The notes under the pieces were generated by a model, which did no database searches, was not told the origin of the DNA, and was given only the letters and a program-made list of their open reading frames with translations. The position numbers were made by a program, and so were the translations under genes. A DNA stretch of 64,000 nt, taken from Tenericutes bacterium MZ-XQ (lineage in GTDB: Bacteria > Bacillota_I > Bacilli_A > Acholeplasmatales > Acholeplasmataceae). Positions 1 to 64,000 of this stretch are shown one piece after another. Positions within the stretch are counted from its first letter, which is position 1, and the number at the start of each line of letters is the position of its first letter. Location: the NCBI GenBank assembly GCA_002838205.1, contig CP017950.1, positions 124,001-188,000 on the forward strand. Direction: 5' to 3'.

Positions 1-576
1 GAAGAAAACAATGAACTTGAAATCAATAACATCATAGAAATCGCTAAAAATGGACATGCAGATTTGATTGCGATTGGTAATGAGGTTTTGCTTAGAGAAG
101 ATTTAGAAGTTGAACAACTTATAGATTATATCAAAAGAGTAAAAGCTGCTGTACCACATGTTCCAGTAGGATATGTAGATGCTTATTACATGTTTGTGAA
201 TTATCCAGAAATTGTAGATGCATGTGATGTTATATTTGCGAACTGTTATCCTTTTTGGGAACATTGCGCACTTGATATTTCAGTAGAATACATGAAAAAA
301 ATGTATGAACTTGCTGTTAAACATGCAAAAGGAAAACCTGTTGTGATTAGCGAAACAGGTTGGCCAACAAAAGGTGAACAATATGGAGGAGCTGTTCCTT
401 CATATGAGAATGCCATGAGATATTTTATTAACACCTATGAGTGGGCTAATCAAGAAAACATCCACCTATTTTATTTTTCATCATTTGATGAAATATGGAA
501 GATCAATCACGAAGGCGAATACGGTGCATACTGGGGTCTTTGGGATAAGGACGGCAAATACAAATTTAAAAAATAG
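1..576 (+). CDS. GH17 family glucanase-like protein, 5' partial
   Basis: The reading frame is open from base 1, so the gene begins before the window; the apparent start at 64 (TTG) is internal. Family GH17 enzymes cleave beta-1,3-glucans with two glutamates. Here the acid/base Glu sits in an IGNE motif (codon 82-84) and the nucleophile in ETGWPT (codon 352-354), both hallmarks of the family. The C-terminus reads FSSFDEIWK, also typical. The next gene is a second GH17 member 21 bases downstream with a similar layout, so this is a tandem pair, probably one transcript. Secretion cannot be judged without the N-terminus. The substrate (laminarin-like glucan or oligosaccharide) is inferred from family only. 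Confidence 0.8.
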   Translation, partial: EENNELEINNIIEIAKNGHADLIAIGNEVLLREDLEVEQLIDYIKRVKAAVPHVPVGYVDAYYMFVNYPEIVDACDVIFANCYPFWEHCALDISVEYMKKMYELAVKHAKGKPVVISETGWPTKGEQYGGAVPSYENAMRYFINTYEWANQENIHLFYFSSFDEIWKINHEGEYGAYWGLWDKDGKYKFKK

Positions 577-597
577 ATAACAAGAGGGACTTACACG

Positions 598-1509
598 ATG
601 AGTATTACTTATGGAAAAGCTATATGTTATTCTGGATATAGAGAAGGGCAAAACCCTATGGCAAAGCTATATCCTAGTAAAGAAGAAATATATGAAGATT
701 TAAAAATATTAGAAAAAGATTTTGATTACATTCGTATGTATGATGCATCTTTGTATACATTAAAGACATTAGAAGTCATCAAAGAGAATCAAATGAATCT
801 GAAGGTTATGCTCACCATGAACTTATTAGGTGAGATTAGCAACCACAACTGTAGTTGGGGTGGTACATATACAGTTTCAGAAATTGCCAACAACATTTTA
901 AATAACCAAACTGAGTTAGAACAAACTATACGTTATGCTAATATGTTTTCGGATATTGTTTTAGCTGTATCTGCAGGAAATGAAAGCATACCCGAGTGGA
1001 ATGAAAACTTAGTCAGTGCTGGTCGTATTTTATACTTTGTAAAAGAACTCAAAAAACATACAGATGTTCCTGTAACTTACTGTGATAATGTACACTATTG
1101 GAATCGTGAGTTAAGAGAAGTTGCAGAAGAAATTGATTTTATCAGTATTCATTTATATCCAGTTTGGGAAGGTAAAAATGTTTCGGAATCAATTGATCAA
1201 ACCATTGAGGGATATGAGTATATTAAAAAATTATATCCGAATAAACAAGTGGTGATTACAGAAACCGGATGGCCAACTCAATCCAGTAATCATCAGATTC
1301 GTCCGCACGTGGCAAATGAATATAATCAAAAAATATTTAACTCAGTGATTGATCAGTGGTCAGAAAAAAACAAAATCACGTGTTTTTTCTTCGAGGCTTT
1401 TGACGAGACGTGGAAAGGTTCAAATGATCCACAAGAACCAGAAAAGCATTGGGGCTTTTATGGTATTGATAGAAAACCGAAACTGATTAAGCATGAATGT
1501 AATACATAA
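598..1509 (+). CDS. GH17 family glucanase-like protein (303 aa)
   Basis: Compact single-domain GH17 protein. The acid/base glutamate is E129 in SAGNES and the nucleophile E222 in ITETGWPT. The N-terminus (MSITYGKAICYSGYREG) begins directly in the barrel, with no signal peptide, so the protein should be cytosolic and would act on imported oligosaccharides rather than on polymer outside the cell. The start ATG at 598 lies 21 bases after the stop of the preceding GH17 gene, with a GAGGGA ribosome binding site. A hairpin terminator follows. An alternative is transglucosylase activity, known for some bacterial GH17 proteins. Confidence 0.85.
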   Translation: MSITYGKAICYSGYREGQNPMAKLYPSKEEIYEDLKILEKDFDYIRMYDASLYTLKTLEVIKENQMNLKVMLTMNLLGEISNHNCSWGGTYTVSEIANNILNNQTELEQTIRYANMFSDIVLAVSAGNESIPEWNENLVSAGRILYFVKELKKHTDVPVTYCDNVHYWNRELREVAEEIDFISIHLYPVWEGKNVSESIDQTIEGYEYIKKLYPNKQVVITETGWPTQSSNHQIRPHVANEYNQKIFNSVIDQWSEKNKITCFFFEAFDETWKGSNDPQEPEKHWGFYGIDRKPKLIKHECNT

Positions 1510-1536
1510 TTAATGAATATTTTTTAGATGATTTTC

Positions 1537-1572
1537 AAAGTACTTTATTATATATGAAGTACTTTTTAATTT
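1537..1572 (+). terminator. Intrinsic terminator after the GH17 pair
   Basis: Perfect 9-bp inverted repeat (AAAGTACTT at 1537-1545, AAGTACTTT at 1557-1565) with a T-rich tail. The stem is AT-rich but well placed after the GH17 stop. Confidence 0.6.
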
Positions 1573-1655
1573 CATCGTTGAAGTGTTCCACCTTTCCTGA
1601 TGAATAAAATGTAGTATAATAAAAACAAATATAAAATGAATAGAAAAGAGAGATT

Positions 1656-2309
1656 ATGAAACTTGCGATTTATGATTTTGATGGAACGTATGTAGATGTT
1701 CAAACTGTACCTTTTGTCTTTAAGTTATGGAAAGAGCAAAATAAAGATCAAAAAGTATTTAAAAGATTATATAGAAAACTCATGACTTGGTATGTCTTGT
1801 ACAAATTAAAAATCGGTTGGAATCATGAAACATTTAGAAAAAATGCAATGGCATTAACAATTGATTTGCTTCATAGTTTGAATGAAGAAGAAAGAAATAC
1901 TTTTCTAAAGGATTTATATATAAAACTTCAACCATACATCAATCAAGACTTAAAAGAACAACTCAGTAAAGATCAAAAAGATGGATATCACACTGTGCTA
2001 TTAAGTGGTAGTTTTGATATTATGCTTATGCCTTTTCTAAATGAAGGATTTGATGATGTGATTGGAACCGTCTCACAAAAAGATGGCAATCTGCTATCTT
2101 ATGAAACTGTAGATATTATAATAAAAAACAAAAAAATAGAAGCTATAAAATCAAAATTTCCTCACGCAGATTTAACACAATCTAAGGCATATGCAGATTC
2201 ATATTACGATTTACCCTTGCTACTCGAGGTGAAAGATGGATATGCTTATCGTCCTGATAAAAAGTTAAAAAGGTATGCAGAGCAATACGGATTAAAGACA
2301 TATAACTAA
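1656..2309 (+). CDS. HAD-superfamily phosphatase (SerB/HAD-IB type)
   Basis: 217-residue haloacid-dehalogenase-fold hydrolase. Motif I is DFDGT with nucleophile D7 and acid D9 at the extreme N-terminus; motif II is the serine of LLSGS near residue 118; motif IV acidic residues are in ADSYYDLPLL near residue 180. This order and the helical cap between motifs I and II fit the HAD-IB (phosphoserine-phosphatase-like) group. The substrate is unknown. The ATG at 1656 follows a GAAAAGAGAG ribosome binding site and a TATAAT box at 1615-1620. It stands alone between two terminators. Confidence 0.8.
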   Translation: MKLAIYDFDGTYVDVQTVPFVFKLWKEQNKDQKVFKRLYRKLMTWYVLYKLKIGWNHETFRKNAMALTIDLLHSLNEEERNTFLKDLYIKLQPYINQDLKEQLSKDQKDGYHTVLLSGSFDIMLMPFLNEGFDDVIGTVSQKDGNLLSYETVDIIIKNKKIEAIKSKFPHADLTQSKAYADSYYDLPLLLEVKDGYAYRPDKKLKRYAEQYGLKTYN

Positions 2310-2316
2310 AAAAATC

Positions 2317-2350
2317 AAAGGGATGCATCTATATGCATTTCTTTTTTTAT
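2317..2350 (+). terminator. Intrinsic terminator after the HAD phosphatase
   Basis: Stem AAAGGGATGCAT (2317-2328) pairs with ATGCATTTCTTT (2333-2344), including two G-U pairs, and is followed by a T tract. Confidence 0.65.
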
Positions 2351-2359
2351 AAATTTTCA

Positions 2360-2406
2360 TTGACTTTGGGTCAGTATTATGATAAATTATAAGTGACCGA
2401 CGGTCA
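2360..2406 (+). promoter_or_regulatory. Promoter with two TetR-type operators
   Basis: A -35 box TTGACT (2360-2365) lies 17 bases before a weak -10 TAAATT (2383-2388). Two copies of a 13-bp inverted repeat flank the -10: TGACTTTGGGTCA (2361-2373, overlapping the -35) and TGACCGACGGTCA (2394-2406, at the transcript start). Their centres are 33 bp apart, about three helical turns, as expected for two repressor dimers on one face. The second copy covers the GTG at 2393, arguing against that codon as the start of the tetR gene. The same operator type recurs at 8121-8133. Confidence 0.7.
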
Positions 2407-2434
2407 GTCAAATAGCGAGAAGGTATATAAATTG

Positions 2435-3013
2435 ATGAATAATGAGAAAAAGGAACATGTTTTGCAGTGTGCAGATAGACTGTTTCACAAGTACGGATAT
2501 CAGATGACCACTGTATCAATAATCGCAGCTAAAGCTCATATATCTAAGGGTGCGATATATCAATATTTTGATAATAAAGAACAGATTGCATATTGTCTAG
2601 TGAGTCAGAAGATAGATTCACTTATCGATCAATTAGCACAGGAAGTCAACTTTAAAGAAAGCAACTCTAAAATTTTATTGAGCTTATATGAGTATACATA
2701 TAGGTCTATAGGCAGTAACGACTGGATATTCGAAACGTCAGATGACATTATACAGTCAATAACTCTAAAAACTTATACGCATAGATTATATAAATATTTG
2801 GAACGTGTGATGTTTACTGAAAACTTAAAATTTATGAGTTGTTTGTCTTTTTACAGTATAAAACTAAAAATGGTATGTGGATCGTTTTATAGATTGTTTC
2901 GTCAAAACATATATATGTCAAATAAACAGGAACAACTCAGAATGTTAGGCATATATTTTAACATGATTCAAAATCACATGCTGGATCATTGTAATGGAGG
3001 TATACATGAGTAA
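2435..3013 (+). CDS. TetR-family transcriptional regulator of the efflux operon
   Basis: 192-residue TetR regulator. The helix-turn-helix lies in residues 10-55 (YGYQMTTVSIIAAKAHISKG, then GAIYQYFDNKEQ); the C-terminal ligand domain is divergent. I place the start at ATG 2435, 11 bases after GAGAAGG, because the longer frame from GTG 2393 would run through an operator. It is the first gene of an operon with an MFS pump, an FtsX permease and an ABC ATPase, and its stop overlaps the MFS start by 8 bases. By family knowledge it probably represses its own operon until a drug or lipid ligand binds. The ligand is unknown. Confidence 0.85.
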   Translation: MNNEKKEHVLQCADRLFHKYGYQMTTVSIIAAKAHISKGAIYQYFDNKEQIAYCLVSQKIDSLIDQLAQEVNFKESNSKILLSLYEYTYRSIGSNDWIFETSDDIIQSITLKTYTHRLYKYLERVMFTENLKFMSCLSFYSIKLKMVCGSFYRLFRQNIYMSNKQEQLRMLGIYFNMIQNHMLDHCNGGIHE

Positions 3014-4292
3014 ATCATATAAGAAATTTTTGTGTATTTCAATTTCACAAATTATATCGACTGTAGGTTCTGGAATCACTACTTTTGCGCTAGCGATATA
3101 TACTTATCAACTCACTAGTTCAGTTATTAGTGTATCTTTGGTTACAATAGCTTCATTTTTACCGATAGTCTTGTTGAATCCATTAGGAGGACTTCTAGCA
3201 GATCGCTTTGATAGAAAACTAATGATGATCATTGGAGATAGTGGTTCTATGTTTGGGCTTTCTACTATGTTCGTGTTATTAAAGTTAGGGTTACTAAATA
3301 TGACATATATTATTATATGTTTGATTTTGAGTTCTGTGTTTTCTGCACTTTTAGAACCGGCCTATAAGTCTTTAGTATCAGAGATGCTTTCAAAAGAAGA
3401 ATACGCCAAAGCATCAGGAATTATCCAGTTAGCAAGTGCAGCTAAGTTTTTAATTGCACCTTTTATTGGTGGGATGCTTATGGCAAATCAGCAACTAGAT
3501 CTAGTTTTGATTATAGATATATCAACGTTTTTTCTAACAGTTGCATCTGTTTCTCTCATTCGTAAACATCAAAGAGATACACATGTTAAATACACAAAAT
3601 TATTAAGTAAACAACAAGTCTTTCAAGGGTACTTTGAAATCAAAAAGAATGCAGGAGTCTTTTATCTAGTACTTTTACTTACTGGGGTGACTTTTTTTGC
3701 GGGATATTATCAAATTCTAATCACACCTTTACTATTAAATCTAGCAAATGAGAAAACACTTGGATACATCCAATCTATCAGTGCTATTGGACTTCTACTA
3801 AGTAGTTTGATTCTATCTATCAAAAATCGATCTCAAGGGTTTTTAAAAATGCTATTTCAAGGCTTGTTCATGATGAGCATTGCACTCTTTTTTACTGGGT
3901 TATCAAAATCTTTATGGATCATTGGGTTATCAAGTTTCATCATATTGTTTTCACTGCCACTCATTAATACAAGTGCTGAAGTGCTCATTAGAAAACATAC
4001 AGATGTGAAACATCAAGGAAGTGTCTGGGGCATGATTGGATTTATAACCCAAACAGGTTATATGATTGCATATTTCACATCCGGATATCTTACAGAAAAA
4101 GTATTTGTTCCACTGAATGAGAAACCTGTAAATATAGAGGTGCTAAAATATATTGCGATTTTCTTTAATCAAGGCATCGGATCAATACTTATGCTTATAG
4201 GTTTATTCATGATGATCTTCACTTTTGGAATGTTTAAAAACACATGTATTAGAAATTTAGAGAATGCTAAGGAGTTAAATTATGTATATTAG
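3006..4292 (+). CDS. MFS efflux transporter
   Basis: 428-residue integral membrane protein with about 12 hydrophobic segments. The MFS motif A loop is visible between TM2 and TM3 as GGLLADRFDRK. It resembles the drug or enterobactin-exporter branch of the family. The true start is ATG 3006, with TGGAGG at 2995-3000; an upstream in-frame ATG at 2994 overlaps that ribosome binding site. It overlaps tetR by 8 bases and the downstream permease by 11 bases, so it is translationally coupled. Export of a toxic compound is inferred from the TetR context. Confidence 0.85.
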   Translation: MSKSYKKFLCISISQIISTVGSGITTFALAIYTYQLTSSVISVSLVTIASFLPIVLLNPLGGLLADRFDRKLMMIIGDSGSMFGLSTMFVLLKLGLLNMTYIIICLILSSVFSALLEPAYKSLVSEMLSKEEYAKASGIIQLASAAKFLIAPFIGGMLMANQQLDLVLIIDISTFFLTVASVSLIRKHQRDTHVKYTKLLSKQQVFQGYFEIKKNAGVFYLVLLLTGVTFFAGYYQILITPLLLNLANEKTLGYIQSISAIGLLLSSLILSIKNRSQGFLKMLFQGLFMMSIALFFTGLSKSLWIIGLSSFIILFSLPLINTSAEVLIRKHTDVKHQGSVWGMIGFITQTGYMIAYFTSGYLTEKVFVPLNEKPVNIEVLKYIAIFFNQGIGSILMLIGLFMMIFTFGMFKNTCIRNLENAKELNYVY

Positions 4293-6624
4293 ATTATTTA
4301 AAAATGACTTTGCTAGGCATAAAACAATATATCTAGCGTTGTGTCTATTTCTAACATTAAGTACTATGCTATTATCATCAGCGATTTACTTAGGTATAAC
4401 ACTTAAAGAAGGTATCAGTGACTTGACTGAACATAGTCAAACACCACATTATATTCAAATGCATTATGGAGAAATCGATGAACAATCATTAATCGATTTT
4501 AATGAATCAATACCGTATATTGAAAATTTCCAAGTTCAAGAAATGATCTCAATAGATCCAAATAAGATTTATATTTCAAAAAATGGACTATCGGAAGTAG
4601 ATGGGGTTATGGATATTAGTTTTGTCAAGCAAAACTCGAATTTTGATTATTTGCTAAATGAAAATAATGAGTTAGCAACTATAGAGCAAGGATCGATTGG
4701 TGTTCCAATATATTACAAAACAAAGTACAATTTAGATTTAATGGACGAAATTGAGCTAAAAGTAGGTTCGAAATCATTTACTTACTACATATCTAGTTTT
4801 ATAAGAGACAGTCAAATGAACTCAGCATTGATTAGTTCCAAAAGATTTTTGCTTAATGATCAAGATATAGAAACATTGAAATCGATGATCAATGAAAGGG
4901 AGTTTTTAATAGCTTATCAATTTGAGAACGAATCTCAAATCAGAGATTTCAGGAGAGCTTATAGACAAACTGATTTGCCAGATTCAGGGCCATCTGTAGA
5001 TATTAGGCTATTTAGACTCATGAATGGTCTTACAGAAGGCATAGTCATCATGATGTTAGCATTTATGAGTTTAGCGATAACCGGGATTGCATTATTAAGT
5101 TTGAAATTCACACTATTAAGTAGTATTGAAGAAGACATAAGAGAAATAGGTGTACTAAAAGCTATTGGGCTATCTGATGGTCAAATTAAGAAATTATATG
5201 TGAGCAAATTTTTATTGCTTTCAATCATTTCAGCTGCAGTTGGGTTTGGGTGCTCTTTTATTTCCAATCAGTTTTTTATAAACAACATCACTCAATATTT
5301 AGGGGAAGTCAGTTTATCATTTGTTGAAAGTATATATCCGTTTTTTGGATTTATGACGATTATCTTCATTGTATATATCTTTACAAATAAAATCCTTAAA
5401 AGATTAGAAGACATTTCAGTAGTTGATACATTTTCATTACGAAATAATCATAACAGTCGTTTTAAAAAAAAGAAATATAAGAACTTGAAATCCGGGAAAA
5501 TACCTGTGCCAATCAATATGGGTGTTCACAAGGTTAAAAGTGAGAAAAAAGCGTATAGACTTTTATATTTCATTTATTTTGTAGCTACAATCATGATGGT
5601 GTTACCGTTTAGTGTTGCAAAGACATTTGAATCAGATGATTTTATCGAATATATGGGCATTGAAAACAGTGACTTAAGATTTGATCTAAGGGTTAATCAT
5701 CAAGATTTCAGAGTTGATGAACTGCTTTTTGAAATTCATGAAGATGATCGGATTGACGATTATAATGTTTATAAAACTTTTCTAATGAAGGCATATAATC
5801 TAGATGATGAGATCGAAGATATATTTGTTGAAGTGAGTGAAAAACATGATTTTAAAATCAAGTATATCGAAGGTAGAAGTCCAGAAAATGATGATGAAAT
5901 TGTACTTTCAACACTAGCAGTTCAAGCCTTAGACCAAACACTAGGTGGAACATTAGAAGTTAAGCAAAATGATCAGATGAGAAGTTTTAAAGTTGTTGGG
6001 ATTTATCAAGACATTACAAATGGTGGAAAAACAGCTAAAATCATTGATCAGTCTTTTGAAGGCGAGTTACTATGGTATATCATTAGCATGAATTTAGAAG
6101 AACCTTCAAGATATCAAGATGTGAAAACAACTTATCAAACAGAGTACGCAAATATTAAGGTTACAAGTATTGATGAATACTTGTCTCAAACACTAGGAAC
6201 AACAATCCATCAGTTAAATAGATTGTCTTGGTTTTCAATAGGAATAGCGTTAATGATCACTGTTTTAGTGACAACACTACTGATGAATATGATGCTTCAA
6301 AAAGAAGAAGGTGATATTGTATTGATGCAATATCTTGGATTTTCTTGGAAGAACATATCTGTTTTTTATCAAACAAGAATCATTTACGTTTTATTAAAAA
6401 GTATTTTAGTGGGACTGATTGCTCATTTGCTAATCGGTAGTGAAGTTGTTAGTGTCATCACAAGAATTTTTGGAGCACCACAAATTGTTTTAAAAAATCA
6501 TTTCGAATTTAATTTTGTATTGGTGCCATTTGTTTTACTTTCTGTCGTTGTAATATCGTTATATATACTATTAGCAAATTACAACAATCAGCGTAATAAT
6601 AAAAAGAAGGAGCAAAAAAAATGA
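4282..6624 (+). CDS. ABC transporter permease with two FtsX domains
   Basis: 780-residue membrane protein. TM1 is at about residues 15-37, followed by a large extracytoplasmic region, three TMs at about 245-365 (first FtsX domain, with the EDIREIGVLKAIGLS coupling segment), a TM near 430, a second soluble region, and three TMs at about 650-775 (second FtsX domain). This 10-TM duplicated layout is that of MacB/BceB-like exporters or mechanotransducers. AAGGAG precedes the ATG. The ATPase partner starts at 6621 with an ATGA overlap. Substrate unknown; peptide-antibiotic resistance or lipid extraction are the usual family roles. Confidence 0.85.
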   Translation: MYIRLFKNDFARHKTIYLALCLFLTLSTMLLSSAIYLGITLKEGISDLTEHSQTPHYIQMHYGEIDEQSLIDFNESIPYIENFQVQEMISIDPNKIYISKNGLSEVDGVMDISFVKQNSNFDYLLNENNELATIEQGSIGVPIYYKTKYNLDLMDEIELKVGSKSFTYYISSFIRDSQMNSALISSKRFLLNDQDIETLKSMINEREFLIAYQFENESQIRDFRRAYRQTDLPDSGPSVDIRLFRLMNGLTEGIVIMMLAFMSLAITGIALLSLKFTLLSSIEEDIREIGVLKAIGLSDGQIKKLYVSKFLLLSIISAAVGFGCSFISNQFFINNITQYLGEVSLSFVESIYPFFGFMTIIFIVYIFTNKILKRLEDISVVDTFSLRNNHNSRFKKKKYKNLKSGKIPVPINMGVHKVKSEKKAYRLLYFIYFVATIMMVLPFSVAKTFESDDFIEYMGIENSDLRFDLRVNHQDFRVDELLFEIHEDDRIDDYNVYKTFLMKAYNLDDEIEDIFVEVSEKHDFKIKYIEGRSPENDDEIVLSTLAVQALDQTLGGTLEVKQNDQMRSFKVVGIYQDITNGGKTAKIIDQSFEGELLWYIISMNLEEPSRYQDVKTTYQTEYANIKVTSIDEYLSQTLGTTIHQLNRLSWFSIGIALMITVLVTTLLMNMMLQKEEGDIVLMQYLGFSWKNISVFYQTRIIYVLLKSILVGLIAHLLIGSEVVSVITRIFGAPQIVLKNHFEFNFVLVPFVLLSVVVISLYILLANYNNQRNNKKKEQKK

Positions 6625-7364
6625 TTAAAGTAGTTAATGTAGATAAAGTTTTTCAAAACAAAGGTGTATCAAATCACGTGATCAACCAATTGAATTTCCA
6701 TGTTTTCAAAAATGAGTTTGTTGGAATCATGGGTAGTTCTGGAAGTGGGAAGACAACACTTTTGCATATATTAAGTAGTATGGGAAAGGCAACTTCTGGT
6801 GACATTATGTTTAATGGACAATCACTGAATGTGCTTAATAATGAACAGTTATCTAAAATCAGACTGGAGAGTATGGGTTTTGTTTTTCAACAACCATATC
6901 TTTTAAAAGATCTATCCATTTACGATAATATTTGTTTACCAGGATATTTAAGTAAGAAAAATTCAAAAGAACTTGTTCAACAACGTGCTATAGAGCTTTT
7001 AAAGAAATTGGACATATATGATATCAAGGATCGACTTATTGATGAAGCATCTGGTGGACAACTTCAAAGGGTATCTATCGCAAGAGCATTAATTAATGAT
7101 CCTGAAGTTGTATTTTGTGATGAGCCAACAGGTGCACTAAATAGTAAAGCTACAGATGATGTGATGAAGATATTGAAGCAGATCAAAGAAGAGGGGAAAA
7201 CAATTGTGTTGGTAACACACGACCCTAAAGTAGCTTCATATTGTGACAGAGTGGCATATATGAAGGATGGGTGTATTGTTGATCAATTGAATCTTCAGCA
7301 AAGCTATGAACAATCAGATACTAGCAAAAATGTGATGTCTTGGTTAGCAAACTTAGGATTTTAA
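6621..7364 (+). CDS. ABC transporter ATP-binding protein (LolD/MacB type)
   Basis: 247-residue ABC ATPase. Walker A is GSSGSGKTT near residues 38-46, the Q-loop is VFQQPYL, the signature is ASGGQLQR rather than LSGGQ, Walker B is VVFCDEPTGAL, and the H-loop is VTHDP. The EPTGAL wording is typical of the LolD/MacB/BceA group that partners FtsX-type permeases, which fits the gene immediately upstream (4-base overlap). It closes the efflux operon; a bidirectional terminator follows. Confidence 0.92.
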   Translation: MIKVVNVDKVFQNKGVSNHVINQLNFHVFKNEFVGIMGSSGSGKTTLLHILSSMGKATSGDIMFNGQSLNVLNNEQLSKIRLESMGFVFQQPYLLKDLSIYDNICLPGYLSKKNSKELVQQRAIELLKKLDIYDIKDRLIDEASGGQLQRVSIARALINDPEVVFCDEPTGALNSKATDDVMKILKQIKEEGKTIVLVTHDPKVASYCDRVAYMKDGCIVDQLNLQQSYEQSDTSKNVMSWLANLGF

Positions 7365-7404
7365 CAACTTGTTGTTTGACTGAAAATGATAACGTAAAAA
7401 AAAT

Positions 7405-7447
7405 ACCTCTTACTAAATATCATAGTAATGAGGTGTTTTTATTTTTT
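7405..7447. terminator. Bidirectional terminator between convergent genes
   Basis: Stem ACCTC-TTACTA (from 7405) pairs with TAGTAATGAGGT (to 7434) with one bulged A. A T-rich tail follows on the plus strand, and the A tract before the stem supplies one on the minus strand. It serves the ABC operon and the convergent tetR gene. Confidence 0.75.
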
Positions 7448-7467
7448 GCTTTGATTGTATGCTTTGA

Positions 7468-8088
7468 TTATTTTTTGTAAAATGTTGAAAAATATCCTTC
7501 TTTGATGCCAAACATTGACTCAAAAGTATACCAAATCACATAATGTCTATTGGTAAGTTCTAAATCAGTAAATTCAAACAAATGTGCATCAATTAAGAAA
7601 TGAGCAGCTGATAAAATAATTTCAACTTTTTCTTCTGCGTCATCTATTTTAGTCACTTCACCTTCTTGATATGCCTGATTTAGATATGAGACAATGATAG
7701 GTGTTAAACTTTTGATCGTTTCAACAGCAGTTTTCTCTTGTAAAGCACGATTATCTGGCATTTCTAAGTGCGTGACAGCTTGTCTTGTTAGATCCTCAGT
7801 AATCTTATCAGAATGCAGCAACAATCTGATTTTTTCAAGACCAGATAGAGAAGGGTTTTCGTTAAGTTGATGTGCAACATCTAAAATATCATCTAAAGTG
7901 ACTCGAACAATCTCGGTTAGGATATCGTTTTTTGACTCAAAATAATGATAAAAAGTACCTTTTGCGACATCGATGTGTCGTGTAATATCTATAATTTTTG
8001 TTTGCTCGTATCCATTTTTTTCAAATAAGAATTTTGCTGCTTCAATGAGTTCTTTTTTTCGAACTTCAGGTTTTTTTGTAATACGCAT
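7468..8088 (-). CDS. TetR/AcrR-family transcriptional regulator
   Basis: 206-residue regulator. The helix-turn-helix region (about residues 10-55) reads FEKNGYEQTKIIDITRHIDV, then KGTFYHYFESK, a canonical TetR recognition helix. Start ATG at 8088 follows GGTGAT at a good distance. It is convergent to the efflux operon, and its promoter contains the same TGACTTTRGGTCA operator as the other tetR. Autoregulation is therefore likely, and cross-talk between the two regulators is possible. The ligand is unknown. Confidence 0.88.
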   Translation of the reverse strand: MRITKKPEVRKKELIEAAKFLFEKNGYEQTKIIDITRHIDVAKGTFYHYFESKNDILTEIVRVTLDDILDVAHQLNENPSLSGLEKIRLLLHSDKITEDLTRQAVTHLEMPDNRALQEKTAVETIKSLTPIIVSYLNQAYQEGEVTKIDDAEEKVEIILSAAHFLIDAHLFEFTDLELTNRHYVIWYTFESMFGIKEGYFSTFYKK

Positions 8089-8105
8089 GTTTTATCACCA
8101 ATACT

Positions 8106-8134
8106 ATTATATAACAATACTGACTTTAGGTCAA
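8106..8134 (-). promoter_or_regulatory. tetR promoter with embedded TetR operator
   Basis: Read on the minus strand: -35 TTGACC (8129-8134), 17-base spacer, -10 TATAAT (8106-8111). The operator TGACTTTAGGTCA (plus 8121-8133) lies on the -35 and differs by a single base from the copy at 2361-2373. Between here and 8278 no gene or clear structure was seen. Confidence 0.75.
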
Positions 8135-8278
8135 TCGAAGATAATGTGAATTTTTTTTATCCCTTGTAAAAAGTAAGTTTTAAATAAGAAAAACTAGATG
8201 TTGAACATTAAATCATCAAAAAGACAAGTGTATGAAGCACATTAAAAATCTCTTTTTAGAAAATCTTCAATTTAGTCA

Positions 8279-8308
8279 TTGACAGCGCTTTCATTAATAG
8301 TTTATAAT
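8279..8308 (+). promoter_or_regulatory. Lysine operon promoter with cre-like site
   Basis: -35 TTGACA (8279-8284), 18-base spacer, -10 TATAAT (8303-8308). Overlapping the -35 is TTGACAGCGCTTTCAT (8279-8294), which fits the CcpA cre consensus WTGNAANCGNWNNCAW with one mismatch. This position would block RNA polymerase, suggesting catabolite repression of lysine fermentation. Confidence 0.7.
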
Positions 8309-8314
8309 AGTGAT

Positions 8315-8508
8315 GGGAGATACAGAGGCGCAGTTTATTGGTAACTTAAAAGTGATAAGAATTTGATCATTCAATATTTTAAGTGAATGAATAAATTGCC
8401 GAAAATTTAATGAGGATCAAATCATTAGATTTGGTAAGTAAAGGTACACTTTACTTACTGCCATTTTGTAATGGAGAGCTGTGGCATGCAGTTCTCTTTT
8501 TATTTTTT
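8315..8508 (+). promoter_or_regulatory. Lysine riboswitch (L box) with terminator
   Basis: All L-box elements are present. The conserved segment AGAGGCGC starts at 8324. P2 is 8330-8339 with 8390-8399, and P2b is 8344-8351 with 8377-8384. The GCCGAA junction starts at 8398. P3 is 8403-8413 with 8422-8432. A perfect 10-bp stem is 8434-8443 with 8449-8458. A small hairpin (CCATT/AATGG) is at 8461-8474, followed by conserved GGAGAGC. Loop TTTGATC (8362-8368) can kiss loop GATCAAA (8415-8421). The terminator is GAGAGCTG (8474-8481) with CAGTTCTC (8489-8496) plus a T tract. The P1 strand CTGTG (8479-8483), pairing with TACAG (8321-8325), overlaps the terminator's left arm, so ligand-bound P1 should prevent termination. 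Confidence 0.88.
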
Positions 8509-8524
8509 CTCAAGGAGGATAATA

Positions 8525-8935
8525 ATGATAAGAAAAATGAGTATAGGTGATACGAAAACCTATCAACGAACAATTACACAAGAAGATGTTTTAGCATTTG
8601 GAACCTTAACAAAAGATATGAACAAAGCACATTTCGATGAAGATTACACAAAAACGACAATGTTTAAAAAACCTATTATTCACGGTATGCTACTGGGCTC
8701 TTTGTTCTCAAAAATCTTTGGGCTAGAATATCCAGGAGAAGGTACTATATATTGTTCACAAACCTTAAAGTTTTTAAAACCAGCATATCCAGATCAACTT
8801 TTAACAGTTAAAGTTACAGTTAAGGAAATCATATTGGAAAAAAATAGAGTGATTTTCACAACAGATATATTGAATGAACAAGAAGAATTAATACTCACAG
8901 GTGAGGCAATGCTTATGCCTAGAAAAGAAAGTTAA
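8525..8935 (+). CDS. MaoC-like hot-dog dehydratase (R-specific enoyl-CoA hydratase type)
   Basis: 136 residues, a single hot-dog domain. The hydratase-2 catalytic pair is visible as D31 and H36 in [11 protein letters not shown], with the following IIHGML segment. Start is ATG 8525 behind a strong AAGGAGG (8512-8518); an in-frame ATG at 8471 lies inside the riboswitch terminator and is not the start. It is the first gene of the lysine-fermentation operon. It may hydrate crotonyl-CoA made by Kal, or deaminate or hydrate a related acyl-CoA. This member is not one of the usual core lysine-fermentation genes as I know them, so its exact step is inferred. Confidence 0.75.
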
Positions 8936-8946
8936 TGGAGGTTATC

Positions 8947-9327
8947 ATGAAAAAAGTTGTTCACAGATTAAGACTTAGCGCACATGATGCGCATTACGGC
9001 GGAGGATTGGTTGATGGTGCTAAAGTATTAGCGCTATTTGGAGATGTTGCTACTGAATTACTAATAATCAATGATGGTGATGAAGGATTGTTTAGAGCAT
9101 ATGATAGTGTTGAGTTTCTGGCACCACTATATGCTGGCGATTTCATTGAAGTAGAAGCAACCCTCACTCATATCGGAAACACCTCTAGAAAGATGGAGTT
9201 TGCTTGTTATAAAGTGATTACAGCTAGACCAGAAATCAACGCAAGTGCTGCTGATGTGTTAAAAGAAAGAATATTGACGACTAAAGCTTCAGGAACATGT
9301 GTTGTTCCTAAAGAAAAGCAGAGATGA
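8947..9327 (+). CDS. kal: 3-aminobutyryl-CoA ammonia-lyase
   Basis: 126-residue hot-dog enzyme that releases ammonia from L-3-aminobutyryl-CoA to give crotonyl-CoA, the last dedicated step of lysine fermentation. The sequence has the family's signature segments [35 protein letters not shown] and [12 protein letters not shown]. Start is ATG 8947 with GGAGG just upstream; the ATG at 8935 overlaps the previous stop and the ribosome binding site. Lies between the MaoC-like gene and kce, 5 bases before the latter. Confidence 0.9.
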
Positions 9328-9331
9328 CATG

Positions 9332-10174
9332 ATGGAAAAATTAATTATTACCTGCGCAATATCTGGTGCAGAAGTCACAAAAGAACATAACCCATACGTA
9401 CCATATACACCTGAAGAAATGGCGTTAGAAGCATATAAAGCATATCAAGCAGGAGCATCTATCATCCATGTTCATGTAAGAAATAATGATGGCACACCAA
9501 CTCAAGATCAAAAACGATTTGAAGCAACCATTAAAGCCATTAGAGAAAAATGCCCAGATGTTATTATTCAACCATCAACAGGGGGTGCAGTAGGCATGAC
9601 AAGAGATGAAAGACTGCAACCAACAAATCTAAAGATTGAAATGGCAACTCTTGATTGTGGGACACTTAACTTTGGTGGAGATGATATATTTGTAAATACT
9701 GAAAATGATATTAAATACTTTGCTAAAGTTATGAAAGAAAGAAACATATACCCAGAGCTCGAGTGTTTTGAAAAAGGGCATATCGATCAAGTTTTAAGAC
9801 TTCATAAAAAGGGGTTCATTCATGAACCCATGCACTTTAGTTTTGTCTTAGGTGTTAATGGGGGTATGACTGGAGAAGAAAGAGACTTTCATTTTTTAAG
9901 AGAGTCAATTCCAAGTCATGCTACATATAGTGTAGTTGGTATTGGAAAATATGAGTTTCCATTAGCTGAGCTTTCGATTAAGCATGGAGGACATGTTAGA
10001 GTTGGGCTTGAAGACAATATCTATTTAGAAAAAGGTGTTTTAGCTAAAGGCAATGAAGACCTTGTAAAAAAAGTTGTAAGTATCGCAAAAAAATACAATA
10101 GACCTATCGCTTCACCGGCTGAAGCTAGAAAAATATTACAGATGAAGGAGTTTAATAAACATGAATTATTGTAA
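9332..10174 (+). CDS. kce: 3-keto-5-aminohexanoate cleavage enzyme
   Basis: About 280 residues. Kce (BKACE family) condenses 5-amino-3-oxohexanoate with acetyl-CoA to give 3-aminobutyryl-CoA and acetoacetate. Family markers are ITCAISGAEVTKEHNPYVPYTPEE at the N-terminus (quoted in part: SGAEVTKEHNP), the zinc-binding IHVHVR, and QPSTGGAVGMT. ATGs at 9329 and 9332 are both possible starts, close to the kal stop at 9325-9327; the ribosome site is weak, so translation is probably coupled. It overlaps kdd by 14 bases. Confidence 0.92.
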   Translation: MEKLIITCAISGAEVTKEHNPYVPYTPEEMALEAYKAYQAGASIIHVHVRNNDGTPTQDQKRFEATIKAIREKCPDVIIQPSTGGAVGMTRDERLQPTNLKIEMATLDCGTLNFGGDDIFVNTENDIKYFAKVMKERNIYPELECFEKGHIDQVLRLHKKGFIHEPMHFSFVLGVNGGMTGEERDFHFLRESIPSHATYSVVGIGKYEFPLAELSIKHGGHVRVGLEDNIYLEKGVLAKGNEDLVKKVVSIAKKYNRPIASPAEARKILQMKEFNKHELL

Positions 10175-11192
10175 GTATGGAACGCACCGCGTTATTGAAC
10201 CAAAAGGAGTATTACCTCAGGCAGCTTTTAAAATTGATCCAACACCAAAACCTTTTTTAAATGAGTGTTTGATTGAAGTCGATGTATTGAATATTGATTC
10301 TGCATCATTTACACAAATTAAAAAAGCTTGTGATTATGATGAAGAAAAGATGAAAGCTATGATTATGGGGATTGTTAAAGAACAAGGTAAAATGCAAAAC
10401 CCAGTAACTAAGAGTGGCGGTATGCTGATTGGAGCAGTTAAAGAGATTGGCCCAGAATTTCACGATCAAACATTAACACCAGGGACAAAAATCGCAACAC
10501 TCGTATCATTATCGCTAACTCCTCTTTTCATAGAAGAGATTATTTCAATTAATCTCACTAATGAACAAGTAAAAATAAAAGGACAAGCTATACTATTTGA
10601 CTCTGGTATTTATGCTAGAATACCTGCTGATTTAAATGAAAAACTTGTACTTGCTGCTTTAGATGTAGCAGGCGCTCCTGCTCAAGCAATCAAATTAGCC
10701 AAAAAAGATGATCAAGTACTTATTTTAGGTGCTAATGGAAAAAGTGGTATCTTATGTGGATATCAAGCTAAAAAAGTTGTAGGACCAAACGGTAAAGTTA
10801 TTGGTCTTGTTAGAAAAGAAGAACAAAAACAATTTTTGGAAACCTTAAATATTTTTGATGAGATCATCATAGGTGATGCATTAGATGCTATTGATACATA
10901 TCATAAAGTGAGTGAGATCACTAAAGGTCAATTATGTGATTTGACAATCAATGTTGTGAATATTCAAAATACAGAAATGGCTTCTATATTATCAACAAAA
11001 GATAACGGTACTGTCTATTTCTTTAGCATGGCAACATCATTTACCAAAGCTGCACTCGGTGCAGAAGGTATAGGTAAAGATGTCAATATGATTATTGGTA
11101 ACGGATATACAAAAGATCACGCAGAAATCACTTTAAATTTAATGAGAGAAAGTAAAGTCTTACACGATTTATTTTTAGAACGCTATCAATAA
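10161..11192 (+). CDS. kdd: L-erythro-3,5-diaminohexanoate dehydrogenase
   Basis: 343 residues. Kdd oxidatively deaminates 3,5-diaminohexanoate with NAD(P)+ to 5-amino-3-oxohexanoate. The N-terminal CKYGTHRVIEPKGVLPQAA is a signature of this family, and a Rossmann motif (LILGANGKSG, about residues 190-200) is in the middle. GAAGGAG precedes the ATG at 10161. It sits directly between kce and kamA, matching the pathway order reported for Clostridium and Fusobacterium clusters. Confidence 0.92.
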   Translation: MNYCKYGTHRVIEPKGVLPQAAFKIDPTPKPFLNECLIEVDVLNIDSASFTQIKKACDYDEEKMKAMIMGIVKEQGKMQNPVTKSGGMLIGAVKEIGPEFHDQTLTPGTKIATLVSLSLTPLFIEEIISINLTNEQVKIKGQAILFDSGIYARIPADLNEKLVLAALDVAGAPAQAIKLAKKDDQVLILGANGKSGILCGYQAKKVVGPNGKVIGLVRKEEQKQFLETLNIFDEIIIGDALDAIDTYHKVSEITKGQLCDLTINVVNIQNTEMASILSTKDNGTVYFFSMATSFTKAALGAEGIGKDVNMIIGNGYTKDHAEITLNLMRESKVLHDLFLERYQ

Positions 11193-11213
11193 GATCATAG
11201 GGAGGTGACTGAG

Positions 11214-12482
11214 ATGAAATCAGTTGAAAACAATGCTTATTTAGAGAGAAAAAATATATACTTCAAACATGTAAAGCAATCTGACTGGGAGTCATGGCAG
11301 TGGCAAACCAAACATAGAATTTCAAATGCAGAAGATCTTGAAAAATATATAAAACTAACAGAGGAAGAAAGACATGGTGTTCATGGTGTATTAAAGAAAT
11401 TAAGAATGGCAATCACACCATATTATCTAACATTAATCGATCCACTTGATGTCAATTGTCCAATTCGTCTTCAAGCGATACCTCTAGAAAATGAGTTATT
11501 CGTTGGAAAAAATGATTTATATGATCCACTTGCAGAAGATAAGTATTCTCCAGTTCCAGGTTTAACACATAGATATCCAGATCGAGTTTTATTTTTGATT
11601 ACTGATATGTGCTCTATGTATTGTAGACATTGTACAAGAAGAAGATTTACAGGAATGAAAGATGATCACATGGATGTAAGTAGAATTGATCTTGCGATTG
11701 ATTATATCAGCAGACACGAAGAAATTAATGATGTATTATTAAGTGGTGGAGATGCTTTACTCGTCAGTGACGAAAGACTAGAATACATCATAAAAAAACT
11801 AAGAGAAATCGATCATGTTCAAGTCATTAGAATTGGAACAAGAACGCCAGTAGTTATGCCTCAAAGAATCACTGATGAACTTGTTGATATGCTTAAGAAA
11901 TATCATCCAATTTGGTTAAACACCCATTTTAATCACGCAGCTGAAATCACAATGGAAAGTAAAAAAGCTATTGATAAACTCGTCAATGCTGGTATTCCTG
12001 TAGGCAATCAAAGTGTTTTACTTAGAGGAGTCAATGATTGTGTTCAAACCATGAGAGATTTAGTCAAAGGTTTGGTTGCGATTAGAGTAAGACCTTATTA
12101 CATTTATCAATGTGATTTATCAGTGGGTATTGAGCACTTTAGAACGAGTGTATCTAAAGGCATTGAAATTATTGAAGGTCTTAGAGGACATGTATCAGGT
12201 ATCGCAGTTCCTACATTTGTAGTTGATGCACCTGGTGGTGGAGGAAAAATCCCAGTCATGCCAAATTACGTTATTTCACAATCTCCACAAAAAATCGTTT
12301 TAAGGAACTTTGAAGGTGTTATTACTACATATAGCGAGCCAGCGTATTATGAACCTAACCCTCGTTGTAAAGACGTTGAATTAGAAGGTGTTGCAAGTTT
12401 GTTGGCGGGTCAAAGACTATCACTTGAACCAACACATCTAAAGAAAAATGAACGTATCAATCATGATCAAAAAAGTAAATAA
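11214..12482 (+). CDS. kamA: L-lysine 2,3-aminomutase
   Basis: 422 residues. KamA is a radical-SAM and PLP enzyme converting L-lysine to L-beta-lysine, the first step of the pathway. The iron-sulfur motif CSMYCRHC (CxxxCxxC) is at about residues 134-141, preceded by the family's HRYPDRVLFL; the C-terminal GGGGKIPVMPNYV contains the PLP lysine. The true start is ATG 11214 behind GGGAGGTG; the GTG at 11205 is inside that ribosome binding site. The 3' end overlaps kamB. Confidence 0.95.
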   Translation: MKSVENNAYLERKNIYFKHVKQSDWESWQWQTKHRISNAEDLEKYIKLTEEERHGVHGVLKKLRMAITPYYLTLIDPLDVNCPIRLQAIPLENELFVGKNDLYDPLAEDKYSPVPGLTHRYPDRVLFLITDMCSMYCRHCTRRRFTGMKDDHMDVSRIDLAIDYISRHEEINDVLLSGGDALLVSDERLEYIIKKLREIDHVQVIRIGTRTPVVMPQRITDELVDMLKKYHPIWLNTHFNHAAEITMESKKAIDKLVNAGIPVGNQSVLLRGVNDCVQTMRDLVKGLVAIRVRPYYIYQCDLSVGIEHFRTSVSKGIEIIEGLRGHVSGIAVPTFVVDAPGGGGKIPVMPNYVISQSPQKIVLRNFEGVITTYSEPAYYEPNPRCKDVELEGVASLLAGQRLSLEPTHLKKNERINHDQKSK

Positions 12483-13428
12483 TTACAATGTCATTGGTAT
12501 TGTTGGTTTAGCTAAAAATACTGGTAAAACGACGACACTTAACTATATACTTGAAGATATTCAACAAAAACAAATTGGACTGACAAGTATAGGATTAGAT
12601 GGGGAATCATTTGATCAAATTACATATTTACCTAAGCCTAAAGTGTTAGTGAGTCAAGGCATGGTGATTGCTACAGCAAAAGATGTCTTAAAACAAGTTG
12701 ATTTTGATTATGAGTTATTAGAAGAAACTCATCTTAATACTGCATTAGGCACTGTTTGTATCATTAGAATTTTATCAAAAGGATATGTTATTCTTGCTGG
12801 TCCAACAACAAACAAAGACCTAGATATTTTAATCGGGAAATTAAAAAAATATGCTAATCAAATTTTTATAGATGGAGCATTCAATAGAAAGACCTTTGCG
12901 AGTATTGATCAAATGGATGCGATCATTATAGCAACTGGTGCAGCATTATCAAAAGATATGAATGAGACCATAGAAAAGACAAAACAAGTTGTCTTGTCTT
13001 TTGATTTGCCAATTGAAAAATCACATATAGATAAACCTTATCATATGTGTATAATTACAGAAAAAGATAAAAAACTATTCAAGGAAAAAAACTTTGATGA
13101 AATCATACCTTATCAAAAAGATATTCTGGTGCTTGAAATAAAGGGCGCTTTAACTACAAAAATGATTGAGTTCATTGTAAAAAACCGCATAAAGAATTTT
13201 AAATTAATCATTGAAGATCCTACAAAACTCATGTTAGATATCAAACATTATGACTATTTAAAACAGCTAAACATAAGACTATGTGTGTTAAAACAAGTTC
13301 CTATCATCGCAGTCACTATTAATCCTTTTAGTCCTTCTGGATATCATTATGATAAAAAAAGGTTTTATCAAGAAATTAAAAAGCATATAGATATAGAAAT
13401 CTATAACGTTAAAGAAATGGGGTCATAG
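12448..13428 (+). CDS. kamB: KamB-like P-loop protein, 5,6-aminomutase reactivase subunit
   Basis: 326 residues with a P-loop, GLAKNTGKTTT, near residues 20-30, and no other domain I recognise. In clostridial clusters the gene at this place (between kamA and kamD) encodes KamB, an ATP-dependent factor that reactivates lysine 5,6-aminomutase after its B12 cofactor is damaged; it normally works with the MutS-like KamC. No kamC is in this operon or elsewhere in the window. The start is uncertain: ATG 12448 overlaps kamA by 35 bases, and ATG 12463 is an alternative; neither has a strong ribosome binding site. Confidence 0.75.
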   Translation: MNVSIMIKKVNNYNVIGIVGLAKNTGKTTTLNYILEDIQQKQIGLTSIGLDGESFDQITYLPKPKVLVSQGMVIATAKDVLKQVDFDYELLEETHLNTALGTVCIIRILSKGYVILAGPTTNKDLDILIGKLKKYANQIFIDGAFNRKTFASIDQMDAIIIATGAALSKDMNETIEKTKQVVLSFDLPIEKSHIDKPYHMCIITEKDKKLFKEKNFDEIIPYQKDILVLEIKGALTTKMIEFIVKNRIKNFKLIIEDPTKLMLDIKHYDYLKQLNIRLCVLKQVPIIAVTINPFSPSGYHYDKKRFYQEIKKHIDIEIYNVKEMGS

Positions 13429-13429
13429 T

Positions 13430-14986
13430 ATGTCAAAACTAATTCTAGATCAAAATATAATTCAACTATCTAAAGACTATGCTAAACACATCGTTGATGA
13501 TGTTATGTCATATATTTATAAGCATACAACTGTATCGGTAGAAAGATCTGTACTAAGACTATTAGGCATTGATGGTATAAACGAGTTTGATGTACCATAT
13601 GTGAATGTTATCGTTGATCACATCAAATCAAAGGCTGACTTATCAAAAGGTGTTTGTCATTATATATCTTATGCTATGCATGAATATAGTCTGAATCCAA
13701 ATGATTTAGCTAGAAAGATTAGCGATGATAAAATAAATCTTAATAGATATACACATATGCCTAAAAGTCCATATATGAATCTGCTCACGCCATTTTTCGA
13801 TGAATCTATGCTTAAAATTCAAGAAATGACCCAAATCAGAGAAAAAGCAATCTCTAAAAATAAAGAAACACCTGAAAAATATGTTATAGTTGCAACCGGT
13901 AATATCTATGAAGATATAAAACAAGCAGTATCTGCAGCGAAAAAAGGTGCTGATATTATTGCTGTCATTAGAAGCACTGGTCAGTCTTTACTTGATTATG
14001 TACCTTATGGTCCAACAACTGTCGGATTTGGTGGTACATATGCGACTCAAGAGAATTTTAAACTCATGCGAAAAGCTTTAGATGATGTATCTAAAGAAGA
14101 AGGTAGATACATTAAATTAGTGAATTATGCTTCAGGATTATGTATGCCTGAAATTGCTGCAATGGGTGCACTCGAAAGACTAGATATGATGCTAAATGAT
14201 TCATTATATGGCATCATTTTTAGAGATATCAATATGAAAAGAACTTTTATAGATCAATATTTTTCAAGAGTGTTGAGTGCATTTGCTAAAATTACTATTA
14301 ACACAGGTGAAGATAATTATTTAACAACATCTGATGCATTTGATCATGCACACACTGTTATTGCATCACAAATGATCAATGAAAAATTCGCAGAAGTTGC
14401 ATACATGGATGCATCTTTGATGGGATTAGGTCATGCATATGAAATATCACCTGAAGTAGAAAATAGTTTTCTTTATGAAGTTGCTCAAGCTGAGTTATCA
14501 AGAGCACTATTTCCAAATGCACCACTGAAATATATGCCGCCAACTAAACATATGACGGGTAATATTTTTATGGGTATGGTCCAAAATGCTTTATTCAACA
14601 TCACTGCTGTAACAACCAAGCAAAATATCCATTTACTTGGAATGCTTACTGAAGCTGTTCATACGCCTTTTATGAGTGATCGTGCGCTAGCTTTAGATAA
14701 CGCAGCTTACATTGCTAAAGCATTTAAAAACTTTGGCGATGAAATTAGTTATAGGCCAGATGGCATCATAAATAACAGAGCAGAAAGTGTATTATCGGAA
14801 GCACACGATTTGCTAAAAGAAATTAAAGATGAAGGTTTATTTATGACTTTAGAAAAAGGGACTTTTGCAGGGATAAAGCGTTTAGAAAATCAAGGCAAAG
14901 GTTTAGATGGTGTTTTTCAAAAACATAGAGATTACCAAAATCCACTATTAGATATGTTGTTATTACATTTAAAGGGGGATAAGTAA
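13430..14986 (+). CDS. kamD: Lysine 5,6-aminomutase, alpha subunit
   Basis: 518 residues, the usual length for KamD. With KamE it moves the terminal amino group of beta-lysine using adenosylcobalamin and PLP, giving 3,5-diaminohexanoate. The TIM-barrel portion contains YGPTTVGFGGTYATQENF (residues about 187-204), and a substrate/PLP-contact segment around NTGEDNYLTT (about 285-294). Start ATG 13430 follows ATGGGGTC; kamE begins immediately after the stop. Confidence 0.95.
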   Translation: MSKLILDQNIIQLSKDYAKHIVDDVMSYIYKHTTVSVERSVLRLLGIDGINEFDVPYVNVIVDHIKSKADLSKGVCHYISYAMHEYSLNPNDLARKISDDKINLNRYTHMPKSPYMNLLTPFFDESMLKIQEMTQIREKAISKNKETPEKYVIVATGNIYEDIKQAVSAAKKGADIIAVIRSTGQSLLDYVPYGPTTVGFGGTYATQENFKLMRKALDDVSKEEGRYIKLVNYASGLCMPEIAAMGALERLDMMLNDSLYGIIFRDINMKRTFIDQYFSRVLSAFAKITINTGEDNYLTTSDAFDHAHTVIASQMINEKFAEVAYMDASLMGLGHAYEISPEVENSFLYEVAQAELSRALFPNAPLKYMPPTKHMTGNIFMGMVQNALFNITAVTTKQNIHLLGMLTEAVHTPFMSDRALALDNAAYIAKAFKNFGDEISYRPDGIINNRAESVLSEAHDLLKEIKDEGLFMTLEKGTFAGIKRLENQGKGLDGVFQKHRDYQNPLLDMLLLHLKGDK

Positions 14987-15730
14987 ATGAAGCATTTAAT
15001 TAGACCTTATGGAGATACACTTAACGATGGGAAGATTCAAATGAGCTTTACACTGCCTATCAACCATAGTACTCTAGGAGACGAAGCTGCAAAAAAACTT
15101 GCTTTAGAAATGGGTATTTTAGATCCAAGTGTCGTTCATAGTGAAGCTTTAAGTGACGGATTCAGCTTTTATGTTTTATATGGGACTGTGAAACATCAGG
15201 TTGACTTAGATGAAGTTAAAGTTGTGGAAGTCGAAAATGAATCAATGACTAAAGAAGAAGTAGAAACTTTCATAAAGAATCATTTTAAAGAAGATATAGT
15301 TTTTATAGGAGCATCAACAGGGACTGACGCTCATACAGTTGGAATTGATGCGATCATGAATATGAAAGGCTATAATGGTAATTACGGTTTAGAGAGATAT
15401 AAAGGTGTAAAAGCAATCAATTTAGGTGGACAAGTTGATAATGAAACACTATTAGAAGAAGCAATTAAGCATCAGGCTGATGTCATCTTAATCAGTCAAA
15501 CAGTAACACAAAAAGACATTCATATTCAGAACTTAACAAGCTTTATAGAACTTCTAGAAGCTGAACATAAAAGAGATGATTTTATTGTGATTATTGGAGG
15601 ACCAAGAATCAATCATGCTTTAGCTAAAGAGCTTGGATATGATGCAGGCTTTGGGCAAAAAAAATATGCATTTGATGTTGCTAGTTTTGCTGTAACGATG
15701 CTTAAAAATAAAGGGATTAAAACAAAATAA
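14987..15730 (+). CDS. kamE: Lysine 5,6-aminomutase, beta subunit (B12-binding)
   Basis: 247 residues. The cobalamin-binding motif DxHxxG is present as DAHTVG near residue 117, with the base-off B12 fold after it (IIGGPRINHALAKELGYDAG). The PLP-anchoring lysine known from the family is probably the one in YKGVKAINLGG, just after the B12 histidine. AAGGGGGATAAG precedes the ATG, which abuts the kamD stop. It is the last gene of the lysine operon; a strong hairpin follows. CoA-transferase and butyrate genes of the pathway are not in this window. Confidence 0.95.
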   Translation: MKHLIRPYGDTLNDGKIQMSFTLPINHSTLGDEAAKKLALEMGILDPSVVHSEALSDGFSFYVLYGTVKHQVDLDEVKVVEVENESMTKEEVETFIKNHFKEDIVFIGASTGTDAHTVGIDAIMNMKGYNGNYGLERYKGVKAINLGGQVDNETLLEEAIKHQADVILISQTVTQKDIHIQNLTSFIELLEAEHKRDDFIVIIGGPRINHALAKELGYDAGFGQKKYAFDVASFAVTMLKNKGIKTK

Positions 15731-15738
15731 AAAAATGA

Positions 15739-15767
15739 GATCATATCAATTTGATATGATCTTTTTC
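15739..15767. terminator. Terminator after the lysine operon
   Basis: Perfect inverted repeat (GATCATATCAA from 15739, TTGATATGATC to 15761) followed by TTTTTC. An A tract before it gives a T tail on the minus strand too, so it can also serve the convergent phzF-like gene. Confidence 0.8.
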
Positions 15768-15774
15768 ATTGTTA

Positions 15775-16596
15775 TTATTCGATAATCTTTGAGATTCCGC
15801 CTACCCAAACATCTGTGATTTTTGAACTTTTGTAATCAACATATACCTTAAGTTCAGAAGGTTGATGCATAGAATAACCTTGTTTAAGTGTATAAAAGTG
15901 TTTTTTCTTATAAAATTTGTGAAGATAACATGCAAGAGCACCATTTGAAGTTCCGGTTGCACTTTCTTCAATGATACCTACAACCGGTGCGAAATTTCTT
16001 CCAGATGCATCGACTTCGTCATCTAGAGCAAACACATGCATCCCTATAGCCCCATATGCATGAGAAGTTTTAATCATCTCTTGAATATTTGGATTAAGCT
16101 GATTCAATATTTGATTATTTTTAACAGGGACAAATATTTCTTTTATACCGGTTGAAACAACATAAGGTTTCAAAGATTCGTGAAACTCAATATGATTAAA
16201 TGTCTTTGATATGATATCTTGACTAACCTCTTCAATATATTGAGGTGGCAACTGTTGCATGTATACTTGACCCAAAATAACATTTACTTTGAGTATACCT
16301 GCTTTGGTTTCTTGTGTATATATACTATCTCCTATGATATCAAGTTTTCGTAATACATGGAATGTAGAAATAGTCGCATGTCCGCACAAATCTACCTCAT
16401 TTGTTGGTGTAAAAAATCTTACTTTAAAATCAGCAACCTTGCCTTTCATAACAAATGCAGTTTCACTATAGCCTAGATTTTTTGCGATTTCCAACATTTC
16501 TTGATCAGTTAAGTCATCCGCAAATAGATATACCCCGGCTTTATTTCCGCCTTGGTCATTCTTAATAAACGCTTTTACTTTAAAAAGTTGATTCAT
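15775..16596 (-). CDS. PhzF-family isomerase/epimerase-like protein
   Basis: 273 residues, the usual PhzF length. The fold is a diaminopimelate-epimerase-like pair of domains. Visible family features are the catalytic Glu region SETAF (near residue 45), PTNEVDLCGHATISTFHVL (about 65-83) and the C-terminal GTSNGALACYL. PhzF proteins in non-phenazine bacteria are mostly of unknown substrate. The start ATG 16596 follows GAGGTGAG. It is a single gene between the lysine operon and the MATE gene, transcribed away from the latter. Confidence 0.85.
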   Translation of the reverse strand: MNQLFKVKAFIKNDQGGNKAGVYLFADDLTDQEMLEIAKNLGYSETAFVMKGKVADFKVRFFTPTNEVDLCGHATISTFHVLRKLDIIGDSIYTQETKAGILKVNVILGQVYMQQLPPQYIEEVSQDIISKTFNHIEFHESLKPYVVSTGIKEIFVPVKNNQILNQLNPNIQEMIKTSHAYGAIGMHVFALDDEVDASGRNFAPVVGIIEESATGTSNGALACYLHKFYKKKHFYTLKQGYSMHQPSELKVYVDYKSSKITDVWVGGISKIIE

Positions 16597-16665
16597 ACGC
16601 TCACCTCAAGTAATTATAGTTTTAGTTTAACATGAAAAGTATAAAAAAGAAGTATGTAATTTTCA

Positions 16666-16694
16666 TTGTTTACTTGTAAAATACATGCTATAAT
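16666..16694 (+). promoter_or_regulatory. Promoter of the MATE gene
   Basis: -35 TTGTTT (16666-16671), 17-base spacer, extended -10 TGCTATAAT (16686-16694). Confidence 0.65.
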
Positions 16695-16724
16695 AAGTTG
16701 GATTTTGAATAACGGAGAATAATT

Positions 16725-18122
16725 ATGACAACAAAAGATAAAAACAAACATTTTTACAATATATTAATAAAAATTGCAATTCCAATATTTTTCTCACAAC
16801 TCTTAGGATCACTATTGGGCATCATAGATACTTTTATGGTAACGGAGCTTGGAGATAATGCGTTAAGTGCTGTTGGTATTGGTAGTCAATTTTTATTTTT
16901 ACTCAATATCATCCAATTCGGACTATTTTCTGGTTTTGGTATTTTTATTGCACAGTATCATGGATCAAAAGAATATGATCATATATCAAAAGTATTTTTG
17001 ATTATGTTAATGACAGGTTTAGGGTTTGCGATGATTTTTCTAGGTTTAGCATTAACAATACCAGAACAATTAATCAGATTATTTAACTTAAATGAAGCGC
17101 CTAATCAAAATGTTATTGATTTGGGAATTTCATATTTGACGATCATGGGTTTTAGTTTCATCACAATGACCGTTAGTTTTTCAATAAGCATGCTTGCAAG
17201 AAATGTCCAAAAGGTATTATGGCCATCTATTTTTCAAATCATGGGAGTTTTATTAAACACCTTCTTAAATTATGGATTTATTGGAGGTCGTATGGGATTT
17301 CCTGAGCTCGGTGTTAGAGGTGCTGGTCTAGCAACACTCATATCATCTAGTGTGATTGCATTATTATCTGTGGGATATTTATTTGTAAGTAAAGAACCTG
17401 CATTGAAAATACATTTCTCTGCTTTAAGAAGAGTGACTAAAGCATTTTTAGCTAAGATATTTAAAACCGCAGTTCCTGTCTTACTAAATGAAGGTTTTTG
17501 GGGTCTTGGTATGACCATGTATCTTGTTGCATATGGCTTTATTGGAGATAAAGCGGTTGGAAGCATTTATTTATCAAACCAAATCAACTCAATCTTCTGG
17601 GTTGCTACCATTGCAATTGCAAATGCATCCGCAGTTATGTTAGGAAATAGACTAGGTGATGGCGATCTCATAACAGCAAAAGAATGGGAAGTTAGATTTA
17701 TGAAACTAGGCATAACATTAGGTATTGTACTAGGTAGTGTTTTATTTATTTTAGCACCTACCATTGTTCCTTTATTTGGTAATTTAAGTGACGCAGTAAC
17801 AGACACTGTAGTGATGATTTTAAGAGTATATGCATTTTATGCACCAATTAAATTTTTAAATGCAATCATGATTGTTGGTATTTTAAGATCAGGTGGAGAT
17901 ACTAAATTTGCATTATTTATTGAAATCTTATCATTATGGGGACTTGGTGTACCTTTAGCATTTGTTTTATCAAGGTTCACACAATTACCATTATATATAA
18001 TCATTATTTTTGTAAACTTTGAAGAGATCACTAAGTTCTTACTTGGATATCGAAGAACAAAATCAGGTAAATGGATTAACAATTTAACACATGATCAAAT
18101 ACTTGTTCAAGAAACATTATAA
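16725..18122 (+). CDS. MATE-family multidrug efflux protein
   Basis: 465 residues with about 12 membrane segments in two homologous halves. The N-terminal half begins KIAIPIFFSQLLGSLLGIID, a typical MATE TM1, and the second half begins near residue 245 with FKTAVPVLLNEGFWGLG. MATE proteins export cationic drugs or metabolites in exchange for Na+ or H+. It is a single gene with its own promoter; the closest named group is NorM/DinF, but I cannot fix a substrate. Confidence 0.88.
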   Translation: MTTKDKNKHFYNILIKIAIPIFFSQLLGSLLGIIDTFMVTELGDNALSAVGIGSQFLFLLNIIQFGLFSGFGIFIAQYHGSKEYDHISKVFLIMLMTGLGFAMIFLGLALTIPEQLIRLFNLNEAPNQNVIDLGISYLTIMGFSFITMTVSFSISMLARNVQKVLWPSIFQIMGVLLNTFLNYGFIGGRMGFPELGVRGAGLATLISSSVIALLSVGYLFVSKEPALKIHFSALRRVTKAFLAKIFKTAVPVLLNEGFWGLGMTMYLVAYGFIGDKAVGSIYLSNQINSIFWVATIAIANASAVMLGNRLGDGDLITAKEWEVRFMKLGITLGIVLGSVLFILAPTIVPLFGNLSDAVTDTVVMILRVYAFYAPIKFLNAIMIVGILRSGGDTKFALFIEILSLWGLGVPLAFVLSRFTQLPLYIIIIFVNFEEITKFLLGYRRTKSGKWINNLTHDQILVQETL

Positions 18123-18137
18123 AAAAAAGCCTATGTT

Positions 18138-18175
18138 AGAGCTAGTTCACTATGAAAGAACTAGCTCTTTTTTTA
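18138..18175. terminator. Terminator after the MATE gene
   Basis: Perfect 11-bp stem AGAGCTAGTTC (18138-18148) / GAACTAGCTCT (18158-18168) followed by seven T. The convergent fchA gene ends 15 bases later. Confidence 0.85.
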
Positions 18176-18182
18176 GACTTTT

Positions 18183-18809
18183 TTATAGATGCTCATATAT
18201 AAGATTTAAAAGCGTTTGTTTGAGTTCATGAGTTTCTTTCAAAATTTTTTTAGCTTCTTGCTGGTATAAGTTTTTTTGATTTTCACTAGACAAACCAGGA
18301 ATGTTAATTAAAACATTCATGAGCGCACCTTCGATACCACTAGACAAAGATAGAGCTGAAACACCTAAATCAGAAATCGTTTGCTTATTACCATATGCTA
18401 AGATGAAAGATAATCTTTCTAAAGCCTTAAAAGATATTTGCGCAACTCGATATGGAACCTTAATTGCCTCTAGTGTTGCATCCTGGATGGCTTGATTACG
18501 ATGAGGATCATCTTTTGGTTGTTGGTAAGCAGTCATAATTAGATTAAATGCTTCAGTATCTTTATCGATTAACTGAATGAGTTCTTCTTTAATGACTAGA
18601 AGGTGATTTAAGTGTTCATTGAACTCATTTTGTATGTCTTGATCAAGCTTTAAGAACTTTTTCTTTCCAACACTTAGGTGACCTACCATTCTCGCGAGTG
18701 ATACACCTAAAGTGGATAATAAAGCTGAAACAGATCCTCCACCAGGAGCTGGTTTCTGAGAATCAATTTCATTAATAAAATCAATAGTTTTTAAATCGAT
18801 GAGTTTCAT
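18183..18809 (-). CDS. fchA: Formimidoyltetrahydrofolate cyclodeaminase
   Basis: 208 residues, the usual single-domain length. It closes 5-formimino-THF to 5,10-methenyl-THF with release of ammonia. The family N-terminus is visible: PAPGGGSVSALLSTLGVSLA at residues about 17-36, then MVGHLSVGKKKF. It is the last gene of the hut operon, overlapping hutI by 4 bases, and pairs with the separate FtcD upstream; in animals the two activities are fused. FolD and Fhs at 58.8-61.3 kb can process its product. Confidence 0.92.
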   Translation of the reverse strand: MKLIDLKTIDFINEIDSQKPAPGGGSVSALLSTLGVSLARMVGHLSVGKKKFLKLDQDIQNEFNEHLNHLLVIKEELIQLIDKDTEAFNLIMTAYQQPKDDPHRNQAIQDATLEAIKVPYRVAQISFKALERLSFILAYGNKQTISDLGVSALSLSSGIEGALMNVLINIPGLSSENQKNLYQQEAKKILKETHELKQTLLNLIYEHL

Positions 18810-20068
18810 ATGGTCTTCCTTTCTGTATTAGACTTAATGACATGCTTTCCTTTGACGATAACATCACTGATATGATTGATGCCAAAGTGATATAACATGT
18901 AGGATAAGTTGGGTATATCAAGTAATATTAAATCTGCATTTTTTCCTTTTTGAATTGAACCTTTTGTTTGATCTATACCTAAATGATAAGCTGCATTTAA
19001 TGTTACTGCGTTAACGATTTCTTCAGGTTTTAGTTTTAGATGATTTGCAGCAAGCTGCATAATCAGTTGAAAGTTTTCTGTCGGACAGCTACCGGGATTA
19101 TAGTCGCTAGAGATAGAAATCGCACAGCCATGATCGATCATTTTTCGCGCATTGGCGTAATTTTTATTTAAGTAAAAAGATGTACCAGGCAAAATATTAC
19201 CAATAGTCATTGAGGATGCTAGTTTTTCAATGTCTACATCTTTAATTGCCATTAAATGATCAACAGAAGTTGCCTTCAAGTCAACTCCCAATCCAGTGCC
19301 ACCAAGGGGATCGATTTCATCTGCATGAACTTTTATTTTAAATCCTAATGATTTTGCATGTTCTAATATATCTTTGGTTTCAGAGACACTAAAGACACCC
19401 GTTTCACAAAATACATCTACAAACTCAGCTAGGTTTTCTGTTTTAATCATTTCTAAATCGGCTTTGATCTGCTTGATGTACGCTTCTTTATTATTTTTAA
19501 ATTCATTTGGGATTGCGTGTGCACCCATGTAAGTTGATATGATATCTATTGGGTGATGTTCATTTAGTGCATGAGCTACTTTCAATTGTTTGATTTCATG
19601 CTCTAAAGACAATCCATATCCGCTTTTTGCTTCTAAAGTAGTAACCCCATATTCTAAAAATCTATTTAATGATTGATAGGCTTGATGATAGAGATCATCA
19701 AATGAAGCTTTTCTTGTTTTATCGACAGTACCTAAAATACCACCACCTTGTTTTAATATATCAAGATAAGGGACATCTTGTCTAAGTTTTTCAAATTCAT
19801 GCTCTCTAGATCCTGCATGAACTAAATGCGTATGTGAATCAATAAAGCCAGGTAAACATATCTTTTGTTGAGCATTTAGAATTGTAGTATCATCATCTTT
19901 TAAATGTTCGAAATCATGTGTTCCATAGTCAAGAATTTTGCCACTTTTTATTGCGATAAACGGCTGATCAACAACTTCTAAAACTGACATGTCACTTCCT
20001 TTAATAGGTGGTGTTTTTGTTGGGTTATAGAGTTTATTAATGTTAATAATAATTAAATCAGCTTTCAT
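18806..20068 (-). CDS. hutI: Imidazolonepropionase
   Basis: 420 residues, amidohydrolase fold. It hydrolyses imidazolonepropionate to N-formimino-glutamate. The metal-binding HxH is in LPGFIDSHTHLVHAGSRE (about residues 70-87); later markers are KVHADEIDPLGGTGL and the SSDYNPGSCPTENF loop near residue 325. The ATG overlaps the ftcD stop by 4 bases and its own end overlaps fchA, so the operon is tightly coupled. Confidence 0.95.
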   Translation of the reverse strand: MKADLIIININKLYNPTKTPPIKGSDMSVLEVVDQPFIAIKSGKILDYGTHDFEHLKDDDTTILNAQQKICLPGFIDSHTHLVHAGSREHEFEKLRQDVPYLDILKQGGGILGTVDKTRKASFDDLYHQAYQSLNRFLEYGVTTLEAKSGYGLSLEHEIKQLKVAHALNEHHPIDIISTYMGAHAIPNEFKNNKEAYIKQIKADLEMIKTENLAEFVDVFCETGVFSVSETKDILEHAKSLGFKIKVHADEIDPLGGTGLGVDLKATSVDHLMAIKDVDIEKLASSMTIGNILPGTSFYLNKNYANARKMIDHGCAISISSDYNPGSCPTENFQLIMQLAANHLKLKPEEIVNAVTLNAAYHLGIDQTKGSIQKGKNADLILLDIPNLSYMLYHFGINHISDVIVKGKHVIKSNTERKTI

Positions 20069-21039
20069 GATAAACCCTCGATGTGAAACTCGACAATCTT
20101 TGATGAATTGAAATCTCTAAAGCCTAAATATTGAATGGCATACTGAGTCATTTCATCTAGACTCATCTTTGAATCATATGCAATATTTTCCATATCTAGG
20201 TAATAACATAATGAACGATATATCGCGTCTTTAGGCACTAATCCAACAATCTCAGAGGAAACGACTTTTACTCCATATCTTAATGCTTCCATATGAATCA
20301 TTTCATACATTCTATAGATTGGATTCTTTTTATAATCTAATATATTCATGGTTACTTGGGTATGATGTCTTTCTTCCAAATATGCAGGACCTGCTTGTAT
20401 ATATTGAAATCCACCACTCGATTTTCTGATGGTTTTTGCAAGTGTCTTTGCGATTTCAAGATCATTTGTATCAAGATCAATATTATAAGCGATCAATGGA
20501 AGTCTTGCGCCTATAGCGGTGACACCAAATGTATCATGTATCTTTGGATTTCCATAATCAGGAATCCATTTAGGATCTTTGATTTTTTCTTTCATGCCTT
20601 CAAATTCACCTTTTCTGATGTTAGGCAAACTCTCTCTATCAGGATGTGATGCTGCTTGTGCATATAAGAATATTGGTATGTCTAATGTTTCATTGACTTT
20701 TTTAGCAAGTATCTTTGCATAATCGACGCACTCATCAATTTTTATTCCAGAAATAGGGATAAATGGCACAACATCAACAGCACCCATTCTTGGGTGCTCC
20801 CCTTGGTGCTTGTTCATATCAATATGTTTTTTTGCTTGCTTAAAAAAATCAACAAGTGGATCAATCATATCATCAGGATTTCCAATAAGTGTAATGACTG
20901 TTCGATGATAGTCTTGATCAGGTTCATAACTTACAAGCTTAAATCCTTTTTTATCTTTTAGCGGTTCAATGATTTGATTTATTTTTTCTAAATCTCTACC
21001 TTCAGAGATATTGGGTACACATTGGACAATTTTTTTCAT
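20065..21039 (-). CDS. ftcD: Glutamate formimidoyltransferase
   Basis: 324 residues, the single-function form. It transfers the formimino group from N-formimino-L-glutamate to THF, giving glutamate. The family N-terminus VQCVPNISEGRD and the conserved GEHPRMGAVDVVPFIP (about residues 80-96) are present. It lies 2 bases after hutU on the same strand. The presence of ftcD and absence of a formiminoglutamase or HutF-like gene shows that this organism uses the folate branch of histidine degradation. Confidence 0.95.
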   Translation of the reverse strand: MKKIVQCVPNISEGRDLEKINQIIEPLKDKKGFKLVSYEPDQDYHRTVITLIGNPDDMIDPLVDFFKQAKKHIDMNKHQGEHPRMGAVDVVPFIPISGIKIDECVDYAKILAKKVNETLDIPIFLYAQAASHPDRESLPNIRKGEFEGMKEKIKDPKWIPDYGNPKIHDTFGVTAIGARLPLIAYNIDLDTNDLEIAKTLAKTIRKSSGGFQYIQAGPAYLEERHHTQVTMNILDYKKNPIYRMYEMIHMEALRYGVKVVSSEIVGLVPKDAIYRSLCYYLDMENIAYDSKMSLDEMTQYAIQYLGFRDFNSSKIVEFHIEGLS

Positions 21040-21041
21040 GA

Positions 21042-23051
21042 TCAGATCCCTTTCTCTTTTAGTGTTTTGTTTAACAATGCTTCATCAGCTACATAAGGTA
21101 TAGTAACTGTGGAATGATTACTTGTTTCATTAAATGTTTTTGTTGTTTCTAAAGCATGTTCATTAGTAGCCCAAGCCCGTCTTGATACACCAGCCATAAC
21201 ATCATAAAGCATTGCCCTTTTTAAAATTTCATCAACACGGTAAGAACCATCAAGCACCATACCATATCCACCATTAATGGATTTGCCGATACCGACGCCC
21301 CCGCCGTTATGAAGAGCAACTAAACTCATACCTCTAAGGGCATTACCTAAAGCAACATGTGTTGCCATATCCGCCATGATGTTTGATCCATCTTTTATGT
21401 TTGCTGTCTCTCTAAAAGGACTATCAGTACCACCGGTATCATGGTGATCTCTACCAAGCATGATTGGGCCTGTTTTTTTATCTCGAACGAGTTCATTAAA
21501 TTTTAATGCTATATTTAATCTTCCATAGGCATCTTGATAAAGAATTCTGGCTTTTGTCCCTACAACAAGATTGTTTTGCTTTGCGTTTTTAATCCATAAG
21601 TAATTATCATTATCTTGAAATCTTCGTCTTGGATCAATGCATGACATTGCGACTTGATCAGTTAGGTCTAAATCTTTTTCTTTTCCAGATAAACATACCC
21701 ATCTAAATGGACCATAACCATAATCGAAAAGTAGTGGTCCCATGAGATCTTCTACATACGATGGATATATAAAACCATCTAAATCATTTTCTTTGTTTTT
21801 ACATATGTTTTTAATTCCAGAATCATAGAGTGCTTTCAAAAAACTATTACCATAATCAAAGAAATATGTACCTTGCTGAACTAAATTTTCTATTGCGTGA
21901 TAGTGTCTATGGAGTGTTTGATCAACTTTTTGTTTAAATAAGTGTTTATCTGTCTTGAGCAAATCAGTTCTTTGTTCAAATGACATATCAACAGGACAAT
22001 AACCGCCATCATAGACAGCGTGGCAGCTCGTTTGATCGCTCAATAAATCGATGTGAATATGATGTTTATAAGCATATTCCAATAGATCGACTATATTTCC
22101 GTGATAGGCAATCGCAATAGATAACCCTTTTTCTTGATGATCCTTAGCGATTTCAAATGCTTCTTTAGGGCTTCGAACAATGTTTGATACCCAAGATTGG
22201 TCATGACGCGTTTTAATTCTAGATAGATCAACTTCTGCAATAATGCCGACACCACCAGCGATTTTGATGGCCTTGCCTTGTGCACCACTCATTCCACCTA
22301 ATCCAGATGACACGAATAACTTACCTTTAAGGTTCTCTTGTGAAGATAATCCAAGTTTAAGTCTACCTGCATTTAGTAAAGTAGAATAGGTGCCATGGAC
22401 AATACCTTGGGGGCCAATATACATGAATCCACCCGCAGTCATCTGACCATAATTAGCAACACCTAAGGCTTGTGCTCGATTAAAATCGTCCATGTTATCA
22501 TAAATACCAACCATAAGACCATTGGTTAAAACGATTCTAGGAGCTTCTTTATTAGACTTATATAACCCTAAAGGGTGACCAGAGAGAATTGAAAGTGTTT
22601 GATCATCTTCCAAAATTTCTAAGTATTTTTTGATAAGGTGATATTGCATCCAGTTTTGACAAACTTGACCAGTTTCTCCATATGTAACAAGTTCATAAGG
22701 ATAAAGGGCAACATCAAAATCAAGATTGTTATCAATCATGACTTGAAATGCTTTACCTTCAAGTGTTTTTCCTGGGTAATGATCAACTGGAAGTCCTTTG
22801 ATATTTCCTTTAGGACGGAAGCGGTACCCATAAATTCTTCCATGTGTTAATAATTCTTCTAAAAATTCAGGTGCTATCGTATCATGCCATTTTTTGGGAA
22901 TATATCTTAGCGCATTTTTAAGTGCCAATTTTATCTCTTTATTGCTTAATGACATTTCTCTTTTTGGTGCTCTTCTAATACCTTCTTCAAATGTTGGATA
23001 TTCTGGCAGAGTATCAAAGATATGTTCAAGTGTTATTTCACGCAAGCTCAT
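21042..23051 (-). CDS. hutU: Urocanate hydratase, long form
   Basis: About 669 residues. It hydrates urocanate to imidazolonepropionate with tightly bound NAD+. Conserved segments include NWMQYHLIKKYLEIL, GLMVGIYDNMDDF, SGLGGMSGAQGKA and GRDHHDTGG. It is clearly longer than the roughly 550-residue Bacillus or Pseudomonas enzymes and closer in length to the animal enzyme. The start is ambiguous: ATG 23051 (or the preceding ATG) is very close to AAAGGAG, and TTG 23045 has better spacing. It overlaps hutH by 14 bases. Confidence 0.92.
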   Translation of the reverse strand: MSLREITLEHIFDTLPEYPTFEEGIRRAPKREMSLSNKEIKLALKNALRYIPKKWHDTIAPEFLEELLTHGRIYGYRFRPKGNIKGLPVDHYPGKTLEGKAFQVMIDNNLDFDVALYPYELVTYGETGQVCQNWMQYHLIKKYLEILEDDQTLSILSGHPLGLYKSNKEAPRIVLTNGLMVGIYDNMDDFNRAQALGVANYGQMTAGGFMYIGPQGIVHGTYSTLLNAGRLKLGLSSQENLKGKLFVSSGLGGMSGAQGKAIKIAGGVGIIAEVDLSRIKTRHDQSWVSNIVRSPKEAFEIAKDHQEKGLSIAIAYHGNIVDLLEYAYKHHIHIDLLSDQTSCHAVYDGGYCPVDMSFEQRTDLLKTDKHLFKQKVDQTLHRHYHAIENLVQQGTYFFDYGNSFLKALYDSGIKNICKNKENDLDGFIYPSYVEDLMGPLLFDYGYGPFRWVCLSGKEKDLDLTDQVAMSCIDPRRRFQDNDNYLWIKNAKQNNLVVGTKARILYQDAYGRLNIALKFNELVRDKKTGPIMLGRDHHDTGGTDSPFRETANIKDGSNIMADMATHVALGNALRGMSLVALHNGGGVGIGKSINGGYGMVLDGSYRVDEILKRAMLYDVMAGVSRRAWATNEHALETTKTFNETSNHSTVTIPYVADEALLNKTLKEKGI

Positions 23052-24564
23052 CATCTCCTTTAAAAAGTAAGTTATATAAAGTATCATCATTTAACATATG
23101 TTCTGCTTTATGAATGTGTGGATACATCACTTCATCTGTCCTAATGAATGGGATTTGATTTGAAATAAAGTCAAAAGCGATTTTGGTTTTTTGACCTAAA
23201 TGCTCTTTTCCTCTGAAATGTAATGCTTGGGAAGCAGTAAACATCTCTAAAGCAATGACTTTTCTAGTATTATCTAATATGGTTTTTGCTTTTCTTGCTG
23301 AAGTAGCACCCATGGATACATGATCTTCCTGGTTTGCAGAGGAAGGTATGGAATCAACTGATGCTGGATGTGCATACACTTTATTTTCACTAACAATAGA
23401 TGCTGCAGCATATTGAACTATCATAAACCCTGAATTAACTCCAGAATGTGATGATAAAAAAGGAGGTAATCCATCATTTAATTTTGGATTAACAAGTCTT
23501 TCAATACGACGCTCACTGATGTTTGCAAGTTCTGAGATTGCCATACCCAAATAGTCGAAAGCTAAAGCTAAAGGTTGCCCGTGAAAGTTACCCGCACTAA
23601 TCGCTTGTTTTTCGTCAATAAACAAAATGGGATTATCAGTCACAGAATTCATTTCAATATCAATGATGTTCTTCACATGGTAGAAAACATCAAGAGAAGC
23701 TCCATGAACTTGAGGAGCACATCTGATAGAGTAAGCATCTTGAACGCGTTTTGTACATTGATGAGTTATATTTTTACTATCTTTAAGTATTTCTTTTACA
23801 TCATATGCAACCTCCATTTGTCCAAGATGTTTTCTAACATTTTGAATTTTTGGATCAAATGCATCTATAATAGATTCTAATGCTTCCATGGTGAGTGCCA
23901 ATGATACATTAACAAATTTGAGTAGTTTAAAAGCATCATATAAAACTAAAGCTCCAATAGCTGTCATCGCTTGTGTTCCGTTAATTAAACTCAATCCTTC
24001 TTTTGGATGTAATTTATCAAGTGGCTTTATATGTGCTTTTTCAAGCGCGATACTTGCAGGCATACGCTCATTTTTATAATATACCTCACCAAGTCCTAAA
24101 AGCGGTAAACCCATATGTGCAAGAAGAGCTAAATCTCCACTTGCACCTAAACTACCCTGTTCAAAGATTACTGGTATGATGTTTTCGTTTAAAAATCGAA
24201 CCATAAGCTCTATGGTTTCTAATCGTGTTCCACTATATCCTTTGATGAGTGCATTGATTCTTAGAGCTATCATAGCTCTAACGACTTCAATAGATAAAGG
24301 ATCCCCCATAGAACATGCGTGACTTTTTAAGAGATTGACTTGTAGCTCTTCAAGCTTATCGTCTTCAATCTTAACATCTGCCAAGTGACCAAAACCTGTG
24401 TTAATGCCATAAATTGGTTTTTCTCTTTTTAAAAGCTCCTCGACTAAAGCAGAAGCCTTGTGAATGTCTTTAATACTTTCCTTTGAAATTGATACCTTCT
24501 CGTGATGTCTAGCAATAAAAACAAGATCATCTATTGTTAAATTTTGACCGTCTAATATTATCAT
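23038..24564 (-). CDS. hutH: Histidine ammonia-lyase
   Basis: 508 residues, normal length. It removes ammonia from histidine to give trans-urocanate. The self-forming MIO cofactor triad Ala-Ser-Gly is in GSLGASGDLALLAH (about residues 140-153); other family markers are YGINTGFGHL and the VTDNPILF region. It is the first gene of the histidine operon. Upstream are an extended -10 and a cre-like site. AAAGGA precedes the ATG at 24564. Confidence 0.96.
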   Translation of the reverse strand: MIILDGQNLTIDDLVFIARHHEKVSISKESIKDIHKASALVEELLKREKPIYGINTGFGHLADVKIEDDKLEELQVNLLKSHACSMGDPLSIEVVRAMIALRINALIKGYSGTRLETIELMVRFLNENIIPVIFEQGSLGASGDLALLAHMGLPLLGLGEVYYKNERMPASIALEKAHIKPLDKLHPKEGLSLINGTQAMTAIGALVLYDAFKLLKFVNVSLALTMEALESIIDAFDPKIQNVRKHLGQMEVAYDVKEILKDSKNITHQCTKRVQDAYSIRCAPQVHGASLDVFYHVKNIIDIEMNSVTDNPILFIDEKQAISAGNFHGQPLALAFDYLGMAISELANISERRIERLVNPKLNDGLPPFLSSHSGVNSGFMIVQYAAASIVSENKVYAHPASVDSIPSSANQEDHVSMGATSARKAKTILDNTRKVIALEMFTASQALHFRGKEHLGQKTKIAFDFISNQIPFIRTDEVMYPHIHKAEHMLNDDTLYNLLFKGDDELA

Positions 24565-24589
24565 GATTTGTCATTTTCCTTTCAAAAAA

Positions 24590-24619
24590 TGTAAGCGCTT
24601 ATATATATTTATTGTATCA
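24590..24619 (-). promoter_or_regulatory. hut promoter with cre-like site
   Basis: On the minus strand an extended -10 TGATACAAT lies at 24611-24619. Just downstream, at the predicted transcript start, is the palindromic ATGTAAGCGCTTATAT (plus strand, around 24589-24604), one mismatch from the CcpA cre consensus. A bound repressor here would block transcription of hutH. Confidence 0.6.
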
Positions 24620-24708
24620 TATTTTTAAGCAAAGATATAGTCACTTATCAAGAGTATATTTACCTTTATTTAATTAAAATCTCATGTATAATAGAAGTAG
24701 GTGAGAAT

Positions 24709-25548
24709 ATGCGAATAATAGAGTCGAAAATGATAACAGAAGAAGTAAAAAGATTAGCACTTGATGCCAATTGTGATCTGGGCACTTCTTTTATTGATTT
24801 ACTCAGGGAGAAAATTAAATCAGAAAAATCAAAAATTGGTCAAAACGTTTTAGAACAAATTGTGGAAAATGACGAAATTGCCAGATTGGAAAAAGCACCT
24901 ATGTGTCAAGATACAGGTTTAGTAGTTTGTTTTGTTGAACTTGGTTATGATGTGCATTTAAAAGGTGACTTATATGAAGCGATTAATCAAGGTGTAAGAG
25001 AAGCTTATGATGAAGGCTTCTTTAGAAAGTCTATTGTAAGACATCCATTAGACCGCATCAATACAAATGATAATACACCAGCTATCATACATATCAAACT
25101 TGTTCCAGGAAATCAAATCAAAATCACTTTAGCTCCAAAAGGCGGAGGTAGTGAAAACATGAGTTTGGTAAAGATGCTTACACCTGCAGAAGGTATAGAA
25201 GGTATAAAAAAACTTGTACTGCATACGATTTTTTATGCTGGTGGAAAACCTTGTCCACCACTGATTGTGGGCATTGGTATTGGTGGGAACTTGGAAAAAT
25301 CAGCTTTGATAGCAAAAGAAGCTATTTTAAGAGATGTCGAGGATGTTAATCCAGATCCAATGCTCAGAAAACTTGAATCTGAAATTTTAGATGAGATTAA
25401 TCAACTTGGTGTAGGTCCTATGGGATTTGGAGGAACAACGACTGCACTTGCAGTTAAAATTAATGTTCATCCATGTCATATTGCATCATTGCCAGTAGCT
25501 ATCAATCTACAATGTCACGCTTCAAGACATAAAACGGGGGTGATATGA
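24709..25548 (+). CDS. Class I fumarase-type hydratase, alpha subunit (candidate mesaconase)
   Basis: 279 residues, matching the N-terminal subunit (TtdA/FumA-alpha) of two-subunit iron-sulfur fumarases and tartrate dehydratases. Three cysteines expected to hold the 4Fe-4S cluster are visible: in APMCQDTG (about residue 65), in NLQCHASRH near the C-terminus, and in GKPCPPL. TATAAT at 24687-24692 and AGGTGA precede the start. Placed between the histidine operon and the glutamate-to-citramalate operon, it is a good candidate for mesaconate hydratase, since class I fumarases are known to accept mesaconate; fumarase in central metabolism is the alternative. Confidence 0.85.
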   Translation: MRIIESKMITEEVKRLALDANCDLGTSFIDLLREKIKSEKSKIGQNVLEQIVENDEIARLEKAPMCQDTGLVVCFVELGYDVHLKGDLYEAINQGVREAYDEGFFRKSIVRHPLDRINTNDNTPAIIHIKLVPGNQIKITLAPKGGGSENMSLVKMLTPAEGIEGIKKLVLHTIFYAGGKPCPPLIVGIGIGGNLEKSALIAKEAILRDVEDVNPDPMLRKLESEILDEINQLGVGPMGFGGTTTALAVKINVHPCHIASLPVAINLQCHASRHKTGVI

Positions 25549-26099
25549 TGCACGTAAAAACGCCTATTTATGAAGAGACGATTAAACGGATGAAAGCAGG
25601 AGATATTGTATATATCTCAGGTACGATTTATACAGGTAGAGACCAAGCACATAAAAAAATGGTCGAAGCTTTAGAAAAGAATGAACCATTACCTTTTGAT
25701 TTTGTTGGACAAGTTATTTATTATGTAGGACCAACGCCAGCAAAAATTGGACAACCTATAGGGTCATGTGGACCAACGTCTAGTTATCGTATGGATCCTT
25801 TTGCCAAACCACTGATGGAAAAAGGATTAAAAGTTATGATAGGTAAAGGAGATAGAAGTGATGCGTTCATAGAAGAAATGATTGAGCAAAAGGGTGTATA
25901 TCTTCAAGCTGTCGGTGGTGCTGGAGCATTGTTATCAAAAAAAGTGCTTAAAAGTGAAGTTATTGCTTACCCTGAGTTAGGACCAGAAGCGATTCACAAG
26001 CTAGAGGTAAAAGATTTTCCAGTGATTGTTACCTATGATATATATGGTGGAAATCTTGTTAAAGATGAAGTGAACAAATACAAAACTATAGAATTATAG
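25545..26099 (+). CDS. Class I fumarase-type hydratase, beta subunit (candidate mesaconase)
   Basis: 184 residues, the C-terminal domain/subunit of the class I fumarase family (FumA-beta/TtdB). Conserved segments are GDIVYISGTIYTGRDQAHK near residue 20, VGPTPAK, and GSCGPTSSYRMDPF. Two adjacent ATGs (25545, 25548) overlap the alpha stop, so translation is coupled after GGGGTGAT. It forms a complex with the preceding subunit. The glutamate operon converges on it from the right. Confidence 0.88.
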   Translation: MMHVKTPIYEETIKRMKAGDIVYISGTIYTGRDQAHKKMVEALEKNEPLPFDFVGQVIYYVGPTPAKIGQPIGSCGPTSSYRMDPFAKPLMEKGLKVMIGKGDRSDAFIEEMIEQKGVYLQAVGGAGALLSKKVLKSEVIAYPELGPEAIHKLEVKDFPVIVTYDIYGGNLVKDEVNKYKTIEL

Positions 26100-26105
26100 C
26101 ACGAA

Positions 26106-26132
26106 TAAAGGCTTGGAGATTCCAAGCCTTTA
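26106..26132. terminator. Hairpin between convergent operons
   Basis: Perfect 12-bp stem TAAAGGCTTGGA (26106-26117) / TCCAAGCCTTTA (26121-26132). The T tails are weak on both sides. The stop codon of the convergent gene lies in the stem. Confidence 0.65.
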
Positions 26133-27398
26133 TGTATAAAATAAGCTAAATTGATGTATAAACTGAAAGACAATGAATAAATCTGCAGAACCACCGAAAC
26201 TTATGTTATGTTTGATACAATAATTTGTGAAGTCTTTAATGTCTTTATCGATATAAGGGTTAACTTGGGACGACATAGCTTTAAAATGTTGATAGTTTTC
26301 AAGCGAACCTGAGCGATTGAGCAGCACGGTATCTTCACTGTGAATCATGAAAAACAATAATATGTGATGATAGTTCTTTGGATCTAGTATGTCGATATAT
26401 TTAAAATAGTTAAAAGCTTTCTTAACAGTTGGAAGTCCATTAAAAACTTCACCTCTAATGCCTTTGATTTGATAGGTTTTAAAAGCATTGATACCCGCTG
26501 TCATTATGTTTGACTTAAAGTCATCTAAAACATGGAAGGATAGTTCCTTTATTCTTTGATAGATATCAGACGAGGGCTTACTGTTTTTAATGATATGTCC
26601 AATGGATAGAAGCACAAAACCCAATATATATATTAATCCTTTATATGTGTTGACATCATTTGTAAAAAGATACATTTCCTTTTCTGCTTGCCTACCTATG
26701 TGATTTGCTTTATCAAATAAGTTTGGGTCATCATCAAAGATCATACCTAGCTCAAATATTTCAAGAAAATAAGGCATCAAAATATCAATGGATTGATACA
26801 TAAGTTTGTAGTTCATATCTGGATGTGATCCTGAAGATGTTGGTGTTACAAGTCCGAACTTAGGATCTAAGTTAAGTTCGTTTAACATTGCTTGTTTAAT
26901 AAAATGAGATATTTCTTTTTTTAAAAATTCTACAATTGAGATATCTATATGTAACAACAGTTCTTCCAAGGTATGTGTTTGCTCTCGCATACAAGCAATT
27001 GCTGGTTTTTCACACAACATGCAGGTTCGTAAAGGTAAATTAAAATCTTCTCTTGAAACAAGTTTTTGATCTTGATATAAATCTAAATCTATGAGCCTAC
27101 CTAAAGGGTGACTTGTTTCTATATCAATCAGAGTATCTTTTATTTCTTCCAATTGGTCTGCTTGTATTGCATAAACATAATAGGGCCCATCAAAGCCCTT
27201 TTTAAATGTTTTATAGATGACTTTAAATTGATTTTCTATCAACCCGTGAAATATATTCAAAAGAAAAAAACTTGAGTATCTTTCTTTATTTTGCCCTGGT
27301 GTGTTTGACTTTATAAGAATAAGGGTTTTATAATTTTTTGAGATGCTTTTGATATGTTCAAATCGTTCTTCTCGAGCTTTTAAAATATGATCATTCAT
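26130..27398 (-). CDS. citXG: CitX-CitG fusion, citrate-lyase prosthetic group synthesis and transfer
   Basis: 422 residues with two domains. The N-terminal part (about 1-165) has CitX features: HPLGRLIDLDLY and a cysteine pair in CMLCEKPAIACMREQTH; CitX attaches the phosphoribosyl-dephospho-CoA group to the acyl carrier subunit. The C-terminal part (about 170-422) has CitG features: SSGSHPDMNYKLM and TNDVNTYKGLIY, for making the prosthetic group from dephospho-CoA and ATP. Such fusions are known from other bacteria. It is the last gene of the operon, overlapping citC by 8 bases. Confidence 0.85.
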   Translation of the reverse strand: MNDHILKAREERFEHIKSISKNYKTLILIKSNTPGQNKERYSSFFLLNIFHGLIENQFKVIYKTFKKGFDGPYYVYAIQADQLEEIKDTLIDIETSHPLGRLIDLDLYQDQKLVSREDFNLPLRTCMLCEKPAIACMREQTHTLEELLLHIDISIVEFLKKEISHFIKQAMLNELNLDPKFGLVTPTSSGSHPDMNYKLMYQSIDILMPYFLEIFELGMIFDDDPNLFDKANHIGRQAEKEMYLFTNDVNTYKGLIYILGFVLLSIGHIIKNSKPSSDIYQRIKELSFHVLDDFKSNIMTAGINAFKTYQIKGIRGEVFNGLPTVKKAFNYFKYIDILDPKNYHHILLFFMIHSEDTVLLNRSGSLENYQHFKAMSSQVNPYIDKDIKDFTNYCIKHNISFGGSADLFIVFQFIHQFSLFYT

Positions 27399-28389
27399 TG
27401 AATAATTCTCTTCCTTTTTTTGATATCAAAAATTTATAGGTAGCTTTTGGAACTATTGATTTAATCATATCATATTTTTTTTCGGTTGCAAGTTTTCTAA
27501 CATAAGAAGCACTTATCACATTGTTCTCATAAGTTTTTCTTGGAATGACAATTAATTGATCTTTTAGCATTTCTTTCATTTTTAAGTTGTAGAATCTTGT
27601 TAGCTCATCTATAGGTTCTTCACCCACATGACGTTTATCGATTTGAAAGATGGGCATAAAGTAAGTTTTAAAAATAGAAACATCAAGTTCTGTGTATACA
27701 TCCATTTTTTGTTTTTCTTTCAAAAAATATGTAGGAAAAGTTGCTCTTGAAATCATATAGTTTGTAGAAGGCAAGATATAAACGTGACTTAAATGTTTAA
27801 TTGCTTTTTTTAGTATTGATAATCTTGTCTCATAACTCAATAAAGAAGCATCTGTTTCAACTAAAAATATAATGATATCGTCATGTATTTTTGATGTCTC
27901 TTCAATTAAGTATAGATGTCCTAAAGTCATTGGATTTAAGTTCATAACAATACAACCCCTTGATCCTTTTTTAGCAGGAAGAGATTGACTCAATTCAGTT
28001 AACGCTTTATGGATGCCATCTTTATTATTCTCGAAAAGAATAATGTCTTTTGTTTCCATAATTTTATTAAAATTATAGTTCGAAAAGATGTCTTTGTTTT
28101 CTGGTTTAGTAAATAAGAAGTAATGATTGATGTCGTGTGCTTCTAAATAAAAGAGTAAGTGTGATAATATTTTAGAGCTGATGTTTTGCGATTGATAATT
28201 TGGATCAACTGCAATCATTTTAATCACGTTATGGTCGATAGAACCAGTAGCAATCAATTTGTTTTTATCGTATAACCCAATTGTTTTAGTGACTGAGGAT
28301 TCATAGATTAAATTGTTTTTTTCAAGGAGCTCTTTGACTTCACCAATTTCTGAGTCTAAAAGTATATCCCTAATCATATAATCCATCAT
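27391..28389 (-). CDS. citC: Citrate lyase ligase (acetylates the acyl-carrier subunit)
   Basis: 332 residues. CitC activates the lyase by acetylating the prosthetic thiol using acetate and ATP. The N-terminal 130 residues form a GNAT-like domain (MIAVDPNYQSQNISSKIL). The nucleotidyltransferase part contains VMNLNPMTLGHLYLI with the family HxGH-like motif altered to TLGH, and the C-terminal ISASYVRKL. The operon needs it whether the substrate is citrate or citramalate. It overlaps citF by 4 bases. Confidence 0.88.
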   Translation of the reverse strand: MMDYMIRDILLDSEIGEVKELLEKNNLIYESSVTKTIGLYDKNKLIATGSIDHNVIKMIAVDPNYQSQNISSKILSHLLFYLEAHDINHYFLFTKPENKDIFSNYNFNKIMETKDIILFENNKDGIHKALTELSQSLPAKKGSRGCIVMNLNPMTLGHLYLIEETSKIHDDIIIFLVETDASLLSYETRLSILKKAIKHLSHVYILPSTNYMISRATFPTYFLKEKQKMDVYTELDVSIFKTYFMPIFQIDKRHVGEEPIDELTRFYNLKMKEMLKDQLIVIPRKTYENNVISASYVRKLATEKKYDMIKSIVPKATYKFLISKKGRELFNE

Positions 28390-29915
28390 TTGTGGTCTAC
28401 CTCATATATAGAATCAATGATTGATCCATCTCTATATCGAATGAGCCCAATAATTCGTTCTTTATGTTTAATGGGTTCAGGTTTATATGTTATATCGAGA
28501 GCTTTTTGATAAAGCGATTCAATAGGCGTGATGTTTAGCAAACTATCTTTTAATTTTTCCAGCAAGTCTTTTCTTCTTGGGTTGACTGCTATACCTCTTT
28601 CAGTGACGACTATATCAACACTAGTTCCAGGTGTAGAAATTGTTTCTACATGGTCTTTGATAAAAGGTATTCTCGATTTAACAAGGTTTGTCGTTATGAT
28701 TGTTAGCTTTGATTCATAAGCAGTATCACTGTGACCTCCACTACCACCCATGAGTTTGTGGGTAGAAGAAGTAGTGACATTCACATTGAAATTTAAATCA
28801 ACTTCGGTTGCACCTAAGATGACAATATCTAGTTTGCTTGCGATGTTATCTTTATAAAATGGATTTGCATATTGTGAAGCATCCATGAGATGATGGTGCT
28901 TGTTTTTCTTATATGACTCTACCGCTTCTAAATCAAATGATTGTACATCATAAAGGTCATCGAATAACTGATCTTCAAACATAGAAGTAAGACTTTTAGT
29001 TATTCCACCACTTGCGAACGAACCTTTTATATTTTGTTTGACCATTTCGCCTTTTAAAAAATGAGATACTGCGATTGATGTTGAACCAGCTCCTGTTTGG
29101 AAGCTTAAGCCATCTTTAATCAGTCCTAACTCTTTAACAAGATTTACTGTGTCTTTCGCTATTTTTAATTGGATAGGGTCTTTGGTCATTTGGGTTGTCC
29201 CTGATTCAATTCCAGTTGATAAACCAATTTGACTGACTTTTATGATATAGTCTACAAACGAATGGTCAATATCATTCGATGAAAGTTTATCTAAAATAGT
29301 ATCAGTAACAATGACTTTATGTTTTGCATAATATAAATCTGGATATATATATCCCAGTGGACCGCAAGGATTTGGCCCATCAATGCCATTTGCATTACCA
29401 TGTTTATCTGCTGCACTTGCAGCAATAAAGCAAACATCAATGTTAATATCTCCCGTTTCTATTGCTCTTGCTCTACCACCATGGGTATCCATAATTAGTA
29501 AATCTTTCATGTGTCCATAACTTATTGTATCAGCCACATCTCCACTGATATAGTTTGTATATATGGATGTGATGTGTTTGTTTTTAATAAGATCACTTAA
29601 AGGCTTATGCACTGGGAAAATAGAACTTGGTGCAAATGTCATATTTTTTAATCCACGTTTTTTAATTTCTTCAGCAACCATATTTACTAACAAATCACCA
29701 TTTCTATAATGATGGTGGAATGATAAAGTCATACCATCTTTGATCGGTATGATGTCAAATATAGCAGAAATAGAAGCTAACATTTGAGCTTCTTTTTTTG
29801 CGTATACCTTTTCGATTTTTTGGTAGACTTCTTGTTTAAAATGATCGTCAGATACAAAAGGTTTATATCCATTTGGAATCATTCTTTGAACACCGTTTTT
29901 AATCAACGTTATCAT
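28386..29915 (-). CDS. citF: Citrate/citramalate lyase, alpha subunit
   Basis: 509 residues, the usual CitF length. It moves the acyl-carrier subunit between acetate and the substrate (acyl-ACP transferase). Family features include SFHHHYRNGD near residue 65, GPLGYIYPDLYYAKH, FQTGAGSTSIAVS, and GGSGGHSDTAYESKLTII near residue 395. It sits in the same operon as glutamate mutase and methylaspartase, with no citrate transporter or oxaloacetate decarboxylase in the window. I therefore infer citramalate as the substrate. Confidence 0.9.
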   Translation of the reverse strand: MITLIKNGVQRMIPNGYKPFVSDDHFKQEVYQKIEKVYAKKEAQMLASISAIFDIIPIKDGMTLSFHHHYRNGDLLVNMVAEEIKKRGLKNMTFAPSSIFPVHKPLSDLIKNKHITSIYTNYISGDVADTISYGHMKDLLIMDTHGGRARAIETGDINIDVCFIAASAADKHGNANGIDGPNPCGPLGYIYPDLYYAKHKVIVTDTILDKLSSNDIDHSFVDYIIKVSQIGLSTGIESGTTQMTKDPIQLKIAKDTVNLVKELGLIKDGLSFQTGAGSTSIAVSHFLKGEMVKQNIKGSFASGGITKSLTSMFEDQLFDDLYDVQSFDLEAVESYKKNKHHHLMDASQYANPFYKDNIASKLDIVILGATEVDLNFNVNVTTSSTHKLMGGSGGHSDTAYESKLTIITTNLVKSRIPFIKDHVETISTPGTSVDIVVTERGIAVNPRRKDLLEKLKDSLLNITPIESLYQKALDITYKPEPIKHKERIIGLIRYRDGSIIDSIYEVDHK

Positions 29916-30748
29916 TCCTTTGACGCTTTAATGATTTGAAGGGCTCTATCGATGATTGGTTTATCAACCATTTTTCCGTCGACTGAAAAAGCTCCAAGTC
30001 CTTCTCGATCAGCTTGTTCTTTTGCGAGTAAAATTTTTTGTGCGAATAATATATCCTCTTGAGATGGTCTAAAAAGATGATTGACAGATTCAATTTGGTT
30101 CGGATGTATACATGCTTTTGCGTTCATACCGAGTTGTTTTGCATATTCAATATCCTTGTTTAGTCCATCAATATCATTTGTATCAGTAAAGGGTGTGTCA
30201 ATGGCATCAATACCCATGGATTTTGCAGCGTAGATAACCATGTTTCTAGCAAATTCGATTTCTTTTCCCTCAAGTGTTCTACGAACACCTAGATATGTAG
30301 ACAAATCTTCAGCACCCAATAGTAATCCATTTACTCTTGGTTGTTTTGCAATAGATAGAGCATTTAAGATGGATTCAGGTGTTTCAATTAAAGCAATTAC
30401 TTGAATTTTGTGAGTGAGCCTATATTTTTTTTCTAAAGTAGAAAGTTTTTTATCAAGCAATTTTAATACATCAGTGTCTGCTTTAGGTAAACAAACTGTA
30501 TCGATTTGCTCGCACATGATGAGATCTAGATCGTTGATCTCATTAATTCTTACAATTTTTTCAATATTTTTTAAATGAAAATGTTTGAAAAAAGAAGCAA
30601 GTAAGTCCATTGCTGCATCTTTTTCTGTGAGTGCCACACCATCTTCTAAATCGAAAATGATACCGTCAGCATCAAAAATATCAACATTTTGTAGCATGCC
30701 TGGATGATTCGCTGGGATAAATAATAAACTTTTTCTCATTTCAAACAC
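29912..30748 (-). CDS. citE: Citrate/citramalate lyase, beta subunit
   Basis: 278 residues. CitE cleaves the acyl-ACP adduct (citryl-ACP, or here probably citramalyl-ACP to acetyl-ACP and pyruvate). HpcH/HpaI-type TIM barrel features are visible: RKSLLFIPANHP at the start, DGIIFDLEDGVALTEKD near residue 28, a conserved LIETPESILNA, and KACIHPNQIE near residue 215. It overlaps citD by 8 bases and citF by 4 bases. Confidence 0.92.
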   Translation of the reverse strand: MFEMRKSLLFIPANHPGMLQNVDIFDADGIIFDLEDGVALTEKDAAMDLLASFFKHFHLKNIEKIVRINEINDLDLIMCEQIDTVCLPKADTDVLKLLDKKLSTLEKKYRLTHKIQVIALIETPESILNALSIAKQPRVNGLLLGAEDLSTYLGVRRTLEGKEIEFARNMVIYAAKSMGIDAIDTPFTDTNDIDGLNKDIEYAKQLGMNAKACIHPNQIESVNHLFRPSQEDILFAQKILLAKEQADREGLGAFSVDGKMVDKPIIDRALQIIKASKE

Positions 30749-31004
30749 CTAACCTTTTAATCGCTGTTTTGATTCTAGCGATGATTGTATAATCTAGTGC
30801 GCCTTTATCTTTAATATAAACATGGATGTTGGATATGTTTAAAGAAGATAATGTTTCTAAAGCAACTTTTTCAATTTGTTTTCCAAATTGCTCTTTAACA
30901 ACACTATCAATTTCAATAGTAATACCTTCGCTTTTTTTAACTGTTACTATACAATCATTAGATTCGTATGTTCCAGCTGTAGCAGAATTTTTCAGATTGA
31001 TCAC
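30741..31004 (-). CDS. citD: Citrate/citramalate lyase acyl carrier protein (gamma)
   Basis: 87-residue acyl carrier subunit. The conserved SATAGTYESND near the N-terminus contains the serine (S15 or nearby) to which CitX attaches the CoA-derived prosthetic group. Starts one base after the mal stop, in the same operon. It is a short but clearly real gene with the standard family length. Confidence 0.9.
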   Translation of the reverse strand: MINLKNSATAGTYESNDCIVTVKKSEGITIEIDSVVKEQFGKQIEKVALETLSSLNISNIHVYIKDKGALDYTIIARIKTAIKRLGV

Positions 31005-32249
31005 CTATCTTTTGATTTTTGAAAGTGAAAGTACTCTTTCCATTTCATTTTTTACAATCATATAGCCACCATCGACGTCCATACCTGGTTTTGCTAAACA
31101 CACATCAGCACCAGCACCAATCGCTACATGGGTTGTAGCAATTGCAGATAAATTCGTTTCATTACATGTACCACCACAATATGCACCTATGCCTTTTTCT
31201 TTACAATAAAGAATAGCTTCAGCGATATGATGTAGACCACCTAAATCAGGTGTTTTGATTTGCAATACATGACCAGCTTTATGATCAGCAAAATATTTAA
31301 TATCATCTAAATTATTACACCACTCATCAGCAACGATTTCGATATTGATATTTTGCTCTTCTAAAAGTTCTCTTAATTTTTTTAGCATCAACATAGTATC
31401 TTCACGATTGCCTTGATCAAATGGACCTTCTAAACGTAGTTTAAAAGGAGAAGCAGCTTCTTCAAGATCTCTACAATATGATACGATCTGATCAAGGTCA
31501 TCATTAAACGCTATACCAATGGTTCCATAAACATCAATATGAAGAATTGGGCTATAATCGTCTTTGATTCTTTGGGTGATGATTCTGTTTTTCAACCATT
31601 CAATATAAGCAATCAGTTTTTCACCATGATAGCCTAGTTTCTCTTTGACGTTATTGATTAACGCATGAGGAAGTGAATCAACTTCTTTTAGAATCATTTT
31701 GTCAACGTTAGTATATCTGTCATCACCTGTTTGTGCAAATATTGGAATTGAGGCTAAAGTTTTTAAATTTGGATTATATTCATTTCTAATCACTTCTGCC
31801 ATCGTTATTTTTTCTTTTAAAGATACTGCAGAAAGTAAGGCTTGTGAAACACCATATCGAATTGCAGTATGCAATCTTTTGCCTTCAATTTTTAGTAGAT
31901 CAAAAGCATTTGCCATATCTTTAAAAGTTGTGATTTCTTGGTCAAGCAAAAATGGTTTTATATGCTTTTCCATAAAAGGAATATAAGTGTCAGCTAAAAA
32001 CAATGGATCTCTGCCTCCAGCACCACTATACTGTACGGCTGCACAATCACCGATTGCAACTGATCCATCATCCAAGATAAGTTGAATGGATATAGCCTCA
32101 CCAGGAACTCTTATTTTCTCAAAACCATCTGTTAAAGGTTCTCCAACATATAAGAAACCATCATGGATGGCATCCTTTTTGATGGCTTTTTGATCGTCAA
32201 AATAAAATCCTGTATAAGATTTTGTAAATATAACCTCTTTTATCTTCAT
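31005..32249 (-). CDS. mal: Methylaspartate ammonia-lyase
   Basis: 414 residues, enolase superfamily. It converts (2S,3S)-3-methylaspartate to mesaconate and ammonia. Family markers: DCAAVQYSGAGGRDPLF (about residues 68-84), the metal and catalytic residues in HIDVYGTIG and VADEWCN, and the catalytic lysine in VLQIKTPDLGG (about residue 330). It overlaps glmE by 4 bases. Together with GlmS/E it defines the methylaspartate route of glutamate fermentation. Confidence 0.96.
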   Translation of the reverse strand: MKIKEVIFTKSYTGFYFDDQKAIKKDAIHDGFLYVGEPLTDGFEKIRVPGEAISIQLILDDGSVAIGDCAAVQYSGAGGRDPLFLADTYIPFMEKHIKPFLLDQEITTFKDMANAFDLLKIEGKRLHTAIRYGVSQALLSAVSLKEKITMAEVIRNEYNPNLKTLASIPIFAQTGDDRYTNVDKMILKEVDSLPHALINNVKEKLGYHGEKLIAYIEWLKNRIITQRIKDDYSPILHIDVYGTIGIAFNDDLDQIVSYCRDLEEAASPFKLRLEGPFDQGNREDTMLMLKKLRELLEEQNINIEIVADEWCNNLDDIKYFADHKAGHVLQIKTPDLGGLHHIAEAILYCKEKGIGAYCGGTCNETNLSAIATTHVAIGAGADVCLAKPGMDVDGGYMIVKNEMERVLSLSKIKR

Positions 32250-33700
32250 TTTAATCTTCCAATTAGATGTCCCATGCCAACTGCGTATACATCATCAACA
32301 GTCATTTGGAAATCTAATGCTCTTTGTTCCTGAGTAGCCCTTTCTAGTAATTTTTCTTTGTGGAACCTTTTGATTTCTTCAGACATACCTAAATGTCCAA
32401 ACTCTAATATTCTTATACAACCCTCATTATCTCTTGCAGGTAAAATTTCACCATGTGTTTGCTTACTTGGTGCAAACGGTACATCGATAATACCATATTC
32501 AAAAGCTTTAATAACACCAACTGCAACATCACCCATACCTAAATCAATAACTTTATCCATCAGGCAAGTCACTTCTTTACGAATCATTTCTTTTTCGACT
32601 TTCAGTTTTTCTGAATCAGGATAAGATTGATCTTTTAAAAGGTTAACGACAACTTTTGAAGCTTTGATACCAGCAGCGTTCATTTCTTTGGTTGGAACGC
32701 CAATGGATTCAACAGGAGTTTTGGTGATCATCTTGGTTGCTTTTGATAAAGCAGCAACTGTTGATGCCATTGAAATTAAACCAAAAGCTTCAGATTCATC
32801 TTGTGGAAATCCGCCCATCCATTGATGAAAGACAGTTGTTACATGCATATTTTTATGTCCAAAAGTAAACAAGTAATACTCAGTTAACTCTTTTAGCATT
32901 TGCATAGCCGCGACATCTTGTGTCACATTGCCACACTGACCATAACCCACTGTGATGTGTTTAACACCTTGAGTTGCAGCTAAAATACTTTCAATAATAC
33001 CAATAGTAATCGCGATAGAAGGAGGTACTAAAGTACCAGTTAATGGACCGAAGGGTTCTCTATTAATGTGGATGCCTTGTTCCTCGTAATAACCAACTAA
33101 ACGATCACAATATTGCCAGTAGTAGATGGAGTCAGATAATGAGATATTCTTGGCATATGGAATATTATAAGATATTCCTCCACCTTCATTTGAAGTCCAT
33201 CCAGCAGCATGTATAATTTCAGATAATAATCTTGCATCTGGTGTTCCATGTCTTGCTTGTAGAGGTACATGCAGATGATCTAATAGTTTTTTACAACCTG
33301 AAACACCATGATTTACAGCAGGGAAACCATTAAGAAGTGAACGACCTTCACGTTTGCTGATTTCTATACCTTCCTCAGCTTCTTGATGTCTGTTATGTCT
33401 TGTATAAGAGTCTATGGTTGCTGGCAAAAAATCAGCTCCAGCTTTTTCAAGATGACTTAATAGTTCAATCATACCCTCAACTGTTGCAACTCCAGCTCTT
33501 GGTTGAACATACGTTCTTTGTTCTTTTTCAGCCTTTAATAATTTTAACGCAAAATTTTTATGATCAGGAACAGCCTTTAGTGTTTTTACCGCTTGTTCTA
33601 AATCAAGCATAGGATCTTGACCAGTTGGCCATGATGATAACACTTCTTTTCTAACTTCCAAAAATTTTTCAAGTGACCATTTTTTATTTCTAACTTGCAT
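32246..33700 (-). CDS. glmE: Glutamate mutase, epsilon subunit
   Basis: 484 residues, the standard MutE/GlmE length. With GlmS and adenosylcobalamin it rearranges L-glutamate to threo-3-methylaspartate. Conserved stretches include PRAGVATVEGMIELL near residue 70, PLQARHGTPDARLL near residue 165, and TVGYGQCGNVTQDVAAMQ near residue 255. It follows glmL by 9 bases and overlaps mal. Confidence 0.96.
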   Translation of the reverse strand: MQVRNKKWSLEKFLEVRKEVLSSWPTGQDPMLDLEQAVKTLKAVPDHKNFALKLLKAEKEQRTYVQPRAGVATVEGMIELLSHLEKAGADFLPATIDSYTRHNRHQEAEEGIEISKREGRSLLNGFPAVNHGVSGCKKLLDHLHVPLQARHGTPDARLLSEIIHAAGWTSNEGGGISYNIPYAKNISLSDSIYYWQYCDRLVGYYEEQGIHINREPFGPLTGTLVPPSIAITIGIIESILAATQGVKHITVGYGQCGNVTQDVAAMQMLKELTEYYLFTFGHKNMHVTTVFHQWMGGFPQDESEAFGLISMASTVAALSKATKMITKTPVESIGVPTKEMNAAGIKASKVVVNLLKDQSYPDSEKLKVEKEMIRKEVTCLMDKVIDLGMGDVAVGVIKAFEYGIIDVPFAPSKQTHGEILPARDNEGCIRILEFGHLGMSEEIKRFHKEKLLERATQEQRALDFQMTVDDVYAVGMGHLIGRLK

Positions 33701-33709
33701 GATAGGCTC

Positions 33710-35095
33710 CTATAGTTTAACCATGTATTTTTTCATAATTCTAAGTGCAATTTCTGGATGGTCCATAGATAATAAACCCATAGCAGATAAGATATAGGTT
33801 TTATCAAGTAAATATTCTGGATTCTGTGGACGTAGCTCCATCGGTTTGCTAGCCATTTTTACGCCATTTTTTAAGATTGCGACCGGATCTTTACTGCTAA
33901 TTACTACGCCACCGGTCCCAATAAAATAGTTTGTTTGAGTTAAATCTTTTCCAACTTGGTAGTACATAACACCCATCGGTGTATAAACACCTTTTAAGGT
34001 ACCAACATGTCTTGATGTCGCTACATCGATGCATTTACCTGCAAAAATATCATCTGCAATATAATCTTCATCGGTAGACGATATAAATTCAATATCATCA
34101 TGACGTTTATGAGCTTCAGCCTCAATGTCCACATTTCGAGATTTCCAATGGCTTATTTCAGACGCAGTAAAAGATTGAAGGATACCTAGTGATGAGTATC
34201 TCATGCCTAAATCACCTTCAACCGTACGTTTAGCATAGGGCTCTTCTAAACCAGATAAAATTGCATTCATTTGTGTAGGTAAACCAGAACTCATTGAGTA
34301 AATATCAGTCGTAGCTCCCCCAACATCTGCAAGCATCAAATCACCTAAACCAGGTTCATCTCCGAAACCGGTTGATAATAACTCTGCAGCCATTAAAACA
34401 GCATTTGGTGTAGGAAGTACAACTTCACCAACGAGTTTTTCGACTTTTTTTATACCTTTAGCTTCAATAATATTTTTAACGAATATATCTTTGATTGTGT
34501 CCTTTGCACTATTGATGTTTAAGACATTAAGTCTAGGCATGACATTTTCACAAATATAAAACTCTTTATTTGCTTTTTTAAGAATTTCTTCAATCTCATC
34601 AGTAGCATCTTTGTTTCCAGCAAAAACAATAGGTGCCTTAATGTCTGATTTAGCTAGTTGCTTAGCATTGTGAATGACACATTCTTTATTGCCACCATTT
34701 GCTCCGCCAGCAAGTAGGATAATATCGATATTTTTATTCTTAATTTCTTCAACTTCGTGAAGGTTAATGTTGTGTGATAAAATGAGTTCAACTTTTGCGC
34801 CAGCACCAAGACATACTCTTCTTGCTGCTTCAGTAGTTAACTCTTCAACAAGACCTATAGCAACCATCTTAAGTCCACCAGCAGCAGAAGAACATGCTGT
34901 GATTTTATCAAACTTAATTTCATAACCGATTTTTGCATGAAGTCTTTCTAAAGCTTTTTGATATCCAATAATGATATCCTTTTCAACAGTAGTAATTGCT
35001 TTTGCAGTCGCGATGATTTCTTCCTTATCTAAATCAACAGCTGTTAGCTTGGTAAAGGTAGAACCAAAATCGACAAGCAAATATGTTTTCATCAA
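33710..35095 (-). CDS. glmL: Glutamate mutase accessory protein GlmL (ASKHA ATPase)
   Basis: 461 residues. GlmL/MutL belongs to the actin-like ATPase superfamily and is thought to reactivate glutamate mutase by exchanging damaged cofactor. The phosphate-1 motif [15 protein letters not shown] is at the N-terminus; later motifs are [12 protein letters not shown] and [13 protein letters not shown] near residue 255. It lies between glmS and glmE, the usual order. It overlaps glmS by 4 bases. Confidence 0.94.
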
Positions 35096-35499
35096 ATGCC
35101 CCCTAAGTCTAATTTGATTGTATCTAGTACGTCATCAATTTTTACACCAGGTGGATAGACTCTATTGAAACCCATGTTTTTGAATCTGCTTTCAACCTCA
35201 TCAAAATCTTGTTTTCCAACGACAATATTCCCGCCAACATAAAGCAAAATATGATCTAACCCAGCTTCTTCACATTTTTCTCTCATGCCACGACAATCTA
35301 GTTCGCCATGACCATATAAAGACGATACTAAAATTAAAGAAGCCGATGTCTCTATAGCTGCGTTTATAAAATCTTCTTGAGATGACAATACACCTACATT
35401 TACAACATTAAAACCCTCTTTTGTAAGTGTGTACTCAATGATCTTATTGCCTACAGCGTGAACATCAGCTCCGATAACTCCGATTACGATAGTTTTCAT
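35092..35499 (-). CDS. glmS: Glutamate mutase, sigma (B12-binding) subunit
   Basis: 135 residues. The cobalamin-binding signature DxHxxG appears as DVHAVG at about residues 12-17, followed by the [12 protein letters not shown] and GGNIVVGK segments of the B12 fold. It is the first gene of the nine-gene glutamate operon. The start ATG at 35499 follows CCGGAGGAAG at ideal spacing. It should not be confused with glucosamine synthase or DNA repair mutS, which share symbols. Confidence 0.96.
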
Positions 35500-35541
35500 T
35501 ACTTCCTCCGGTATGGATTTATAGAAAATTTTTATAATATA

Positions 35542-35593
35542 TAAAAACGCTTACATACACTTGTATTCTAAAACATTTTATACGAAAAAACAA
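35542..35593 (-). promoter_or_regulatory. Glutamate operon promoter with cre-like site
   Basis: On the minus strand -35 TTGTTT (35588-35593), 17-base spacer, -10 TAGAAT (35565-35570). Just downstream of the expected start is TGTAAGCGTTTTTA (plus 35542-35555), one mismatch from the CcpA cre consensus and nearly identical in its left half to the hutH site. The remaining 35594-35704 is A/T-rich with nothing recognised. Confidence 0.6.
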
Positions 35594-35710
35594 CAGTAAA
35601 AAGCCTTTTTTCATATTTTTTTCATAAAAATATGTCAATTTAATAAATATGAAAAGAAATATCAAGAATGTAAGAAAAACTGTAGTCTTTCATTTGTTTT
35701 CATTATAAAA

Positions 35711-35735
35711 AAAATGACTTTAAAAAAGTCATTTT
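35711..35735 (-). terminator. Terminator after lysS
   Basis: Inverted repeat AAAATGACTTT / AAAGTCATTTT with a three-base loop; on the minus strand it is followed by a run of T. Confidence 0.7.
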
Positions 35736-35743
35736 TAAGTAAA

Positions 35744-37228
35744 TTATCTGTGTTTTAAATGTGGGAATAAGATGACATCTCTGATGTTTGGTGTGTTTGT
35801 TAATAACATAATGAATCGATCGATACCAATACCGATACCACCAGTAGGAGGCATACCATATTCTAATGCTTCAACAAAATCAATATCCATTTCTGTCGCT
35901 TCATCATTTCCTAAATCTTTTTCTTTTAATTGGTTTTCAAATCTTTCTTTTTGATCGATTGGATCATTGAGTTCACTAAATGCATTTGCATATTCACTTC
36001 TCATGATGAATAATTCAAAACGATCAGTAAATCTTGGATCTTCAGCATTCTTTTTCGCGAGTGGAGAAATTTCAATTGGATGACCATAAACAATTGTTGG
36101 TTGAATGATCTTGTCTTCTACGTAATGTTCAAAGAAAGCTTCAACAATATGACCATAACTAAAATGCTTTTCAACGTGGATGCCATGCTCTTTTGCAACT
36201 GCTTTTGCTTCATCTAAAGTCATTTGTTGCCAGAAGTCAACACCAGAAATTTCTTTAACTGCATCAACCATATGCCAACGTTTCCAAGGTGCTTGCATAT
36301 GAATGATTTCATCTTGATAAGAAATATCATATGATCCTAAAATTTCTTTAGTTACTGTTGATAGACAACCTTCAACTAAGTCCATCATATCTTCCATATC
36401 TGCATAAGCAAGATATGCTTCAATCGTTGTGAATTCTGGATTATGCTTAGCATCCATACCTTCATTTCTAAATAATCTACCGATTTCATAAACTGCTTCA
36501 AGACCACCAACGATTAAGCGTTTAAGCGGAAGTTCTGTTGCAATTCTTAAATAGAAATCCATATCTAATGCATTATGGTGAGTCACAAATGGACGTGCAG
36601 CAGCACCACCTAAAATGGACTGAAGCACTGGAGTTTCAACTTCGATAAACCCTCTTGAATCAAAATAGTTTTGAATCGCTCTAATAATTTTTGGACGAGT
36701 CATTGCAACTTTTCTTGCATCTTCATTAACGATTAAATCCACATAACGTCTACGTCTTGATTCCTCTTTGTCTTGAAGACCATGGAATTTATCAGGAAGT
36801 GGGCGTAAAGCTTTTGTTAAGTGTGTGTATTCTGAAGCTTTAACAGTGAGTTCATTGGTTTTTGTTCTAAAAAGAACACCTTTGATACCAACAATGTCTC
36901 CTAAATCAGCTTGTTTAAAAAGCTTGTAGCTTTCTTCACCAATTTGATCTTGTCGTACGTAGACTTGGATTTGTCCATCACGGTCTTTAAGGTGCATAAA
37001 TCCTGCTTTGCCTTGACCTCTTTTAAGGATAATACGACCTGCTATAGATACTTCTATATGTTTTTCTTCTAGTTGATCATGATCAAATGGTTCATATGTG
37101 TCATGAATCGTTTTTGCATCATGTGTTCTTATATATTTTTGACCAAAGGGCTCAACCCCCATGTCTTTTAATTCTTGTGCTTTTTGTCTACGCACAAGTT
37201 GTTGTTCATTGATATCATCTGGATACAT
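35744..37228 (-). CDS. lysS: Lysyl-tRNA synthetase, class II
   Basis: 494 residues. It charges tRNA-Lys. The N-terminal OB-fold anticodon domain spans about residues 55-150 ([18 protein letters not shown]). Class II motifs follow: motif 1 near [16 protein letters not shown], motif 2 near [15 protein letters not shown], and motif 3 at the C-terminal [12 protein letters not shown]. It has its own extended -10 promoter (TGATATAAT, minus strand) just after the rqcP terminator and is monocistronic. Confidence 0.97.
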
Positions 37229-37267
37229 ATTCTAATCCTCCTAATCCTTGATATTATATCATAGAAA

Positions 37268-37292
37268 AAGCCATAATTAAATATTATGGCCT
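37268..37292 (-). terminator. Terminator after rqcP
   Basis: Stem GCCATAAT (37270-37277) / ATTATGGC (37283-37290) followed on the minus strand by CTTTTT. The rqcP stop codon lies within the stem, and the lysS -10 comes immediately after. Confidence 0.7.
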
Positions 37293-37529
37293 TTTTTCTT
37301 CACTTAAAAGTTCATACATCAATTCATCCTTTTTAGGTGTTAAACTTGTTATTTTAACTTTGATTATTTTTAATCCTAAGTGAAGTGTTATGATGTCATT
37401 TTCTTTAACTGTAGAAGAAGGTTTTGCGATTTTATCGTTTATTTCTACTTTATCTTTAGTTGCAGCTTCTTTAGCTACAGTTCTGCGTTTAATGAGTCTA
37501 GCAACTTTTAAATACTTATCAAGACGCAT
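37284..37529 (-). CDS. rqcP: S4-domain RNA-binding protein RqcP
   Basis: 81 residues, an S4 domain ([21 protein letters not shown]) spanning nearly the whole protein. This matches RqcP (YabO), which works with RqcH to add C-terminal alanine tails on stalled large subunits in Bacillus; Hsp15 is the proteobacterial relative. In Bacillus it lies in the same tilS-hpt-ftsH neighbourhood, supporting the call. It overlaps ftsH by 11 bases and is the last gene of that operon. Confidence 0.85.
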   Translation of the reverse strand: MRLDKYLKVARLIKRRTVAKEAATKDKVEINDKIAKPSSTVKENDIITLHLGLKIIKVKITSLTPKKDELMYELLSEEKRP

Positions 37530-39435
37530 TTTCTGAGTTACCGTTTTTTTCTTTCCACCATGAAAGTTCGCCTGTACTCACTATTTCTTCAATATCAGCT
37601 TTAGTCAATGTTTCAACTTCAATCAAATAATGGGCAATTTTATCTAATAATTCACGGTTTTCAGTGATAATTTCTGTAGCTTTGTTAAAGCATGATGTGA
37701 TGATATGTCTTACCTCTGAATCAATTTCGTGTGCGACTTGATCAGAGAAGTTTTTTTCCTTAAAGTAATCTCTACCTAAGAAGACATTACCACTACCAGT
37801 TTCATATTGTACTGGACCTAAGTCACTCATACCATATTCTGTAACCATCGCTCTAGCGATTTTTGTTGCGATTTGGAAGTCGTTATAAGCACCAGTGGTT
37901 ACTGTATCAAATACGATTTCTTCAGCAACTCTACCACCGAGATAACTTGTTATTTTTGCAAGCAACGATTTCTTGGTTTCTAAGAATTTTTCTTCAGCTG
38001 GTGTCATTAAATTATACCCACCAGCTTGACCTCTAGGAATAATGGTCACTTTTTGAACAACATTGGCATCTTCAAGCTTTAACCCAATAATTGCATGTCC
38101 AGCTTCATGATAAGCAACTGTTTTCTTTTCGGATACAGAGTATTTTCTGCTCTTTTTAGCAGGTCCCATCATCACACGGTCAATCGCTTCATCTAAATCT
38201 TGTTCAGATATTAAAGTTCTATTGTCGCGTGCTGCAAGTAGCGCTGCCTCATTCAGTAAGTTTTCAATATCTGCTCCAGAGAATCCTGGAATACGATTTG
38301 CAAATTCATCTAAATTAATCTTTGGATCCATTTTTTTATTTCTAGCATGTACTTTTAAAATTGCTGCGCGTCCTCTCATGTCAGGAAGTGAGATCGTGAT
38401 TTGACGATCGAAACGACCTGGACGAAGAAGTGCTGGGTCTAATACATCTGGACGGTTGGTTGCTGCCATGATAATGATACCCATGTTTCCAGTAAATCCA
38501 TCCATTTCGACTAATAATTGGTTAAGTGTTTGCTCTCTTTCGTCATGTCCACCACCAAGTCCAGCGCCACGTTGACGACCAACTGCATCGATTTCGTCGA
38601 TAAAGATGATACATGGTGAGTTTTCTTTTGCAACTTTGAATAAGTCACGTACACGAGATGCACCAACACCAACAAACATTTCAACAAAGTCAGAACCAGA
38701 AATTGAGAAGAAAGGAACATTTGCTTCCCCAGCTACTGCTTTAGCAAGTAGTGTTTTACCTGTGCCTGGGGCACCGACAAGAAGTACACCTTTAGGTATT
38801 CTAGCACCCATATCCACATATTTTTTAGGAGTTTTAAGGAAGTCAATAAGTTCTTCCATCTCTTCTTTTTCTTCTTCAACACCAGCGACATCTTTAAATG
38901 TGACTGTTTTTTCACGATTTAATTTAGCTCTATTTTTAGCAAAATCAAATGCTCTATTGTTTTGATTGTTTGCATTTCTAAAAATGATAAATAATACGAC
39001 TACAAATAAGATCAGTGGAGCTAAGTTAATCAGTATACTCCAGAAGGTGATACCTGATTTCTCAACGATTTGTGTGTCTCCACCATAGGCTTCAACGATT
39101 TCTAATATACCTTGAGCTTGATCGATACGCATGACGCGTTCGAACATAAGAATGTTGTCATAGCTTGTCACATATTGTTCGTAAATGATACCTCGAACGA
39201 TTACCAAGTCGTAATTATCTCCACCGATGAGTTCATACTCTATGGATTCGATATGTCCTGCATTTGCTGCAGCTTCAATTTCACTCGCTGTTAAATCATT
39301 AACTTGGCCGGTAAAAGCATCTCTTAAAAATAAGAAAATACCAATCACAATAATTAATGTAAATATCATAATGATATAATCTGGTTTTTTTCTCATATCT
39401 GGTTTTCTTGTAGGTCTTTTTGGATTTTGGTTCAT
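37519..39435 (-). CDS. ftsH: ATP-dependent zinc metalloprotease FtsH
   Basis: 638 residues, full length. TM1 is at about 19-38 and TM2 at about 127-150, with an extracytoplasmic domain between. The AAA module has Walker A GAPGTGKT, Walker [13 protein letters not shown] and the second region of homology [20 protein letters not shown] (shown in full at the 20-residue limit). The peptidase zinc site is HEAGH near residue 415. FtsH degrades misfolded membrane proteins and some regulators. It lies 12 bases after hpt with a GGGGTGG ribosome site. Confidence 0.98.
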
Positions 39436-39447
39436 ATAGCCACCCCT

Positions 39448-39999
39448 TTACTCGCTTTCTTCAGATGTATAAACTTCTGGTTTTAATACACCAACAAAAG
39501 GTAGATTTCTATAATACTCATTGTAGTCTAATCCATAGCCTACAACGAATAATTTTGGAATCGTTTTACCCACATACTTAGGCACGTAAGGTTTCACTCT
39601 ACCTTCTGGTTTATCTAATAGGGTTACGATTTCAACTGAAAGCGCACCTCTATGTTTTAATAATTCTACAATAGTCACAATTGTGTTTCCTGTATCTACG
39701 ATATCTTCAACGATAAGTACATGACGATCTTTTACGGAGATATCTAAATCCATTTTAATTTTTACGTCACCAGATGAACTAATACCACCATGATAACTAC
39801 TTACTGACATGTAAGCCATATCAACTTTTAATTCTATTTTTTTAGATAGATCAGACATAAAAGGAACACACCCTTTTAAAAGTCCAATCAAAATTGGATT
39901 TTTATCTTTATAGTCATGTGTTAAAGTTTGACCTAAGTTGGTACAAATTTTATCGATTTCTTGTTCAGATACTAAAATTTCTGAAATGTCATTATGCAT
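39448..39999 (-). CDS. hpt: Hypoxanthine (guanine) phosphoribosyltransferase
   Basis: 183 residues. It salvages hypoxanthine or guanine with PRPP. The PRPP-binding motif is VLIVEDIVDTGNTI at about residues 100-113; the N-terminal GLLKGCVPFMSDL loop and the SYHGG flexible loop are also present. It overlaps tilS by 8 bases and precedes ftsH, the conserved Bacillales order. Confidence 0.96.
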   Translation of the reverse strand: MHNDISEILVSEQEIDKICTNLGQTLTHDYKDKNPILIGLLKGCVPFMSDLSKKIELKVDMAYMSVSSYHGGISSSGDVKIKMDLDISVKDRHVLIVEDIVDTGNTIVTIVELLKHRGALSVEIVTLLDKPEGRVKPYVPKYVGKTIPKLFVVGYGLDYNEYYRNLPFVGVLKPEVYTSEESE

Positions 40000-41281
40000 G
40001 CTTAGTCTCCTTTAGTTTTAAGTAAACAATTTTTTCATTTCCTAGCGTTTGGTTCATATATAAATCTTGAACCCAAAGTATGTTATCTTCATTATCTGTT
40101 AATACCCATAATTGATGGCGTTTATCCATGGGTATTTTTTTATCAATGAGTAAATCCTTTAACTTTTTATGTCCAAAACTATAGGCTAGTTTATCACCGT
40201 TTTGACGATGTCTAATCCATAACGGAAACGCTAATTTATTATAACATAATTTTTCTAAATCTTCAGTAGGAGTGTTTGAATTATCTAAAAATGTGAAAAT
40301 TACGTTATTTGTTAGTTTTGTTTCCCCTAGTTTCACTTCAAATTTCACATTTTTCTCAATTTTTTTTAGTTTTACATATGATTTATCATATGCTTTTACA
40401 AACTGGTATTGATGAGATAAATCAATGACTTGATTTGGTTTCTCATTTAAAATCATTTTTTTAATGGATATAATGATCTCATAAGAGGTGTTAATTTGCT
40501 TGTTTTCAAGTAAGTAAGCAATCATATCTTCTTGTATTGCAGGGTCATAGTTTTTAAACTTAGAAACCTCAATCTCGTCTTTTTTGTCTAATAAACCGAG
40601 TGTGGTATTTCTAATAAATTGAAAAGCTTTTGTTACTTGGTGATGATAGTTCTTTGCTTGCGATAATAAGTTTAAATTTTCTTGTTTCATGATTGGAATA
40701 ATTGCGTGTCTATATCTATTTCTTAAATAATAATTTTCTTCATTTGACTCATCATTTAAGTAAGGGATATTATGTTTTGAAACATAATCTAAAATCTCAT
40801 TTTTAGAAATATACAACAAAGGTTTTACATAAGTAATACCTTTTTTTGTATGTGATAATTGCATACCTGCATAACCCAATAAATTTGATCCTCTGGTTAA
40901 CTTTATCAATATGTTTTCAAGAAGATCATCAAGATGATGAGCTGTTAGTATATATCTTGCTTTAGCAACTTTAGCAACATCCTTTAAATAATGTAATCTA
41001 AGCATATGTGCTTGATGATGAAAATTCCCCTCATCAACTTCGACTAAATAGTAATGGAAAGGAATATCATGAGTTTCACAGTAGGATCTTACCAAATCAG
41101 CTTCAATTTTTGATTGTTGTCTTTTCATATGGTTAAAGTGGACAACTTCAATCATGTATGGACTATCTTTGAATATCGATAGTAACATCATTGAATCTGC
41201 ACCACCGCTTACAGATATGATTAACTTGGATTTTTTTTGGATTTTCAACTCGATTTGTAATAAATCAATTATATCAGTCAT
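39992..41281 (-). CDS. tilS: tRNA(Ile)-lysidine synthetase
   Basis: 429 residues. TilS modifies C34 of tRNA-Ile(CAU) to lysidine so that it reads AUA. The PP-loop SVSGGADSMMLL is at residues about 23-34, and the substrate-recognition HHLDDLLENILIKLTRG near residue 110. The C-terminal domain is present (LDKR... to KLKET). Start ATG 41281 follows TGGAGGTGCC. It is the first gene of the tilS-hpt-ftsH-rqcP operon; the extended -10 on the minus strand is at 41305-41313. Confidence 0.95.
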   Translation of the reverse strand: MTDIIDLLQIELKIQKKSKLIISVSGGADSMMLLSIFKDSPYMIEVVHFNHMKRQQSKIEADLVRSYCETHDIPFHYYLVEVDEGNFHHQAHMLRLHYLKDVAKVAKARYILTAHHLDDLLENILIKLTRGSNLLGYAGMQLSHTKKGITYVKPLLYISKNEILDYVSKHNIPYLNDESNEENYYLRNRYRHAIIPIMKQENLNLLSQAKNYHHQVTKAFQFIRNTTLGLLDKKDEIEVSKFKNYDPAIQEDMIAYLLENKQINTSYEIIISIKKMILNEKPNQVIDLSHQYQFVKAYDKSYVKLKKIEKNVKFEVKLGETKLTNNVIFTFLDNSNTPTEDLEKLCYNKLAFPLWIRHRQNGDKLAYSFGHKKLKDLLIDKKIPMDKRHQLWVLTDNEDNILWVQDLYMNQTLGNEKIVYLKLKETKHA

Positions 41282-41304
41282 GATGGCACCTCCAATATAA
41301 TTAC

Positions 41305-41368
41305 ATTATATCATGGTTTGTTTGATTGGACATTTTCAGGTGATAAGAAACTAAAGATATGATATAAT
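41305..41368. promoter_or_regulatory. Divergent promoters for tilS and maf
   Basis: Extended -10 boxes TGATATAAT face away from one another: minus strand at 41305-41313 (tilS operon) and plus strand at 41360-41368 (maf). The -35 boxes are poor in both, as common with extended -10 promoters. Confidence 0.6.
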
Positions 41369-41396
41369 AAGTTTTGAGTTTTAAAAAGACGCTACG

Positions 41397-41434
41397 AAAG
41401 GAGAAAATACATATTAAAAATGTATTAAATTTCT
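41397..41434 (+). promoter_or_regulatory. maf leader: ribosome site separated from start by a hairpin
   Basis: AAAGGAG (41397-41403) is 31 bases from the maf ATG, far beyond normal spacing. Between them AATACAT (41406-41412) can pair with ATGTATT (41420-41426), which would bring the two to a normal distance. The second arm also contains ATG-TAT-TAA, a possible two-codon reading frame. Confidence 0.45.
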
Positions 41435-41989
41435 ATGATTATTTTAGCAAGTAGTTCTCCAAGACGATCAAAACTATTAAAAGATGCTGGATTAACATTT
41501 AAAGTTGTTTCTAGTGATATTGAAGAAATCTATGATGAAAAGTTAGAACCGAAAGAAATTGCAATGTATTTAGCTGAGTTAAAAGCTAAACATGTTGCTA
41601 AAAAGTATTCAAGTGATGTTGTTTTAGGTGCAGACACAATCGTTGTTTACAATGGAGAAATATTAGGCAAGCCACAAGATGAAAATGATGCGATGAGAAT
41701 ACTATCGATGTTATCCAATCAATGCCATGATGTCTATACTGGAGTGTCGATGATTAAAGGGAATCATGTAGAAACATTTTTTAGTCAAACCAAGGTTTGT
41801 ATGAGACCACTGAGTAAACTTGAAATCGAAGCATATATAAAAACAGGAGAACCAATGGATAAGGCTGGTGCATACGGTATCCAAGGAGATGGTGGAGCAT
41901 TAGTTGAGAAGTACGAAGGTGATTTCTTTACAATTATGGGTTTGCCCTTAAAAGAAGTTTTAAATAAGTTAAAAAAGTTCGAAATATAA
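41435..41989 (+). CDS. maf: Maf-family nucleoside triphosphate pyrophosphatase
   Basis: 184 residues. Maf proteins hydrolyse non-canonical or modified NTPs. The N-terminal SSSPRRSKLL (residues 5-14) is the family signature; VVLGADTIVVYNGEILGKP and DKAGAYGIQGDGG are further conserved segments. It is a single gene with its own promoter; the distant ribosome binding site is described separately. Terminated by a hairpin. Confidence 0.93.
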   Translation: MIILASSSPRRSKLLKDAGLTFKVVSSDIEEIYDEKLEPKEIAMYLAELKAKHVAKKYSSDVVLGADTIVVYNGEILGKPQDENDAMRILSMLSNQCHDVYTGVSMIKGNHVETFFSQTKVCMRPLSKLEIEAYIKTGEPMDKAGAYGIQGDGGALVEKYEGDFFTIMGLPLKEVLNKLKKFEI

Positions 41990-41992
41990 ATG

Positions 41993-42030
41993 AAGCTTTT
42001 GTACAATCATGTATAAAGGCTTTTTATTTT
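41993..42030 (+). terminator. Terminator after maf
   Basis: Stem AAGCTTTTGTACA (41993-42005) pairs with TGTATAAAGGCTT (42010-42022), including G-U pairs, followed by TTTTTATTTTT. Confidence 0.75.
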
Positions 42031-42084
42031 TGGGAAATAGGCTTATAATAAGATTAACAAAACCTTACATTAAGAGGTGATTTC

Positions 42085-43677
42085 ATGGCACTCAACCAAG
42101 ATGTTGTCGTTTATCAAATTTACCCAAGAAGTTTTAAAGATAGCAATGGGGATGGTATTGGTGATATACAAGGTATTATTTCAAAGCTAGATTATATCAA
42201 GTCTCTAGGCGTTGATGTTTTGTGGTTATCGCCTGTTTATCAATCACCAAATGATGATAATGGATATGACATCAGCGATTATAAAAACATTAATCCTGAA
42301 TATGGCACAATGATGGATATGCATAAACTCATCATTGAAGCGGGATTACGTGGTATCAAGATTATCATGGATTTAGTAATCAATCATACATCAGATGAGC
42401 ATGAATGGTTTATTAAAAGCAAAGCAAAAGATCCAAAGTATAGGGATTATTATATTTGGAAAGATAAGCCCAATAATTGGACGAGTTTTTTTGGTGGAAA
42501 AGCTTGGACTAAAGTAGACGATAGTTATTATCTTCATTTGTTTAGCAAAAAACAGCCCGATTTAAACTGGAAAAATCCTGATGTTATGGACGAAATTAAA
42601 GATGTTATGAAGTTTTGGCTAGATAAAGGGATTTATGGATTTAGATGTGATGTGATAAACATTATTTTTAAGTCGAGTTTAAAAAATGGGAAGAAAAGAC
42701 TTGTGCTTATAGGAAAAGAACATTACCATCAACAAGATGGTATGCATGTTATCCTTAAAAAACTTAGAAAAGATATATTAAACCATTATGAAACGTTTAC
42801 TGTTGGTGAAACAGTTATGGTTACACCTAAACAAGCCAATGATTTAATTATGCCAGTAAGAGAAGAGTTGGATATGGTGTTTAGTTTTGCACATATGGAA
42901 GTTGATCAAATCAATAATAAATGGTTTAAGAGAAAATTTAAACCAATTAAGCTCGTGAGAACTCTTACCAAATGGCAAAATGAAGTTTATTGGAATGCTA
43001 ATTATTTCGAAAATCATGATCAACCAAGAAGTGTATCAAGATTTGGAAATGACAAAGAGTTCCACGATGAAAGTTCAAAAATGTTAGGGACTCTACTTTT
43101 TGGTTTAAAAGGGACTCCATACATTTATCAAGGACAAGAAATCGGAATGACAAACTGTCCATTTAATGACATGAGTGAATTTAAGGATGTTGAAACACAT
43201 CGTATTTATGAAATTGCTAAAAAAATTGGAATCCCTAGAAAAATGCGATTTAACATGATGTTAAAGACATCTAGAGACAACGCTAGAACACCCATGCAAT
43301 GGAGTAATAAATGTGGGTTTACAACTGGGACACCATGGTTAAAAATGAATCCTAATTGTGATAAAATTAATGTTTTAGATCAAGAAACTACAGCATATTC
43401 TATTTTGAATTATTATAGAAAACTCATTCAACTTAGAAAAAAACATCATGTACTAAGATATGGAACATTTGAGTCTTTATACGAAGGCAAGTCTGTATAC
43501 ATTTTTAGAAGATTCGATGATGAACATGAAGTTTATGTTATGTGTAATTTTTCAAAAAAATCTAAAAAAATAAAAATAGAAGTTGGTGGTGAGTTACTCA
43601 TCTCCAACATCAACAAAAAAGATTATAATCATATATTATCACCGTATGAAGCTAGAATGTATATTAAGGAGATTTGA
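42085..43677 (+). CDS. GH13 alpha-glucosidase (oligo-1,6-glucosidase type)
   Basis: 530 residues, alpha-amylase family. The N-terminus VVYQIYPRSFKDSNGDGIGD and DVLWLSPVYQSPNDDNGYDI are typical of GH13 exo-alpha-glucosidases. The nucleophile Asp is in GFRCDVIN (about residue 195), the acid/base Glu in VGETVMV, and the third Asp in ENHDQPRS. No signal peptide, so cytosolic. TATAAT (42054-42059) and AGAGGTGA precede it. It opens a five-gene glycoside operon. Whether it prefers alpha-1,6, sucrose or trehalose-6-phosphate bonds cannot be told by eye. Confidence 0.9.
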   Translation: MALNQDVVVYQIYPRSFKDSNGDGIGDIQGIISKLDYIKSLGVDVLWLSPVYQSPNDDNGYDISDYKNINPEYGTMMDMHKLIIEAGLRGIKIIMDLVINHTSDEHEWFIKSKAKDPKYRDYYIWKDKPNNWTSFFGGKAWTKVDDSYYLHLFSKKQPDLNWKNPDVMDEIKDVMKFWLDKGIYGFRCDVINIIFKSSLKNGKKRLVLIGKEHYHQQDGMHVILKKLRKDILNHYETFTVGETVMVTPKQANDLIMPVREELDMVFSFAHMEVDQINNKWFKRKFKPIKLVRTLTKWQNEVYWNANYFENHDQPRSVSRFGNDKEFHDESSKMLGTLLFGLKGTPYIYQGQEIGMTNCPFNDMSEFKDVETHRIYEIAKKIGIPRKMRFNMMLKTSRDNARTPMQWSNKCGFTTGTPWLKMNPNCDKINVLDQETTAYSILNYYRKLIQLRKKHHVLRYGTFESLYEGKSVYIFRRFDDEHEVYVMCNFSKKSKKIKIEVGGELLISNINKKDYNHILSPYEARMYIKEI

Positions 43678-46010
43678 TGATGATTAGGTATAAAGAACCC
43701 TTTTTTATCTTAGAAACAAAAGATTTATCCTATGTTTTCAAAATTTTGTCAACCAATCATTTGGAGCACCTTCATTTTGGTGCTAAAATTTTAGATAGCG
43801 ATCTTAATCAACTACATACAAAACTTACCGCTAAAGCAAGAGGCGTTATTGATTATGACAATAGTGAGAACAAAGATATACCCCTTGATTTGACGCCCCT
43901 TGAATATTCTTCGTTTGGGAAAGGGGATTTTAAACTTGCACCTTTAGAGATTAAAATGCCGGATTCAACATTTGTCTCAGATTTTGTATATCATAAGCAT
44001 GAAATCATTGAAGGTATTTATGCATCAAAAGAACTTCCAACTGGATATGATGATGAGAGTCAAACCAAGACCATCATAGTTACTCTTAAAGATACTAAGT
44101 TCAATATTTATTTAGATTTAGTGTATACAACATTTTTTGAGTCAAATGTTATTACAAGAAGAACTATTTTGCGAAATGAAGAAAAACACAGTATATCCAT
44201 AAGAAAAATCATGAGTATGATGTTTGATCTTTATGGTAATGATTATGAGATGTTAACCCTTGATGGCGGAGCAATTAAAGAAGGTCAAAAACACATAACA
44301 CCTGTAAGTTATGGCACTTATATTAACAGTTCCATGACAGGTATAAGCAGTTACAAGCATAATCCAGGAGTCATTTTACTTAAAAAAGGGACGCATGAGG
44401 ACTATGGCATGTGTTATGGATTTAATTTAATCTATAGTGGGAATCATTATACAGCAATCGATCAGTCAAGTCACGGTATACTAAGAGTTATGCAAGGCAT
44501 TAACCCTTCGTGTTTTGAGTGGGACTTGCATCAAAATGAAACCTTTGAAACACCAACAACTGTACTTACTTTTTCTGATAAAGGATTTAATCAATTAAGC
44601 CATCACATGCATCATTTTATCAATCATCATATGATTCCCAGGCAATTCAAAAACGTAGAAAGACCTATTGTTATTAATAGCTGGGAAGGATTTTATTTTG
44701 ATTTTAACGAAAGAAAATTATTAACTCTAGCCAAGAAAGCGAAAGATTTAGGGATAGAGTTATTTGTTTTAGATGATGGATGGTTTTCCACTAGAAATAA
44801 TGATCAATCTGGATTAGGAGATTACGATGTTAATCTTAAAAAACTAAAGCATGGATTGGTTGGATTAGCGAGCAAAATAAGAAATTTGGGACTTAAGTTT
44901 GGACTCTGGTTTGAACCAGAAATGATAAATCCAGTATCCAAATTATATGATAAGCGTCCAGAATATGCTGTTAAGATAGAAGGTAGGAATCCATCATTAG
45001 GTAGAAATCAGTTATTGCTAGATTTATGCAATCCTGAAGTTAGAGCTTATATCATGAATGAGATGAGTAAGATCATCGATGAAACCAAACTTGATTATAT
45101 TAAATGGGATATGAATAGATATATGACAGATATGTTTTCAGCTTACGTACCTCAACAAGGTATGTTTTACCATACATATATGTTGGGTTTGTATAACATT
45201 TTGGGACAGTTAAGAAAAAAGTATCCACATATCCTAATTGAAACATGCGCAAGCGGGGGAAACAGGTTTGATTTAGGCATGCTATCGTTTGGGCCACAAA
45301 TATGGACATCGGATAACACAGATCCAATTTCGAGACTAAGTATTCAAAAAGGTATGAGTTATTTTTATCCATTATCTACGTTAAGCAATCATGTGTCATT
45401 ATCCCCACACGAACAAACACTTAGAAAAACACCACTACACACTAGATTTAATGTAGCAATGTTTGGAGTTTTAGGATATGAATTAGATTTTAAGTATTTA
45501 AGCGCCTTTGAAATAAAAACAATTAAAGAACATATCAACCTTTATAAGTCATATCGAAAAATTTTGCAGTATGGAAAATTTTATAGATTTAATGAAGATT
45601 CACCCTATCAGATGATGTATCAAGTGAGTAAAGATAATGTTCATATTTTAGGAAATTATCAAATACTTGCACTTCCAAATCCTAATCTAGAACAAGTTAG
45701 AATCAAAAATTTAAAAGATAATGAAATGTATGCATTAAAGTCAATGAATCAAAAAATGACTTTAGATAAATTTGGACATCTAATCTCCCACGCGCTTCCG
45801 ATTAAGCTTAATCCGAATAAAGCATTGTTTAGATTAATCTCAAGATTTAAACAATTGGATAATGCAACAGAAGATGTTGTTTTATCTGGACAAGCACTGA
45901 TGCATGGATATAAGCTTAAACAACAGTTTATGGGCACATATTATAATGATCAAACAAGAATCATGGGAGACTTTGGATCCCAAATATATATCATTAAAGA
46001 AAGTAGTTGA
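43677..46010 (+). CDS. GH36 alpha-galactosidase-like protein
   Basis: About 777 residues, the length of tetrameric bacterial GH36 enzymes. The N-terminal beta-supersandwich precedes the barrel; LFVLDDGWF and GLKFGLWFEPEMINP are family marks. The nucleophile Asp is in YIKWDMNR (about residue 475) and the acid/base in WTSDNTDPISR. ATGs at 43677 and 43680 are both acceptable after AAGGAG; the TTG at 43674 is not needed. It overlaps the GH13 stop. Cytosolic. It removes alpha-galactosyl units from imported oligosaccharides by family inference. Confidence 0.9.
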   Translation: MMIRYKEPFFILETKDLSYVFKILSTNHLEHLHFGAKILDSDLNQLHTKLTAKARGVIDYDNSENKDIPLDLTPLEYSSFGKGDFKLAPLEIKMPDSTFVSDFVYHKHEIIEGIYASKELPTGYDDESQTKTIIVTLKDTKFNIYLDLVYTTFFESNVITRRTILRNEEKHSISIRKIMSMMFDLYGNDYEMLTLDGGAIKEGQKHITPVSYGTYINSSMTGISSYKHNPGVILLKKGTHEDYGMCYGFNLIYSGNHYTAIDQSSHGILRVMQGINPSCFEWDLHQNETFETPTTVLTFSDKGFNQLSHHMHHFINHHMIPRQFKNVERPIVINSWEGFYFDFNERKLLTLAKKAKDLGIELFVLDDGWFSTRNNDQSGLGDYDVNLKKLKHGLVGLASKIRNLGLKFGLWFEPEMINPVSKLYDKRPEYAVKIEGRNPSLGRNQLLLDLCNPEVRAYIMNEMSKIIDETKLDYIKWDMNRYMTDMFSAYVPQQGMFYHTYMLGLYNILGQLRKKYPHILIETCASGGNRFDLGMLSFGPQIWTSDNTDPISRLSIQKGMSYFYPLSTLSNHVSLSPHEQTLRKTPLHTRFNVAMFGVLGYELDFKYLSAFEIKTIKEHINLYKSYRKILQYGKFYRFNEDSPYQMMYQVSKDNVHILGNYQILALPNPNLEQVRIKNLKDNEMYALKSMNQKMTLDKFGHLISHALPIKLNPNKALFRLISRFKQLDNATEDVVLSGQALMHGYKLKQQFMGTYYNDQTRIMGDFGSQIYIIKESS

Positions 46011-46015
46011 TATTT

Positions 46016-48382
46016 ATGAGACAAAAACTTCCAATTAATTTTTCTTGGTATGTTAAACCATTTGATGCAAGTGATTTAAAACAAATCGATATAAAAACTT
46101 ATCAAGAAGTTGATATCCCACATCAACCGATTGATCTTTATAATAATTACTTTAAAATTGAAAATATTGAGCAAAAGTTTACATATTACTATCCTTTGAA
46201 ATCAGATCACTTAAAAAATCACGATCAATATATCTTGCAATTTGATGGTGTAGCCATCGAAAGTGATATATATATTAATCAAAAAAAAGTTGGGCATCAT
46301 ATGAGTGGGTATACCCCATATCGTTTAGATATAACACCTTATGTAGATATGAGTAAGGACATTCAAGATGTTATGGTCATTGTATCAGGGATTGAGAGAG
46401 CTCATGTACCACCATTTGGTGGTGTTGTTGATTATTTAGGATATGTTGGGATATACCGAGAAGTCTATTTAGATCTTATTGATCAATATCATATCAAAGA
46501 TGCATTTATGTATGCAGAACAACCATTATTAAACAATCAACTAACCATAGAAGTAACAACTTCTCATCAGGAAGGTGAGATATTTGTTGATATATATGAT
46601 GTTGAAAAAAAGAAAGTCAAATCAGAAACATTTCACATCAAGCATGAATCGTCAATGATTGAAATAGAATTGGATCAAAAGAAACTTTGGCACATAGATA
46701 ATCCTTATTTATATGAGGTTGTTTTAACATATAAAATAAATGATCATGTATATGATGTATATAAGCATAAGTTTGGATTTAGAAGTTTGGTTTTTAATCC
46801 TGACGGATTTTATATCAATGGAGAGAAACGTAAACTTATGGGATTAAATAGGCATCAATCTTACCCGTATCAAGGATATGCAATGCCAAAAGGTGCACAA
46901 AAGGATGACGCTGATATCTTAAAGAGAAAACTAGGTGTTGATATCGTAAGATCATCACATTACCCATGTTCAAAGCATTTTTTAGATCGTGCTGATGAAA
47001 TTGGACTTCTTGTCTTAGAAGAAATTCCAGGATGGCAGTTCATTGGGGATGATGAGTTTAAAAGAATAACGTATAACTCACTTAAAGAAATGATTCTTAG
47101 AGATAGAAACCATCCATCTATATGTATGTGGGGAGTAAGAATCAATGAGTCACAAGATGATCATGACTTTTATGTACAAACCAATGAGATTGCAAAATCA
47201 TTAGATCCATATAGACAAACTGGGGGTATAAGAAATTTTGAACATAGTGAGTTATTAGAAGATGTCTATACGTTTAATGACTTTACTAAATATAACGAAG
47301 TCAAATCAATTCAAGATAAAAAATCAATTACCAAAAGTGATGCGCCTTACCTAATCACTGAACATAATGGACACATGTTTCCAACAAAACCTTTTGACTC
47401 TGAAATGATCAGACTAGCACAAGCTAAAAGACATTTAAAAGTCATTAATGATGCAAGAGAAGAAAATAATGGTATATCAGGTGCAATTGGATGGGTGATG
47501 AGTGACTATCAAACACATCCAGCATTTGGAAGCATCGATGGTATATGTTATCATGGTGTAACAGATATCCATAGAATGCCTAAAATGGCATCATATAGCT
47601 ATTTATCACAAAAAGACCATCCGTTTGTATTAGAGATTTCTTCATCGATGAAGATTGGAGAATATCCTGGAGGATACCTGGATGAGGTTTATGTATTTAC
47701 AAATCTAGATTATCTTAAGCTTTATAAGAATGATCAATATGTAGGCACTTATTATCCAAGTCATGATATCTATCCTCATTTAAAACATCCACCAATGATT
47801 ATTAATGATTTTATAGGAGATTTAATCTCTGAACAAGAAAACATGGCGATAAAAGATGCGAATAAAGTCAAAAAAATTATTAAGTATGTCACACAAAACG
47901 GGCCTAAATTACCTTTAAAATATAAAGTTCAAATGGGGTTACTTTTAAAAAAATATCGCATGAGCTTTGATGATGGTGTACAATTATTTTATAAGTACAC
48001 AAGTGGATGGGGAAATAAGAACGTATCATACAAGTTTGAAGGATACAAAGAAGATGTTAAAGTTAAAGAAGTGATTAAAACCCATGACGAGTCGTTTAAC
48101 ATAACATTATCTAGTTCAAGAAATTATATGGCTATTGAAGAAACATATGACACATTAAGATATGAACTTGTAGCACATGACAATTTCAAACAAATCAAAG
48201 AGTATGCATTTGATCCAGTTGAAATTCACGTGAGTGGAGCAATAGAACTTATTGGTCCAAGCATGCAAACATTGATATCTGGACAGTTAGCATTTTGGAT
48301 AAAATCTAAGAGCAAAGGGCAAGGAAAAATTAAAATAAAAGTTAGAAATCAAATCATGGAAACAGAGGTGACTGTGAAATGA
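46016..48382 (+). CDS. GH2 family glycosidase (beta-galactosidase-like)
   Basis: 788 residues. GH2 domain order: sugar-binding domain with DGVAIESDIYINQKKVG (about 75-90), immunoglobulin-like domain, then barrel beginning GLNRHQSYPYQGYA. The acid/base Glu is in RINESQDD (about residue 380); the nucleophile Glu is in YLITEHNGHMF (about residue 453). No signal peptide. Start is ATG 46016, 6 bases after the GH36 stop; ribosome site weak. Beta-galactosidase, beta-mannosidase and beta-glucuronidase share the fold, so the sugar is not certain. Confidence 0.85.
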   Translation: MRQKLPINFSWYVKPFDASDLKQIDIKTYQEVDIPHQPIDLYNNYFKIENIEQKFTYYYPLKSDHLKNHDQYILQFDGVAIESDIYINQKKVGHHMSGYTPYRLDITPYVDMSKDIQDVMVIVSGIERAHVPPFGGVVDYLGYVGIYREVYLDLIDQYHIKDAFMYAEQPLLNNQLTIEVTTSHQEGEIFVDIYDVEKKKVKSETFHIKHESSMIEIELDQKKLWHIDNPYLYEVVLTYKINDHVYDVYKHKFGFRSLVFNPDGFYINGEKRKLMGLNRHQSYPYQGYAMPKGAQKDDADILKRKLGVDIVRSSHYPCSKHFLDRADEIGLLVLEEIPGWQFIGDDEFKRITYNSLKEMILRDRNHPSICMWGVRINESQDDHDFYVQTNEIAKSLDPYRQTGGIRNFEHSELLEDVYTFNDFTKYNEVKSIQDKKSITKSDAPYLITEHNGHMFPTKPFDSEMIRLAQAKRHLKVINDAREENNGISGAIGWVMSDYQTHPAFGSIDGICYHGVTDIHRMPKMASYSYLSQKDHPFVLEISSSMKIGEYPGGYLDEVYVFTNLDYLKLYKNDQYVGTYYPSHDIYPHLKHPPMIINDFIGDLISEQENMAIKDANKVKKIIKYVTQNGPKLPLKYKVQMGLLLKKYRMSFDDGVQLFYKYTSGWGNKNVSYKFEGYKEDVKVKEVIKTHDESFNITLSSSRNYMAIEETYDTLRYELVAHDNFKQIKEYAFDPVEIHVSGAIELIGPSMQTLISGQLAFWIKSKSKGQGKIKIKVRNQIMETEVTVK

Positions 48383-50706
48383 ATTTATCATTTGATGAAA
48401 AAATTAAATTATTAGATGGATTAGATGTATGGCATACAAAACCTTTAGGTGAACTTGATAGTTTACTTATGACTGATGGGCCACATGGTATTAGACTTCA
48501 AGTGGACATGAATGATACGATTGGTGCAAAAGGTAGTGTTAAAACCACATGCTATCCAACTGCTAGTTTAACCGCATGCTCTTTTGATAGGAATTTATTA
48601 AAAAAACTTGGAGAAAATATTGCTAAAGAAGCACTTCATTTTGGTGTTCAAATGGTATTGGGACCCGGTATAAACATCAAACGCACACCATTATGTGGTA
48701 GAAATTTCGAGTACTTTTCAGAAGACCCACTAGTATCAGGAGAACTTGGTGCAGCATACGTACGTGGCGTTGAAGATATGAATGTAGGAACATCAGTTAA
48801 ACATTTTATCTGCAATAATCAAGAAAAAAATAGATTTACTATCGATAGTATTGTTGATGATCGAGCATTAAATGAAATTTATTATAAAGGTTTTCAACGC
48901 GTTTTAAAAGAAAATCCAGCAAGTATGATGGCAAGTTATAATAAACTAAATGGTACTTATATGACTGAACATCCGATGTTAAAAGATTTGGTAAGAAAAG
49001 AGTGGAAATATCAAGGTGTAATCGTTAGCGACTGGGGTGCTATCAACGATAGAACAGCTAGTGTTAAACAAACACTAGATTTAGAAATGCCATCAAGTCG
49101 AGGATTTTGGACAAATCAATTAAGAAAAGATAGCGTAGATGATGAGGTTTTAAGAAATGAAATAGAAGCATCTGCAAATCGTATCACAAACTTGGTGAAA
49201 AAATATAAAAAAGTTGATGCATATGACATTGATTTCAAAAAGCAAAACGAACAAGCGAGATATATAGCTAGAGAATCTATGGTATTAGCAAAAAATGAAG
49301 GTATATTGCCATTAAGTGAAAAAGAAAATGTTGCAATTATATCTGGCTTTTATGATCACATGAGGTATCAAGGTGGAGGGAGTTCACATGTCAATGCATA
49401 TGAGGTTGCTGAAATTAAAGATATCGCAAGTAATTATTCAAGTTTAGTTAAATGTGCTAAAGGGTTTAGTATAGATCATGATCGCATAGATCTCAAACTA
49501 GAAAAAGAAGCACTTGAGTTAGCAAACCAAGTTAGAAAAGTTGTTTATATTATTGGAGTACCTGAACAACTGGAAACAGAAGGATTTGACAGAGATCATC
49601 TTGACTTACCTAAGAATCAAGTTGATTTATTTAAAAAAATAATATCTATAAACCAAAATGTAGTTGTAGTTGTTTTAAGTGGTTCAGTTGTTAATTTAAA
49701 ACCTTTTGAGGATTCAAAAGCATGTTTAATTAGTTATCTTGGTGGACAAGCATCTGCACTTGCAATCATGGATATATTATATGGTAGAGTAAATCCATCG
49801 GGTCGATTGGCTGAAACATGGATAGATGATAAGTCAATGTGCAACGTTCAGATATCAGATGATAATCATGCAACTTATTATGATGAATCGATTTATGTAG
49901 GATATCGATATTATGAGACATTTAGAAAACCAGTGAGATATCATTTTGGACATGGATTAAGCTACACTTCTTTTGGATATAAAGACTTTAAAGTTGTAGA
50001 GACAGATGAAGGATATGATATTTCCGTTTCAGTAAAAAACAAAGGTAAAATGGTTGGAAAAGAAGTGGTAATGATATTCACCTCTGGTCAAGAGTCAAGT
50101 GTTTTCAGAGCTAAACGAGAGTTAAGAGCGTTTGAGAAAATTGAACTTAAGCCTGATGAAGTTAAAGAAGTTAAATTTCACTTAAGTCAAAAAGATTTCA
50201 GTTTTTATGACATCTATCAAAAAAGATTTATTGTTGAAACTGGAGATTATCAAATTGAACTATGTAAACATGCAGGACTCGTCATTGATCAAGTAGATGT
50301 TCACATCGATGGCAAAGAAATTAAACATATGTTGAACTCATATAATCAATATGAATACAACCCCTCAGATTTTCAAAAAATATATCAAGATGATTTACCT
50401 TTAAAGCATGTGAAGAAAAAAAGACCTTACACACTTTCTACAACATTAAAAGAAACCAATCATACTTTGATTGGTAAAATTCTCAGTAAAATTTTATTGA
50501 ATATGGCATCTAAGGAAGCTAAAAAAACAGCAGATCCTGCCATGAGAGAAGTCATTAGAAAATCTTTACTAGAAACACCAATACGAATGCTTGCATTATT
50601 TAGTAACCAAAAGATTTCATTGTATCAAGCATTAGGTATTGTAGATATATTGAATTTAAAAGTGATTAAAGGGTTAAAAAAACTTAGAAAAAATAGGGAG
50701 AATTAG
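48379..50706 (+). CDS. bglX-like: GH3 family beta-glucosidase
   Basis: 775 residues. GH3 layout: barrel with KHFICNNQEKNR and the nucleophile Asp in VIVSDWGAIND (about residue 218), then the alpha/beta sandwich with GGGSSHVNAYE, then a fibronectin-III-like C-terminal domain (about 580-670) and a roughly 100-residue tail. No signal peptide, so cytosolic. The ATG overlaps the GH2 stop by 4 bases. It could hydrolyse beta-1,3-gluco-oligosaccharides, linking it to the GH17 pair at the window start, but that is inference. Confidence 0.88.
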   Translation: MNLSFDEKIKLLDGLDVWHTKPLGELDSLLMTDGPHGIRLQVDMNDTIGAKGSVKTTCYPTASLTACSFDRNLLKKLGENIAKEALHFGVQMVLGPGINIKRTPLCGRNFEYFSEDPLVSGELGAAYVRGVEDMNVGTSVKHFICNNQEKNRFTIDSIVDDRALNEIYYKGFQRVLKENPASMMASYNKLNGTYMTEHPMLKDLVRKEWKYQGVIVSDWGAINDRTASVKQTLDLEMPSSRGFWTNQLRKDSVDDEVLRNEIEASANRITNLVKKYKKVDAYDIDFKKQNEQARYIARESMVLAKNEGILPLSEKENVAIISGFYDHMRYQGGGSSHVNAYEVAEIKDIASNYSSLVKCAKGFSIDHDRIDLKLEKEALELANQVRKVVYIIGVPEQLETEGFDRDHLDLPKNQVDLFKKIISINQNVVVVVLSGSVVNLKPFEDSKACLISYLGGQASALAIMDILYGRVNPSGRLAETWIDDKSMCNVQISDDNHATYYDESIYVGYRYYETFRKPVRYHFGHGLSYTSFGYKDFKVVETDEGYDISVSVKNKGKMVGKEVVMIFTSGQESSVFRAKRELRAFEKIELKPDEVKEVKFHLSQKDFSFYDIYQKRFIVETGDYQIELCKHAGLVIDQVDVHIDGKEIKHMLNSYNQYEYNPSDFQKIYQDDLPLKHVKKKRPYTLSTTLKETNHTLIGKILSKILLNMASKEAKKTADPAMREVIRKSLLETPIRMLALFSNQKISLYQALGIVDILNLKVIKGLKKLRKNREN

Positions 50707-50708
50707 AG

Positions 50709-52184
50709 ATGGCAGTCATACAAAAATTTGATAAAGGTTCGAAATATAGATATACAACTGCAGCTATTGGAAGAGACATGATGTATGCTTTATATAGTAC
50801 ATATTTATTAGTGTTTTTAACAAATGCAGTAGGTCTTCCTGATTGGGAATTAGTAGCAGTGGGTATTGTTATTGCAGTTGCAAGAGTATGGGACGCAATC
50901 AATGATACTTTCATGGGAATTATCATTGACAATACCAGAAGCCGGTTTGGAAAGTTTAAACCCTGGCTCTTGATTGGAGCAATCAGTTCAGCTGTTGTGT
51001 TCTTTCTATTGTTTCAAGATTATGGGATTACAGGGTGGCTATTTGTTTTAGTATTTGCAGTTCTTTATGTTTTATCAGGCATGACCTTTACAATGAATGA
51101 TATTAGTTATTGGTCCATGTATCCAAGTTTTACGACAGATCCAAAAGAAAGAGAAAGCATTGGTGCATTAGCAAGAATTTTTGCTAGTCTTGGGATGTTT
51201 ATTGTGATTGCATTCGTACCTATTTTTTATCAGAACTATGGTGGGGGTCCAAAAGAAGCTTTTACGATTTTAGCTATCGTTATAGGACTCATCTTTATCG
51301 GTTCACAAGTCATGGTCTTCTTTGGTGTAAAAGAGCCTAAGAATGCGATTACACATGTAGAACAACAAAAAACTCCTTTTAAAGATTTGTTAAAAATAAT
51401 CTTTAAAAATGATCAATTAGTTGTCATAATTATTGCGATCCTTTTGTTTAATACAGGATACTTTATCACCACTGCTTTGGGTATTTATTTCTTCGATTAT
51501 GATTTTAATCGATATGGCGGTATAGAGTTCATGTTATTCTCGGGAATCCTTGCAGTAAGCCAATTAACAGCTATCGGTTTATTTCCGGTACTTGCAAGAA
51601 AAATTGGAAGAAAAAAAGTATTCACACTTGGTATTATTTTAGTTGTTATAGGCTATATATTATTTATGAGTGTAAAATATGTCTTACCAATGAATATGCT
51701 TTTTATAGGCATTGCTGGATTGGTGTTGTTTAGTGGACAAGGATTTATTCAAGTTTTAGTTTTAGTTATGTTAGCTGATACCATTGAGTATGGACAATGG
51801 AAACTAGGTACAAGAAACGATAGCGTTGTCTTTTCAATTAATCCATTTGTTACAAAACTAGCTACAGCTTTTCAAAATATTATCGTTACGATGACTTTAG
51901 CTTTTTCGGGTTTAAATGAAAAAGTGATCAAACCTGTAACTGATACAGTCAACGCAAATCCAGATATGGAAACATCAGAAGTTAGAACTTTAATTGCGAG
52001 TCTAGTTAATGATGATATGTTATTAGGACTTAGAACATCAATGATAGTTATCCCACTTATTTTAATTTTACTATCATATATCATTTATCGTATGTATTAT
52101 AAAATTGATGCTAAAATGTATCAAAAAATTACAGACGATTTAATGACAAGAATTATATCAGAAGAAAAACCAATCGAGTTCTAA
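50709..52184 (+). CDS. GPH-family sugar:cation symporter
   Basis: 491 residues, about 12 membrane segments. It belongs to the glycoside-pentoside-hexuronide:cation symporters (MelB/XynP type). The family motif RSRFGKFKPWLLIGA lies after TM2-TM3 (about residues 75-92), and IEYGQWKLGTRNDSVVFS near residue 365 is the second hallmark. It is the last gene of the glycoside operon, 3 bases after the GH3 stop, and probably imports the glycoside that the four cytosolic hydrolases break down. Confidence 0.88.
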   Translation: MAVIQKFDKGSKYRYTTAAIGRDMMYALYSTYLLVFLTNAVGLPDWELVAVGIVIAVARVWDAINDTFMGIIIDNTRSRFGKFKPWLLIGAISSAVVFFLLFQDYGITGWLFVLVFAVLYVLSGMTFTMNDISYWSMYPSFTTDPKERESIGALARIFASLGMFIVIAFVPIFYQNYGGGPKEAFTILAIVIGLIFIGSQVMVFFGVKEPKNAITHVEQQKTPFKDLLKIIFKNDQLVVIIIAILLFNTGYFITTALGIYFFDYDFNRYGGIEFMLFSGILAVSQLTAIGLFPVLARKIGRKKVFTLGIILVVIGYILFMSVKYVLPMNMLFIGIAGLVLFSGQGFIQVLVLVMLADTIEYGQWKLGTRNDSVVFSINPFVTKLATAFQNIIVTMTLAFSGLNEKVIKPVTDTVNANPDMETSEVRTLIASLVNDDMLLGLRTSMIVIPLILILLSYIIYRMYYKIDAKMYQKITDDLMTRIISEEKPIEF

Positions 52185-52187
52185 ACA

Positions 52188-52219
52188 AAAGGGGTCATGA
52201 TTTGACCCCTTTACTTTTT
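52188..52219. terminator. Terminator between the symporter and hslO
   Basis: Perfect 10-bp stem AAAGGGGTCA (52188-52197) / TGACCCCTTT (52203-52212). It serves both convergent genes; the hslO stop is inside the stem. Confidence 0.8.
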
Positions 52220-53094
52220 CTTGAAGTGTTGATGACTTCGAGTTCTTCTTTTGAAAAATGATATTTTTTATGACAGAAATGACAAATAATTTCTGCACCT
52301 TCATCTTCATGTATTAAATCATGCATGGTGTCTTCATCTAATGCAGATAATGACTTACTAAATCCTTCTTTACTACAATGACATGCGTAACTCAAAGTTT
52401 TTTTATCTAATATTTGATGTGTATTATCTGACAGCATCGTTAATATTTCTTCAGGTGTTTTGCCGTCATGAATAAGTGTTGTGATTGGAGGTAGAGTGCT
52501 TATAACTCTTTCTAGATGTTGAATGGTGTCTTCACTAACATTTGGCATGAGCTGTAAAATATAACCACCACTTGCTAAGACAGTTTGATCGACATTGACT
52601 AATACACCTAACCCTACAGAAGAAGGCACTTGTTCACTTAATGCGAAGTAGTAAGTAAAATCATCACCTATTTCACCTGTTTGAAGTTGGGATGAAGAAG
52701 TGAAGTATTCTTTCATGTTTAAATCTTTGGTGACATATAAGAACCCAGGACCTACTGCAGAACCTACATTAAGCTTTCCTTTTTTAGGTCCGTCTTCATA
52801 TTTGATATAAACTTCGGGATTGTTGATTTCTCCTCTAACTTCTCCTTCTGGATTTGCTTCTACAAGCATGTTCGAGATCGGACCATCACTTTTTATTTTT
52901 AAAGTAATGCGTTCACCCTTCTTATACATCAGGCCCATCATGGCAGATACGGTTAAAAAACGCCCAAATGCAGCAGTAGCTGTTGGCCATGTTTTGTGAA
53001 TTTTTCGAGCCTCTTCAACGAGTTCAGTTGTTGTTGATACATATATTCTTACAGATTTGTTATAAGCTGTAGCGATTAAAGCATAATCATTCAT
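52195..53094 (-). CDS. hslO: Redox-activated chaperone Hsp33
   Basis: 299 residues. Hsp33 becomes an active holdase upon oxidation, when four zinc-bound cysteines form disulfides. The redox switch is visible near the C-terminus as CHCSKEG and ICHFCHKKYHF (CxC...CxxC). The N-terminal domain reads YALIATAYNKSVRIYVSTTT. The promoter is the extended -10 TGCTACAAT on the minus strand at about 53119-53127, back to back with the dusB promoter. Confidence 0.95.
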   Translation of the reverse strand: MNDYALIATAYNKSVRIYVSTTTELVEEARKIHKTWPTATAAFGRFLTVSAMMGLMYKKGERITLKIKSDGPISNMLVEANPEGEVRGEINNPEVYIKYEDGPKKGKLNVGSAVGPGFLYVTKDLNMKEYFTSSSQLQTGEIGDDFTYYFALSEQVPSSVGLGVLVNVDQTVLASGGYILQLMPNVSEDTIQHLERVISTLPPITTLIHDGKTPEEILTMLSDNTHQILDKKTLSYACHCSKEGFSKSLSALDEDTMHDLIHEDEGAEIICHFCHKKYHFSKEELEVINTSRKSKGVKS

Positions 53095-53118
53095 GTTATA
53101 TCATTCCTTTTCATAGTT

Positions 53119-53159
53119 ATTGTAGCATAATTGAAACTAATCTTTATATATGATACAAT
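53119..53159. promoter_or_regulatory. Back-to-back hslO and dusB promoters
   Basis: Plus strand: -35 TTGAAA (53131-53136), 17-base spacer, extended -10 TGATACAAT (53151-53159) for dusB. Minus strand: extended -10 TGCTACAAT ending at 53119 for hslO. Confidence 0.7.
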
Positions 53160-53175
53160 AAATCAGGTGATTTTT

Positions 53176-54174
53176 GTGGCATTTAAAATAAAAGATTTAG
53201 AAATTAAAAACAAAATCATATTGGCACCTATGGCAGGTGTATCCAATAGTGCGTTTAGAGTCCTTGCAAGAAAATATGGTGCAGGACTTGTTTTTGCTGA
53301 AATGGTATCTGATAAAGGGTTGCTTCATAAAAATGAAAAAACACTAAATTTACTATATATGACTGACTATGAAAAGCCAATGGCTCAACAAGTTTTTGGT
53401 TCTGATTTAGAAACAATGGTTGATGCAGCTATGTATATCGATCAATATTCAAATTGTGACATCATTGACATTAATATGGGGTGTCCGGTTCCAAAAGTTG
53501 CAGTCAAAGCTCAAGCCGGGGCATCACTGATGAAAAATCCAGATAAAATTTATGATATCGTGAGTGAAATCGTAAAAAAAGTAAAGAAACCTGTATCTGT
53601 AAAAATTAGAAGTGGTTGGGACTTTAATAGCGTAAATGCAGTTGAAGTTGCTAAAAAAATTGAAGATGCTGGAGCATCTTTAATCACTGTGCACGCTAGG
53701 ACTAGATCTCAAGGATATTCTGGTAAAGCAGATTTAGATGTGATCAAAGCTGTAAAAGAAGCTGTGAGTATTCCTGTCATTGGCAATGGTGATGTCGTTG
53801 ATGGTCCATCTGCTAAATACATGCTCGATTATACAGGCTGTGATGCAGTGATGATAGGAAGAGCTGCTTTGGGAAACCCGTGGATTTTTAGAGAAGTTGA
53901 AGCTTATCTTAAAGATGGAACTGTATTGGATAAACCAACATTTGATGAAATAGAAGAAATGATGATTTATCATTTTGAATCTTTAGTCGAACTCAAAGGT
54001 GAACACGTTGCTTGTTTAGAAATGAGAAGTCATGGTCCTTGGTATTTAAAAGGCATTCCTAATGCTTCGCACTTAAGAAAAAAACTTTCTCACATTCACA
54101 CAAAAGAAGAGTTTATATCAGACGTTAAGACATATTTTAAAGAAATTAAAGATAAAGAAAAAGCACAAGATTGA
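53176..54174 (+). CDS. dus: tRNA-dihydrouridine synthase (DusB type)
   Basis: 332 residues. Dus enzymes reduce uridines in tRNA with FMN. Conserved segments: APMAGVSNSAFR (about residues 18-29), DINMGCPVPKV with the catalytic Cys, KIRSGWD, VHARTRSQGYSG, and GNGDV...MIGRAALGNPW. The true start is GTG 53176, five bases after AGGTGA; the open frame extends back to TTG 53131, but that TTG is the -35 box. DusB is the likely subtype because low-GC Gram-positives usually have this form. Confidence 0.9.
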   Translation: MAFKIKDLEIKNKIILAPMAGVSNSAFRVLARKYGAGLVFAEMVSDKGLLHKNEKTLNLLYMTDYEKPMAQQVFGSDLETMVDAAMYIDQYSNCDIIDINMGCPVPKVAVKAQAGASLMKNPDKIYDIVSEIVKKVKKPVSVKIRSGWDFNSVNAVEVAKKIEDAGASLITVHARTRSQGYSGKADLDVIKAVKEAVSIPVIGNGDVVDGPSAKYMLDYTGCDAVMIGRAALGNPWIFREVEAYLKDGTVLDKPTFDEIEEMMIYHFESLVELKGEHVACLEMRSHGPWYLKGIPNASHLRKKLSHIHTKEEFISDVKTYFKEIKDKEKAQD

Positions 54175-54195
54175 TTATCACTTGTGCTTGTTTTT
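54161..54195. terminator. Terminator between dus and hflX
   Basis: AAGCACAAG (54161-54169) pairs with CTTGTGCTT (54181-54189), with T-rich tails on both strands. It overlaps the end of the dus gene. Confidence 0.75.
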
Positions 54196-54204
54196 ATATT
54201 TGGT

Positions 54205-55455
54205 TTACTTTTTGTTATCAAATAGATATTTTTTATATAGTTTAACTTGCTCTGGAGTTAAAATTGTTTTGACGTAAGTACCATCAGCTTCAAATCTGGT
54301 TTCTAAGATTGTATTATTATCTTTTAATTGTGAGAAAATATGTCCATCATCAAATGGGATATGTAAATATTGAATACGGCTTTCTTTATAAAGATGTCCA
54401 TAAATTGCATCGATAAGGATATCGATATTTTCTTTGGTTCTATTAGAAACAAAGATATAGTCATCATCAACAGATGGATAATATGGTGCGATTTCTTTTT
54501 TTGTAAGTACCAAAAGTCTCTCTATTTCATCTGCTCCAATGGATTGAAGTACATCTTTTGTTACATCAATCTGCATTGGATCAAAATATGCACCATCGAC
54601 AACATGAATGAGTAAATCAGCATGAATCACGTCACTTAACGTGGATTCAAATGATCGAATTAACTCATGAGGTAGTTTGTTAACAAACCCTACTGTGTCA
54701 ATTAAAATAAATGGTGGCATGTTTTCCTTTTGTAATTTTTTGGCCTTTGTAGATAATGTCGCAAACAACATATCTTTTTCTAAAACTTTATCAGAATCAT
54801 GTCCTAACAGCTCACTTAAACTATTCATAAGTGAAGACTTACCAGCATTTGTATACCCTACAAGTGCAACAACTGGGATTTGATTTTGAACACGTTTTTT
54901 TCTGGAGACTGCCTTTTCTTGTTTAATTTTTTCTAATTCTTGTTTGATTTGATAGATTTCTCTTAATAATTTTCTACGATCTAATTCAAGTTTTGTTTCA
55001 CCAGGTCCTTTTGCATTAAATGTTCCACCGCCTTGTCTTGATAACGTATTACCAAGACCTATAAGTCTAGGGAGCATATAGTTTTTTTGTGCAAGTGCCA
55101 CTTCGAGTTTTGCTTCTTTGGTTTGTGCACGAAGTGCGAAAATAGACATGATAAGAAAACTACGATCCATAATTTGTGTATCTAGATCTTTTTCTAGATG
55201 TTTTAGCTGAGCTGGTGATAAAGTATCATCGAAAATGACCATATCGGCATTCAAGATTTCTATCATCTTTTTGATTTCTTGAACTTTTCCACTGCCTATA
55301 TAGTACTTAGGTGTGATGTGTTTAGCATTTTGTACAACTTTTTCTTTTGTTTTTATACCCAGAGCGAGTGCTAAGTGTTCGAGTTCATCAAGTGACTTAT
55401 GAACACTTTTTTCATTTTGATCAACATTTAAACCGACGAGTATTGCTTGATCCAT
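54205..55455 (-). CDS. hflX: GTPase HflX (ribosome splitting/rescue)
   Basis: 416 residues. HflX splits stalled 70S ribosomes, for example after heat or antibiotic stress. The N-terminal HflX domain (about 1-190) contains KYYIGSGKVQEI and GGTFNAKGPGETKLELDRR. The G domain has G1 GYTNAGKSSL, G3 DTVGF and G4-like LTKKE, with a short C-terminal extension. GAGGTACATAT precedes the ATG. The 5' leader of about 140 bases holds a 12-codon ORF with a strong ribosome binding site (separate entry). Confidence 0.93.
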   Translation of the reverse strand: MDQAILVGLNVDQNEKSVHKSLDELEHLALALGIKTKEKVVQNAKHITPKYYIGSGKVQEIKKMIEILNADMVIFDDTLSPAQLKHLEKDLDTQIMDRSFLIMSIFALRAQTKEAKLEVALAQKNYMLPRLIGLGNTLSRQGGGTFNAKGPGETKLELDRRKLLREIYQIKQELEKIKQEKAVSRKKRVQNQIPVVALVGYTNAGKSSLMNSLSELLGHDSDKVLEKDMLFATLSTKAKKLQKENMPPFILIDTVGFVNKLPHELIRSFESTLSDVIHADLLIHVVDGAYFDPMQIDVTKDVLQSIGADEIERLLVLTKKEIAPYYPSVDDDYIFVSNRTKENIDILIDAIYGHLYKESRIQYLHIPFDDGHIFSQLKDNNTILETRFEADGTYVKTILTPEQVKLYKKYLFDNKK

Positions 55456-55524
55456 ATATGTACCTCTTTTATATTCTAAAGCAAACTGCTCGTAGCGGTT
55501 ATTTTCTAAATAATCGTATGAGCT

Positions 55525-55563
55525 TTAAATTGATAATATTTTTCTTAATTTAGAAATGTTCAT
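55525..55563 (-). CDS. 12-codon leader ORF upstream of hflX
   Basis: On the minus strand AAGGAGG (plus 55571-55577) lies 7 bases before ATG 55561-55563, and the frame MNISKLRKILSI ends in TAA at 55525-55527. The ribosome site is stronger than that of hflX itself. The remaining 69 bases up to hflX can form weak hairpins, but no clear terminator. Ribosome-mediated attenuation with a short leader ORF is known for some HflX-type resistance genes in Listeria; a similar role here is a hypothesis. Confidence 0.45.
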   Translation of the reverse strand: MNISKLRKILSI

Positions 55564-55579
55564 GGGTATACCTCCTTAA

Positions 55580-55630
55580 GTATGCGTGCGCATACGCTTG
55601 TATTATATCTTTTTCTTAAGACAAAGGCAA
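55580..55630 (-). promoter_or_regulatory. hflX promoter with palindrome at transcript start
   Basis: On the minus strand -35 TTGCCT (55625-55630), 17-base spacer, -10 TATAAT (55602-55607). At the expected transcript start is GTATGCGTGCGCATAC (plus 55580-55595), an inverted repeat with a two-base centre that ends three bases before the leader ribosome site. It may be an operator or an RNA hairpin. Confidence 0.65.
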
Positions 55631-55644
55631 TCGCCTATTTAAAT

Positions 55645-55713
55645 ATTCAAAAACGTTTTCATTGAAATTCGAAAACGTTTTCAATAAAATATGTATATAT
55701 ATACATATATAAT
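55645..55713 (+). promoter_or_regulatory. pflB control region: paired cre-like palindromes and -10
   Basis: Two AAAACGTTTT palindromes are centred at 55654/55655 and 55676/55677, 22 bp apart (about two helical turns). The second, TCGAAAACGTTTTCAA, has one mismatch to the cre consensus; the first has two. Next come a perfect 16-bp palindrome ATGTATATATATACAT (55691-55706) and a -10 TATAAT (55708-55713). Confidence 0.65.
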
Positions 55714-55762
55714 AGAAGTATCTTAAAGCGATAAAAATTCAATAATATAGGAGGTATTTTTT

Positions 55763-58018
55763 ATGTCTGCTTGGAGAAAGTTTGTGCAAGGCACATGGAA
55801 TGAAGAAATCAATGTTAGAGACTTTATGTCTTTAAATTATAAAGAATATTTAGGAGATTCATCTTTTTTACAAGGTCCAACACAAAGTAGTTTAAAATTA
55901 AATGAAATGTTTTATGGCTTTTTAGAAGAAGAAAAACAAAAGGGTGGCGTGATTGAACTTGATACAAAAGTTGCAGCTACGCTAACATCCCACGGTCCTG
56001 GTTATATCGATAAAGATTTAGAAAAGATTGTAGGTTTACAAACGGATAAGCCATTTAAAAGAGCGTTCCACCCATTTGGTGGTATTAATGTTGCAGTGAA
56101 AGCTGCAGAATCATATGGTTATCATGTTGATGATGAAACTAAATTCATTTTTAGTGAATATAGAAAAACACATAATCAAGGTGTTTTTGATGTTTACAAT
56201 GCTGATATTAGACGTGCGCGTCGTTCTGGAATTGTAACAGGACTTCCTGATGGATATGGTAGAGGTCGTATTATTGGTGATTATCGACGTGTTGCTTTAT
56301 ATGGTGTTGATCGACTCATTGAAGCAAAGAAAAAAGAAAAAACACGTTATGCATACCCATTAAATGAAAAAAACATTAGATTAAGAGAAGAAATTCAAGA
56401 TCAAATTAAAGCATTAGATATGTTGAAAGCAATGGCTTTATCATATGGTTTTGATATTTCTAAGCCTGCTGCTAATGCTACAGAAGCTGTTCAATGGACG
56501 TACTTTGCTTATTTAGGAGCTGTTAAAGAGCAAAATGGTGCTGCTATGAGTTTAGGTAGAACAGCATCTTTCTTAGATATTTATATTGAAAGAGATTTAG
56601 AAGAAGGTGTTTTAACTGAAGTTGAAGCACAAGAGTTGATTGACCATTTCATCATGAAACTACGTATGATTAGATTTGCTAGAACACCTGAGTATAATGA
56701 ATTATTCACAGGGGATCCAACATGGGTCACTGAAAGTTTGGCTGGTATGAATAATGACGGTAGATCATGGGTTACAAAAAACACATATAGATATTTACAA
56801 ACTTTATATAATTTAGGCACTTCTGCAGAACCTAATTTAACTGTGTTATGGCATAACGATTTACCAGAAAATTTCAAAAAGTTCTGTGGTAAAGTAAGTA
56901 TTGACACAAGTTCTATTCAATATGAGAACGATGATCAAATGAGACCAAATCATGGAGATGATTATGGTATTGCATGTTGTGTATCTCCGATGGCATTAGG
57001 AAAAGAAATGCAATTCTTCGGGGCTAGAGCTAACTTAGCAAAAGCTCTACTTTATGCACTAAATGGTGGGAAAGATGAAATTACGGGTGACCAAGTTTCT
57101 CCAGCATTTGAACCTATTAAAGCTGAAGTGTTAGATTTTGATCAAGTGATGGAAAAATTTGATATCATGCTAGATTGGTTATCAAAAACGTATGTGAGTG
57201 CACTTAACATTATTCATTACATGCATGATAAATATGCATATGAAAGATTGCAAATGGCGCTTCATGATGCAGAAGTTAAAAGAAACTTTGCAACAGGTAT
57301 CGCTGGACTTTCAGTAGTTGCAGATTCACTATCAGCAATCAAGTATGCTCAAGTAAAACCAATTTATGACGATCGAGGTATCATCACTGATTTTGATATT
57401 CAAGGTGAGTTCCCATATTACGGAAACAATGATGATCGAGTAGATCATTTAGCAGTTGATATTGTTGAGCGTTTCATGAGTAAGTTAAGAAAAGAATATA
57501 CATATAGAGAATCAGTACCAACAATGAGTATTTTAACGATTACCTCTAATGTAGTATATGGTAAAAAAACAGGTAATACACCTGATGGTAGAAGAAAAGG
57601 TGAAGCTTTTGCTCCAGGAGCTAATCCAATGCATGGAAGAGATAAATCAGGGGCATTAAAATCATTATTAAGTGTCTCAAAAATCCCTTGTGAAAGTTGC
57701 CAAGACGGAATCTCTAACACATTCACGATGATTCCTGATGCTCTAGGTAAGAGCTTAGAGAGTTCTGATGGGTTCACATATGAAGGCGATATAAAAGTAG
57801 AAAACTTAGTGCAAATATTAGATGGATACTTTAGAAGTGGTGGATATCACTTGAATGTAAACATCTTCAATAGAGAAATGTTAGAAGATGCATATAAACA
57901 CCCAGAGAAATACCCTAATCTTACGATTAGAGTTTCTGGTTACGCTGTTAACTTCTCGAATTTAACAGATGAACAAAAACGTGAGGTTATTTCAAGAACA
58001 TTCCATGAATCTGTATAA
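55763..58018 (+). CDS. pflB: Pyruvate formate-lyase
   Basis: 751 residues. PflB cleaves pyruvate with CoA to acetyl-CoA and formate by a glycyl radical. The two adjacent active cysteines are in [15 protein letters not shown] (about residue 412), and the radical glycine is in [12 protein letters not shown] near the C-terminus. AGGAGG precedes the ATG at 55763. It is followed directly by its activase. It would take the pyruvate released from citramalate or sugars. Confidence 0.97.
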
Positions 58019-58757
58019 AAATTTATTTACAGGAAATATTCACTCTATTGAAACATTTGGGACATTTGACGGTCCTGGTGTTAGATACGTACTTTTTCTA
58101 CAAGGATGCCCATTTCAATGTCAATATTGTCATAATAGAGATACATGGAGCACAGAAGAAAATAAACGTATGACAGTTGATGAAGTTTTACATGATTTCG
58201 AGAGATACAGCCATTTTTATAAAAATGGAGGTATTACTGTAAGTGGTGGAGAAGCTTTATTACAAATCGGATTTATTACTGAATTATTTAAAAAAGCTAA
58301 AGAGAGAAACATTCATACATGTTTAGATACATCAGCAGGGTGTTATAGTGATAAGCAAATAGAAGCGTATAAAAATTTATTAGCTCATACAGATTTGGTC
58401 CTCTTAGATATCAAGCACATTGATGAAGATGAGCACATAAAACTTACAAAAAGCAGTAATCAAAATGTATTAAAATTTGCAAAGTTACTAAGTGATTTAA
58501 AAGTAGAAACGGTTATCAGACATGTGTTATTACCGACAATAAACGATCAAGAGATTTACTTAAAAAGATTGAGAGACTTCTTAGATCAACTTAGCAATAT
58601 AAAAAAAATAGAAGTATTAGCGTATCATAAAAAAGGTATTGCAAAATGGAAAGCTATGGGTTTGAAATACGAACTTGAACACATCGAAGAACCGACTGAT
58701 CAAATGGTAAAAAAAGCACAAATGATTTTGACAAACAACTATCATTTCGCAAAATAA
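58005..58757 (+). CDS. pflA: Pyruvate formate-lyase activating enzyme
   Basis: 250 residues. This radical-SAM enzyme generates the glycyl radical on PflB. N-terminal hallmark [16 protein letters not shown] (about residues 11-26), then the CxxxCxxC iron-sulfur motif as CPFQCQYC, and the [13 protein letters not shown] segment near residue 75. Start is ATG 58005, overlapping the end of pflB by 14 bases; the frame continues upstream inside pflB but without support. A hairpin ends the pair. Confidence 0.95.
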
Positions 58758-58766
58758 AATCTATGT

Positions 58767-58807
58767 TATAATAAAAGTATCTTAGAGCAAAGATACTTTT
58801 TTATTTA
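58767..58807 (+). terminator. Terminator of pflBA overlapping fhs promoter
   Basis: AAGTATCTT (58775-58783) pairs with AAGATACTT (58790-58798), followed by TTTTATTT. Directly upstream is an extended -10 TGTTATAAT (58764-58772) that could start the fhs transcript within the hairpin. The block TATAATARAAGTATCTTARAGC also occurs at 55708-55729 before pflB. Confidence 0.7.
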
Positions 58808-58819
58808 GGGAGGCTTATT

Positions 58820-60406
58820 ATGCAAAAGATTACTGAGTTATGTGCAAAGATAGGTGTACAATCTGAAGAGTGTATACCTTTTGGTTTTTATAAAGCCAAA
58901 ATTGACTTAAAAATAATGAATAGACTAAAACAAAAAGAAGATGGCAAACTTGTTTTAGTTACAGCAATCAATCCGACACCAGCAGGAGAAGGAAAAACAA
59001 CAATTTCTATTGGGTTAGCACAAGGATTAAAAGAGATTGGTAAACGTCCGTTTTTAGCACTTAGGGAACCAAGTTTGGGACCGGTATTCGGACTTAAAGG
59101 TGGGGCGACAGGTGGAGGAAAATCAAGTGTTGTACCTATCGATGATATTAATTTGCATTTTACGGGAGATTTGCATGCGATTACTGCTGCAAATAATCTT
59201 TTAAGTGCATTGATTGATAACCATATGCATCACGGGAACGAGTTAAGAATTAAGACTGTAACTTGGAAACGTGCGATGGACATGAATGATCGTAGTTTAA
59301 GAACAATTGATACACCAATTAGAAAAGATGGATTCGTGATTACAGCAGCTAGTGAAGTGATGGCGATTTTGGCACTTGCTACAGATTTGAATGACTTAAA
59401 AAGACGAATAAATGAAATCTTGATTGGGTATAACGAAGACCAGGAACCAATTTTTGTAAAAGATTTGGGTGGAGCAGATGCTATGACGCTTTTATTAAAA
59501 GAAGCGATGAATCCAAATTTAGTTCAAACAATTGATGGTGTTCCAACATTTATACATGCTGGCCCTTTTGCCAACATTGCACATGGATGTAACAGTGTGG
59601 TTGCAACAAAAATGGCTTTAAAACTAGGTGATTACGCAGTTACAGAAGCTGGTTTTGGTGCTGATTTAGGCATGCAAAAATTCTTAGATTTAAAAGTACC
59701 ACATATCTCAAAATCACCTGATGCGGTTGTTGTGGTAGCAACCATAAGAGCATTAAAATCTCATGGCAATGCTAAAAATTTTAATGAAAAAGACGTTGAA
59801 GCTCTACAAAAAGGATTACCTTTATTGGCTAAGCATCTAGAAAATGTAAAAGCATATGGTATGAATTATGTGATTGCTCTAAATCATTTCTATAACGACA
59901 CAGATGAAGAGATAGAAGTTGTAATGAACTGGGCTAAAGAAAACAATCACGAAGTTGCATTATGTAAAGGGTTTGCAGAAGGTGGATTAGGTATGGTTGA
60001 TTTGGCAGAAAAAATCGTTAAAATCACACAAAAATCATCAGTTTTAAAACATGCTTATGAAGAAAATGATTTACCTAAAGTTAAGATTGAAAAAATTGCT
60101 AAAAACATCTATGGTGCTAAAAATGTAGATTTTTCAGATAAAGCGTTAAGACAACTTGAAACTTATGAAAAATTGGGATGGAATTTACCTGTATGTATGG
60201 CAAAAACTCCACTATCTATTTCAGGAGATTCAAAAAAAGTCGGACTTGTTAAAGATTTCACGCTAGAAATCAAAGAAATTAGACCATCTATGGGTGCTGG
60301 GTTCTTAGTTGCTTTAACCAAAGGTATTATGGTAATGCCAGGATTAAATAAAACACCACGTGCACTTGATATGGAATTAGATGAAGAGGGAAACCTCATT
60401 GATTAG
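58820..60406 (+). CDS. fhs: Formate--tetrahydrofolate ligase
   Basis: 528 residues, slightly shorter than the usual 555. It interconverts formate, THF and ATP with 10-formyl-THF. P-loop-like AINPTPAGEGKTTISIGLAQ is at residues about 53-72; REPSLGPVFGLKGGATGGG and FTGDLHAITAANNLL follow. Run in reverse it would yield ATP from the one-carbon unit of histidine. GGGAGGC precedes the ATG. It is followed by folD at 13 bases. Confidence 0.96.
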   Translation: MQKITELCAKIGVQSEECIPFGFYKAKIDLKIMNRLKQKEDGKLVLVTAINPTPAGEGKTTISIGLAQGLKEIGKRPFLALREPSLGPVFGLKGGATGGGKSSVVPIDDINLHFTGDLHAITAANNLLSALIDNHMHHGNELRIKTVTWKRAMDMNDRSLRTIDTPIRKDGFVITAASEVMAILALATDLNDLKRRINEILIGYNEDQEPIFVKDLGGADAMTLLLKEAMNPNLVQTIDGVPTFIHAGPFANIAHGCNSVVATKMALKLGDYAVTEAGFGADLGMQKFLDLKVPHISKSPDAVVVVATIRALKSHGNAKNFNEKDVEALQKGLPLLAKHLENVKAYGMNYVIALNHFYNDTDEEIEVVMNWAKENNHEVALCKGFAEGGLGMVDLAEKIVKITQKSSVLKHAYEENDLPKVKIEKIAKNIYGAKNVDFSDKALRQLETYEKLGWNLPVCMAKTPLSISGDSKKVGLVKDFTLEIKEIRPSMGAGFLVALTKGIMVMPGLNKTPRALDMELDEEGNLID

Positions 60407-60418
60407 AGGTGAAAAGAT

Positions 60419-61270
60419 TTGATTTTATTAGACGGAAAAAAAATAAGTAAAGAAAGAAACTTGAAATTAAAAGAAGATATCGAAAAAGCAATTGACACTT
60501 ATAAGAGACCGCCTAAGCTAGCGATTATTTTAGTAGGTAACAATCCTGCAAGTCTTTCCTATGTAAAAGGTAAAAATAAGGCTTGTAAATTGGTTGGAAT
60601 TGAAAATGAAATGTATCATCTTGATGAAATGGTATCAGAAAAAGAATTAAAGACATTGATAGAACAGCTTAATCATGACAAAAATGTTGATGGTATTTTA
60701 CTTCAATTACCGATTCCGAAACATTTGGATGAGGATATGTTTATCGATTTGATCTCAAGAGAAAAAGATGCTGATGGTTTTCATGTCGTTAATCAAGGAT
60801 ATTTATATCAAAAAAAGAAGACCATTTATCCTGCTACACCTAAGGGTATAATGACCCTTTTAGACACGTATGCTATTGATCCAAAAGGTATGCATGCGGT
60901 TATTATTGGTAGGTCTAATATTGTGGGATTTCCAGTCGCTAGGCTATTGATGGATCGTGGAGCAACGATCACAGTCTGTCATTCTAAAACTAAGGATTTA
61001 GGGTATCATACTAGACAAGCTGATCTGATTGTTGCTGCCGTAGGCAAGCCGAAAATTGTGAAAAAAGATATGGTCAAAAAAGACGCAATCATCATCGATG
61101 TTGGTGTCAATCGAGTAGAGGGTAAACTTGTTGGAGATGTAGATTTTGAAGCGTTAAAAGATCTTGTATCTTTCATGACTCCAGTACCCGGAGGTGTTGG
61201 ACCAATGACGATACATAGTTTGCTAGAAAACACTTTTGAACTCTATCTAGACCACGTTAAGGAAGATTGA
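60419..61270 (+). CDS. folD: Methylene-THF dehydrogenase/methenyl-THF cyclohydrolase
   Basis: 283 residues. The bifunctional FolD connects 5,10-methylene-, methenyl- and 10-formyl-THF. Motifs: PPKLAIILVGNNPASLSYVK with the catalytic Lys, DGILLQLPIP, KDADGFHVVNQG, and the Rossmann segment VIIGRSNIVGFPVA; C-terminal PVPGGVGPMTI. It starts at TTG 60419, six to seven bases after AGAGGTGA; no ATG fits. It links FchA's methenyl-THF to Fhs. Confidence 0.95.
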   Translation: MILLDGKKISKERNLKLKEDIEKAIDTYKRPPKLAIILVGNNPASLSYVKGKNKACKLVGIENEMYHLDEMVSEKELKTLIEQLNHDKNVDGILLQLPIPKHLDEDMFIDLISREKDADGFHVVNQGYLYQKKKTIYPATPKGIMTLLDTYAIDPKGMHAVIIGRSNIVGFPVARLLMDRGATITVCHSKTKDLGYHTRQADLIVAAVGKPKIVKKDMVKKDAIIIDVGVNRVEGKLVGDVDFEALKDLVSFMTPVPGGVGPMTIHSLLENTFELYLDHVKED

Positions 61271-61288
61271 TTCTTTACATAAATATGC

Positions 61289-61318
61289 TTTACAAATGAA
61301 TAAAGATATTGCTATAAT
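61289..61318 (+). promoter_or_regulatory. Promoter of the ppa transcript
   Basis: -35 TTTACA (61289-61294), 18-base spacer, -10 TATAAT (61313-61318). The riboswitch aptamer starts about 15 bases later. Confidence 0.65.
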
Positions 61319-61335
61319 GTTTTTGTATATGATTT

Positions 61336-61538
61336 TCGTATAAGTTATCTGAGATGGAGATAACGTTTCTACCGAAATGCCTAACATTTCGACTACGATT
61401 GTATAAACATTTAGGGGTTGTTTTGCTAACGTAGCATTGATATGCGGATAATTATCATACAAGCGGGATATAGTGGGATAAGTAACATCGTCTATATTTC
61501 TAAAAAACACCTTCACTTTTTTGGGGTGTTTTTTTTCT
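61336..61538 (+). promoter_or_regulatory. Guanine-type purine riboswitch with terminator
   Basis: P1 TCGTA (61336-61340) / TACGA (61394-61398); P2 GTTATCT / AGATAAC with loop GAGATGG; the invariant TTTCTAC junction (61366-61372); P3 CGAAAT / ATTTCG with loop GCCTAAC. The loops can pair through GG-CC. The specificity base corresponding to C74 is C93 of the 61300 block (61393), which points to guanine/hypoxanthine rather than adenine. Terminator: AAAACACCTT (61504-61513) with GGGGTGTTTT (61523-61532). GGTTGTTTT (61416-61424) could act as antiterminator. The roughly 90 bases between form three further hairpins of unknown purpose. The next gene, ppa, starts 47 bases after this region. Confidence 0.85.
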
Positions 61539-61584
61539 AAATATAATGCTAAAATAATAATGTGTTAAAAAGGAGACGGATGAT

Positions 61585-62115
61585 ATGAATATTTGGCATG
61601 ACATAAGCAAGTCACGAATTACACCTGATAAGTTTATTGCGTGTATTGAAATTTCTAAAGGATCAAAGAAAAAATACGAACTTGATAAGGAAACAGGCAT
61701 GATTATTTTAGATCGTATATTGTTCACATCAACGCATTATCCTGCAAACTATGGATTTATTCCTAGAACATATGCTGGAGATAATGACCCACTTGATGTT
61801 TTAGTTCTTTGTCAAGAAGATATTGAACCTTTATCAATTGTTGAATGTTACCCTATTGGAGTAATGAAGATGATTGATTCAGATGAAATCGATGAGAAGA
61901 TCATTGCCATTCCATTTGGAGATCCATCATTAACACAATACAAAGATATCAGCGAGTTACCTGCACATTTACTCACAGAAATGGGACACTTCTTTGAGGT
62001 GTATAAATCACTTGAAGGTAAAAAAACATATATTCTAGATATCGAAGGTAAAGAAGCAGCAAAAAAAATTATCGTTGAAAGCATAAAGACATACGACAAA
62101 AAATTTGGAAAGTAA
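61585..62115 (+). CDS. ppa: Inorganic pyrophosphatase, family I
   Basis: 176 residues. It hydrolyses pyrophosphate released by biosynthetic reactions. Motifs: YELDKETGMIILDRIL near residue 31, YPANYGFIPRTYAGDNDPLDVL with the metal-binding DxDPxD-type site near residue 65. AAGGAGACGG precedes the ATG. It is the first gene after a guanine-type riboswitch, and yebC follows 11 bases downstream. A second TATAAT (61542-61547), after the riboswitch terminator, might give riboswitch-independent expression. Confidence 0.95.
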   Translation: MNIWHDISKSRITPDKFIACIEISKGSKKKYELDKETGMIILDRILFTSTHYPANYGFIPRTYAGDNDPLDVLVLCQEDIEPLSIVECYPIGVMKMIDSDEIDEKIIAIPFGDPSLTQYKDISELPAHLLTEMGHFFEVYKSLEGKKTYILDIEGKEAAKKIIVESIKTYDKKFGK

Positions 62116-62126
62116 GGTTTAAAAAC

Positions 62127-62852
62127 ATGGGAAGAGCGTTTGAAGTTCGTAAGGTTGCTATGGGTAAGACCGCAGCACAAAAATCAAAATTATATGCTAA
62201 ATATGGCAAAGAAATTTATATGGCAGCAAAGAATGGGGTTCCTGATCCTGAACTCAATCAATCTTTAAAACGTGTGATCGAAAAAGCGAAAAAAGATCAA
62301 GTCAGTGCGGACGTTATCAAAAGAGCTATTGATAAAGCAAAAGGTGGTTCTGAAGATAGTTATGCCGAAGCAAGATATGAAGGGTTTGGACCTGGAAATT
62401 CAATGTTTATCGTTGAATGTTTAACAGACAATGTGAATCGCACCATCGCAGAGGTAAGAAACTGTTTTACTAAAACAGGTGGCAAGTTAGGTGTTTCTGG
62501 TTCTGTATTACATCAGTTTAATCATCAAGCTGTATTTACAGTACCTGGATTATCTGAAGATGAAGTCTTAGAAATACTCGTTTTAAATGATGTCGATGTT
62601 ACAGATATCGAAACAGATGAAGAAGGTGTTACAATTTTAGGTGAAGCTAAAGACTTTAATCAAATTAGAACAGCTTTTCAAGAGCATAATCCTGATATAG
62701 ACTTTATCACAGAAGAAATTATGTGGCTTCCTTTAATGGAAACAGAGCTTTCAAATGAAGATGAAGAACAACAGTTTAACAGACTGATGGATATGCTAAA
62801 TGAACTCGATGATGTACAAGATGTTTATTATAATGTTAAACAAGGTAAGTAA
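62127..62852 (+). CDS. yebC: YebC/PmpR-family protein
   Basis: 241 residues, standard length. The three-domain YebC fold begins MGRAFEVRKVAMGKTAAQKS and contains DPELNQSLKRVIEKAKK and YEGFGPGNSMFIVECLTDN. Members act as transcriptional regulators or, as shown recently for some, as factors helping ribosomes through proline stretches. It follows ppa by 11 bases and is probably co-transcribed. A terminator follows. Confidence 0.93.
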   Translation: MGRAFEVRKVAMGKTAAQKSKLYAKYGKEIYMAAKNGVPDPELNQSLKRVIEKAKKDQVSADVIKRAIDKAKGGSEDSYAEARYEGFGPGNSMFIVECLTDNVNRTIAEVRNCFTKTGGKLGVSGSVLHQFNHQAVFTVPGLSEDEVLEILVLNDVDVTDIETDEEGVTILGEAKDFNQIRTAFQEHNPDIDFITEEIMWLPLMETELSNEDEEQQFNRLMDMLNELDDVQDVYYNVKQGK

Positions 62853-62890
62853 TACTTATAAAAGATATAAAATAGGCCTAATAAACGCAA

Positions 62891-62931
62891 AAGATAGTCA
62901 GCTGAAAATGCTTTAGACTGTCTTTTTTTTT
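62891..62931 (+). terminator. Terminator after yebC
   Basis: AGATAGTC pairs with GACTGTCT, with an inner AGC/GCT, followed by nine T. The glyA -10 follows closely: extended TGTTATAAT at 62943-62951. Confidence 0.75.
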
Positions 62932-62979
62932 AATTCTTATTATGTTATAATAAGTCGAAGACTACGCTAGGAGGAAAAT

Positions 62980-64000
62980 ATGAACCTCAATACCATTGAT
63001 CCTTTAATCTATCAAGTGATAGAAAAGGAGAAAAATAGACAAGAAAAAAATATTGAGTTAATCGCATCTGAAAACTTTGTTTCTGATGCAGTATTAGAAG
63101 CGCAAGGGTCGATTTTGACAAATAAATATGCTGAAGGATATCCAAAAAAGAGATATTATGGTGGTTGTGAATTTGTTGATGAAATCGAAATTGAAACAAA
63201 AAGAAGATTAAAAAGATTATTTGATGCTAAATTTGTTAATGTGCAACCGCATTCTGGATCACAAGCAAATATGGCAGTTTACCAAGCACTGTTGGAACCA
63301 GGCGATGTCATTTTAGGTATGTCTTTATCTGAAGGCGGGCATTTGACTCATGGATTCCATTTAAATTTTTCTGGGAAGCTTTATAAGAGTCATTTCTACG
63401 GTGTTGATAAAGATAGTGAAATGATAGATTATGATAAAGTTAGACGTATTGCTTTAGAAGTTAAACCTAAACTGATTATAGCAGGAGCTAGCTCATATTC
63501 TAGAATCATTGATTTTAGCAAGTTTAGAGATATCGCTGATGAAGTAGGTGCCTACCTACATGTTGATATGGCACATATCGCTGGATTGGTCGCAGCAGGT
63601 ATCCATCCATCACCAATGCCTTATGCACATGTTGTTACTTCAACAACACATAAAACATTAAGAGGACCACGTGGTGGTATTATTCTTACAAATGATGAGG
63701 ATGTCGCTAAAAAAATCGATAAATCAGTGTTTCCGGGCATGCAGGGTGGACCACTGATGCATGTGATTGCAGCTAAAGGTGTTGCATTTTTAGAAGCACT
63801 TGATGAAAGTTTTACAGAATATCAAAAACAAGTTGTTAAAAATGCTAAAGCATTATCTAAAGCATTGACTGATTTGGGATGTCGTGTTGTCAGTGGTGGA
63901 ACTGATAATCACCTACTCCTTGTAGATGTAAAATCTCATTATGGAGTTACAGGGTTAAAAGCTGAAACAGTTCTTCATGAAATTGGAATCACATGTAACA
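62980..64000 (+). CDS. glyA: Serine hydroxymethyltransferase, 3' partial
   Basis: 340 codons are visible and the gene runs off the window. It interconverts serine and glycine with THF/methylene-THF, feeding the folate pool used by FolD and Fhs. Markers: [61 protein letters not shown], and the PLP lysine in [14 protein letters not shown]. Start ATG 62980 follows TAGGAGGAAA; an extended -10 lies at 62943-62951. Confidence 0.97.

Follow-up and report, generated by a model that had tools for sequence, protein, structure and literature searches.

The single hflX gene of the wall-less Tenericutes bacterium MZ-XQ is preceded by a 12-codon open reading frame (ORF), MNISKLRKILSI, with a strong ribosome binding site, which raises the question of whether this short ORF is a regulatory leader and, if it is, how its translation could set the expression of hflX. 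The initial annotation of the window (the whole stretch of 64,000 nucleotides analyzed here) described a palindrome, a strong Shine-Dalgarno (SD) sequence, the 12-codon ORF, and a gap of 69 bases between the leader stop and the hflX ATG at 55455; all of these are present on the minus strand (Table 1). There is only one copy of hflX in the 2.16-Mb genome. The closest named match of its product is the HflX of "Tenericutes bacterium MO-XQ" (95% identity), and the subsequent named matches belong to Acholeplasmataceae; hflX was detected in 54 out of 88 family genomes and in 85 out of 101 relatives. A pflB-like gene, divergent from hflX, starts at 55763 (the names hflX and pflB, and those of hslO and dusB below, were read off the translations, with no family search behind them).

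Table 1. Features of the hflX leader region (window coordinates)
Feature	Position	Strand	Remarks
Sigma-70-like promoter, TTGCCT-17-TATAAT	55602..55630	-	10/12 matches
P0, 5′-terminal hairpin (GTATGCG/CGCATAC), palindrome GTATGCGCACGCATAC	55580..55595	-	Stem kept in 5/5 genus members
Leader-ORF SD (TTAAGGAGGT)	55570..55579	-	TTAAGGAGGTATANCCATGAA exact in 5/5 genus members, always at the hflX leader
Leader ORF, 12 codons, MNISKLRKILSI	55525..55563	-	ATG at 55563, TAA ending at 55525; counterparts in 25/25 testable genomes, three genera
KLR, leader codons 5-7, +X+ type arrest motif	55543..55551	-	10/25 leaders, spread over four HflX-tree lineages
Hairpin P1 (strand 1 : strand 2)	55488..55523	-	Begins 1 base past leader stop; P(1:2) 0.97 in transcript ending before hflX AUG
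Strand 2, AACCG-CU-ACGAG-CAGU-UUGCUU	55479..55500	-	3′ part of P1 plus anti-start strand; pairs with hflX codons 3-9
SD of hflX (AGAGG)	55463..55467	-	Less strong than the leader-ORF SD
Strand 3, hflX codons 3-9 (AAGCAATACTCGTCGGTT)	55431..55448	-	Frozen synonymous sites; best leader target of 200 windows
hflX	54205..55455	-	416 codons, sole copy in genome

Distribution of the leader ORF

Leaders were called mechanically, by an ATG, an SD match of at least 6, and a short ORF. By this rule a leader ORF precedes hflX in all five members of the window genus (g1), in all 18 testable members of the sister genus (g3; 19 upstream regions were read, of which that of G106 is cut by contig ends, and one of the 18 ORFs starts with GTG), and in both members of g11. 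Matches are rare elsewhere. Among the other family members we find three in 27 (L070, L071, and L073), the first two of which, judged by eye, fall inside the upstream gene. In samples of the order and the class, from which only some hits were fetched, the counts are zero out of 22 and four out of 40 (L134, L145, L146, and L148), respectively. The matches in L134 and L146 are about 300 bases away; those in L145 (MNIRGCIHSIRLRG) and L148 (MRLRR) are of the hflXr type or alike, each on one of two hflX copies. Within the window, 17 genes are preceded by at least 100 bases of intergenic DNA; only two of them, hflX included, show a leader-type match. As the leader ORF is found in all 25 testable genomes from the three genera but seldom outside them, its place before hflX is, on this comparison, not due to chance, and the conservation in relatives on which the initial annotation had made its proposal depend is borne out.

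The exact SD motif of the leader occurs once per genome in five genomes, at hflX. A second copy of the leader elsewhere was rejected, the three 3-mismatch matches that we inspected (L127-L129) being ordinary gene starts. A search of Rfam returned no plausible family for the leader, and its below-threshold matches are to eukaryotic, sRNA, or viral families at chance level. Elsewhere in the window, a lysine riboswitch (8315-8489) and a purine riboswitch (61316-61415) both score above the gathering score.

Promoter and 5′ hairpin

A TTGNNN-17-TATAAT promoter lies at the equivalent site in all five genus members, 44-53 bases 5′ of the leader ATG. The stem of P0 is retained across these species by differing bases and loop lengths, with pairings such as GTATGAC/GTCATAC and TTGTATA/TATACAA. 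Because sequence and loop differ between species while the pairing is kept, we rejected the palindrome as a DNA operator. By eye, the 5′ arm of P0 (CGUAUG) could also pair with strand 1 (CAUACG) in L001, L047, and L048, a pairing not kept in L049 and L050.

Between hflX and the divergent pflB-like gene are two cre-like boxes (AAAACGTTTT cores; 55646-55685). Similar boxes are found in L047, L048, and L050 and none in L049, where tblastn shows no pflB within the fetched flank. Read against the cre consensus, the boxes probably represent CcpA-type control of pflB.

Leader peptides and candidate inducers

The leader peptides are 10-16 residues long and diverse in sequence. With respect to the conservation of the leader peptide, which the initial annotation had named as a check, the ORF is kept in all 25 genomes but the KLR motif in only 10 of the 25 leaders: L001, L047, and L048 in g1, and L083, L052, L055, L076, L051, L059, and L060 in g3. 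KLR lies at codons 3-7 of these leaders, and on an HflX tree that does not settle the deep branching order and does not include L083 they are spread over four lineages. The remaining 15 leaders, including two out of five in the window genus (L049 and L050), have neither KLR nor RLR, and RLR is not found in the window's own leader. Motifs of the form Arg/Lys-X-Arg/Lys (+X+) are described as sites of macrolide and ketolide arrest, where the ribosome halts with X in the P site (PMC8298421).

The 23S rRNA change G2057A is described as associated with intrinsic resistance to 14-membered macrolides in mycoplasmas and is noted in Acholeplasma laidlawii (PMC8615230). The 23S rRNA here reads GACGAAAAGACC, that is, 2057A, in 33 out of 33 matches. 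Of 61 sampled family genomes, 20 contributed these matches and 41 had no hit to the 23S pattern, perhaps often because drafts lack the rRNA. Both 23S copies L130 and L131 (G000:C1:209415-209441 and 1629555-1629581) carry 2057A, and position 2611, in the numbering that we assume, seems to be U in L130. Since the 23S rRNA carries 2057A, inducers of the erythromycin type (14-membered macrolides) are unlikely on the rRNA sequence; given 2057A and the apparent U at 2611, the cue is more probably a 16-membered macrolide, a lincosamide, a pleuromutilin, or general arrest than erythromycin.

Hairpin P1 and the search for a terminator

In the five genus members, P1 starts 1, 1, 8, 6, and 6 bases past the leader stop. 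Its first base keeps a position of 40-42 from the AUG, even as the ORF shortens from 12 codons to 10. The folded RNA past the stop mostly opens, in the other genera too, with a stem near the stop, made of different bases. The folding of the leader past the stop is on average more stable than that of shuffled sequences (26 out of 26 z-scores negative), and P1 alone falls below 0.05 against shuffles in three of the 26 single leaders. The hflX SD is located outside P1.

The initial annotation saw no convincing terminator between the two ORFs. This holds in all five genus members, where we found none with a simple T-run rule, albeit an insensitive one that yields only a weak candidate even in a Listeria-type leader with a documented terminator. 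Transcription attenuation in the window genus was rejected on the strength of this weak test, as no terminator was found. In the sister genus, L057 and L077 have a terminator-like hairpin, gagaccatacaagggtctt and then TTTATTTT, with T-rich tails, and some members of that genus may use transcription attenuation. In other leaders of the sister genus, for example L062, L063, and L083, the 5′ strand of P1 is able to pair with the leader's own SD.

Complementarity between the leader and hflX codons 3-9

In g1 the 3′ strand of P1 and the bases that follow it (AACCG..ACGAG....UUGUU) are complementary to codons 3-9 of hflX, which supports the earlier suggestion that control could be at translation. 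Strand 2 and strand 3 are paired in 95% of 80 cells, compared with 29%-49% when the strands are slid against each other. Within codons 2-18 of hflX, all 11 codons that are informative for synonymous change are identical in the five species; for the other 286 informative codons of the gene this is the case in 25%. The same test on neighboring control genes, with four species each, gave 5/8 for pflB, 6/14 for hslO, and 4/13 for dusB. None of 400 column shuffles matched the mean duplex energy between the leader and the start (p = 0.0025), and the hflX start is the top-ranked target among 200 windows along the gene and also the first of 195 in a further ranking. Synonymous codon shuffles in single species gave mixed results (ranks 6, 24, 74, 1, and 26 of 300). 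Because the 2:3 pairing hardly varies, covariation is silent and gives no proof of it. The locus would be a case in which frozen synonymous codons mark a regulatory pairing.

Outside g1 the pairing to the hflX start is weak, with best ranks of 4, 6, and 14 of 195 in three clades and none in the others, and a clade-swap test gave p = 0.20. In many leaders of the sister genus, L062, L063, and L083 among them, a GAUCC recurs in the 3′ strand of P1 and matches the AUGGAUC of the hflX start, and shuffle tests on the longest match are mostly not significant in these leaders. A universal anti-start pairing was rejected, and we claim the pairing for the window genus only, since the shuffle tests are mostly null elsewhere, the clade swap gives little, and the ranking of windows backs only some of the clades.

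Predicted folding and ribosome geometry

The pairings of strand 2 with strand 1 (1:2) and with strand 3 (2:3) are predicted to be mutually exclusive. In transcripts that end before hflX, P(1:2) is 0.97-0.99 in four species and 0.13 in L048. When the hflX start is included, 2:3 dominates in L001, L047, and L048, and 1:2 dominates in L049 and L050. With a terminating ribosome modeled on the leader, 1:2 is gone and 2:3 reaches 0.69-0.94 in all five. L049 and L050, the two genus members without KLR, fold into 1:2 when naked (0.76-0.99) and into 2:3 with the terminating ribosome (0.69-0.84). The window's own leader, in equilibrium folding, is in 2:3 both naked (0.86-0.88) and with a ribosome stalled at KLR (0.85-0.93). 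Since it stays in 2:3 under the stall, an ON state would require co-transcriptional capture of 1:2; in our model the ON state under stall would presumably be trapped during transcription. The accessibility of the hflX SD and AUG shows almost no change between the two states in the folding model.

Counted from the first base of the codon in the P site, the leading edge of a ribosome lies 16 bases downstream. Stalled at KLR with Leu in the P site, the ribosome would extend to base 25-31; the first base of P1 is at 37-44, which leaves the ribosome 9-19 bases short of the hairpin in 10 out of 10 KLR leaders. The edge of a terminating ribosome is at 43-52 and enters P1 in all 12 leaders measured. 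The same rule places the RLR stall of L145 at base 49, with the hairpin at 48, and that of L148 at 22, with the hairpin at 21. A KLR stall that falls short of P1 and an RLR stall that just touches the hairpin indicate that the wiring here differs from that in Listeria. This geometry predicts a polarity opposite to that of Listeria.

Proposed mechanism and alternatives

The reading that we consider best, and somewhat probable, is a translational attenuator in which a ribosome that finishes the leader melts P1 and lets the anti-start pairing form and an early halt spares P1. The hflX transcript would start at P0 and carry the strongly initiated leader ORF as a sensor of translation. In the ON state, strand 1, directly past the leader stop, would pair with strand 2 to form P1 and leave the hflX start free; in the OFF state, strand 2 would pair with strand 3 and place the hflX SD and AUG in the loop of a long hairpin. 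A ribosome at the leader stop would reach into P1 and release strand 2 for strand 3. If the ribosome halts at or before KLR, or if there is none, strand 1 would be free to hold strand 2. Failure of early elongation would in this way bring about the synthesis of HflX, a factor that splits stalled ribosomes. Among these parts, comparison between species supports the leader ORF, the promoter, P0, P1, and the frozen 5′ codons of hflX complementary to strand 2; translation of the leader, the assignment of ON to one of the pairings, arrest at KLR, and the inducing stress are what we infer. Several results speak against this reading: the window's own leader folds mostly into the OFF pairing whether or not a ribosome is stalled, the predicted accessibility of the hflX start barely changes, 1:2 is low in L048, the single-species codon shuffles are mixed, P1 by itself is seldom significant, the pairing fades outside g1, 15 leaders (two of them in the window genus) lack KLR, and 2057A disfavors 14-membered macrolides as inducers.

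The trigger could also be wider than an arrest at KLR. The leader may sense general translation capacity (initiation, termination, recycling) and not a drug, through the same exchange of 1:2 and 2:3, frequent translation of the leader holding hflX down and KLR being one lineage-specific refinement. We regard this as a tentative alternative; it overlaps the best reading and differs from it in the trigger. The length of the ORF (10-16 codons), the SD, and the hairpin all persist although 15 out of 25 peptides lack KLR, the switch from 1:2 to 2:3 on termination is predicted in the KLR-less L049 and L050 as well, and the 2057A of the 23S rRNA speaks against 14-membered macrolides. On the other side, the recurrence of KLR in four lineages at codons 3-7 would be unlikely without a role for the specific peptide. 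It is conceivable, if short of an even chance, that this is an attenuator of reversed polarity: completion of the leader would turn a housekeeping hflX off via an anti-start strand in the coding region, any failure of early elongation or of initiation would turn it on, and the leader would act as a largely peptide-independent sensor of ribosome trouble that feeds the sole HflX.

The polarity of Listeria is an unlikely alternative to the attenuator that we favor. In the rli80/hflXr leader of Listeria monocytogenes, control is described as transcription attenuation in which a stalled ribosome prevents a terminator (PMC6310831); by analogy, P1 or a hidden terminator would be the OFF element here, and a drug-stalled ribosome on the leader would melt P1 and induce hflX. 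The order of parts is as in that documented leader and in L145 and L148, where a hairpin follows 2 bases past the stop; the +X+ motif is common to both; and terminator-like hairpins with T-rich tails are found in L057 and L077. Yet a ribosome stalled at KLR would not reach P1 in any of the 10 KLR leaders, while the RLR stall in L145 and L148 touches the hairpin, the window genus is without a detected terminator, and the hflX SD is not in P1. That there is no switch at all, the leader ORF loading ribosomes near the 5′ end and stabilizing the mRNA together with P0, with the frozen codons due to another constraint, we consider decidedly improbable. P0 is conserved and sits where the transcript is predicted to start, and the folding model gives no clear change in the accessibility of the hflX start, as this account would have it, but it leaves unexplained why strand 2 is complementary to hflX codons 3-9 and why KLR recurs.

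Relation to known leader systems

The hflX leader resembles translational attenuators of the ermC and ermD type in its predicted exclusive RNA pairings, which would control the start of the next gene. The putative +X+ arrest would be shared with the ermD attenuator as described (PMC8298421). Unlike the erm genes, hflX does not encode a methyltransferase, and the anti-start strand is predicted to pair with codons 3-9 and not with the SD.

With rli80/hflXr the locus shares a short leader ORF with a +X+ motif before an HflX gene and a hairpin directly past the stop (as in L145). The Listeria system, as far as the cited account goes, has a terminator, a second, resistance-type copy of hflX, and RLR at codons 11-13 of 14, where the stall reaches the hairpin. 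In contrast, hflX is here the sole copy, KLR lies at codons 5-7 (3-7 in relatives), the stall falls short of the hairpin, no terminator was found, and the pairing extends into the hflX coding region. The parallel with Listeria that the initial annotation drew is therefore real, the L145 leader type having been recovered, but the data do not support carrying its mechanism over unchanged, given the absence of KLR from 15 out of 25 leaders (two out of five in the window genus), the opposite stall geometry, the sole hflX, and the 2057A of the 23S rRNA.

The uORFC-6-1 motif, as described, places an upstream ORF (uORF) ahead of hflX; it is found mostly in Bacillales, and its peptide has a conserved Arg-Leu-Arg (PMC8632094). 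Compared by its description rather than by its alignment, it has in common with the present leader a uORF and structure downstream of the uORF start codon, before hflX; the peptide differs, being KLR or neither motif here. Like toiL-topAI of Escherichia coli, reported as a uORF-based translational control that senses several kinds of ribosome arrest (PMC12121999), the leader would respond at the level of translation; in toiL, however, the stalled ribosome itself breaks a repressive hairpin (PMC12121999), and the trigger proposed here would be a failure to reach the end of the leader.

Among the open-licence papers listed by our searches, none describes an hflX leader in the Acholeplasma family in its title or the opening of its abstract. 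Leader-controlled HflX has, in the sources cited, been described for Listeria (the resistance copy) and mainly for Bacillales; here leader control seems to govern the sole HflX of a relative of the Mollicutes. The leader ORF ahead of it is real and conserved, and the candidate RNA switch is of a known kind, though the RLR and the extra copy that are features of Listeria and uORFC-6-1 are not found. Among the class-level genomes, L148 (G134:C77) has two hflX genes and carries, before one copy, the five-codon MRLRR leader and a hairpin, a minimal hflXr-like leader.

Follow-up and report, generated by a model that had tools for sequence, protein, structure and literature searches.

A guanine-type riboswitch RNA upstream of ppa in Acholeplasmataceae appears to be coupled to a conserved small RNA

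Why does a guanine riboswitch stand in front of ppa and yebC, unusual neighbours for such an element, and what is the structured insert between its aptamer and its terminator? Both features were pointed out in a preliminary description of 64,000 nucleotides from Tenericutes bacterium MZ-XQ (CP017950.1, positions 124,001 to 188,000; hereafter the window). Both were found here: the genes are correctly named, and the insert lies where it had been placed. The aptamer forms its own predicted transcription unit between folD and ppa, with its promoter in the gap after folD. The parts of this region, in window coordinates, are as follows.

61290-61318, plus strand: leader RNA promoter, sigma-70-like, with TTTACA, a 17-18 bp spacer and TATAAT (61313-61318)
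61325-61537, plus strand: terminated RNA, from the G of GTATATG (predicted start, 6 nt past the -10 box) to the end of the T-run
61316-61415, plus strand: guanine-type aptamer, RF00167, 65 bits, C74 at 61393
61503-61537, plus strand: strong intrinsic terminator, from the sequence; present in all homologues
61585-62115, plus strand: ppa, inorganic pyrophosphatase (PF00719, 8.1e-60)
62127-62852, plus strand: yebC (PF01709, 3.8e-47)

The covariance-model search with RF00167, which had been proposed as a check, covered the whole model at 61316-61415 on the plus strand and scored 65 bits, well above the gathering score of 37. By homology, the identity as a purine-riboswitch aptamer is certain. J3/1 (GACTACG) sets C74 at 61393, the specificity base named earlier, U51 is retained, and J2/3 is GTTTCTACC. 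Since C74 and U51 are both present, the established purine-riboswitch rules make the aptamer guanine-type, neither adenine- nor 2'-deoxyguanosine-type. The predicted start uses the -10-to-start spacing that is usual in Acholeplasma (PMC5138195). TTTACA-N17-TATAAT is retained in nearly all homologous leaders, and the whole leader folded better than 200 of 200 shuffles (z -3.9). The window's own genome (G000) has two further purine riboswitches. One precedes guaB; the other, a guanine riboswitch at G000:C1:255582-255683, has a terminator and no same-strand gene behind it, and transposase-like ORFs follow on the opposite strand. Elsewhere in the window, a lysine riboswitch (RF00168, 76 bits, 8315-8489) overlaps at its 3' end the first ORF as called, and the genes behind it resemble lysine fermentation, not lysine synthesis.

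To follow the leader through the order, we crossed the positions of RF00167 matches with those of ppa in 160 genomes and read the stretches upstream of ppa. There were 28 leaders of this kind, the window's and those of 27 relatives, all in Acholeplasmataceae and spread over six genera. Placement upstream of ppa was constant in all carriers. The insert, for which a lack of conservation had been named as the contrary outcome, is conserved in the relatives. The leader RNA is real and conserved. No such RNA was found in the ppa-upstream stretches of G003 (from the window's genus), the three g11 genomes, or the g9 genomes G025 and G034. In another family, of the Paracholeplasma type, a guanine riboswitch is followed by an NCS2 permease gene and then ppa in G043; other genomes were assigned by position only. 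Copies of GGGATTAGTAACAT near riboswitches in G023, G032 and G008 lie inside an NCS2 permease coding sequence and were not counted.

The insert had been described as three hairpins. The one pairing 61465-61473 with 61492-61500 stood, and is called H3 here; the segments 61424-61436 and 61441-61459 turned out, in the predicted fold, to be parts of longer-range helices. H3 led to a second locus.

61465-61500, plus strand: hairpin H3 with a conserved segment; arms vary with pairing kept (GATATAG/CTATATT, AAGCG/CGCTT, CACATA/TATGTG, GAAACAT/ATGTTTC)
61475-61489, plus strand: GGGATAAGTAACATC, perfectly complementary to the small RNA between topA and tpx, from a second genomic copy on the strand opposite that RNA and from covariation
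G000:C1:895333-895434, minus strand: sRNA-C (name given here), unannotated, about 105 nt, predicted between topA and tpx

The arms of H3 vary freely while pairing is maintained, and the central segment GGGGATAAGTARCATC is nearly invariant. Exactly one more exact copy of this 15-mer is present in the own genome, where about 0.005 would be expected. That copy is the opposite strand of a predicted intergenic transcript between topA and tpx. The transcript, sRNA-C, has a promoter (TTTACA/TAATAT), a hairpin (TGCATCC/GGATG), single-stranded TTACTTATCCCCTATTT, a second hairpin, AAAATCCCCTTAAT and a terminator. It carries two single-stranded CCCC motifs, has a fold z of -5.3 and gave no match in an Rfam search. 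It is conserved across the family, with two-sided changes in 18 of the 23 pairs of its consensus structure. A divergent second copy was seen at G001:C2:14985-15077 (minus strand, E 1.9e-4), on the 93-kb second contig of Tenericutes bacterium MO-XQ.

We compared the two sides of the 16-nt duplex species by species. Among 20 genomes with ungapped sites, 276 cells were Watson-Crick, 30 G-U and 14 mismatched, and a departure from the consensus on one side was usually matched on the other. The leader/sRNA-C pair is AAC/GTT in G000, G001, G008, G021, G074 and G083 and AGC/GCT elsewhere. At position 12, A-U replaces G-C in g1, g5 and G074/G083. G075 has GCAGC/GCTGC, with C-G replacing U-A; two pairs are changed in G070 (TTGCACC/GGTGCGA); both sides are changed in G004 (TAATGTAAC/GTTACATA, that is, ATG/CAT). 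Duplex energies were calculated with pairing restricted to the site, a procedure that replaced full-length RNA duplex folding, which gave over-extended duplexes. In 21 genomes, matched duplexes had a mean of -28.7 kcal/mol compared with -25.7 kcal/mol for swapped partners. None of 20,000 random matchings (mean -25.9 kcal/mol) was as low as the own-genome pairing, and other segments of the same leaders gave a mean of -7.5 kcal/mol. Mean pair counts alone barely differ (15.3 own, 15.0 swapped) because both sides are strongly conserved and the signal sits in the variable positions.

The presence of the two partners agrees as well. Every one of the 23 genomes with an intact motif has sRNA-C; it was not found in any of the five with a degenerate motif (G006, G016, G019, G076 and G079). 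The search also found no sRNA-C in G003, G025 and G034, all without the leader RNA, so that in G003 both RNAs are gone. The Fisher test over all these genomes gave p 1.3e-7 for this co-occurrence, with losses spread over four genera; shared ancestry of the species makes both this test and the permutation test overstate independence. We read the topA-tpx gap in six of the eight genomes without sRNA-C: the small RNA was gone or a remnant, and a terminator was usually left. G076 retains AAAATCCCCTTGAT; G003 retains promoter and terminator. The g11 genomes, without a leader, were excluded from the count, having a weak, diverged sRNA-C match only (E 2e-4 and 1e-3). In G050, from another family, and in four genera of Acholeplasmataceae, sRNA-C also occurs without the leader RNA, so the dependence looks one-way. 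Taken from sequence comparison, trans pairing between the H3 site and sRNA-C is very probable.

These results bear on two other explanations. The insert might hold a further metabolite aptamer that forms a tandem with the guanine-type one, and a conserved segment inside a covarying hairpin without an Rfam match would suit that idea. A ligand pocket is not expected to change in step with a small RNA across species, as this segment does. We rejected the second aptamer as a candidate and consider it highly improbable. The earlier suggestion of a second sensing element thus survives as a conserved hairpin complementary to a small RNA, not as a candidate metabolite pocket. The locus might also be an ordinary guanine riboswitch that terminates ppa-yebC through a long antiterminator spacer, with the complementarity to sRNA-C incidental. 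Its aptamer and terminator are typical, and the G043 order of guanine riboswitch, NCS2 permease gene and ppa shows these neighbours in another arrangement too. Chance is a poor explanation for a 16-nt complementarity in which changes are compensated and losses are matched. Covariation strongly disfavours this explanation, a promoter-like site downstream of the terminator (below) also counts against it, and we regard it as very unlikely. An upstream ORF in the insert was rejected too: the frame, open in the window, ends early in G004 and G030, and what is conserved is the nucleotide sequence.

The remainder of the insert takes part in a fold that competes with the aptamer. The evidence for it is sequence comparison together with energy models.

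61322-61341, plus strand: P0 5' strand (P1 5' strand plus J1/2), from homologue minimum-energy folds and covariation counts
61439-61463, plus strand: P0 3' strand, within the insert, from folds and covariation; compensated in G012 (GTGTTG/CAACAC)
61393-61434, plus strand: hairpin H1, joining J3/1 CTACG with CGTAG and holding AGGGG (61413-61417) in its loop, from folds and covariation
61413-61424, plus strand: AGGGGTTGTTTT, putative antiterminator strand with complementarity to terminator arm 61503-61512, from leader comparison

The insert stretch TTATACAGGTACTTAAATACA is complementary to the RNA's 5' end, which reads GTATTTAATTATCGTATAAG in most leaders, and in H1, CTACG at 61393-61397 pairs with CGTAG at 61430-61434. 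Nearly all homologues gave the same architecture as single-sequence minimum-energy folds: P0 enclosing P2, P3 and H1, then H3, then the terminator. In the P0/H1 fold 92% of alignment cells pair, compared with 20-52% in slid registers, and four P0 pairs show two-sided changes. G012 no longer scores as a purine aptamer, and P0 is retained there with changed pairs (GTGTTG/CAACAC, CCGCATC/GATGCGG; z -4.6). Aptamer P1 and the full P0/H1 fold are mutually exclusive. Within H1, AGGGGTTGTTT is complementary to the 5' arm of the terminator, and this complementarity tracks arm changes in G030 and G021, which suggests that AGGGGTTGTTT is an antiterminator strand. The "long-range antiterminator spacer" of the preliminary description was thus partly right: the stretch directly behind the aptamer is complementary to the terminator 5' arm, and competition with P1 is possible for a different part of the insert. 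The AGGGG of the putative antiterminator strand also complements sRNA-C's second CCCC motif.

We then considered whether guanine controls ppa at all. One more element lies between the terminator and the gene.

61547-61555, plus strand: TGCTAAAAT, promoter-like extended -10 of ppa, past the terminator; retained in almost every genome, including those that lack the RNA

Almost every genome, whether or not it has the leader, carries TGnTAAAAT or a close variant between terminator and ppa start. In a published promoter map of Acholeplasma laidlawii, ppa is assigned to a YebC/PmpR site (PMC5138195). Given this map and the downstream site, expression of ppa probably does not need the riboswitch transcript. 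The site points toward the case that had been named as contrary to riboswitch control, with ppa expressed from a promoter past the terminator. Its presence also in RNA-less genomes weakens the earlier assumption and makes ordinary guanine control of ppa doubtful. Of the five genomes with a degenerate motif and no sRNA-C, three have an altered aptamer core, compared with one of the 23 others (p 0.01). The changes, with positions assigned by eye, are C50U in G006, C50A and A52U in G079, and loop L2 in G019. They suggest that guanine sensing serves the partnership with sRNA-C. In G076 and G016 the aptamer is fairly intact and sRNA-C is absent; in G012 the pairing site is retained and the recognisable aptamer is gone.

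Our preferred reading is that the RNA acts as a guanine-responsive partner of sRNA-C, probably a sponge or decoy, and that ppa is transcribed mainly from its own promoter. As a whole, we favour this statement by a modest degree. A separately started and terminated RNA, 61325-61537, would join the guanine aptamer to the sRNA-C site (H3, 61475-61489, about 16 nt). In the absence of guanine, P0/H1 would be its resting fold, leaving H3 and the GGGG loop of H1 exposed. Guanine would shift the balance toward P1, which is incompatible with the full P0/H1 fold, and would thereby change the H1 GGGG loop and the antiterminator. From the sequence, guanine is predicted to affect the antiterminator and also the H1 loop, whose sequence matches sRNA-C's second CCCC motif. 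A conformational switch of this kind is more likely than not. When P1 was forced in silico, the unpaired probability of the H1 loop fell from 0.79 to 0.47, and the H3 site was equally open (0.57 and 0.55). This is the weakest step: exposure of H3 does not change, which leaves guanine with little predicted control over the main pairing site. Both the direction of the pairing and the effect of guanine are what we infer. The fuller proposal, in which guanine, through folding of the riboswitch RNA, would set the free amount of a family-wide CCCC-motif small RNA, is therefore a tentative one.

The same pairing could instead work on the leader. In that case sRNA-C would control termination before ppa, guanine and sRNA-C would be two inputs, and ppa-yebC would be the real target. 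The pairing site does lie between the antiterminator strand and the terminator, the AGGGG matches the second CCCC motif, the antiterminator complementarity follows the terminator-arm changes in G021 and G030, and the site is constantly upstream of ppa in all carriers. Yet the promoter-like site past the terminator is there in almost every genome, whether or not the RNA is present, and altered aptamers in three of five sRNA-C-less genomes would be unexpected if the purpose were guanine control of ppa. We consider a leader controlled by sRNA-C rather unlikely, and a sponge the likely role of the two. Like riboswitch-derived trans-acting RNAs, the leader is terminated (its transcription is predicted), complementary to another transcript and conserved; like a sponge, it has an extended conserved pairing with a small RNA, here of 16 nt.

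We explored which mRNAs sRNA-C might act on. AGGGGAT is overrepresented before ATG in the own genome (30, compared with 13 for the reversed pattern), and it is found at purA in G000, G001 and G004 and at guaC in G004. AAGGGGAT, complementary to the second sRNA-C motif, was observed at the ribosome-binding site of purA (G000, G004) and of guaC (G004). These sites would make biological sense for a guanine circuit. They were not retained in g3 or g5, the other genera compared, and AAAGGGGAA precedes purA even in G003, which has no sRNA-C; purA and guaC are thus unsupported as family-wide targets. Separately, G062:C11 and G066:C14 have similar leader regions with GGGGATAAGTAGCAC or GGGGGTAAGTAGCATG, and the G066 copy overlaps the start codon of a zinc-ribbon-like gene. 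These regions are a possible mRNA target of sRNA-C in the Acholeplasma laidlawii group.

Compared with RF00167 guanine riboswitches, the RNA shares the aptamer sequence, C74, U51, the P2/P3 hairpins and a downstream terminator. It differs in a conserved P0 made from aptamer strands, in a trans pairing site and in its place before ppa, which has its own promoter-like site. Other systems resemble parts of it. The SAM riboswitches SreA and SreB of Listeria also yield a terminated product that base-pairs in trans with another RNA, SreA pairing with prfA mRNA (PMC8079631); here the partner is a conserved small RNA and the ligand guanine. Rli55 and EutX, small RNAs containing a B12 riboswitch, sequester the protein EutV (PMC8079631). 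They are likewise ligand-controlled RNAs that sequester a regulator, which here would be an RNA held by pairing. The E. coli sponges ChiZ and IspZ are short terminated RNAs from 5' UTRs that pair with small RNAs (PMC7815308), and have no metabolite aptamer. The PRPP-guanine tandem riboswitch (PMC5912903) also joins a guanine aptamer to a second input, which is a metabolite aptamer there and an RNA here. In the papers searched, which covered few subscription journals, we found no guanine riboswitch described as pairing with a small RNA or as controlling ppa. Nor did those papers contain any riboswitch acting by base pairing on a small RNA, or a characterised base-pairing small RNA of Acholeplasmataceae.

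The leader ties a metabolite aptamer and base pairing to a small RNA together in one molecule, with evolutionary evidence of mutual dependence, and the co-varying sites are natural compensatory variants. For Acholeplasmataceae a new conserved small RNA is added. A riboswitch before an unexpected gene may serve something other than that gene, and in these bacteria guanine sensing appears to be linked with a regulatory small RNA.
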